Assembly: GCA_019244055.1 (NCBI GenBank)
Contig: JAFATG010000322.1
Coordinates: forward strand, 1-33,798
Reading direction: 5' to 3'
Length of the DNA: 33,798 nucleotides
DNA from: Acidobacteriaceae bacterium
GTDB lineage: Bacteria; Acidobacteriota; Terriglobia; Bryobacterales; Bryobacteraceae
Shown: piece by piece, positions 1 through 33,798 of the stretch
Position numbering within the stretch: position 1 is the stretch's first letter
Layout: every line of letters starts with the position of its first letter
Notes under the pieces: generated by a model
Seen by the model: only the letters and a program-made list of their open reading frames with translations
The model's database searches: none
Told to the model about the DNA's origin: nothing
Made by a program: the position numbers and the translations under genes

Positions 1-1118
1 TGCGGCCAAACGATGAGCCGAAGTACCTCAATTCGCCTGAGACAAAAATCTATAAGAAATCAACTGTTCTATATAATCTCTACCGCGCTAAAACCAGCGC
101 CCGAAAAAACGACCGCATGATTCTTGTTGAGGGCTACATGGATGTGATCGGGGTCTATGCGGCCGGAATTCAAGAAGTCGTCGCCAGCAGCGGAACTTCG
201 CTTGGCCTGGAGCAGGTACGAACAATCAAGCGGCAAGTCTCGCAGCAACAGGCGGCTTCGGGACAGATCATCCTCAACTTTGATTCGGATGCCGCGGGCG
301 AGAGGTCGACAGAGAAGTACATTTCACTCCTTTTGGCCGAAGGATTGCGTGTAAAGGTTCTGCAAATTCCAGGCGGGGCCGACCCGGACGAATACATCCA
401 TGAAAACGGGCCTGAGGCATACCGAGGCCTGGTTGACAACGCGGTGCCATATTTTCATTGGCTGGCGGACCGGGCGCGTTCCAAATTCGATGTGAGCTCA
501 GCTGAAGGACGGATGGATGCTTTTAAGTGGATGACGCCGGCGATCCAGCAGGTACACGACAAGCTGGAACGGAACGCGATCGCGATGGAGGCGGCGGAAT
601 ACTTAAAGGCGGACCGCGACGTGGTTTTCCGGGCGCTGGGGCAGAATTCTCGAACCGCGCTTGCCTCGAAACCGCGCGATCTCTCCTCCACCGTTCCACC
701 GAATGAGAAGCTGCTGCTCGGGTGCGTGCTCGTGAGCACCGATGCAAGAGCGGCGATTCGCCATTATTTCGCGAACTCAGATGTGATGAATGTGCTGGAG
801 CTGAAGAGTATTTTTCAGGCGATCGTGGAAATGGACGCCAGCGAGCCGTTTACGCTCGAGGGAGTGGCACTCAGGCTGGAGCCTCGGATGCAGAGAATAC
901 TCTCGGAGATCGGCTTTGCGGAGTCGGGAGTCCGAGAGGAGGACGCCGCCGAACAGGCTCTCCACTGCCTAAAGGCCCTCGAGAGGAAGTCCGATACCAG
1001 GAAGCTCGAGGACATGCGGATGCGAATCCGCGAGCTGGAAAAGCAAGGAAATTTCGAGCAGGCGCTACGTCTCACGGATGAGTTAGACAGCATGAACAAA
1101 CGATCGGCGGGGGTGTGA
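1..1118 (+). CDS. dnaG: DNA primase DnaG, C-terminal part (5' end outside window)
   Basis: DnaG makes the RNA primers used at the replication fork. The reading frame is open from base 3, with no start in the first 116 bases. The upstream translation (DEPKYLNSPET, then YKKSTVLYNLYRA) is the conserved DnaG stretch before the TOPRIM domain, so the gene begins outside the window. TOPRIM motifs are visible: VEGYMDV with the catalytic Glu, the metal-binding DSD in NFDSDAAG, and GADPDEYI. The last ~130 residues are the less conserved helicase-interacting region. The ATG at 117 lies inside the TOPRIM domain and is not the real start. rpoD follows about 120 bp downstream on the same strand, the usual dnaG-rpoD arrangement. 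The zinc-binding and core N-terminal domains are not in view. Confidence 0.96.
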   Translation, partial: RPNDEPKYLNSPETKIYKKSTVLYNLYRAKTSARKNDRMILVEGYMDVIGVYAAGIQEVVASSGTSLGLEQVRTIKRQVSQQQAASGQIILNFDSDAAGERSTEKYISLLLAEGLRVKVLQIPGGADPDEYIHENGPEAYRGLVDNAVPYFHWLADRARSKFDVSSAEGRMDAFKWMTPAIQQVHDKLERNAIAMEAAEYLKADRDVVFRALGQNSRTALASKPRDLSSTVPPNEKLLLGCVLVSTDARAAIRHYFANSDVMNVLELKSIFQAIVEMDASEPFTLEGVALRLEPRMQRILSEIGFAESGVREEDAAEQALHCLKALERKSDTRKLEDMRMRIRELEKQGNFEQALRLTDELDSMNKRSAGV

Positions 1119-1238
1119 ATCTGTTGTACTATGAGGAGTCGAGGAAACGAGGGGTATCCTCACGTGTGTGATTTAGGGGTTATATCCGCAAAGAAATTGC
1201 CGTCTCTCGGCCGTGTAGCAGATTGATGAAGGCAGTTG

Positions 1239-2891
1239 ATGCAAGACGGTAACGACAAGGGCTTCGCTCTGTACAACGACGTCAACGCTGTCGTACGCGA
1301 AGACTTGACGAATGGCGCCGACCTGGATCTGTTTGTAGATCTGGACGGCGCGCCGGTCGAACTGCTGGAAGAGGCGAAGGAGTTCGAAAAAAAAGAGGAA
1401 GAGGTCGAAGACCTTTCCGAGCTTGACCTTTCGCCGGGAGCTCTCGATAAGAGCAACGATTCCGTCCGCCTGTACCTGCGCGAGATGGGCATGGTTCCCC
1501 TGTTGACCAGGGAAGGGGAAATCGAGCTCGCGAAACGGATTGAGCGCGGAGAATATGCGGTGAAGAAGGCGCTCTCGCGCTCGCGGCTTATTATTCAGCT
1601 TTTGCTCGATAAGAAATATGGCTTGGAGCGCGAAACGGTTTCGATCCTCGATGTCATTCAAGCTCCGGACCCGCAGGAAGCGGCGGAGGAAGAAGTTTCG
1701 GTCGAGTCGGTGAAGGAGGAGTTCCTAGAGACCCTGCACGAAATTGAGAGGCTCTACCGGAGAGCGCAAACTACCGAGCAAAAACTGATAAGCACGTCGC
1801 GAAACATGAAGGCCAAGCAGCACAGGCGGCTTCGTTTTGAGTACGCGCGCCTTATGGTTTCGATCTCGCGCCGCATCCGCATGCTCCCTTTTTCGGCGCG
1901 CTATCAGCGTTTCCTAAGCGAGGCCTTGCGGAGCGTAGTAAACCAGGTCAAACCGCTCGAGCAGGAGATCGCGCGGTTGCAGCGGAAACTCGAGCAGCCG
2001 TCCGTGTCGCAATCCGGCTCAGCGCCTGCGATAAGACGAGAGCTGAAGTCGCTCTCCTCGCATTTGCAGGCACTCGAAGATCGCTCTGGGGCGACGGCGA
2101 CCGAGCTGCGCCGCACTCTGCAGATTGTGGAACGCGGCGAAACGGAAACGGAGGCCGCAAAAAAGAGGCTGATCGAGGCCAATCTGCGGCTGGTTGTCTC
2201 CGTGGCTAAGCGTTATACGAACCGGGGCATGCAATTTCTGGACCTGATCCAGGAAGGTAACATCGGTTTAATGCGCGCCGTGGATAAGTTTGATTATAAG
2301 AGGGGATACAAGTTCTCGACGTACGCGACGTGGTGGGTGAGGCAGGCGGTCACACGCGCGATCGCCGACCAGGCCCGCACGATCCGCATCCCGGTACACA
2401 TGATCGAGACGATCAACAAGTTGATCCGGCTGCAGCGTACGATGCAGCAGGAGTTGGGACGCGAACCGACCACCGAGGAACTGGCAGTAAGAATGGATTT
2501 GCCGCCGCACAAGATTCGGCGCGTGCTGCGCATTGCTCAGGAGCCAATTTCACTTCAGACTCCGGTCGGCGAAGAGGAAGAGTCGAATTTAGGCGACTTT
2601 CTGGTGGATAGCAGAATGCTTTCGCCGGCGGACGCTGTCATCAATCTGAACCTGCGCGAACAGACGGCCGAAGTGTTGAAGACACTGAGTCCGCGCGAGG
2701 AGAAGATTGTCAAGATGCGGTTCGGGCTGCAGGATGGGAGCGAACACACCCTAGAAGAGGTGGGCCAGAACTTCGCTGTCACGCGAGAGCGCATCCGGCA
2801 GATTGAAGCAAAAGCGCTGCGCAAGCTGCGGCATCCAAGCCGGAGCCACAGGCTTCGCAATTTTCTGGAGAACGGCGCTCCAACGGTCTAG
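1239..2891 (+). CDS. rpoD: RNA polymerase primary sigma factor (sigma-70, RpoD)
   Basis: This is the housekeeping sigma factor that directs RNA polymerase to -10/-35 promoters. Region 1.2 is seen in [21 protein letters not shown] non-conserved insert of roughly 130-160 residues, partly coiled coil, follows. Regions 2.1-2.4 carry [34 protein letters not shown] and [13 protein letters not shown], followed by region 3. Region 4.2 is near the end ([28 protein letters not shown]). I prefer ATG 1239 over the adjacent TTG at 1236 because GAAGG at 1229-1233 is better spaced from it. In-frame stops at 1224-1229 rule out a longer protein. Region 1.1 is short: [14 protein letters not shown] resembles its second half, but the usual first helix is missing. 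It lies directly after dnaG. Confidence 0.96.
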
Positions 2892-2928
2892 CCGGATGCT
2901 CCGGATTCGCGTGAATATGCAAGCGAAT
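2892..2928. terminator. Hairpins in the rpoD / methyltransferase convergent gap
   Basis: Immediately after the rpoD stop, CCGGA-TGC-TCCGG (2892-2904) can form a 5-bp stem. ATTCGC (2905-2910) pairs with GCGAAT (2923-2928) across a 12-nt loop. Neither is followed by a T-run, so intrinsic termination is only a possibility. The position between two convergent genes is what makes it worth noting. Confidence 0.3.
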
Positions 2929-2966
2929 TGCAACTTACTCCAATGAAATTGAAGGTTGGGGCGAGG

Positions 2967-3998
2967 CTAAAACAGTTCAGTTTGTACGCTTCCATTGCTT
3001 GCAACGGCTGAATTGGATGGCCGCCCAAAGCGCACTTTACTCGCTTCCAGATATTCAGGGATACGTTCCATAGCGATCCATCGGCGCCGAAGCCCTTCAG
3101 CTACAACCCCCGTTGTATTTGATCCAGCGAACGGATCCACAACTGTGTCTCCTTCATCCGTCAGCAGCTTGATAAAAAATTCCGGCAAAGCAGCCGGGAA
3201 ACGGGCAGGATGCATCTTAAGGCCCAATTCCTTGCTTCTCTTCGCGTAAGCGTCGTTGGCTGCGTTGTTCCCGAACTTGAGCATCGCCTCTGGGATCGGA
3301 ATGTCAAGTCCTTCCAACGGCTCGTCCTCAATTACGTTGGCGGGAATCGCGCCACCGGCCTCAACCTTATCGAACGAATCGCGAATGACATGCCCCGATG
3401 GACGAACCGCGGGCCTCACACCTCTACGGCTCAACCGGATCATGTCGGGGCTATATTCCTTGAGAACGCGTATATTGTTTGCCTTCGGCCAAGGCGTTTT
3501 GGACAGCCACCATACGTACTCCACGGAGTCTTTGATGCGAATTCGCCGAACTGTCACCCATTCGGCCGGCATCGGCATTTTGGCTGGGTTATACCAGAAG
3601 CATTCCTGAGCAAGCTGAAAACCAACATGTTCAACGAGAGCAATGAGGAGATGGAAATGATAAAGAGACCGGGTAGGGGTACCTTCGTTATAGCTGCCGC
3701 CGATGTTCAACACGAAGCTGCCATCATCCCTAAGTATTCGCCAAATCTGTTTGGCAAATGGAATGAACCATTTCACGTAATCGCGCTTATGGGCATTCCC
3801 ATACTCTTTCTTAAAGTGGAGGGCGTATGGGGGCGAGGTGAATACCAAATTCGTGCTGCCCGCCGGCAATCGAGCCAGTAGCTTTTCAGAATCACCTAGG
3901 AAGGCTGTACCAAGAGCCGTACGGTATGCGGGCTGCTGCCGAAATGAGGCCTCCACATCAACTGTGTTGACCTCCGTATGTGTCTGTCTTCCTGACAT
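2967..3998 (-). CDS. DNA (cytosine-N4 type) methyltransferase, M.PvuII-like
   Basis: This is a site-specific DNA methyltransferase, the protective half of a restriction-modification pair. In the 343-aa form, the catalytic motif IV TSPPY is at about residues 54-58, and the SAM-binding motif FAGSNTTG is at about 290-297. This is the permuted (beta-class) order with catalytic motif first. From memory, the resemblance to M.PvuII runs along most of the protein: SPP(F/Y)AL followed by KEYGN, the EWV-then-RIRIKD block, RPSGH, HPARFPA(A/K)LPEFFI and GSNTTG(L/V)VAE. N4-cytosine methylation, and possibly a CAGCTG-like target, are therefore likely but inferred. Starts: ATG 3998 (used here) or TTG 4025, which adds nine residues; neither has a clear ribosome site. 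The gene is divergent from the HTH/nuclease pair, the same layout as classic PvuII-type systems. Confidence 0.92.
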
Positions 3999-4030
3999 GA
4001 GGCGGTCGATTACACTCCTGTTCAAGTCGC

Positions 4031-4040
4031 TATAATTATC
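4031..4040. promoter_or_regulatory. Candidate divergent -10 elements of the R-M module
   Basis: The gap between the divergent genes contains TATAATTATC. On the plus strand TATAAT (4031-4036) is a perfect -10 hexamer reading toward the HTH/nuclease genes. On the minus strand the same bases give GATAAT (4040-4035), a 5/6 match reading toward the methyltransferase. No good -35 was found at 16-18 bp on either side (plus strand: GATTAC at 4008-4013). The overlap would make the two promoters mutually exclusive, but this is inferred only from sequence. Confidence 0.4.
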
Positions 4041-4067
4041 GACGATTACGACATTAGCACGAATTGA

Positions 4068-4080
4068 TTGACAATGTCAA
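4068..4080. promoter_or_regulatory. 13-bp palindrome over the HTH start codon, candidate operator
   Basis: TTGACAATGTCAA is a perfect inverted repeat with 6-bp arms (TTGACA / TGTCAA) and a one-base centre. The ATG of the small HTH gene (4074-4076) lies inside it. A repressor bound here would block transcription or translation initiation of the HTH/nuclease operon. Each arm also reads TTGACA, the -35 consensus, on its own strand, but no good -10 sits at the right distance on either side. The operator role is inferred from symmetry and position. Confidence 0.45.
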
Positions 4081-4274
4081 GCCATTTACGCGACGCGAAC
4101 GAGTGGATTTCGCAAGCCGAAGCGGCCAGGCTTCGGGGCGTGTCGCGGCAGGCAATTGGTTTGCTGGTTAAAAAGGGACGATTGCCGGTGCTGAAGATAG
4201 GAGGCCGCGTACTCGTCCGACGCAAGGCACTTGAGGAGTTCACGCCCGGCGCGGCGGGAAGACCTCCTAAATGA
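4074..4274 (+). CDS. Small excisionase-type HTH DNA-binding protein, candidate R-M controller
   Basis: A 66-aa protein dominated by one winged helix-turn-helix of the MerR/excisionase (HTH_17) kind. The pattern is [18 protein letters not shown] (helix-turn-helix), then [22 protein letters not shown] (wing and last helix), then a basic tail. ATG 4074 is chosen over TTG 4068 because ATG is the stronger codon. It overlaps the nuclease gene by ATGA (4271-4274), implying translational coupling. It sits where PvuII-like systems carry the C (controller) protein, but those are Xre/lambda-repressor-type HTHs, so this is a different DNA-binding class. Controller function is inferred from position, coupling and the palindrome over its start. 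It could instead be a leftover from a mobile element. Confidence 0.8.
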
Positions 4275-4975
4275 GCGACTTGACGGAAAAGATATGCAAA
4301 CTGATCGACAGATGTAGGGAGGACGAGCAGCGTCTCATACTAAGTTACCTGCGCCGGCGAGTTCCAGTTCACCCGTTGGAACGCGAATGGAGTACGTCTG
4401 CTGAAGCCATTCTAACCGCGATCGCGCGTTCGTCTGATCTAACGCAACGAGGGATTAGGGGAATCCTTGCAGAGGCAACATTCGAGGAAACAGTAATTCC
4501 TCGTTTAACCGCGGCAGGTTGGAATGCCGCGCCGATATTTGGCGATCAGTCCTACGATTTTCTCTTGGAGAAGGATGGAACGCGCGTTCGAATACAGGTG
4601 AAGCTCCAACGTCGTGAGGCGGGCGTTCCCAAGAATTATGCTGCCCGTTCGCGCGCTCCTCTCAATTGTCCTTCTGGCAGGATCTATGTTGTCGAGGTGC
4701 AGAAGACAAGAAGCGGCGAAAAGAAGGGGCGGAAGACCCGGCCATACCGTTTTGGTGATTTCGACATATTGGCTGTCAATCTACATCCCTCCACTGGCGA
4801 TTGGAAGCGCTTCATCTATACCGTTGGAAACCGGCTTCTTCCGCGATCGAAAGAATCGGACTTGATTGAGATTTTTCAACCGGTGCCGGAATGCACTGAC
4901 GAATACTGGACTGATGACTTGGTCCGTTGCATCGAGTGGTTCGGTCTCGGAACGCAGAAGCGACTGTACTCATAG
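4271..4975 (+). CDS. Probable type II restriction endonuclease, PD-(D/E)XK fold
   Basis: A 234-aa protein with no close family that I recognise. The visible nuclease signature is E72/E73 in [11 protein letters not shown], then a small-domain turn ([17 protein letters not shown]) with D96, then [11 protein letters not shown] giving Q109-x-K111. That is a PD-(D/E)XK-type core in which the usual Glu before the Lys is Gln, a substitution known in some members of the superfamily. The N-terminal ~65 residues are helical. The C-terminus (roughly 140-234) holds an [11 protein letters not shown] strand, a basic patch and [16 protein letters not shown], which may contribute to DNA recognition. It has no visible similarity to R.PvuII itself. 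Coupling to the HTH gene and divergence from an M.PvuII-like methyltransferase support a restriction role. A nuclease-like protein of another function is possible. Confidence 0.75.
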
Positions 4976-5057
4976 GAGTCTAGGCGAGGCCGCCTGCGGC
5001 TCCGGGACATCCGGCGAAAATGCCTTCCAACCGTCTGAGCTATGTTGGGGATTCAGA

Positions 5058-5780
5058 ATGGCAGAAGCTGAAACCGCCGCGGCAAACTTTGAGCACCCGG
5101 TAACTCCGCCCCGCAAGGTACCCAAACCGAAGACGGCTGCCGATCGGAAGGCGCGACTCAATCGGATCCTTGAAGGACTGGATCACCTCTTCCCGAAAGC
5201 GACGTGCGCGCTCCACCACAGGGATGCCTGGGAGCTGCTGGTCGCAACGATTCTGTCGGCGCAGTGCACGGACGAGCGCGTGAATAAAGTCACCCCGGAT
5301 CTGTTTAAGAAATATCCCAAAATCGAGGCCTTTGCGAAGGCGCCTCAGGAAGAACTCGCCGCTGATATTCGCTCTACCGGCTTCTTCAATAACAAATCGA
5401 AATCGCTGATTGGAGCCGCGAGGAGAATCCTGTCTGACTTTAACGGGCATGTGCCGAAAACGATGGACGAATTGCTAACCGTTCCGGGCGCCGCCCGCAA
5501 GACGGCCAACGTCGTATTGGGAACTGCGTACGGCATACCTTCGGGCGTGGTCGTAGATACGCACGTCCAAAGGATTTCGCTAAGGCTGGATCTCACGAAA
5601 AACACGGACCCGATAAAGATCGAGCAAGATCTGATGAGAACGGTTCCAAAGGACAAATGGATCCTATTCGCTCATCAAGTGATTCATTTCGGCCGCACGA
5701 TCTGTGTGGCACGCAAACCGCGATGCTCGATTTGCCCATTGGACCCGGTCTGCTACGCGAAAGATAAGACTCTCGCCTAG
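5058..5780 (+). CDS. nth: Endonuclease III (DNA glycosylase/AP lyase)
   Basis: Nth removes oxidised pyrimidines in base-excision repair and cleaves the abasic strand. The core is full length: LLVATILSAQCTDERVN, the helix-hairpin-helix VPGAARKTANVVLG with the catalytic Lys, VVVDTHVQR with the catalytic Asp, and a C-terminal iron-sulfur motif C-x6-C-x2-C-x5-C (CVARKPRCSICPLDPVC). The hairpin reads PGAA where PGVG is common, a mild deviation. ATG 5058 is chosen because the frame upstream (open back to 4866) overlaps the nuclease gene and looks non-coding. The resulting N-terminal 35 residues are Ala/Pro/Lys-rich, a modest extension over E. coli Nth. The next gene starts 10 bp after the stop, so the two are probably cotranscribed. 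Confidence 0.95.
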   Translation: MAEAETAAANFEHPVTPPRKVPKPKTAADRKARLNRILEGLDHLFPKATCALHHRDAWELLVATILSAQCTDERVNKVTPDLFKKYPKIEAFAKAPQEELAADIRSTGFFNNKSKSLIGAARRILSDFNGHVPKTMDELLTVPGAARKTANVVLGTAYGIPSGVVVDTHVQRISLRLDLTKNTDPIKIEQDLMRTVPKDKWILFAHQVIHFGRTICVARKPRCSICPLDPVCYAKDKTLA

Positions 5781-5789
5781 CCCGGACGC

Positions 5790-6734
5790 ATGCGTCTCTA
5801 TTTGGGGATCGATGGCGGGCAATCGAGCACGACGGCCCTCGTCGCAGGTGAGACAGGGCGGGTGCTCGGGATTGGCCGCGGCGGCCCTTGCAATCACGTC
5901 GCCGGACCCGAAGGACGAACGAAGTTTTTCGGGGCGATTTCCGCGTGCTTATCGGAGGCACTCTCGCAAGCCGGGCTGCAGCAAGATGGGGCGACGTTTG
6001 CCGCGGCGTGCCTGGGATTCAGCGGGGGCGCGGCAGATAAAGAAACCTATTCCCGACAGCTAATTCGAAGCGCCAAATACCGGATCACCCACGATGCGGA
6101 GATCGCGCTCTTGGGCGCTACAGCGAGCGAACCCGGAATCATCGTGATTGCAGGAACTGGATCAATGGCCTTTGGAATGAATCAGCAAGGAAGAACCGCG
6201 CGGGCCGGGGGCTGGGGATATCTGTTTGGCGACGAGGGCGGCGGATTGTACCTGACTCGTCAAGCGTTGCGCGCCGCGCTGCAACTTGAAGAAGGTTGGG
6301 GCCTCGAGACGGGGCTTCTAAAAGCGCTTTTAAATCGGACCGGAGCAGCCAGCGCAAACGATCTTATGCACACGTTGTATGGCTTGCCGCGGAACCAAAT
6401 CGCAGGTCTGGCACCGCTGGTCAGCGAAGCGGCGGAATTGGGAGATAGCGTGGCAATACAAATTTTGAAAGACGCAGCATCACAGCTTGCCAGGTACGTC
6501 GAAGGGGTGTATCGAAATCTGTTCTCGAGCAATGAAGTCGTTCCTGTGGCTTTCGTCGGCGGCGTTTTTCGAAGCTCGATATTGTTACAGGAATTCAGAG
6601 CCTGCATCCAGAGGTCGATCGGGTGTCCGGTCGGTCCACCGAAGCTGAGTCCGGCGGCGGGCGCTGTGCTCGAGGCGCTGAGAATGGACGGAAACAACAG
6701 CGCGTTATCCGCTGTTCCGGAATCCGAGAAATAA
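5790..6734 (+). CDS. BadF/BadG/BcrA/BcrD-family ATPase, N-acetylglucosamine-kinase-like
   Basis: A 314-aa cytoplasmic ASKHA-fold kinase. Phosphate-binding motif 1 is LGIDGGQSSTTALV at residues 4-17. The second phosphate loop is IVIAGTGSMAFG at about 115, followed by AGGWGYLFGDEGGG, the sugar/ATP-site signature shared by NAGK-type kinases. The adenosine-side motifs FVGGVFRS and LSPAAGAVLEAL are near the C-terminus. No cysteine cluster of the radical-enzyme activator type is seen, so a sugar kinase (N-acetylglucosamine or similar amino sugar) is much more likely than a benzoyl-CoA-reductase activator. It lies 10 bp after nth, probably in one transcript, but has no sugar genes next to it. The substrate is not determined by sequence alone. 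Confidence 0.88.
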   Translation: MRLYLGIDGGQSSTTALVAGETGRVLGIGRGGPCNHVAGPEGRTKFFGAISACLSEALSQAGLQQDGATFAAACLGFSGGAADKETYSRQLIRSAKYRITHDAEIALLGATASEPGIIVIAGTGSMAFGMNQQGRTARAGGWGYLFGDEGGGLYLTRQALRAALQLEEGWGLETGLLKALLNRTGAASANDLMHTLYGLPRNQIAGLAPLVSEAAELGDSVAIQILKDAASQLARYVEGVYRNLFSSNEVVPVAFVGGVFRSSILLQEFRACIQRSIGCPVGPPKLSPAAGAVLEALRMDGNNSALSAVPESEK

Positions 6735-6888
6735 AGCTTACACTGCCCTGATTTTTGGGTCTGACGCATCAAATCATCAGCGTCCGGCGGCATTTTGAGA
6801 GACTTGACGCCATTGTTAGACTTAGGACTTGAAGACCTTTTAAAACAGCTCGTTTGGTAGTACGATACGAACTTAGTAACCAGGCAGT

Positions 6889-7155
6889 ATGATCAGCCGC
6901 GAAGAACTCGATCCGCTGGCTCCCCAACGGGAGGCGGCCATCTTTTACGGGCTCTTTTTGCGGGGTCACTCGGCCGACGACCTGCGGCGCGATATTGATG
7001 TTCCCCGCCCACTTCTTCATAAATGGCTCCAACCCCAGCGATATGAAGAGGGGTTTCGAGACTCGCTCCGACGGATGTACACGTATCGAAAGAAAGTCCT
7101 GGCCATTTTCGACGAGCTCGTGCTGAAAGAAAAGTACCGGGTTCGCGTCAACTGA
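6889..7155 (+). CDS. Small conserved-looking protein with a possible HTH
   Basis: 88 aa, not recognised. The composition is charged and helical. The stretch GHSADDLRRDIDVPRPLLHKWL (residues ~25-46) has the spacing of a helix-turn-helix: helix, short turn at the Asp-Val-Pro, and a second helix ending in HKWL. It is followed by a basic C-terminal helix, RRMYTYRKKVLAIFDELVLKEKYRV. There is no signal peptide or membrane segment. ATG 6889 follows a 154-bp gap. The PhzF-family gene starts 26 bp after its stop on the same strand, which suggests cotranscription. It could be a small regulator, or a protein partner with no DNA binding. Confidence 0.65.
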   Translation: MISREELDPLAPQREAAIFYGLFLRGHSADDLRRDIDVPRPLLHKWLQPQRYEEGFRDSLRRMYTYRKKVLAIFDELVLKEKYRVRVN

Positions 7156-7181
7156 TCTCGCGCCCTCTGGCGCACTGAGGT

Positions 7182-7961
7182 ATGAAAATCCCGATCTTTC
7201 AGATCGATGCCTTTAGCAGTACTGTGTTCAGCGGAAATCCGGCCGCGGTCTGCCAGTTAGAAAGCTGGCTTCCCGACCCGATTCTGCAGTCGATCGCCGC
7301 TGAAAATAACCTTTCAGAGACGGCGTTTCTAGTCGGGAACGACGGGAAGTATGACCTGCGCTGGTTCACGCCGGCTTGCGAAGTGGATCTTTGCGGCCAT
7401 GCGACGCTGGCCTCGGCTTCGGTGCTGTTCAACAATTTCGGTCTCAGCAGCGATACCGTTCGGTTTCAGACGAAATCGGGCGAACTGATCGTCCGGCGTG
7501 ATGGGAATCGCCTTGTTATGGATTTCCCGGCTCGGCCTCCGAGCCCGATAGAACCCGATCCGGCTCTCGTTCCGGCGCTGGGAGGCAAACCGGTCGAGAT
7601 CTTGGCTGCCAGGGACTATCTTGTTCGGTACGAATCGGAAGCTGAAGTGAAGGCTCTCACGCCCGACATGGAAGCGCTGAAAAAGATTGACCGGTTCGCG
7701 TTTATAGTCACCGCTCAGGGGACCGACTGCGATTTCGTCTCGCGCTTTTTCGCTCCCGCCAAAGGGATTCCCGAGGATCCTGTGACCGGCTCAGCCCATT
7801 GCACGCTCATCCCGTATTGGGCGGATAAGTTAGGGAAGTCCTTTCTCCATGCACGCCAGATTTCTCCCCGGGGCGGCGAATTGTTTTGCCAAGCCCTAGG
7901 GGATCGGGTAGAGATCGGTGGCCACACAAGTTTATTCCTCCAGGGACACATCACGATCTGA
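7182..7961 (+). CDS. PhzF-family isomerase/epimerase
   Basis: 259 aa, the usual length for this family of diaminopimelate-epimerase-fold enzymes. The hallmarks are present: QIDAFSSTVFSGNPAAV at the N-terminus, ENNLSETAFL with E46 (equivalent to the catalytic Glu of PhzF), RWFTPACEVDLCGHATLAS, and the second-lobe motif EDPVTGSAHCTLIPYW. PhzF isomerises trans-2,3-dihydro-3-hydroxyanthranilate in phenazine synthesis. No other phenazine genes are here, so this is one of the many stand-alone homologues of unknown substrate. TGAGG is present just before ATG 7182. Confidence 0.92.
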   Translation: MKIPIFQIDAFSSTVFSGNPAAVCQLESWLPDPILQSIAAENNLSETAFLVGNDGKYDLRWFTPACEVDLCGHATLASASVLFNNFGLSSDTVRFQTKSGELIVRRDGNRLVMDFPARPPSPIEPDPALVPALGGKPVEILAARDYLVRYESEAEVKALTPDMEALKKIDRFAFIVTAQGTDCDFVSRFFAPAKGIPEDPVTGSAHCTLIPYWADKLGKSFLHARQISPRGGELFCQALGDRVEIGGHTSLFLQGHITI

Positions 7962-8141
7962 TTCGGCCGGACTGAAATTCCATGGGGCCGTGCGACGCGC
8001 GCTTTGTCCGTTCCGCAATGCAGGAATTCCCGGAAGCGAACACTAACGAGATCCCTCGTAAACGCAAAGAGCCTTTATTTGTAAAGCAATAGCAGGGGCG
8101 ATAAACGTGCGGAGACCCTCGTCACTGAGAGGGGCACCTGA

Positions 8142-10622
8142 ATGATGGAAAATATTGCGTCTTTCTTGCGCGAGCTGAGAGTGGGCGCCCGTTCCCTGGC
8201 CCGCGAAAAGGCCCTTTGCGCGACGGTCATATTGACGCTGGCGCTCGGAATCGGAGCCAATGCCGCGATCTTCAGCCTCGTTCGGGGTGTGCTGCTGCGG
8301 CCTCTGGTCAACCGCGACGAGAACCGGCTCATCTACATCCGCCAGGGCTCACAAGGCACCAACGTCAGGTTCTCAATTCCGGAGATCGTGGATCTGCGGT
8401 CGGGCGTGAAAACGCTGAGCTCTTTTGGCGATTTCTCGATCGTTGAATTCACGATGGTCGGGCTCGGAGAACCGCAGGTGGTTCGTGCGGGGGTGGTTGG
8501 CGGGTCGTACTTCGAGGTCATGGGCCTGCGCCCGGTACTCGGGCGGCTGCTGGATGCGCGCGATGACGGCCCGAAAGCTGACGGCGCCGTGGTATTGACG
8601 TACCGTTTCTGGTCGACAACGCTGAAGAGCGACCCTGACGTGATCGGCAAGACCGTCCGGCTCGATTCGTTCGACTCACGTAGCGCGACGGTCGTGGGGG
8701 TACTGGAGCCGTGCGTTCCCTATCCGCAGGACACGGAGATCATCGCGAACGTAGTGACCAGTGCGCATCATCTCTCGGCGACCATGGTGACCAGCCGGAT
8801 ACACCGGATGACCGACTTGTTCGCGCGCCTTGCGCCGGGCGTGGATCTGGAAACGGCGCGCACAGAGCTGCATACGGTATACGAACGCATGAAGCGGCAG
8901 CATCCGGACGCCTATCCGATGAAAGCGGATTACCGAATCAGTGCCGTGAAGCTGCGCGACGAGCTCACGTCGGGAGCGCGGACCATACTGCTGGTGCTGA
9001 TGGCCATGTCGATTCTGGTCTTCGTTATCGCCTGCTCCAATGTCGCTAATCTGATTCTGGCCCGCAGCGTGCGACGTGAAGCTGAGCTGGGGATCCGCGC
9101 GGCGCTGGGCGCCAGCGCAGGCGCGTTACGTCGTACTCTGTTGGCCGAGAGTCTGCTGCTGTGCCTCGCAGGGGCAGCTCTCGGGATGCTGATCGCCGGT
9201 CCGATGGTGGCGGTTCTCGCGCGTTATATGGCCCGATACTCGGTTCGAGCCCTCGATCTTAGGCTTGATTCGAGCATGCTCTGGGTCGGAGTGGGACTGG
9301 CGTTGGTGGCCGCGGCGCTACTGGCATTCGTTCCGCGTCTGCCGGCGTCGGGAGGACAACAGGGATTCGGGCTTGCCAGCGGAAGCACTCGCGTGACCGG
9401 AACGGCGAATCGCAAACTGAGGATCTTCGCGGTGATTCAGATCGCAGCCTCATTTGTGCTTGTGGCATCGACCGGCGCAACGGTGAAAACACTCCTTTCA
9501 CTCCAGGCGGCGCAGACCGGCCTCGATGTGCGCCATATACTCGCCGTGAACGTGCCGGTGATGCATTTGGGAAGAACGCCTGACCAGATAGTCGCCTACT
9601 ACCGGGACGCCACGCTGCGAATCCGTCAATTGCCAGGCGTCCAGAACGTTGCTATCGGGACAGCAGTTCCGTGGCGCGATATCAACCCCGAGTCTGACTT
9701 CTCACTCGAATTTGGGGTTGACGGGCACGTACCGGCACCGAGCGAGGAACATACCCAAGCTCAGATGCGGATCATCTCACCCGGATTTTTCGCGACGCTT
9801 GGCCAGCCTATCCTCGAAGGACGCGATTTCAACGATGGCGACCGCCAGAAGGGCGAGCCGGTCGCGATTGTAAGCCAGAGCCTAGCGCGGCGGATGTTCC
9901 CCAAGAGCGATGCGCTGAACCATCACGTGATGTGGACCGACCCGATCCTGAAGGCCGTCCCCGGCATGCTGAGCTCCGACTCGCTGCGCATTATCGGAGT
10001 GGTAGCGGACATGGACGACTCGGACATCGTGCCCAAACCGACCATGACCATATTTCGTCCTTTCGATCAAGAGCAAGTAGTGGGAGGAGGGCGCCTGTTC
10101 GTTCACACGCGCTCGGATCCTTATGCCCTGGTTGCGCCGGTCACGCAGATTATGCGTAAACTGTCGGCCGACCAGCCTGTTGAGCACGCGGCGACCCTTG
10201 CAGACGTCCGCGCGGAAGTGCTCTCGCCCGAACGGCTCAACGCTGTGGTGTTCGGAGTCTTCGCGGGAGTGGCGCTGCTGATCGCGGTGGTGGGCGTGGC
10301 CGGCGTGTTGGCATTTTCCGTCAGCGGACGCACACGGGAGTTCGGGATACGGCTGGCCGTTGGATCCCAGCCGCGGCTTTTGCTGATGCGAGTGATCACC
10401 GAGGGCGCGGCGATGGCTTGCGCGGGACTTGCTGTCGGCTTTGCCGGCGGATTTGGGCTTGAGCATTTAGTCGGCAGTTTGCTGGCGGATCTGAAAACGC
10501 CCGGTGTGCTGCCAGTGACCGGGTCCGCTCTTGTCTTGCTGCTGGCAGCGGTGACTGCGTCGGTGATTCCGGCGGCGCGAGCAGCCCGAATCGACGTGAT
10601 TCAGGCGCTGCGAACGGAGTGA
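8142..10622 (+). CDS. MacB/FtsX-type permease of the acidobacterial duplicated orphan permease (ADOP) type
   Basis: 826-aa inner-membrane protein with two MacB-periplasmic/FtsX half-units in one chain. The first membrane segment (about residues 27-48) contains the typical LTLALGIGANAAIFSLV. A periplasmic domain follows to about 285. A cluster of membrane segments lies around 285-410 (VLMAMSILVFVIACSNVANLILARS and others), another at about 430-450, then a second periplasmic domain, and C-terminal segments from ~700 that end VIPAARAARIDVIQALRTE. No ABC ATPase lies nearby, the defining feature of this group. ATG 8142 follows GAGAGGGG at a suitable distance. In Acidobacteriota such genes are numerous; their substrates are unknown (antimicrobial or lipid/peptide export is often supposed). 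Flanking genes are unrelated. Confidence 0.92.
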   Translation: MMENIASFLRELRVGARSLAREKALCATVILTLALGIGANAAIFSLVRGVLLRPLVNRDENRLIYIRQGSQGTNVRFSIPEIVDLRSGVKTLSSFGDFSIVEFTMVGLGEPQVVRAGVVGGSYFEVMGLRPVLGRLLDARDDGPKADGAVVLTYRFWSTTLKSDPDVIGKTVRLDSFDSRSATVVGVLEPCVPYPQDTEIIANVVTSAHHLSATMVTSRIHRMTDLFARLAPGVDLETARTELHTVYERMKRQHPDAYPMKADYRISAVKLRDELTSGARTILLVLMAMSILVFVIACSNVANLILARSVRREAELGIRAALGASAGALRRTLLAESLLLCLAGAALGMLIAGPMVAVLARYMARYSVRALDLRLDSSMLWVGVGLALVAAALLAFVPRLPASGGQQGFGLASGSTRVTGTANRKLRIFAVIQIAASFVLVASTGATVKTLLSLQAAQTGLDVRHILAVNVPVMHLGRTPDQIVAYYRDATLRIRQLPGVQNVAIGTAVPWRDINPESDFSLEFGVDGHVPAPSEEHTQAQMRIISPGFFATLGQPILEGRDFNDGDRQKGEPVAIVSQSLARRMFPKSDALNHHVMWTDPILKAVPGMLSSDSLRIIGVVADMDDSDIVPKPTMTIFRPFDQEQVVGGGRLFVHTRSDPYALVAPVTQIMRKLSADQPVEHAATLADVRAEVLSPERLNAVVFGVFAGVALLIAVVGVAGVLAFSVSGRTREFGIRLAVGSQPRLLLMRVITEGAAMACAGLAVGFAGGFGLEHLVGSLLADLKTPGVLPVTGSALVLLLAAVTASVIPAARAARIDVIQALRTE

Positions 10623-10815
10623 GTGCTGTATAGGCCAAGGCGAGCGGATGGCTTGTCATCCAGATATTTGACGACTATCTCGAGACACATGAATTAGGTC
10701 GCTCACGCTGCCGGCTCCGTCTCGGCCATGCTGCGAATCGAGAAGTTGAGATCTAACCGAACGGGAGATTGCGATCTGGCGCAAGCGTAGCAGAGTGCGC
10801 GAGAATCGGGGAATA

Positions 10816-12873
10816 GTGCTCGAAAAGCGACTTTCGGTCTGCGCTCTGGACTGCCCCGATACCTGCTCGGTTGTGGTGCATATTGATGAGTCCGGAACTG
10901 CCAGGAAGCTGAGCGGGAATCCCGACCATCCGATCACGCGCGGCTTTCTCTGCGCCAAGGTCACCAAGTATCTCGAGCGCGAGTACCACCCGGACCGTCT
11001 GCTGTATCCGCTGCGCAGAAGCGGCGCCAAGGGAAGCGGGCAATTTCAACGCATCACGTGGGACGAGGCGCTGGATGAAATCTCGGCGCGGTTGCAGGCG
11101 ATTTCGGATACGGACGGACCCGAAGCGATTCTGCCCTACAGCTACGCCGGAACTATGGGCATGCTGAACGGCTCCGGAATGGACCGGCGCTTTTTCCACC
11201 GCCTGGGGGCCTCGCGGCTGGACCGAACTATTTGTTCGGCCGCAGGCACTGCCGCCCTCGAACTGTCGCAGGGAGCGAAGCTCGGCATGGAACCCGAACA
11301 GTTCGCTCACTCCAAGCTGATCATCGGCTGGGGAGCGAACATTCTCGGGACCAACGTCCATCTCTGGCCGTGGATCGTCGAAGCGCGACGCAATGGAGCG
11401 AAGTTTTACGTGATCGATCCGGTCCGGAACCGCACAGGAAAGGCCGCAGACAAGCATTTCGCGATTTATCCTGGGTCCGATCTGGCACTCGCACTGGGCC
11501 TCATCCATGTCATCCTGCGCAACGGGCTACAAGACTCGGAATATATCGCCCGGCACACGAAGGGATTCGAGCAACTGGCACGTCTGACCTGCGAGTACAA
11601 TCCCGAGCGCGTTGCGGCCCTGACGGGCATGCGCGCCAACGACATCGAGGAACTGGCGCGGGAATACGCGACCACGCGGCCGGCGGTTATCCGCCTGAAC
11701 TATGGAGTGCAGCGTAGCGAGCGCGGCGGCGCGGCCGTGCGTGCGATCTGCGCTCTTCCGGTTCTGACGGGAGCGTGGCGGGAAGTCGGAGGCGGCTTGC
11801 AACTCAGCACATCCGGCGCTTTTGCATTCAACCGTGCAGCGCTGGCACGTCCCGACCTGCAGGAGAAATCTCCCCTGGGACGCGAGGCACGGGAAATTAA
11901 TATGGCTCAATTGGGCCACGCACTGACTGAATTCAGCCACCCGCGCGTAAGGGCGCTGGTGGTGTACAACTCGAACCCTGCGGCGATTGCGCCAAATCAG
12001 GGCAAAGTACTAGCCGGTCTAGGCCGGTCGGATCTGTTCACGGTTGTGCTCGAGCAGTTTCAGACCGACACGGCCGATTACGCCGACATCGTTCTCCCGG
12101 TGACTACGTTTCTCGAGCACACGGACATTTATCTGGCATACGGCCATTACTATTTGCAGTTGGCGCGTCCGGTTCTTCCTGCTCCGGGCGAGACGAAGTC
12201 GAATGTCGAGATATTTCGCCTGCTTGCGGGGCATATGGGATTCGAAGACGCGTGCTTCCAGGATTCGGAAGACGACATGATACGCGCCTTGCTTCGGACG
12301 GAATCGAACTACTTCAAAGGCATCACTCTGGAGCGACTGGAGCGGGAGCGCTCGATCCGGCTGAACGTGGGCGAAGCCGGAGAGCCATTCCTGCCGTTCG
12401 CAAAAGGAGAGTTCCAGACGCCCTCCGGACAGTTCGAGTTCGGCGTGGAAATGCTCGGCTACGTGCCTCCGGTGGAGTCGCGTTTTGGGTCAACCGAGCT
12501 CTCGTCGCGCTATCCGCTCGAACTCGTTTCCGGAAAAAACGACGACAGCATGAATTCCACTTTCGGACATCGTTCTGCCGTGGACGAACAGACTGCGCGA
12601 CTGTGCATTCACCCGGAAGACGCCATTGCGCGCGGAATTTCGCATGGTGCGTTGGTTCGCGCCGCTAATGACCGCGGGTCCTGCGTATTCATTGCGCAAC
12701 TTGATCCCAATTTGCCTCGCGGCGTGCTGAGCGCACGCAGCACGCGCTGGAACAAATGCTCGCCACAAGGCCTCGGAATCAACCAGCTTACGTCTGACCG
12801 GCTGACAGACATCGGCGGCGGTCCGACGTTTTACAGTTGCCTGGTTGAACTTGCGCCGGTTGCGCATCCGTAA
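10816..12873 (+). CDS. Molybdopterin oxidoreductase (DMSO reductase / formate dehydrogenase superfamily)
   Basis: About 685 aa. The N-terminus carries a 4Fe-4S site C9-x3-C13-x3-C17-x28-C46 (CALDCPDTC, then GFLCAK), followed by HPDRLLYPLRRSG and the cofactor-binding stretches TICSAAGTAA, WGANILGTNVHLW and YVIDPVRNRTGKAADKHFAI. The C-terminal dinucleotide-binding barrel ends in FEL-type sequence with NDDSMNSTFGHR. There is no Tat signal, so it should be cytoplasmic. No iron-sulfur or membrane subunit is adjacent. Start: GTG 10816 has GGGGA just upstream. A GTG at 10795 would add seven residues but lacks a ribosome site. The substrate cannot be told; annotations of this subgroup vary widely. 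Confidence 0.9.
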   Translation: MLEKRLSVCALDCPDTCSVVVHIDESGTARKLSGNPDHPITRGFLCAKVTKYLEREYHPDRLLYPLRRSGAKGSGQFQRITWDEALDEISARLQAISDTDGPEAILPYSYAGTMGMLNGSGMDRRFFHRLGASRLDRTICSAAGTAALELSQGAKLGMEPEQFAHSKLIIGWGANILGTNVHLWPWIVEARRNGAKFYVIDPVRNRTGKAADKHFAIYPGSDLALALGLIHVILRNGLQDSEYIARHTKGFEQLARLTCEYNPERVAALTGMRANDIEELAREYATTRPAVIRLNYGVQRSERGGAAVRAICALPVLTGAWREVGGGLQLSTSGAFAFNRAALARPDLQEKSPLGREAREINMAQLGHALTEFSHPRVRALVVYNSNPAAIAPNQGKVLAGLGRSDLFTVVLEQFQTDTADYADIVLPVTTFLEHTDIYLAYGHYYLQLARPVLPAPGETKSNVEIFRLLAGHMGFEDACFQDSEDDMIRALLRTESNYFKGITLERLERERSIRLNVGEAGEPFLPFAKGEFQTPSGQFEFGVEMLGYVPPVESRFGSTELSSRYPLELVSGKNDDSMNSTFGHRSAVDEQTARLCIHPEDAIARGISHGALVRAANDRGSCVFIAQLDPNLPRGVLSARSTRWNKCSPQGLGINQLTSDRLTDIGGGPTFYSCLVELAPVAHP

Positions 12874-13181
12874 TTCTGCGATCTCGGGTTGTCGACGGGT
12901 GGCCGGCGTGAACGCGGCGCAAGTTACACGCTACTTACTTTTCTTCCGATTCAGGTGAGAGAAATTGCAGCCCCGGACTACCTAAACACATCAGGAGATA
13001 CGACATTCGGCGGCATCAGTTTGCCTTTGCTTGTGGAAACGGGTATCGGTTGGCGGAGAGGAGCGGAGTCGAGCGAGGAGGAAGGAAGGGGGATCCACTA
13101 CAATTTCGATACTCAATCTCTTTGTGCGATAAGGTGTTTTGCAGTCTTCTGCCAAGTGACGTTTTGAGCCAGAAAGCTGCG

Positions 13182-13228
13182 TCGCGAGTGACGCGGGAGC
13201 CGAGTCGACCTGATCGTCACCCACGCGA
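13182..13228. other. Imperfect hairpin upstream of the promoter
   Basis: TCGCG (13182-13186) pairs with CGCGA (13224-13228), and GTGACG (13188-13193) pairs with CGTCAC (13215-13220). The stem has 11 paired bases with a small asymmetric internal loop and a 21-nt apical loop. No T-run follows. It could act in termination of upstream transcription, or be part of an RNA. Confidence 0.4.
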
Positions 13229-13245
13229 ACGAATTGGTGCCTAAA

Positions 13246-13273
13246 TTGCTTAGGGTGGCGGGTGTGCTATGAT
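13246..13273 (+). promoter_or_regulatory. Candidate sigma-70 promoter with extended -10, upstream of the DksA-like gene
   Basis: TATGAT (13268-13273) is preceded directly by TGC, an extended -10. TTGCTT (13246-13251) is a weak -35 at 16 bp. Transcription would start near 13280, leaving about 265 nt of untranslated RNA before the gene at 13545. Confidence 0.45.
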
Positions 13274-13321
13274 TCGGAGATCCGTAAAGCGTCAGCTTGC
13301 CGGGCCACAGATATCGGGAGC

Positions 13322-13345
13322 CAGCAACTCGCGTGGAGTTTGCTG
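13322..13345. other. Hairpin in the putative leader RNA
   Basis: CAGCAACTC (13322-13330) pairs with GAG-T-TTGCTG (13336-13345). The stem has nine base pairs with one bulged T and a five-base loop (GCGTG). It lies about 45 nt downstream of the predicted transcription start, so it would be in the leader RNA. Confidence 0.4.
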
Positions 13346-13544
13346 CGACACAGGGGACAGCGCGATTGCTTCCTCTCAGTTCCGGATATTCACGAGTACT
13401 CGAAAAGGCCAACTTCTACGTCTTGAAGAGTGCTTAGGCGTGGTGAACATTTCCGCATCGTTTACGTATGGGTGTAAGACTCAGCTGCTTCGAAATTATT
13501 TTTTGTGAGTGAGCAACGCTGGTCGTGAGAGAAGGAGAGCGAGA

Positions 13545-13928
13545 ATGACAAAAACCGAATTGAACAAATTCAAGAAGATTCTGGAGAGCAGGCGGGACGA
13601 GTTGGAGCAGGTTGTGCGAAACCGCGATGCGATTACTATTGAAAAGAGCGCGGACGCTTTAGATGAAGTACAGCACGCCGCGGAACGCGAGCTGGCGATT
13701 CGCAATCTCGACCGCGAATCCAATCTCTTACGGAATGTCCGTGCGGCTCTCGCTCGAATCGCGGACGGTTCGTTCGGCGTGTGCGTTCATTGCGAAGAGG
13801 AGATCAGCCCGAAACGCCTGAATGCTGTGCCCTGGGCGCCATACTGCATTCAATGCCAAGAACAGGCTGACCGTAATCGCGACGAAGGCAATGAAGGGTT
13901 CGAAGACATGCTCGTGAATGCCGCCTGA
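13545..13928 (+). CDS. DksA/TraR-family zinc-finger protein
   Basis: 127 aa. DksA-like proteins enter the RNA polymerase secondary channel and modulate initiation, often with ppGpp. The N-terminal half is coiled coil. At its tip, SADALDEVQHAAE aligns with the E. coli DksA tip, so the two key acidic residues (D37, D40) are kept, but the Ala that follows is Val here. The C-terminal zinc finger is C80-x2-C83-x17-C101-x2-C104 (CVHCEE... YCIQCQE). ATG 13545 is chosen because AAGGAG precedes it at good distance. The frame continues open to 13509 with an Arg-rich stretch that looks non-coding. It is monocistronic, followed by a strong hairpin. It could be a true DksA functional homologue or a shorter TraR-type paralogue. 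Confidence 0.93.
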   Translation: MTKTELNKFKKILESRRDELEQVVRNRDAITIEKSADALDEVQHAAERELAIRNLDRESNLLRNVRAALARIADGSFGVCVHCEEEISPKRLNAVPWAPYCIQCQEQADRNRDEGNEGFEDMLVNAA

Positions 13929-13946
13929 TTGCTTAAGCTGTTGAAT

Positions 13947-13980
13947 GCCTCGGGGCTGGAGTTGGATCTAGCCCCGGGGC
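13947..13980 (+). terminator. Terminator-like hairpin after the DksA-like gene
   Basis: GCCTCGGGGCT (13947-13957) pairs with AGCCCCGGGGC (13970-13980). The 11-bp stem includes one G-T pair and has a 12-nt loop, starting 19 nt after the stop codon. No T-run follows, so it may stop transcription only with Rho or act as an RNA 3' stabiliser. Confidence 0.5.
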
Positions 13981-14063
13981 GACAGCGAACTCTCCTCCCC
14001 CTCCACGTTTTACAAATCAAAACACAGCAGACAAAACGTTCGCCTGGCAGTCGCGTAACTTAC

Positions 14064-14083
14064 AGGGGCGGCTTTCCGCCCTT
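14064..14083. other. Compact hairpin upstream of the DUF5666 gene
   Basis: AGGGGCGG-CTTT-CCGCCCTT forms an 8-bp stem (one G-T pair) with a four-base loop, 47 nt before the ATG at 14131. It lacks a T-run. It may be a leader structure or a second barrier to read-through from the DksA-like gene. Confidence 0.35.
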
Positions 14084-14130
14084 CAAGGTAACGACTGAGC
14101 CACCCTGGTGCTCAAACCACAGGAATTACC

Positions 14131-15393
14131 ATGCCGAAGTTTTCCGCAACGTTTATCGTGGCCGCCTTCATAGCGGGCACGGTGACCTTTGCCCAAGATG
14201 CAACCACTGCCACCAAACCGACGGAGCACGTGATCGGGACTGTTTCGGCCGTCGATTCCGCTACGCACAGCATCACTGTCAAAGACGATAAGACAGCAGC
14301 CGAGGACAAGATCCTACTCGGGAGCACAAAGACTCTATTAAAGGTTGAACCCGGCGCCAAGGATTTGAAGAATGCGACGCGGATCACGGCGGACGATCTG
14401 GCAGTTGGCGATCGGGTGGATGTTCGCGGATTCAAGGCGGAGGGAGATACCAACGCGATCGCGGCCAGGAGCGTCGTTCTGATGTCGGCTCGCGATTTGC
14501 AAAAGGCTCATCAGGAACAAGCGGCGGAATGGCAGCACAGCATTCCGGGCGTGGTGACAACAGTTGATCCGGCTGCCGGTAAATTGACGATTCGGACGCG
14601 GACGCCCAACGGACCCGCAGCCGCGACGGTCGATACTTCGAAAACGACGCAGTTCACGCGGTATTCACCAGAGACGCCGCAGACGCCAGTGGCATCGCAA
14701 CTGGCGCAGATCGAAATCGGAGATCAGGTTCGAATTATCGGGAGCAAGAATGAGGACGGCTCGACGATCACCGCTGATAGGATCTACTCCGGCGCGTTCC
14801 GGACTATTAACGGGACCATTCTTTCGGTAGCTCCCGATGGGAAATGGTTGACGATCCGCGACCTCGCCACCAAGAAGCCGATGACGATCGATTTGAACGA
14901 GCAATCGGCTGTTCGCAAGTTGCCGGCGATGATGGCGATTATGCTGGCGCGCCGGCTTAATCCTAGCTACCGGCCCGCTGCCAGCGGAGAGGGCGGAACT
15001 GCTCCAACGAATAGCGGGAACGCAGCAGGAGCACCGCCGTATGGCGCAAAAACAGGCGAGAGTCCCGAAGCATCGGGCGGGAGCAATCCTGCGCCCCAGC
15101 AAAGAGCCTGGCAGGGCAACGGGACAGGAACCAGCCCGGGCGGCGGAATGCGGAGGGGGAATGGCGATATCTCGCAGATGATTGAGAAGCTGCCCAACAT
15201 CGAAGTTTCGGATTTGAAGCCAGGCGACGCGGTAGTGATATCGGGCGTCGCGACGGGCAATGACAATTCTCATTTGCTCGCCAGCAATGTGATCGCAGGT
15301 GTCGAGCCGATCCTTCAATCCGCTCCGAATCGAGCAGCAGGCCAAGCTTTGGGCGGCGATTGGGGACTCGGTGAAATCCAGGTCCCGCAATAG
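14131..15393 (+). CDS. Secreted DUF5666-type protein
   Basis: 420 aa with a signal peptide (MPKFSATFIVAAFIAGTVTFAQ, probable cleavage after the Ala-Gln region). The mature part contains about three repeats of a small beta-barrel-like unit of the form (G)TVSxVDxxxxxITVKD, then DLAVGDRVDVRG: residues ~33-115 (VIGTVSAVDSATHSITVKDD), ~140-230 (PGVVTTVDPAAGKLTIRTR, then QIEIGDQVRIIG) and ~230 onward (NGTILSVAPDGKWLTIRD), closed by VSDLKPGDAVVISGVATG near 365-380. A Gly/Ser/Pro/Asn-rich low-complexity linker lies around 290-345. AGGAA precedes ATG 14131. Function is unknown; periplasmic or surface location is inferred. Only 38 bp separate it from the receptor gene, so the two probably form an operon. 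Confidence 0.85.
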   Translation: MPKFSATFIVAAFIAGTVTFAQDATTATKPTEHVIGTVSAVDSATHSITVKDDKTAAEDKILLGSTKTLLKVEPGAKDLKNATRITADDLAVGDRVDVRGFKAEGDTNAIAARSVVLMSARDLQKAHQEQAAEWQHSIPGVVTTVDPAAGKLTIRTRTPNGPAAATVDTSKTTQFTRYSPETPQTPVASQLAQIEIGDQVRIIGSKNEDGSTITADRIYSGAFRTINGTILSVAPDGKWLTIRDLATKKPMTIDLNEQSAVRKLPAMMAIMLARRLNPSYRPAASGEGGTAPTNSGNAAGAPPYGAKTGESPEASGGSNPAPQQRAWQGNGTGTSPGGGMRRGNGDISQMIEKLPNIEVSDLKPGDAVVISGVATGNDNSHLLASNVIAGVEPILQSAPNRAAGQALGGDWGLGEIQVPQ

Positions 15394-15431
15394 CGTCGGC
15401 CGTTGCTTCAAGAAATCGCTTCAGAGGGTAC

Positions 15432-18400
15432 ATGAAATTTAGATCGATAAGTGTGGTGTTTATCGGGCTGGCCGTTTCGACGATTCTATTCGCGCAAAGC
15501 CCGGCAAACCCATCCGCCAGCCAAGCAGGGCCAGCGCGCGCGGTTCGCTCCGCAGGGGGCGGCATCGCCCAAGGCAGCGTGAAAGATAGTACCGGCGGCG
15601 TTATACCCGGCGCGATGGTGAGCCTGACTTCTCAGAACGGCACGGTCCAAACAACGGCTGCCGATGCGCAGGGCAATTATCGATTCCGCAATGTGGCACC
15701 GGGAGACTACACGGTCAGCGCGAGTTATACCGGCTTGCAGCAGAAGGGCGTGAATGCAGTCACGGTCACTGCGGGAGCAGCCGCATCGGCGAACCTTGTT
15801 ATGACTGTCCAGGAGCAGCGCCAGGAGCTTACAGTTTCAGATACAAGCAACAATACGGTCAGCACTGAGGCTGCGAACAATCAGACCGCACTTGTTCTGA
15901 AGCAGGAGGATCTCGATGCGCTGCCTGATGATCCGGATGATTTGCAAGCGGACCTTCAGGCTTTGGCGGGACCCGCGGCTGGTCCGGGTGGAAACCAAAT
16001 CTTTATTGACGGCTTTACCGGCGGCAGGCTTCCGCCCAAAGAGACGATCCGAGAGATCCGGATCAATTCGAATCCGTTCTCTGCTGAGTTCGACAAGCTC
16101 GGCTACGGGCGCATTCAGATCTTCACCAAACCCGGCAGCGACAAGTTTCACGGCCAGGGTTATTACAACATCAGTGACGGGATCTGGGACTCGCGCAATC
16201 CGTTCCTAAGCGTGAATCCTCCGTTCAGAACACAGCTCTTTGGCGGTAACGTGAGTGGTCCGCTAGGCAAGCACGCAAGCTTTTTCGTCGATGCCGAGCG
16301 CCGCAACATTGATGATAACGGGATCATTACGGCAACCATACCGACCGACGATTTTTTGGGTCACTACTCTTATCAAAACTTCTTCCCAACCCCGCAGCGC
16401 CGGACCACATTCAGCCCGCGCGTTGACTACCAACTCGGAGCAAATAACACGCTCAGCTTTCGGTATGAGTTCCTTGAGAATGATCGTATTGTGACGGGTA
16501 TCGGCAGCTTTGATCTGCCTGAGACCACCATTGGGAACATCACGTTTCCTAGCAGCGGATATTCGAGCTCAATTACCGAGAACACGCTGTCAGTGATCGA
16601 AACGGCCGTTCTCGGCGCCAAGGCGGTGAACGAGACTCATTTTCAGTTTGATCGCGAATCGACCACTTACGCTAGTCAGAGTCAAGCCCCTGCCCTATAC
16701 GTTTCGCAGTCGTTCGTGTCCGGCGGTTCGGGTTACAGCGCTCCTGGTTTTTCTCATAGCTACGATGTCCAGGATGGCTATGAGCTGCAAAATTACACAA
16801 CCCTGACCTGGGGAGCTCATACGACAAAGATGGGCCTCAGAATCCGGGCCACCGCGCTCGATGATTCGAGCCCCAAGGGATTCAATGGGGAATACGAGTT
16901 CCTGGGAACAGCGAGGATGCAGTCAATCGAGCAATACTTGGGCACAATTCAACGGCTCGAGGAGGGATTTACGCCTGCGCAAGTGACCAAGATGGGCTAC
17001 GGGCCAAGCAAATATACCGTTACTACTGGTAACCCGAACCTTAGCTTTTACCAGATGGATTTCGGCCCGTTCGTGCAGGACGACTGGCGGGTTCGCCCCA
17101 ATTTGACCTTAAGCATCGGCCTTCGCTGGGAATCGCAGACCAACATCCCCGACCACAGTGACTGGGCGCCTCGGTTTTCGTTCGCGTGGTCTCCGGATGC
17201 TCATGGTGCGAATGGGCGCGCCAAGACCGTTATTCGCGGCGGCTGGGGATATTTCTACGACCGGTTTGCGATTACGAACGTGGAGACTGCGTATCGGTAC
17301 AACGAGAGTAATCAGCTCCTATACACGTTGAATCGACCTACGATCTACGATACGGCGTTTGATACTGCCATCCCAATCGAAGACCTGACGTCCGCAGCAG
17401 TGAACGTATCTCAAAAATACCAAATCGACAGTACTCTGAAAGCGCCGCGCCTGATGCAGACATCGCTATCCGTTGAGCGGCAACTTCTTGCCCATACGAC
17501 CGTTACCGCGACTTTCGTCAACTCGCGCGGGACACATGAGCTGCGAACGGTGGACATAAATGCTCCGTATCCAATCCCTGGGCAACTGCCGCCAGGTGCT
17601 ACTCAAAATCTGGCGAATTCCAATGCGAATGACGTTTGCTGCCGGCCTTTCGGGGACGTGGGAGACATCTACAATATGGAATCCGATGGGATCTTCAAAC
17701 AGACTCAAGTAATCATCGGTGTAAACAGCCAGGTGGGCAAATGGCTGACACTGTTCGGACGCTATTCGCACAACGATGCTCACAGCGACACCGACGGAGT
17801 GAGCACGCTGCCCGCCGATCCTTACGATTTCTCCGCCGACTGGGGCCGCTCCGCGCTTGACATTTCGGACAACCTGTTCTTTGGCGGATCAATTGCCGCC
17901 CGCTGGGGACTGCGATTCTCGCCGTTTCTAGTGATGCACAGCGGAATCCCATACAACATCACTACCGGAACAGATCTGTTCTTACAAGGACAAGGTGCGC
18001 CGACAGCGCGTCCGACGGTTGTTGATCTCGAAACGCCCTACCTGACGCCGTTCGGGTACCTGAATCCGCTTCCGTTGGTTCCTACTCCTGGTGAGCCGTA
18101 TTTTATTGAGCGAAATGCCGCAACCGGCCCGGGATTCGTAGGGCTGAACCTGCGCGTGAGCAAGACCTGGGGATTCGGCACGACGAAATTCTCAGGGCCG
18201 TCGGGTGGCGCGCGTGCGGGCGGGGGTGGTTATGGCGGGCACGGCGGTGGTGGTTTCGGCGGCGGTGGTTTTCACGGCGGCGGCGGTGAATCCACAGAGC
18301 ATCGGTACAACCTAACGCTATCAGTCAATGCTCGGAACATTCTCAATCATCCGAATTTCAACACGCCGAATGGGGCTCTGACCTCGCCGTATTTCATGGA

Positions 18401-18488
18401 ATCCACTAACATCACCGGAGGCTACGCCGCAGAATCAACGGCCAGTAATACGAGGCGAATCGATCTGCAGTTGCGGTTCACGTTCTGA
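15432..18488 (+). CDS. Oar-like TonB-dependent receptor with N-terminal carboxypeptidase-regulatory domain
   Basis: 1018-aa outer-membrane protein. It has a signal peptide (MKFRSISVVFIGLAVSTILFAQ). Residues ~45-130 are a carboxypeptidase-regulatory-like beta-sandwich (GSVKDSTGGVIPGAMVSLTS, then NYRFRNVAPGDYTVSA). The plug region contains DALPDDPDDLQADLQALAG and NQIFIDGFTGGRLPPKETI, where ordinary receptors have NDVxIDG. A long beta-barrel ends in RRIDLQLRFTF, with the terminal Phe required for outer-membrane insertion. A glycine-rich insert (GGGGYGGHGGGGFGG-type, residues ~920-954) sits before the last barrel strands, in a probable surface loop. GAGGG precedes ATG 15432. The substrate is unknown; acidobacterial members are often linked to glycan or siderophore uptake. 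Confidence 0.92.
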   Translation: MKFRSISVVFIGLAVSTILFAQSPANPSASQAGPARAVRSAGGGIAQGSVKDSTGGVIPGAMVSLTSQNGTVQTTAADAQGNYRFRNVAPGDYTVSASYTGLQQKGVNAVTVTAGAAASANLVMTVQEQRQELTVSDTSNNTVSTEAANNQTALVLKQEDLDALPDDPDDLQADLQALAGPAAGPGGNQIFIDGFTGGRLPPKETIREIRINSNPFSAEFDKLGYGRIQIFTKPGSDKFHGQGYYNISDGIWDSRNPFLSVNPPFRTQLFGGNVSGPLGKHASFFVDAERRNIDDNGIITATIPTDDFLGHYSYQNFFPTPQRRTTFSPRVDYQLGANNTLSFRYEFLENDRIVTGIGSFDLPETTIGNITFPSSGYSSSITENTLSVIETAVLGAKAVNETHFQFDRESTTYASQSQAPALYVSQSFVSGGSGYSAPGFSHSYDVQDGYELQNYTTLTWGAHTTKMGLRIRATALDDSSPKGFNGEYEFLGTARMQSIEQYLGTIQRLEEGFTPAQVTKMGYGPSKYTVTTGNPNLSFYQMDFGPFVQDDWRVRPNLTLSIGLRWESQTNIPDHSDWAPRFSFAWSPDAHGANGRAKTVIRGGWGYFYDRFAITNVETAYRYNESNQLLYTLNRPTIYDTAFDTAIPIEDLTSAAVNVSQKYQIDSTLKAPRLMQTSLSVERQLLAHTTVTATFVNSRGTHELRTVDINAPYPIPGQLPPGATQNLANSNANDVCCRPFGDVGDIYNMESDGIFKQTQVIIGVNSQVGKWLTLFGRYSHNDAHSDTDGVSTLPADPYDFSADWGRSALDISDNLFFGGSIAARWGLRFSPFLVMHSGIPYNITTGTDLFLQGQGAPTARPTVVDLETPYLTPFGYLNPLPLVPTPGEPYFIERNAATGPGFVGLNLRVSKTWGFGTTKFSGPSGGARAGGGGYGGHGGGGFGGGGFHGGGGESTEHRYNLTLSVNARNILNHPNFNTPNGALTSPYFMESTNITGGYAAESTASNTRRIDLQLRFTF

Positions 18489-18500
18489 GGGCTAGCCAGG

Positions 18501-19115
18501 CTAACTGTTCTTTACCGCGACATTCTGAATGACATCGGCGACGTCTTCGCAGATGTCGGTCGTATGCTCGAGGATTTCGAACACCTCTTTGTGCTTGATC
18601 AGAGTGATCGGGTTTGTTTCCGAGCTAAATAGTTTGCCGACCAGTGTCCGTTCGACAGCGTCGGCTTCGTTCTCCAGTCGATTGACCTCGATACAGTCGT
18701 TCCAAACCGGCTTGCGATCGCGCAGCGCCGCTAGCGCCCGGGAAAGAGCCTGGCACGAATCGTCGATCATACGGCCCAATTGAATTGCGGGTTGGGGGAT
18801 CGGGTCCAACCGGTAGGCCACGATTCGAAAGGTCGCGTCCTCTATCGCATCCAGCACATTATCAAGCGTCGTGGCGAGTGTCTGAATGTCTTCGGGATCG
18901 AAGGGAGTGATGAATGTGGACTGCAATCGACGAAAAATCTCATGGATCATCTCATCGCCATTCCGCTCAAGGGCCTCCATCTGCTTCGATATTTCGCACA
19001 TCCTCTCATACCCCGCTTCGAGGCTAACGATCAGCAGATGCGAGGACTGGCAGAGAATGCGCATATGCTGCTGGAATAGATCAAAGAACTTTTCGTCTTT
19101 GGGAAGGAGATTCAT
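18501..19115 (-). CDS. DUF47 / PhoU-like phosphate-transport accessory protein
   Basis: 204-aa all-helical protein, typical of the DUF47 family that usually accompanies low-affinity phosphate (Pit) transporters. Visible features are the N-terminal MNLLPKDEKFFDLFQQH, repeated ExxxD-type helices (RNGDEMIHEIFRRLQSTFITPFDPEDIQTLATTLDNVLDAIEDA) and the C-terminal FEILEHTTDICEDVADVIQNVAVKNS. The acidic residues probably bind metal, as in PhoU. No pit gene lies next to it: the neighbour to the right is an APC permease, transcribed divergently across a 75-bp gap. A transporter partner is therefore unassigned. Confidence 0.9.
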   Translation of the reverse strand: MNLLPKDEKFFDLFQQHMRILCQSSHLLIVSLEAGYERMCEISKQMEALERNGDEMIHEIFRRLQSTFITPFDPEDIQTLATTLDNVLDAIEDATFRIVAYRLDPIPQPAIQLGRMIDDSCQALSRALAALRDRKPVWNDCIEVNRLENEADAVERTLVGKLFSSETNPITLIKHKEVFEILEHTTDICEDVADVIQNVAVKNS

Positions 19116-19190
19116 CCGCGCGAGTGCTATTGTAGCCTTCCTGTATATGCGCGTCCACCCGATGCGCGGTCCGATCGCTACGCATCAGAC

Positions 19191-20576
19191 GTGAAACAAG
19201 CCGCGATTCAAGAACAGAGCACTGGCCTCAGGCGGGAAATGGGGCTCTTCCCCGCCCTGGCCTCGAACATGCTGAACATGGTTGGGGTCGGGCCTTTTCT
19301 GACGGTTCCCCTTATCTTGGCCGCCATGGGCGGGCCGCAAGCGCTTCTCGGATGGATTCTGGGCGCGCTGATTGCAACCTGCGACGGCCTGGTCTGGGCG
19401 GAGTTGGGCGCCGCGATGCCGGGTTCCGGAGGTTCCTACGAATACCTGCAGCAAGCCTTCGGACCGCAGTCCCTCGGGCGATTAATGGGCTTCCTATTTC
19501 TGTGGCAGGTCATGCTGGCGGCGCCGTTGACGGCCGCATCTGGCGCGGTCGGATTCGCCGATTACGCCCGGTACCTGGTAACATCTCTCACTCCCGCTGA
19601 ACAGAAGGTGATCGCTATCGGGGTGTGCCTGCTTGCGACATTCCTCCTGTACCGAGATATTCGTTCCATTGGCAGGATCTCGGCAACGCTCTGGGTGATA
19701 CTCATGGTCGCGATGGGCGTGATTGTGTGGGGAGGGGCGTGGCACTTTCACGCGTCTACTGCTTTCAGCTTTCCGCCGGGAGCTTTTCACCTTTCATCCA
19801 AATTCTTTCTGGGATTGGGTGCGGCGACGCTCATCAGCATGTACGACTACAGCGGATATTTCAATGTCTGTCTGATCGGAGGGGAGATCAAGCACCCGGA
19901 GAAGAACATACCGCGGTGCGTGCTGCTTTCAATTGGCATTCTCGCGATTCTCTATGTCGCGATGAGCCTATCGATTATCGGTGTTCTGCCGTGGCAAGAA
20001 GCGGTTCACTCGCATGCGATCGTTTCGGACTTTATGGAGCGGCTCTACGGCATAAGAGCAGCCCAAATTATGACCATTCTGATCCTGTGGGTGGCATTTG
20101 CCTCCGTTTTCTGCGTTCTCCTGGGGTATACACGCGTGCCCTATGCGGCTGCCGCCGAGGGCCACTTCTTTTCAGTTTTCGGGCGCGTTCACAGGACCCG
20201 CAACTTTCCATCATTTTCGGTTCTGTTCATGGGAATCGCATCGGCCGCGGCCTGCCTGCTGACGTTAGAGGACCTGATCAAAGGGCTGATCGTGATTCAG
20301 ATTGTCACGCAGTTTGCGGCGCAGTGTATCGCGGTGATCGCGATACGGCAGCGGCGCCAACATATCTCGCGACCGTTCTCGATGCCCCTCTATCCCTTGC
20401 CGGTACTGATTGCGCTAGCAGGCTGGATTTTCATTCTGGCCTCAAGCGGAGCCGTCTATGTGCTGAGCGGATTCGCTTTGCTCGTGTTTGGAATCGCAGC
20501 CTATCTGTGGCGCGCCAAGATTCTTCGGCATTGGCCGTGGGAACGGCAGGAAGCCATCGCGGACACTACCAGATGA
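19191..20576 (+). CDS. APC-superfamily amino acid/amine permease
   Basis: 461-aa inner-membrane protein with about 12 hydrophobic segments. The first has the APC unwound-helix pattern NMVGVGPFLTVPLIL with small residues. GGSYEYLQQAFGP follows helix 3, and MYDYSGYFNVCLIGGEIKHPEKNIPR is the conserved helix 6/loop region. It should carry out secondary uptake or exchange of amino acids or related compounds. The substrate is not readable. The GTG start at 19191 is the only one giving the full first helix. Its 3' end overlaps the convergent ICMT-type gene by 11 bp (20566-20576), so the two transcripts are antisense at their ends. Confidence 0.93.
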   Translation: MKQAAIQEQSTGLRREMGLFPALASNMLNMVGVGPFLTVPLILAAMGGPQALLGWILGALIATCDGLVWAELGAAMPGSGGSYEYLQQAFGPQSLGRLMGFLFLWQVMLAAPLTAASGAVGFADYARYLVTSLTPAEQKVIAIGVCLLATFLLYRDIRSIGRISATLWVILMVAMGVIVWGGAWHFHASTAFSFPPGAFHLSSKFFLGLGAATLISMYDYSGYFNVCLIGGEIKHPEKNIPRCVLLSIGILAILYVAMSLSIIGVLPWQEAVHSHAIVSDFMERLYGIRAAQIMTILILWVAFASVFCVLLGYTRVPYAAAAEGHFFSVFGRVHRTRNFPSFSVLFMGIASAAACLLTLEDLIKGLIVIQIVTQFAAQCIAVIAIRQRRQHISRPFSMPLYPLPVLIALAGWIFILASSGAVYVLSGFALLVFGIAAYLWRAKILRHWPWERQEAIADTTR

Positions 20577-21135
20577 AGGGAACCAAGGCCTTCACGTGGC
20601 TTCTGTAATCGTCGTACTGCGTACCGAACTGCTCGCGCATAAAGGACTCCTCGGTTAGGGATTTCCACTTAAATCCGATCACGCCAAGCGCGACAGCCAG
20701 CAGCCCACGTAGCTCGCCTACGAAGGTGGCAGTCCCGGCCATTGCGAGGAGAAGCCCGAAATAGATCGGATGGCGAACGAAGGCGTACGGTCCCGAACGG
20801 ATGAGCTCGTGATCCTTCTTGATGGTCGGGGTTGCGCTCCAATTCCGGCCAAGAAAGAAGCGCGCCCACACCGCGATGAACAGGCCAGCAAGAGTCACCA
20901 CAGCTCCAACATACGCACTACCTGGTGAATCCGGGACAACTCTGAGAGCCAGTAGTCCCACTGCTGCGCTCCTAGCGAACAGAAGATAATACCCTGCAAC
21001 CATGAGCGCCGACTGCGGCAGCCGGAGCGCCGGCGACTGGATCTTGACGGCCGATTTGCTCGCGAACGCCGTGACCAGCCACACGCCACCGACAGTCATC
21101 CAGGCAGCGGCGATGATTCTCCACAGGTCAAGCAT
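20566..21135 (-). CDS. Isoprenylcysteine carboxyl methyltransferase (ICMT)-family membrane protein
   Basis: About 189 aa with 4-5 membrane segments. The ICMT/phospholipid-methyltransferase signature is at the C-terminal half: LGRNWSATPTIKKDHELIRSGPYAFVRHPIYFG (the R-P-x-Y-x-x-V-R-H-P-x-Y pattern), then ESFMREQFGTQYDDYRSHVKALVPFIW, ending with the conserved E-x-x-M and Tyr residues. Such bacterial proteins transfer methyl from SAM to lipophilic substrates; the substrate is unknown. ATG 21135 is preceded directly by an in-frame GTG (21138) that could also serve. It starts 18 bp after the sugar transporter gene and is probably the last gene of a ROK-MFS-ICMT operon. Confidence 0.88.
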   Translation of the reverse strand: MLDLWRIIAAAWMTVGGVWLVTAFASKSAVKIQSPALRLPQSALMVAGYYLLFARSAAVGLLALRVVPDSPGSAYVGAVVTLAGLFIAVWARFFLGRNWSATPTIKKDHELIRSGPYAFVRHPIYFGLLLAMAGTATFVGELRGLLAVALGVIGFKWKSLTEESFMREQFGTQYDDYRSHVKALVPFIW

Positions 21136-21153
21136 CACAGTTTGGATACGCGC

Positions 21154-22482
21154 TCAGGCTATGCCAAGTTCCCTCTGCATCTCCTCGAGCGTGACACCCT
21201 TCGTTTCGGGGTACGTGAAGAAGACGACGAAGAACTGAAGAAGCATCATGGCAGAAAAGAAGACGAACGGCGCACCTCGGGAAGCGGAGGCGATGCTCGG
21301 GAAAGTCCACGAGATCGCGGCATTCATTATCCAGTGAGTGAAGCTTCCCAGACTTTGCCCCTGCGCGCGAACGCGGGTCGGGAAGACCTCGCTGAGATAC
21401 ACCCAAATCACTGCGCCTTGCGAGAACGAGAAGAACGCTATGAATCCGACCAAGAACCAGACCAGCAGGTTCTTGTGCGAGTTGGTCAGGAAGACAGCGC
21501 TGACGCCGGCAAGACAGGCGGCGCATCCGAGTCCACCAATCAATAAAAGGGTTTTGCGGCCTACGCGGTCGATAATGGACATAGCGATAATCGTGAAGAC
21601 CAGGTTGGTGAACCCGATTAGCACGGCCTGAAGATCGCCGGACACTTTACTGAAACCTGCGCGGGCGAAGATGTCGTTCAGGTAATAGAGAATGGCATTG
21701 ATTCCCGAAAGCTGGTTGAACATGGCGATGGAAACGGCGAGAAAGATAGGCACGCGATATTTCCGTTGAAATAGCGATTCCCGGGCGTGGCCGTGCTCCA
21801 CGTCGATCGATTTGACAATGTCCTGCAGTTCGTCCTCGACGTTCTCTTCGCCGATCAGGACAAGTACTGACCGGGCCTCTTCCACACGCGATTTCTGAAC
21901 GAGCCAACGCGGGCTGCGCGGAATGAAGAACAGCATCAATAAGAACAACAGAGCCGGGATGCCGGATACTCCCAACATCCAGCGCCATTCGGAGCTGCCC
22001 CCGACCGTAACACCGATGAGGTAGTTCGAGAAGTAAGCCAACAGAATGCCCGCGACCACGTTGAACTGGAAGAAACCGACCAGGCGTCCGCGCCATCTCG
22101 CAGGCGCAATCTCGGCGATATACATCGGTCCCAGAACGGACGATCCGCCGATCCCGAGGCCGCCGATGAATCGAAATGCAACGAGGGAATACCAGTCCCA
22201 GGCAATGGCGCATCCGGTGGCTGAAACAAGATAAAGCACGGCCATGATTCGCAAACCATCGCGGCGGCCGTATCGATCGCCAGGGATGCCGGCCAGAATG
22301 GAGCCAATAACTGTTCCGACCAGAGCAACGGCAACCGTCAACCCCAGACCGCTCGGCTTGAGTGCAAATGTACGCGTTAAGCCGGCGGTAGTGCCTGCGA
22401 TAACGGCAGTATCAAAGCCGAACAGCAGTCCGCCGAGAGCAGCGACGATGGTGCTTTTGACTAGCGCTCCAGTGAGGGTCAT
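21154..22482 (-). CDS. MFS sugar porter (SP family)
   Basis: 442 aa with 12 predicted membrane segments. Sugar-porter signatures are GDRYGRRDGLR after helix 2, RFIGGLGIGGSSVLGPMYIAEIAPARWRGRLV in helices 4-5, PRSPRWLV in the central loop, QLSGINAILYYLNDIF in helix 7, DRVGRKTLLLIGG and a final PETKGVTLEEMQ. It likely works as a proton/sugar symporter like XylE or GalP. The GGTGAG upstream and ATG 22482 fit. Its ATG overlaps the ROK kinase stop codon as ATGA (22479-22482), which implies translational coupling: the sugar imported here is probably the ROK kinase substrate. Confidence 0.95.
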   Translation of the reverse strand: MTLTGALVKSTIVAALGGLLFGFDTAVIAGTTAGLTRTFALKPSGLGLTVAVALVGTVIGSILAGIPGDRYGRRDGLRIMAVLYLVSATGCAIAWDWYSLVAFRFIGGLGIGGSSVLGPMYIAEIAPARWRGRLVGFFQFNVVAGILLAYFSNYLIGVTVGGSSEWRWMLGVSGIPALLFLLMLFFIPRSPRWLVQKSRVEEARSVLVLIGEENVEDELQDIVKSIDVEHGHARESLFQRKYRVPIFLAVSIAMFNQLSGINAILYYLNDIFARAGFSKVSGDLQAVLIGFTNLVFTIIAMSIIDRVGRKTLLLIGGLGCAACLAGVSAVFLTNSHKNLLVWFLVGFIAFFSFSQGAVIWVYLSEVFPTRVRAQGQSLGSFTHWIMNAAISWTFPSIASASRGAPFVFFSAMMLLQFFVVFFTYPETKGVTLEEMQRELGIA

Positions 22483-23387
22483 GCCGGCTCACCGGCCAAT
22501 TGGGTGGGAGATCCGGAGAGGGCGCGCTCCGCGAGGACCAGGGAACCTAAGACGCCGGCGCGCGGCCCAAGTCCCGGCGGCTGGATGAAACGATCGAGAT
22601 GATCGATAACCTCAGGGTGACGAAGATAGTTGTTCAAGAGGCGTCCAAATTCCGCTCTGATCATTTCAAATAAGTGCGGTTGTTGCATAACGCCACCTCC
22701 CAGCAGTATTCGTTGAGGCGAAAGAGTAACGGTCAGATTGACAAGGCCGAGCGCCAGATAATGTGCCTCGAGTTCCCATGCAGGATGCTCTTCAGGCAGG
22801 GTTCCGGCGGGCACGCCCCATCGAGCCTGCAAGGCCGGACCGGACGCCAGACCCTCGAGGCAATCGCCATGGTAAGGACAAGACCCCGGGAATGGGTCGC
22901 GGGCCGGATCGTGCGGGATTTGCAAATGGCCCATCTCAGGATGAATCAATCCGTGAATCAGCTCGCCATGCACGAGAGCGCCGCCGCCAATGCCGGTTCC
23001 GATGGTGAGATAGACCGCATCCTGCAGGCCTCGCGCGGCGCCCCAGCGGGCTTCTCCCAGCATGGCGGCATTCACGTCGGTATCGAACCCGACGGGAACG
23101 CCAAATGCATTTCGAATCGCACCGGCGAGATTGAAGTTAGGCCAGCCCACCTTGGGAGTCGAGGTGACGTGGCCATAGGTGGGCGACCGGGGATGGAGAT
23201 CGACCGGCCCGAAGGATCCGATACCGATCGCCTCGACAGGAATTCTACGCTCACGAAAGAAGCGAATCGCATTATTGACGGTGATATCCGGTGAAGAGGT
23301 GGGAAACTGGTCCGTTTCCAGATCTTCGGGGCCGGTGCCGATGCCGCAAACAAACTTAGTGCCACCCGCTTCTATACCGCCGAACAT
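22479..23387 (-). CDS. ROK-family sugar kinase, fructokinase-like
   Basis: 302 aa. ROK kinases phosphorylate hexoses at C6. The N-terminal ATP-binding motif is GGIEAGGTKFVCGIGTGPED, the form typical of fructo/mannokinases. GFDTDVNAAMLGEARWG carries the catalytic Asp, and DAVYLTIGTGIGGGALV follows. A zinc site of the ROK type is present: IHPEMGHLQIPHD, then CPYHGDCLEGLASGPAL. ATG 23387 matches the family's normal start. TTG 23405 would add six residues and has no ribosome site. It is translationally coupled to the downstream sugar transporter. Its first 117 bp or so are exactly repeated at 27398-27514. Confidence 0.94.
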   Translation of the reverse strand: MFGGIEAGGTKFVCGIGTGPEDLETDQFPTSSPDITVNNAIRFFRERRIPVEAIGIGSFGPVDLHPRSPTYGHVTSTPKVGWPNFNLAGAIRNAFGVPVGFDTDVNAAMLGEARWGAARGLQDAVYLTIGTGIGGGALVHGELIHGLIHPEMGHLQIPHDPARDPFPGSCPYHGDCLEGLASGPALQARWGVPAGTLPEEHPAWELEAHYLALGLVNLTVTLSPQRILLGGGVMQQPHLFEMIRAEFGRLLNNYLRHPEVIDHLDRFIQPPGLGPRAGVLGSLVLAERALSGSPTQLAGEPA

Positions 23388-23406
23388 GCTCTTGAGTATA
23401 TGCAAG
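23290..23406. repeat. Direct repeat, copy A (5' end of the intact ROK kinase gene)
   Basis: 117 bp, identical base for base with 27398-27514. It runs from codon ~30 of the kinase to just past its start. A second block, 23026-23124, matches 27275-27373 with about ten mismatches in 99 bases. Confidence 0.9.
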
Positions 23407-23545
23407 CCGGGCGATTGGATAGGCGACCCGGGGAACGGGCGCTTCTAGCGTTACATCCTACAACTGCCAAAGTGGAATACAATAGGTTCCCACCGGCGAA
23501 AAACTTTGTAACCAACGGCGGGAAATTCTTCTTTAGAGTTCAGAT

Positions 23546-26392
23546 ATGAGCAGCACTCCGATTTGCCCGAGGTGCGGCCTGCCCTTGCCGGCAGGCATTG
23601 CGGAAGGACTCTGCATGCGCTGTCTGCTCGAAGCGGGCCTCACCGAAACGGCTACGACGCATGAGCGGAGCACCGAGCGCGCGCCGGAAAACTTTCCTAC
23701 GTCGCTACCTGATTTCGGCTCCTATCACACGATTGGTGTGCTGGGCGAAGGCGGCATGGGCATTGTGTACCTTGCGGAGCAGCGGGCGCCCATACGCCGC
23801 CGCGTTGCTCTGAAGGTTCTGAAACGTGGCGATCCTGGTTCCTCGGTTTTGGCACGGTTCGAGTCCGAGAGCCAGGCACTGGCAATGATGGACCATCCGA
23901 ACATCGCGCGAGTTTACGATGCGGGTACAACCGCCAATGGCAGCCCGTATTTCGCGATGGAGTATGTGCCGGGCATTCCAATCACCGATTATTGCGACCG
24001 CAACCTGCTGGGCTTTCGCGAGCGGCTGGAGCTGTTCCGTCAGGTGTGCCTTGCTATGCACCACGCCCATGAGAAAGGCATTGTTCATCGCGACCTGAAG
24101 CCTTCAAACGTGCTGGTGATGCTGCAGGATGGCAAGCCAGTGCCCAAGATAATTGATTTCGGTGTTGCTAAAGCGGTGAACCAGCGGCTCGTAGAACGAA
24201 CGCTCTTCACCGAGGTTGGTGTGCTGATCGGGACGCCGGAGTATATGAGTCCCGAGCAGGCGGATTTCACGGGCCTGGATGTAGATAGCAGGACCGACGT
24301 CTACTCGCTAGGTGTATTGCTTTACGAGTTGCTGGTTGGGGCGTTGCCGTTCGATCCCAAGACTCTGCGGAAAGCCGGATATGCCGAGATTCAGCGCATG
24401 ATTCGCGAAGAAGAGCCACCGAAGCCTTCGACGCGGCTCAGCACGATGGGGGACGCTGCACGGGAAGTAGCGCGGCAGCGGCGGAGCGATGTGCGGAATC
24501 TGATCCGGCTGGTACGCGGCGATCTGGAATCGATCACGATGAAGGCTTTAGAGAAAGATCGGACGCGGCGCTACGCATCCGCCTTCGACTTTGCCTCTGA
24601 CATCGGGCGCCACTTGGCCCACGAACCAATCAGCGCACGGCCGCCTGACGTTGTTTATCAAGTTCGCAGGTTTTTGCGGCGGCGTCGCCGTGGACTTTAC
24701 TTAGTCATTGCTGCGGTTGTTTCTGGAGCTTTTTCCGCAGTACTGTTTTGGTGGCGCGCACCCGAGTCCTTCCCGCAGGTACTAGCGGTTACTCAGTTGA
24801 CAGACGATGGCACGACAAAACGTCATCTGGAAACGGATGGCTCTCGGCTGTACTTCACAGAGGGAGAAGACCACAGGCAAGTGGTAGAAGTATCGACAAC
24901 AGGCGGAGAGATAGTGCCACTGTTAACTCCTGTGCCAAATCCTGTGCTTCTCGCCATAGCACCAGATACATCTGGCTTGCTGGTCCTAGCAGAAACGTCG
25001 ACAAAGGCATCGCGATGTCTCGTTTGTTTACCGCTCTGGTGGGTGCCTCTTCCAGCCGGTGCTCCCCGCAAGCTGGCCGATTTTGAACCGAGTGATGCCG
25101 GTTTCTTTCCGGACGGCCAGCACATACTGTGGGGGAGTGGCCAAGCAATCCAGGTTGGAAACCGACACGGGGAGAATTCGAGGTTGCTGGCCAGGGTAGA
25201 TGGAATCGTTTGGTCTCCTCGCGTTTCCCCTGATAAGCTGCACATTCGGTTTTTCAAGCAAGACAACTACACAAATTCCATAACCTTATGGGAGAGCGGC
25301 ATCGACGGGCATAACTTGCATCAGTTATTGAAAGGCTGGCAGGGATTCCGCGATTTGGGCCGCTTATCGGGCCGTGGAAATTGGACGGCAGATGGGCGGT
25401 ACTTTGTGTTTAGCGCCTCAACCGAAGGGAGGCAGGATCTCTGGGCGCTACGAGAGAAAACCGGACTCTTCGATCCTAAGCATCCCGACCCTATCCGCCT
25501 CACGAATGGCCCCCTATCGTATAGAGCCCCTCTTCCGAGCAGCGACATGACAAGAATATTTGCGCTGGGAACAGTGAGGCGCGGGGAGTTAGTGCGGTTT
25601 GATTCCGCCGCACATGAGTTCGTGCCATTTTTGTCCGGAGTGTCAGCCATTGAGATCGCATTCTCGCGCGATGGGAACTGGGCGGTTTACACTTTATATC
25701 CAGATCATTCGCTGTGGCGCAGTCGCATTGACGGATCGGATCGCTTACGGCTCACCAATCCGCCTCTTGAGGTGTATAGGCCTCATGTATCACCGGATGG
25801 CACACGTGTGGCGTTCACAACGTTTAAGCCAACCCGAGATTTGTATGTGGTCGGAATGCAAGGTGGCAGCCCGCAATTGATTCGTCGGGATGTGGTCGAC
25901 GCCTTTTGGTCGCCAGATGGCAATGAACTGGTATTTTCTAGCGAATTCGGAGCTACAGACTTCGAAACCCGTATCCTCGATTTAAACAGCTATGCCATGA
26001 CTGCTCTGCCCGATGGGGTGCACAAGTATGCCGTGAATTGGTCGCCATCCAATCGACTTGTCGCGTGGGACCCCGGTCTGTCCGCTTTGTTCACATTCGA
26101 CTTCCAAACGAAGAAGTGGTCCCCTTTGTTGAGCTCTGTCACCGGTAATATGAGTGCATCAGTGGATGGCGAGTACCTATATTGCGAGACATGGGACAGA
26201 CCAGACCATAAGGTAGTTCGAGTCAGGGTCATCGATGGCCACGTTGAACCAGTAATGGTGATCAAGGGAATGCGCCGTGTCGCTGATACATTCGAAGGCA
26301 CGAGTATCAACGCTGCTCCCAACGGCTCTGTGCTTCTAACCCGCGATGTAGGTGTCGAAGAGGTATATTCCTTGAGAGTAAAGTGGCGCTAA
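23546..26392 (+). CDS. Membrane Ser/Thr protein kinase with zinc ribbon and periplasmic beta-propeller
   Basis: 948 aa. Residues 7-26 form a zinc-ribbon-like motif (CPRC, then CMRC). The kinase domain spans about 60-355, with the glycine loop GEGGMG (67-72), Lys90 in VALK, HRDLKPSN with catalytic Asp183, DFG (204-206) and GTPEYMSPEQ, so it should be active. One membrane segment lies at about 383-403. The remaining ~540 residues form a TolB/WD40-type propeller with PD40 repeats (RPHVSPDGTRVAFTT, FWSPDGNELVFSS). It should sense something outside and phosphorylate cytoplasmic targets. The ECF sigma gene starts 21 bp after the stop. No strong ribosome site precedes ATG 23546. TACAAT (23478-23483) is a possible -10. 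Confidence 0.93.
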   Translation: MSSTPICPRCGLPLPAGIAEGLCMRCLLEAGLTETATTHERSTERAPENFPTSLPDFGSYHTIGVLGEGGMGIVYLAEQRAPIRRRVALKVLKRGDPGSSVLARFESESQALAMMDHPNIARVYDAGTTANGSPYFAMEYVPGIPITDYCDRNLLGFRERLELFRQVCLAMHHAHEKGIVHRDLKPSNVLVMLQDGKPVPKIIDFGVAKAVNQRLVERTLFTEVGVLIGTPEYMSPEQADFTGLDVDSRTDVYSLGVLLYELLVGALPFDPKTLRKAGYAEIQRMIREEEPPKPSTRLSTMGDAAREVARQRRSDVRNLIRLVRGDLESITMKALEKDRTRRYASAFDFASDIGRHLAHEPISARPPDVVYQVRRFLRRRRRGLYLVIAAVVSGAFSAVLFWWRAPESFPQVLAVTQLTDDGTTKRHLETDGSRLYFTEGEDHRQVVEVSTTGGEIVPLLTPVPNPVLLAIAPDTSGLLVLAETSTKASRCLVCLPLWWVPLPAGAPRKLADFEPSDAGFFPDGQHILWGSGQAIQVGNRHGENSRLLARVDGIVWSPRVSPDKLHIRFFKQDNYTNSITLWESGIDGHNLHQLLKGWQGFRDLGRLSGRGNWTADGRYFVFSASTEGRQDLWALREKTGLFDPKHPDPIRLTNGPLSYRAPLPSSDMTRIFALGTVRRGELVRFDSAAHEFVPFLSGVSAIEIAFSRDGNWAVYTLYPDHSLWRSRIDGSDRLRLTNPPLEVYRPHVSPDGTRVAFTTFKPTRDLYVVGMQGGSPQLIRRDVVDAFWSPDGNELVFSSEFGATDFETRILDLNSYAMTALPDGVHKYAVNWSPSNRLVAWDPGLSALFTFDFQTKKWSPLLSSVTGNMSASVDGEYLYCETWDRPDHKVVRVRVIDGHVEPVMVIKGMRRVADTFEGTSINAAPNGSVLLTRDVGVEEVYSLRVKWR

Positions 26393-26413
26393 GGGCAGCG
26401 TCATGCTTACATA

Positions 26414-27163
26414 ATGCCGGAATCCAGACCCGACGGCCCACAGCGAGCGGCGCAGTTTCCCACTACCTCGTGGTCTGCGATCGTAAGTGCGCGGAGTCCA
26501 TGCAACGAGATATCCAGTGAGGCCCTCGGTAGACTTTGCAGCAGCTACTGGTATCCGGTGTTTGCCTTCATTCGCCGGAAAGGATTGGATTCAGACCGGG
26601 CGCGCGACTGCACACAGGATTTCTTCATGGCGCTGTTGGAGAAGAATTATCTGGCCGACATCGACAGCTCGAAGGGGAAATTCCGGTCGTTTTTGCTAGC
26701 GGCGGCGAGCCATTTTGTCGCCAACTCGCTCGATGCTGAAAGGGCACAGAAGCGCGGCGGGGGCCGGCAATTCCTTCCACTCGAAGCGGAAAAGGACGCG
26801 CGCGTTTACCGCAACGAACCCGCACATGCTCTCACGCCCGAGGCGTTGTTTGAATATCAATGGGCTGCGAATCTGCTCCAGCGGAGCTTGAACCGATTAC
26901 GCGCCGATTACCCGGACCAAGAGTTCGAGTTGTTGAAGCCGTTCCTGGTTGGTGAAGCGGCTCGCGGGGATGGTGGTGCGGCAGCGGCGCAGCTTGGGGT
27001 GTCCGAGGGTGCATTCAAGGTAGCGATCCACCGACTGCGAAAACGCTACGCGAAAGTACTCCGGGCAGAGGTGGCCGAAACTGTAGCCGATCCGGGTCAA
27101 GTGGAGGATGAGATCCGATATCTGCTCAACGTTTTGGCGCGGAGTCATAAGGAAGCGTTGTAA
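26414..27163 (+). CDS. ECF-family RNA polymerase sigma factor
   Basis: 249 aa. It starts with QFPTTSWSAIV, the N-terminal motif of the planctomycete/acidobacterial ECF-like sigma factors linked to Ser/Thr kinases. The sigma-2 region is at about 35-115 (LCSSYWYPVFAFIRRKG, ARDCTQDFFMALLEK, GKFRSFLLAAASHFVANSLDAERA). The sigma-4 region is at about 150-225, with recognition helix QLGVSEGAFKVAIHRLRKRY. A C-terminal extension (VEDEIRYLLNVL) resembles that seen in this group. No anti-sigma factor lies nearby. The kinase gene 21 bp upstream probably controls it by phosphorylation; this is inferred from family precedent and linkage. The separation suggests one transcript. Confidence 0.93.
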   Translation: MPESRPDGPQRAAQFPTTSWSAIVSARSPCNEISSEALGRLCSSYWYPVFAFIRRKGLDSDRARDCTQDFFMALLEKNYLADIDSSKGKFRSFLLAAASHFVANSLDAERAQKRGGGRQFLPLEAEKDARVYRNEPAHALTPEALFEYQWAANLLQRSLNRLRADYPDQEFELLKPFLVGEAARGDGGAAAAQLGVSEGAFKVAIHRLRKRYAKVLRAEVAETVADPGQVEDEIRYLLNVLARSHKEAL

Positions 27164-27234
27164 CCAGTGGGTGCATCGCCCTTCGGAATTGTATGGACGT
27201 GTCATCTGTCGAAGTTTGCTTCGGACAATCCGTA

Positions 27235-27513
27235 TTATTTGCGCAGCGTTGCATGAAAGGTAACCGTTGCGCGTAGGCCTTGCGCAGCGCCCCAGCGCGC
27301 TTCTCCCAGAATGGCCGCATTCAGGTCCGTATCGAACCCGACGGGAACGCCTAATGCATTTCGAACGGCACCGAGAACGTCGTTAACGGTGATGTCGGGT
27401 GAAGAGGTGGGAAACTGGTCCGTTTCCAGATCTTCGGGGCCGGTGCCGATGCCGCAAACAAACTTAGTGCCACCCGCTTCTATACCGCCGAACATGCTCT
27501 TGAGTATATGCAA
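27235..27513 (-). pseudogene. Truncated, internally deleted ROK kinase copy
   Basis: The frame starts like the intact ROK kinase (MFGGIEAGGTKFVCGIG) up to SSPDITVN. It then lacks about 50 residues that contain the middle of the N-terminal lobe, resumes at VRNALGVPVGFDTDLNAAILGEARWGAAQGL, and ends in the unrelated RATVTFHATLRK. The phosphate loop and the second lobe with the zinc site are gone, so it cannot be a working kinase. The 5' 117 bp are identical to the intact gene at 23290-23406. The next matching block is only about 90% identical. It lies downstream of the sigma gene, on the opposite strand. Confidence 0.9.
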
Positions 27514-27514
27514 G
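27398..27514. repeat. Direct repeat, copy B (5' end of the broken ROK kinase copy)
   Basis: 117 bp identical to 23290-23406 and in the same orientation. Outside this block, the flanks on the start-codon side (after 23406 and 27514) show no similarity. Confidence 0.9.
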
Positions 27515-27540
27515 TGACGGTCCGACAGTGGACCAGGAGC

Positions 27541-27888
27541 CTACGTTCCGGCGGCGCGAAAATACCGGTTCGCCTGCGGACGAAACAGGAAATAAGCAAT
27601 CGCGATGAACAGCAGAGTATGTACCAGCAACTCGGACCAGGGATGAAAGATGCTCAGGACAACATGGAATGCCATCCAGGCAATTGCGAGCCAGCGCGCC
27701 CAGTTACTGCCGCGGAGCAGATAGATTCCGGACAAGATCGCTGTGAGTTCGGTGAGAACAATCCAGACAATGTCGTATTGAAACGGATGCTGCGGCTTGA
27801 ATTCGGCGAGGTGAAAAGCAAGGGCGATCACACCAACCACGACATATAAACAGCCGATCAGGATTACAGAGAGTGGACGCTTGTTCAT
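27541..27888 (-). CDS. Small integral membrane protein of unknown function
   Basis: 115 aa with four hydrophobic segments: SVILIGCLYVVVGVIALAF (~7-25), IVWIVLTELTAILSGIYLL (~41-60), WARWLAIAWMAFHVVLSIF (~63-81) and LLVHTLLFIAIAYFLF (~87-102). The tail is basic (RPQANRYFRAAGT). There is no catalytic motif. The segment pattern resembles small membrane proteins found widely in Acidobacteriota, but I cannot name a family. GAGG sits 5 bp before ATG 27888. It is divergent from the isomerase gene across a 59-bp gap containing a perfect 12-bp inverted repeat, one arm of which covers this start codon. Confidence 0.8.
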   Translation of the reverse strand: MNKRPLSVILIGCLYVVVGVIALAFHLAEFKPQHPFQYDIVWIVLTELTAILSGIYLLRGSNWARWLAIAWMAFHVVLSIFHPWSELLVHTLLFIAIAYFLFRPQANRYFRAAGT

Positions 27889-27942
27889 GGAACCTCATAT
27901 GTTACTTGAGGCGTCTTCCCTACACATGATAGGTTCCATGAA
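27884..27942. repeat. Inverted repeat between divergent genes, candidate operator or attenuator
   Basis: TTCATGGAACCT (27884-27895) and AGGTTCCATGAA (27931-27942) are exact inverted copies separated by 35 bp. The left arm covers the start of the membrane-protein gene on the minus strand. The right arm lies 5 bp before the isomerase ATG at 27948. Either a dimeric regulator site for both genes, or RNA pairing, would be consistent. The arms each contain AGGTTCCATGAA, that is, a ribosome-site-like AGG followed by ATG, so one may derive from the other. Confidence 0.5.
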
Positions 27943-27947
27943 GATCA

Positions 27948-29381
27948 ATGGGACAAGAGCTAGGTCAGGTCACGGTCGGGCTATTCAGTATTGGACTGGA
28001 CGTTTATTGGTCACAATTCGAGGGTCTGAAAGAGCGCCTTCAGCAATACAACAAGTCGGTAGCAGCTCGCCTCGCCCGAAGCGGGGCCCGGGTTCTTAAT
28101 TTAGGACTGATCGATACACTTGAAGTCGCCGTTGCTGCAGGGCACCAGTTTCGGCAAGGCGATGTGGATTTGATTTTTCTCCACGCTGCGACATACGCGC
28201 TCTCTTCAACTGTGTTGCCGGTCATCAGGCGCGCAAAGGTACCAGTAATCATCCTCAATCTTGCGCCTGGACCCGCGATTGATTACGTCGCCTTCAACCA
28301 AATGCGGGACCGACGACAAATGACAGGAGAATGGCTGGCTTGGTGTGGAGCTTGTCCGGTACCGGAGATCGCCAATGTGTTCAGACGCTGCGCCATTCCC
28401 TTTCATCAGGTAACAGGCACGTTGGAAGACGAACTGGCCTGGCGCGAAATTCATGACTGGGTGCAAGCCGCGGCGGCAGCATACACAATGGAGCACAACC
28501 GCCTGGGATTGATGGGTCATTATTACGGCGGGATGTTAGACATTTACTCCGACCTAACCCAGCACTATGCGACCTTCGGGGGACACATCGAAATGATCGA
28601 AGTCGATGAGCTTGCAGCGTTGTGCGACAGTGTGACCCATCCCGAGATCGACCAACGTATCGCCTATTTTTTCGAAGCGTTCGATGTGCAACCGGATTGC
28701 GGGCACGCCGAACTCGAGAGAGCAGCAATCACCTCGGTTGCCCTGGATAGGCTCGTCGAAAAGCATGGGCTCGGATCTATGGCCTACTACTACAAAGGGA
28801 CAGGAAACGAGGCGAACGAAGACGTTATCAGCTCTATCATTCTCGGCAACAGCCTGCTGACTGCGCGTGGGATTCCGATCGCGGGCGAGTACGAGGTGAA
28901 GAACGTGCAAGCGATGAAGATCATGGACAGCTTTGGCGCGGGCGGTTCTTTTTCGGAATACTACGCCACAGATTTCAATGACGACGTGGTGCTTTGGGGT
29001 CACGATGGTCCAGGTCACTTGGCGATTGCAGAGGGGAAGGCAAAAGTAAAGCCGCTTCGCGTGTATCACGGAAAGTTTGGTCGAGGCTTATCGGTGGAGA
29101 TGTCGGTGAGAAATGGACCAGTGACATTCTTGTCGGTGGTGGATTCAGGGAGTGGCCGCTTGAAGCTCCTGATAGCGGAGGGCGACTCCGTTCCCGGGCC
29201 GATTCTTGAAATCGGCAATACAAACAGCAGGTATCGATTTCAAATTGGCGCCCGGAGGTTCATAAACGAGTGGAACGCCCAGGGACCCGCTCATCACTGC
29301 GCGATCGGGGTTGGACATATTGCCGAGAAGTTAAAGAAGTTCGGAGCGCTGCTCGGATTGGAGGCGATTCAGATTTGCTAG
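27948..29381 (+). CDS. L-arabinose/L-fucose isomerase-family protein
   Basis: 477 aa, a typical length for arabinose isomerases. The N-terminal Rossmann-like part has VDLIFLHAATYALSSTVLPVIRRAKVPVIILNLAP. Candidate metal/active-site residues align with AraA: Glu in KGTGNEANED, Glu in IAGEYEVKNVQAMKIMDSFGAG, His in LWGHDGPGH, and His in GPAHHCAIGVGHIAEKL. It should interconvert an aldose and a ketose with Mn or another divalent metal. The exact sugar is not readable, because the central stretch diverges from true AraA. ATG 27948 is used; an ATG at 27938 is out of frame. The glycosidase gene starts inside its last codons, so the two are probably coupled. Confidence 0.88.
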   Translation: MGQELGQVTVGLFSIGLDVYWSQFEGLKERLQQYNKSVAARLARSGARVLNLGLIDTLEVAVAAGHQFRQGDVDLIFLHAATYALSSTVLPVIRRAKVPVIILNLAPGPAIDYVAFNQMRDRRQMTGEWLAWCGACPVPEIANVFRRCAIPFHQVTGTLEDELAWREIHDWVQAAAAAYTMEHNRLGLMGHYYGGMLDIYSDLTQHYATFGGHIEMIEVDELAALCDSVTHPEIDQRIAYFFEAFDVQPDCGHAELERAAITSVALDRLVEKHGLGSMAYYYKGTGNEANEDVISSIILGNSLLTARGIPIAGEYEVKNVQAMKIMDSFGAGGSFSEYYATDFNDDVVLWGHDGPGHLAIAEGKAKVKPLRVYHGKFGRGLSVEMSVRNGPVTFLSVVDSGSGRLKLLIAEGDSVPGPILEIGNTNSRYRFQIGARRFINEWNAQGPAHHCAIGVGHIAEKLKKFGALLGLEAIQIC

Positions 29382-30940
29382 CCCTTACTGTCCGGAAATC
29401 GGCGCAGCTTCGGGGCCGATATTCGACACGCGCGTGGGTTGCAGCTCTTGCTCTTTACTGTGCAGTGGGCGCGGGCGGTAGCATTGCGTGTGGCCAGACC
29501 CCACAGGCCAAAATCGACATCGATTGGAATAAGACCATCATTGTTTCGAAATCGACCCCGACGCTTCAGGTAGTAACGAACCCGATGCTGAACCCGGGTT
29601 CGTCGATTCATGATGCTTCCTTCGCAGCGCTTAAGGAGCTCGGGGCTGATTATGTGAGATACGTGCCCTGGCTCCCCTATCCGAAAATTGCTGTGGCCGA
29701 GCTGGAGCCACCGACGAAGGAAAAGACGTTTTGGGATTTTACTTACGCTGATCCGGTAACCAAGGACTTTCTCGCAGCCACCGCAGGTCACTCGATCATA
29801 GTAAATTTCAGCACGATTCCGGCGTGGATGTTCAAGACTGCGCAACCGGTCAAATACCCTGATGACCCCAACCAAGTGTTCTGGGACTACACGCAAGGCA
29901 CAGAGTTGCGTGATCCAAGCGGCAAAGAGCTTGGCGATTACTTTGGGCGACTCGTGAGCTGGTACACAAAAGGCGGTTTCACAGATGAGAACGGCAAACG
30001 GCACGAATCGGGCTACAACTACAAATTCCCGTGCTGGGAGGTTCTGAACGAGGTGGACTCGGAGCACAAGACCACACCGGAGGACTACACACGCCGCTAC
30101 GATGCGATTGTACGGGCTATTCACGCGGTGAGTCCGGATACCAAGTTCATGGGCTTGGCGCTCGCATATCCGGGTGCAAACCCGAAATATTTCGAATATT
30201 TCTTAAATCCAAAGAACCACAAGCAGGGCACGTCGGTCGATTTCATCTCCTTCCACTTCTATGCTTCACCGGCTCTCGATGAGGATTTGAACGGCTGGCA
30301 GCATACATTTTTTAATCAGGCAGAGGGATTTCTTGCCACGACGCGCTTCATTCTCGCCATTCGGGATCGACTCTCACCTCAAACCAAGATCGACACGGAC
30401 GAACTGGGCGTCATATTGCCGACCGACAGCCTGGAGATCGCCGCAGCGAAGCCATTGCCCGATCACATCCCGCGCCGCTATTGGAACGCTGCCGCCGCGC
30501 TCTATGGCTACCTGTTCGTGGGATTATGCAAACTAGGCGTGGACGTCATTGGGGAATCGCAGCTTGTGGGCTATCCATCCCAATTTCCCAGCGTTTCGAT
30601 GATCAACTACAACACCGGGCATCCAAATGCGCGCTACTGGGTGCTGAAGATCATCAAGGATAACTTCCATCCGGGCGATAAGGTCGTCGCTAATGCGGAG
30701 CAGCCGTCCTCTTCCGACACAGGTGTAGAGATTCAGGGGTTCATAACGCCTCAAGGCAAGAAGGTGCTGTTGGTCAACAGGACTAACTCAGACAAAATGG
30801 TCACGCTTCCGCCGGAGTTCCAGCGCGCAACGTCACTGACCGTCGACGGGGCAACAGGAGATGGAGAGCCACGTCGCGAAAGCTTGAGCTCAGAGGTCAC
30901 ACTGGCACCGTTCGCTGTGACTGTGATCACGCTCAGGTAG
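29375..30940 (+). CDS. Secreted GH39-like glycoside hydrolase
   Basis: About 521 aa from TTG 29375, which overlaps the isomerase end by 7 bp and has GGAGG at 29360-29364. The N-terminus is a signal peptide with a basic n-region (RKSAQLRGRYSTR) and hydrophobic core AWVAALALYCAVGAGG; SIACGQ is only a weak lipobox. The (beta/alpha)8 domain carries the family acid/base Glu in CWEVLNEVDSEH (E226) and a candidate nucleophile in DTDELGVI (E343). Their 117-residue spacing equals that of characterised GH39 xylosidases, as I recall it. A C-terminal beta-sandwich (QGFITPQGKKVLLVNRT ...LAPFAVTVITLR) follows. Substrate likely a xyloside or iduronide-type glycan. The coding frame extends upstream to 29270, but that part overlaps the isomerase. 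Confidence 0.87.
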   Translation: MLALTVRKSAQLRGRYSTRAWVAALALYCAVGAGGSIACGQTPQAKIDIDWNKTIIVSKSTPTLQVVTNPMLNPGSSIHDASFAALKELGADYVRYVPWLPYPKIAVAELEPPTKEKTFWDFTYADPVTKDFLAATAGHSIIVNFSTIPAWMFKTAQPVKYPDDPNQVFWDYTQGTELRDPSGKELGDYFGRLVSWYTKGGFTDENGKRHESGYNYKFPCWEVLNEVDSEHKTTPEDYTRRYDAIVRAIHAVSPDTKFMGLALAYPGANPKYFEYFLNPKNHKQGTSVDFISFHFYASPALDEDLNGWQHTFFNQAEGFLATTRFILAIRDRLSPQTKIDTDELGVILPTDSLEIAAAKPLPDHIPRRYWNAAAALYGYLFVGLCKLGVDVIGESQLVGYPSQFPSVSMINYNTGHPNARYWVLKIIKDNFHPGDKVVANAEQPSSSDTGVEIQGFITPQGKKVLLVNRTNSDKMVTLPPEFQRATSLTVDGATGDGEPRRESLSSEVTLAPFAVTVITLR

Positions 30941-30944
30941 GATT

Positions 30945-31469
30945 TCAGTGTTCAAGTTTTTGTAGCAGCTTGCGGCCCCGTGCCCGCATTGCTGGCGTTC
31001 CAGTTCGTGTGAGCGAGCGAATTAGACGGATGACACTCGGACGCAGGGAAACGTCTTGGTCCGTCAGATCAGCTAATCCTTGCATAGCAGAGGCCTTAAC
31101 GATTGCACTGCGGTCCTCGAGATAGGATCGGAGAACTTCCATTATTTGGCGGCATTCTGAGTCGGTAAGCTGCAAACGTGGAACGATAACGGCAAGGTGC
31201 CATCGCACCTCTTGCTGAGTGGCCTGCGCGAGCAAAGCGAGCAAATGGATCTTGTGTGACTGCAGGCAGGTCGCCTGATCACGAGAGATCTTCTCCAGTG
31301 CGTCCGCTGCTCTCATGCAAACGCAAGCGTCCTCATCCCAGAGGCAGTCGACTAGGAACGAGACTTTTTGTGGATGCCCTTTTGCAAGATCAACGACTTC
31401 TGCCACTCTGCCGAGGGATCGGCGGTCCCCTCCGGAGAGCATAGTTCGGATGTGGCTCGTTTCTGACAC
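30945..31469 (-). CDS. HEAT-repeat-like protein
   Basis: 174 aa, all helical. It contains three to four HEAT-type helical pairs, for example KVSFLVDCLWDEDACVCMRAADALEKISRDQ and ILRSYLEDRS-type units (VLRSYLEDRSAIVKASAMQGLADLT) with the typical Asp/Arg/Val pattern and a basic end (RARGRKLLQKLEH). No enzymatic motif, signal peptide or membrane segment. HEAT repeats usually bind partner proteins. The start is GTG 31469, with ATG 31442 as alternative; neither has a ribosome site. It is convergent with the glycosidase gene, only 4 bp apart, and codirectional with the DUF362 and MR/MLE genes 59 bp upstream. Its partner is unknown. Confidence 0.78.
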   Translation of the reverse strand: MSETSHIRTMLSGGDRRSLGRVAEVVDLAKGHPQKVSFLVDCLWDEDACVCMRAADALEKISRDQATCLQSHKIHLLALLAQATQQEVRWHLAVIVPRLQLTDSECRQIMEVLRSYLEDRSAIVKASAMQGLADLTDQDVSLRPSVIRLIRSLTRTGTPAMRARGRKLLQKLEH

Positions 31470-31528
31470 GTGGAAGCGCTAGATGGATCGCTGTGAGAAG
31501 CTGCGCCACCCGCCTGATACCGAGAGTT

Positions 31529-32704
31529 CTAGGTGCGCAACTCGCTGAGCTTCTTGCCGACGGCGCCGGGTCCGAAATTGATCTTCGCGTCTTTGAGACT
31601 GAGGCCGACTACTTCGATCCGGTTCAGATCGGCGGTGCCAATACCGGCAGCTTCCGCAAGCTTCAAAGAATTGTCGCCGCGGATAAAGGGCGAGGTTCCA
31701 CGATCGACGCGCGTATCATAGCTCATCACCGCCATACCGACGGCATCGACACAAACGGGATTGCGTCCAACGATGATAACCTCCGGGGTCATTCTTTCCA
31801 AGCCGGGTAGCCAGGGCCCTTCGCCGCCGCGGACAGTCTCGACGCCATCGACAATGGCCAAGTCGATCGGTCTTATGCCGACCTGATCGACGAGGATTCG
31901 CGGGACGCGATAACCAGGATCGCGAGGCGAACTCGCATGCAGCTCGGCGTCAACTCCCGCAGGTGCTTTCGTCGTGCCCTGGTGCAACACATCGCCGCGC
32001 TCTTTGGTCGGGTTCTCATTGCCATTTACGCCGCAATCACTGCCGTAGAGCGAGCAGGGCGTGTCGCCGAAATTGTTCTTCATCGACATGGTTACGCCGG
32101 CAATCCAGTGATTCTTCAGCTTCGAGAGCGAGGCATAGACATCGCAATCCACAAAGGCGCGATTCAAATAGTACGCCGGATACATATATCCGCCCCAGGG
32201 TACTTTCAAACGGACGTACTGTTTGTAGTTGCCGAGGTTTTGGACGTTTTCCCAGTCGACCTTCGCACCCATGTTGTTTACGACGTTTACGTCGATTCCA
32301 TAACGCGCCCACAAACCGAGGTCTTGCGTTGCGGGGAAAAAGCTTTCAATGATGCGGACGCGCGTTGCTCCCGCCCGGGCGAGCAGGTGAACGGTTTTGG
32401 CGACGGTATCGCCATTAGTGCGGTACGGCAGGTCGGGTGTGAGGGGAAAGTTCTTCGGATTTCCGGTCAGATTCAACTTGAGGGCGACTGTTTTTCCGCG
32501 GACCAGCTTGTCAATCCCGCCGATCTGATCAAAAGCGGTTGAAAGATTGGCGCTGAAATCGTTGTAGTCGCGGCACCGAACTATGGCCACACGGCTGGCG
32601 GGAGGCTCGGCTCTCAGGAGGCCGGGCAAAGCCAGCGCCGCAGCGGAAGTTGCTCCAGCGGCCAGCAGGTCACGACGACTTAATACAGAACAGTCTGGCT
32701 TCAT
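31529..32704 (-). CDS. Tat-exported DUF362-domain protein
   Basis: 391 aa. The twin-arginine signal is SRRDLLAAG (R10, R11) followed by the hydrophobic stretch ATSAAALALPGLL and an AxA-like LRAEP site, so the protein should be exported folded with any cofactor. The mature part matches the DUF362 family: KTVALKLNLTGNP, TVAKTVHLLARAGATRVRIIES, DVYASLSKLKNHWIAGVTMSMKNNFG, IDLAIVDGVETVRGGEGPW and PVCVDAVGMAVMSYD. No Cys-rich 4Fe-4S cluster is present in this copy. The exact role is unknown. ATG 32704 is used because AAGGAGAGG lies just upstream; TTG 32725 would add seven residues that include this site. It is 33 bp downstream of the MR/MLE gene and likely cotranscribed. Confidence 0.9.
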   Translation of the reverse strand: MKPDCSVLSRRDLLAAGATSAAALALPGLLRAEPPASRVAIVRCRDYNDFSANLSTAFDQIGGIDKLVRGKTVALKLNLTGNPKNFPLTPDLPYRTNGDTVAKTVHLLARAGATRVRIIESFFPATQDLGLWARYGIDVNVVNNMGAKVDWENVQNLGNYKQYVRLKVPWGGYMYPAYYLNRAFVDCDVYASLSKLKNHWIAGVTMSMKNNFGDTPCSLYGSDCGVNGNENPTKERGDVLHQGTTKAPAGVDAELHASSPRDPGYRVPRILVDQVGIRPIDLAIVDGVETVRGGEGPWLPGLERMTPEVIIVGRNPVCVDAVGMAVMSYDTRVDRGTSPFIRGDNSLKLAEAAGIGTADLNRIEVVGLSLKDAKINFGPGAVGKKLSELRT

Positions 32705-32737
32705 CGTTTTCCTCTCCTTTTTCAATCGTACAGCCGT

Positions 32738-33798
32738 TCACCAGTTCGTTATGGAGCCGTCGGGACGTTGGTAGATCGGCGTCACGCGATATCGATCTTT
32801 TTCGGTGAGCTCGGCGACGAGCTGCAGCGGTTTGGTATCCAGCGTGACGCCCAAACCGGGGCGGCGGTTGGGGTACATCTTGCCATTCTTGAAATCGAAG
32901 CACTCAGGCAGATGAGGCTGTGGGGCGGGCTTTTCGCCCGTCATTTCCATCATCACGGGGCCAGAGAAGACCCCACAAGCGTGGACGAGTGCCGCCTCGG
33001 CAACCGGCCCGGTGAAGTGGGGAATCAAACCGACGTAATGCGTCTCGCAGAGCGCCTGGATCTTCATGTACTCGGTGATGCCACCGACATTCGGCAACGT
33101 CATGCGCGAATAATCAATAAGCTGCTGCTCAATTAATTCGTTCGTATCCCATTTCGAACCGAACTGCTCGCCTACTGCAATCGGGAGTTTCACTTTTTGG
33201 CGAAGCTCACGATAAACGCCGGCGTTTTCTGACCGGATCAAATCCTCGGCAAAGTATGGCTCCAACGGCTCAATCAACGTACTGAGGCGGATCGCATCCG
33301 GCGGGTCCAGACGGGTGTGATAGTCGAGTGCCCAGTCTCCGTCCGCGCCAACTCCATCGCGAATCTGAACACACATTTGGTGAGTGCGCCGGACGATTTC
33401 GTGCGAGTTGAAGCCACCCTCGCGAGGAGCATCGGCCACCGAGGCGCGATAAGCACGGAAACCGGCTTCCACGCAGGCTCGGGCAGTTTCCTGCACACTT
33501 CCCTTGTTGGGGAAGCCGGTCGAGTAGCATTCAACATGATTACGAGACATTCCGCCGAGCAGTTCGTAAACAGGAACGCCCAGAGCCTTGCCCTTAATGT
33601 CCCAGAGAGCAAGATCGAGAGCACCGAGGGCGTCGAGCTTCTCGCGTCCGGCCGGATAGAAATAGCCGCGGAACATCATTTGCCATAAATGATCGATACG
33701 CGACGGGTCTTCCCCTACGATCATGGCGGCACACTGCTTCACCGTGTCCGGCGATCCGCCTTCCCCAATGCCGATGATTCCCGCGTCGGTCTCGACGG
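32738..33798 (-). CDS. Enolase-superfamily (mandelate racemase/muconate lactonising) enzyme, 5' end outside window
   Basis: Frame open to the window end. The upstream residues (VETDAGIIGIGEGGSPDTV) are the normal N-terminal capping-domain sequence of this superfamily, so the start lies beyond 33798 and the GTG at 33742 is internal. The barrel domain shows WDIKGKALGVPVYELLGG, RAYRAS and DWALDYHTRLDP (metal-binding Asp and His), then EPYFAEDLIRSEN, LPIAVGEQFGSKWD and LPNVGGITEYMKIQALCE. The DYH-x-R pattern and the ED-x-x-x-SEN stretch resemble galactonate/mannonate-dehydratase-type members, so a sugar-acid dehydratase is likely. The substrate is not certain. Followed on the same strand by the DUF362 gene. 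Confidence 0.93.
   Translation of the reverse strand, partial: VETDAGIIGIGEGGSPDTVKQCAAMIVGEDPSRIDHLWQMMFRGYFYPAGREKLDALGALDLALWDIKGKALGVPVYELLGGMSRNHVECYSTGFPNKGSVQETARACVEAGFRAYRASVADAPREGGFNSHEIVRRTHQMCVQIRDGVGADGDWALDYHTRLDPPDAIRLSTLIEPLEPYFAEDLIRSENAGVYRELRQKVKLPIAVGEQFGSKWDTNELIEQQLIDYSRMTLPNVGGITEYMKIQALCETHYVGLIPHFTGPVAEAALVHACGVFSGPVMMEMTGEKPAPQPHLPECFDFKNGKMYPNRRPGLGVTLDTKPLQLVAELTEKDRYRVTPIYQRPDGSITNW

Follow-up and report, generated by a model that had tools for sequence, protein, structure and literature searches.

A conserved dyad at the start codon of a small winged-HTH gene in a restriction-modification module, candidate operator of a putative controller

The module and its genes

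The window, i.e. the whole stretch of 33,798 nucleotides analysed here (contig JAFATG010000322.1 of an Acidobacteriaceae bacterium, assembly GCA_019244055.1), harbors between rpoD (1236-2891) and nth (5058-5780) a three-gene module composed of a methylase, a small helix-turn-helix (HTH) protein and a nuclease, whose features are collected in Table 1. The methylase gene is divergent from the HTH gene, and its product displays full-length homology to the M.PvuII structure 1boo (residues 18-324, E 1.1e-90) and shares 47.7% identity with the Proteus vulgaris plasmid record NC_002632.1. In the PvuII system the controller gene lies ahead of the nuclease gene, with the methylase divergent, and the controller, C.PvuII, is a helix-turn-helix C protein that acts through C-boxes ahead of its promoter. 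The module described here shares with PvuII both the homologous methylase and the gene layout.

Concerning the putative controller, the HTH protein scores above the cut-offs of Pfam HTH_17 (37.4 vs 27 bits) and NCBIfam TIGR01764 (33.6 vs 28.8 bits), and no XRE family was recovered in it by a Pfam search up to E 0.1. The order of the elements in its AF2 model (mean pLDDT 80.5) is that of a winged HTH, and the nearest solved folds are those of phage Xis and BldC, including 6ama, 4j2n and 8dgl, the best of them at E 0.035 and none at E 0.001 or better. An identification as Mad1 of the MADS system, offered by the PADLOC mad1 profile (E 3.3e-8), was rejected, the NCBIfam equivalog scoring only 15.5 vs a cut-off of 80.

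The nuclease is assigned tentatively, as PDDEXK_5 stays under its cut-off (24.0 vs 26.1 bits), with a fold match to I-Ssp6803I (best E 3.1e-5) and with residues E68, D96, Q109 and K111 invariant across eight aligned homologues; R.PvuII is not found among the fold matches listed for it. The stop codon of the HTH gene (4272-4274) overlaps the nuclease ATG at 4271 in the form of an ATGA. A small regulator gene placed directly ahead of the nuclease gene and overlapping it is a trait of the classical type II C systems, and it is present here.

The nuclease has no match in any of 16 genus mates (0/16), and in 12 of these rpoD and nth are separated by 2-660 bp, as compared with a gap of 2166 bp (2892-5057) in the window; in the other four, rpoD falls outside the stretch compared. 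Hence, the module is probably an insertion beside the housekeeping sigma gene.

Table 1. Coordinates of the module's genes, the dyad and the predicted promoter elements in the window.
Feature	Positions	Strand	Basis or remark
DNA methyltransferase, M.PvuII homologue with TSPPY	2967-3998	-	N6_N4_Mtase 142 bits (Pfam)
Predicted HTH-nuclease -35, ATTACA	4009-4014	+	consensus promoter scan
Predicted HTH-nuclease -10, TATAAT	4031-4036	+	perfect in 6/21 modules, all close ones
Predicted methylase -10, TAATGT (spacer 18); alternative GCTAAT (spacer 16)	4051-4056	-	TAnnnT pattern
Extended 25-bp dyad, candidate operator, AATTGATTGACA-A-TGTCAAGCCATT	4062-4086		10/12 arm positions symmetric; kept in 21/21 modules
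Core palindrome TTGACAATGTCAA, 13 bp	4068-4080		perfect 6-bp arms, one-base centre
Putative controller, 66-aa winged HTH, HTH_17/excisionase family	4074-4274	+	Pfam, NCBIfam, AF2
Predicted methylase -35, TTGACA (right arm of the core)	4075-4080	-	TTGACA in 20/21 modules; TTGACG in L037
Putative restriction endonuclease, PD-(D/E)XK type, 234 aa	4271-4975	+	weak PDDEXK_5, fold match

The dyad in the window and in related modules

The first-pass annotation had pointed out that the HTH gene starts within a perfect palindrome. The core indeed reads TTGACA-A-TGTCAA, its central base, 4074, being the A of the ATG. It forms the inner part of a longer dyad, whose consensus is AATNGGTTKACA-N-TGTCAACCNATT. 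The accompanying claim that such a match is unlikely to arise by chance finds no ground in the window alone, which contains five perfect 13-mers of the same type as compared with a mean of 10.3 (sd 2.7) in 30 Markov-1 resamples; from these numbers a chance palindrome would be likely, and the window by itself makes no case for the element. What rules chance out is the conservation across 21 modules presented below. The genome adds little, since in the window's own 6.2-Mb assembly the 25-bp motif has a single match at three or fewer mismatches, namely the site itself with 0 mismatches, but the pattern written backwards, used as a control, also gave one match per strand.

Related loci were obtained from searches with the nuclease or the HTH protein, in which 5 of 100 genomes of relatives, 5 of 396 of the phylum and 7 of 257 of the order matched, from searches with the HTH protein, matching 24 of 399 genomes of the class and 23 of 299 of one other family, and, in addition, from two loci of genome_contigs and one phage record. 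Genomes partly recur between searches, and after removal of duplicates 21 distinct loci harboring both the HTH gene and a methylase were left, all of which entered the analysis.

Each of the 21 carries the 25-bp dyad with an identical centre position, so that the check proposed together with the palindrome, its conservation in homologous modules, turned out in its favour. On average 9.43 of the 12 arm positions match (range 8 to 11), whereas with the centre placed at 228 other positions within 60 bp the mean is 3.10 (sd 0.61, maximum 4.81), and the same contrast with other centres is found in a subset of 17 modules. When the surroundings of the HTH start were searched blindly for their best dyad, the element ranked first in 17 of the 21 cases, the exceptions being L002, L004, L015 and L030. 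The inner 13-mer, for its part, is perfectly symmetric in 8 modules only.

The limits of the element are sharp. In 17 modules the information content amounts to 1.0-1.9 bits at most positions from -12 to +13, with lower values at -9, -7, -4, 0 and +9, and drops to near 0 at +14 to +17 and in most of the upstream columns, the largest of which, -23 and -18, are located where a minus-strand -10 would lie. The left half, which is non-coding, is bounded as sharply as the right half, which is coding in most modules. Positions -2/+2 are C/G and positions -5/+5 are T/A in 21/21, and the innermost pairs that flank the one-base centre are likewise kept. Position 4 behaves differently in the two arms, with C in 21/21 on the right and G in 9, T in 11 and C in 1 on the left. 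Three loci (L010, L011 and L012), in which distant relatives of the nuclease stand in tandem with a related methylase, nuclease first, and which carry no HTH gene, lack the element. A separate observation concerns L003, where the nuclease frame is broken by one in-frame stop and the methylase, the HTH gene and the dyad are intact.

In 19 of the 21 modules the HTH gene could start exactly at the centre of the dyad. Over all 21 the codon found there is TTG (11), ATG (6), GTG (3) or TCG (1). Codon 2 is TCA in all of them; for reference, TCA makes up 54 of the 536 Ser codons in 16 ORFs of the window. The TCG belongs to L037 and is not a start codon, and in L030 an in-frame stop follows about two codons later, just past the element. 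Since both modules keep the element with no usable start, its conservation is not explained by coding.

Overlapping predicted promoters and the probable binding protein

The right arm of the core coincides with a predicted -35 of the methylase gene. At 16-18 bp from it a minus-strand TAnnnT is present in 19 of the 21 modules, as compared with at most 9 for spacing windows clear of that range, a maximum reached near the plus-strand -10. In the window the methylase -10 is weak, matching the consensus at 3/6 (TAATGT) or 4/6 (GCTAAT) positions, and a consensus promoter scanner lists no minus-strand promoter between 3900 and 4300; L037 and L042 have no good methylase -10.

On the opposite strand, ATTACA-16-TATAAT is the sole promoter-like site that the scanner reports in 3900-4300, shuffled sequences giving a mean of 0.2. 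A perfect plus-strand TATAAT occurs 41-43 bp before the centre in six of the 21 modules, and many distant ones show poorer matches. Of the two divergent -10-like hexamers annotated earlier at 4031-4040, this is the one that stands, while the minus-strand partner (4035-4040) is not conserved in nine upstream regions. The predicted starts would fall at about 4043 (+) and 4044 (-), so polymerases on the two promoters would be expected to exclude each other. The element itself is found at the start codon, ~31 bp downstream of the predicted plus-strand -10. A classical C-box ahead of the promoter was considered and discarded, the upstream alignment being conserved at the plus-strand TATAAT and the dyad alone. 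It should be noted that position 4, invariant in the right arm and variable in the left, behaves as a second function of the right arm would predict.

To identify the binding protein, the sites were compared with the residues of the HTH helix in 34 loci with a readable site, 21 of them the restriction-modification (R-M) modules and the remaining 13 taken from 19 further HTH loci. Where the site has C(-2)/G(+2), in 28 loci, helix residue 25 is always R or K; where it has A/T or T/A at these positions, in six loci, the residue is always P or Q. This split should be taken as strong but not as proof, given that the six loci represent about three lineages, that some of the centres were placed by eye and that six loci were omitted. 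No other residue in columns 12-56 separates the two site classes. Among the 13 sites outside R-M modules seven are top-scoring dyads, and those of L025, L027, L028, L035, L051 and L057 are the ones placed by eye; the loci omitted, which show no recognisable dyad, are L038 (Q25), L040 (S25) and L039, L054, L058 and L059 (R25). Residue 25 and the bases at positions -2 and +2 change together, which suggests that the HTH protein is the binder, and the comparison supports the view of the dyad as a DNA operator on which this protein would act.

HTH relatives also occur without the methylase, in L028, L029, L031, L033, L035, L036 and L041, where dyads with other half-sites are located at the gene start or close to it. 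The neighbour of L028 is a TraI-type helicase, and that of L041 a TrwC relaxase gene.

Proposed regulation, alternatives and known controllers

When R-M genes enter a new cell, the methylase must be made before the nuclease. The arrangement described above suggests how this order could be achieved, and we think it probable, judging from sequence comparison, that the 66-residue winged HTH protein binds the operator at its own start codon, shuts the methylase promoter, frees the HTH-nuclease promoter and partly roadblocks itself. On arrival of the module the HTH protein would be absent, and RNA polymerase would initiate at the methylase promoter, where the operator's right arm would serve as the -35; methylase would be made first, and polymerase engaged there would keep polymerase off the overlapping, opposite HTH-nuclease promoter. 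As the HTH protein builds up, two monomers would sit symmetrically on the dyad and cover the methylase -35 together with most of the spacer, whereupon methylase transcription would drop and the HTH-nuclease promoter would be released. The bound protein, which would lie ~20-45 bp past the point where HTH-nuclease transcription is predicted to begin, would at the same time act as a partial roadblock that limits both HTH protein and nuclease.

This picture retains part of the earlier proposal, in which a bound protein represses its own translation start and the nuclease. Autoregulation of the HTH-nuclease operon is likely, since the dyad behaves as an HTH operator, but a DNA-bound protein would act on transcription, by roadblock or occlusion, and not directly on translation. 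The proposal had also missed the methylase, which is the likeliest main target because the right arm is the predicted -35 of this divergent gene.

Autoregulation might, of course, be all that the dyad serves, the overlap with the methylase -35 being incidental or the methylase being driven from elsewhere. The weak -10 of the window, absent from the scanner list, would fit such a reading, as would the dyads found at or near the gene start of HTH relatives outside R-M modules (7 of the 13 used being top-scoring), which argue that such a site needs no methylase beside it. We nevertheless regard it as unlikely in view of the TTGACA kept in 20/21 modules with TAnnnT at the right distance in 19/21, and of the fourth position of the right arm, fixed as C where its left-arm counterpart varies. 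A reading in terms of RNA, with translation controlled by a hairpin of the HTH leader whose loop holds the start codon, appears extremely improbable: the start codon does fall in a loop in many folds, and z is below -2 in 5 of the 21 modules (-4.75 in L026), but the mean z is only -1.13, the letters are fixed rather than the pairing alone (-2/+2, -5/+5 and the innermost pairs), and the site changes together with a residue of the DNA-recognition helix.

The position of the element between divergent methylase and nuclease operons, over the methylase -35, would also suit a recognition sequence of the module's own methylase or nuclease, whose methylation tunes the promoters; promoter control by methylation is described for other systems in the introduction of PMC6237814. 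However, a fixed-spacing element of 25 bp would be long as a type II site, and similar dyads with other half-sites accompany HTH homologues in loci where no methylase was found, so that this reading is hardly credible. It is also very unlikely, in our judgement, that the site belongs to some regulator serving the whole host and having no relation to the HTH protein, or that it is conserved through coding constraint on the HTH N-terminus or through recent common origin, even if an exact copy of the motif is present in a phage contig with no HTH relative found in 8.3 kb and most modules have coding sequence in the right half. Against these readings speak the one site at three or fewer mismatches in the genome, a weak point in light of the backwards control with its one match per strand, the equally sharp limit of the non-coding left half, the outside columns mostly near 0 bits, and the persistence of the element in L030 and L037.

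The switch between overlapping promoters that we favour has a close counterpart in the Kpn2I system. According to the account in PMC6237814, C.Kpn2I, an XRE-type controller, blocks the methylase -35, thereby frees the overlapping promoter of the controller gene and, bound within the reading frame of that gene, acts there as a roadblock, all of which was tested at the bench, and its authors present the arrangement as unique among C proteins. As far as that account goes, the two systems share a controller gene divergent from the methylase, a site at the start of the controller frame (here in 19/21 modules) and over the methylase -35 (a strong promoter in Kpn2I, a predicted one here), and overlapping methylase and controller promoters; the rise of controller transcription as methylase transcription falls, and roadblock autoregulation, would be further common traits, suggested here by the anatomy. 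They differ in the controller, which is HTH_17/excisionase-like here and of the XRE family in Kpn2I, in the nuclease, which in Kpn2I has its own C-independent promoter and here overlaps the HTH gene through the ATGA, and in the motif, a three-base outer inverted repeat with an A/T-rich centre in Kpn2I as compared with a 25-bp dyad with 12-base arms on the start codon (PMC6237814). Unlike the classical C proteins, moreover, the HTH protein does not display an XRE-type (HTH_3-like) fold, and no C-boxes are found upstream of the controller promoter or overlapping it.

With its 66 residues the protein resembles, according to its model, the BldC, Xis and RdfS types, i.e. small (<70 aa), stand-alone, MerR-like winged HTH proteins with no effector domain. 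BldC is the best known of these small relatives and, among small winged-HTH regulators, the nearest whose complex with DNA has been solved. It is described as binding direct repeats, head to tail (PMC5859096), in contrast to the inverted repeat conserved here, which is a point against the model, and BldC-type direct repeats were discarded on account of this pattern. RptR, as reported in PMC12255303, is likewise a small repressor that travels with R-M genes, but it belongs to Type I systems, has a different fold and recognizes three short TAGCTA palindromes over a -10. The CvkR repressor of CRISPR-associated transposons, in the description of PMC9938897, is also MerR-type, divergent from its target, with overlapping promoters and a 15-nt inverted repeat; it differs in its size (150 residues) and in controlling transposon genes instead of R-M genes.

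In the literature consulted, the stand-alone type II controllers described are XRE-type C proteins, and among the matches listed from the open-licence PMC literature, mostly at title or abstract level, no MerR-, excisionase- or BldC-type R-M controller was recognised. If the model is true, an unrelated winged-HTH family has arrived at the overlapping-promoter-plus-roadblock logic of Kpn2I, on a PvuII-type methylase, with a single operator that takes in both a start codon and a promoter -35, and a specificity hypothesis of one residue for one base pair follows. Whether this amounts to a second, independently evolved class of R-M controllers, in which an Xis/BldC-like winged HTH acts on an inverted repeat, seems to us evenly balanced. 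In such a class the 25-bp element would be at once operator, methylase -35 and start with first codons of the controller gene, one binding event would reverse which of the overlapping promoters fires, and relatives would have their specificity reset at residue 25; since such proteins sit at comparable dyads beside conjugation genes, the switch may be common to mobile elements.

A final point is related to phages and plasmids. The whole module is present in the Dolichospermum phage record PP438407.1 (L042, 2856-4856), with 68% identity for the methylase and 47% for the nuclease, an unannotated HTH gene and the dyad kept as AATCGGTTTACT-T-TGTCAACCCATT; the record also lists a DNA partitioning protein. 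The only exact match to the 25-bp motif in the viral collection is located in a phage contig (L111, 889-913), upstream of what appear, on reading by eye, to be phage terminase genes, with a second, partial TTGTCAACC-like site ~110 bp further on and no HTH relative near it in 8.3 kb; this copy weighs against the model, and it may be due to chance, belong to another regulator or be a decoy site. The HTH protein gave no match in plasmids. Viral contigs searched with the single nuclease sequence gave four pattern stretches and no relative, the nuclease alignment found one 35% relative with neither HTH gene nor methylase in the stretch, and the HTH alignment recovered 26 loci.
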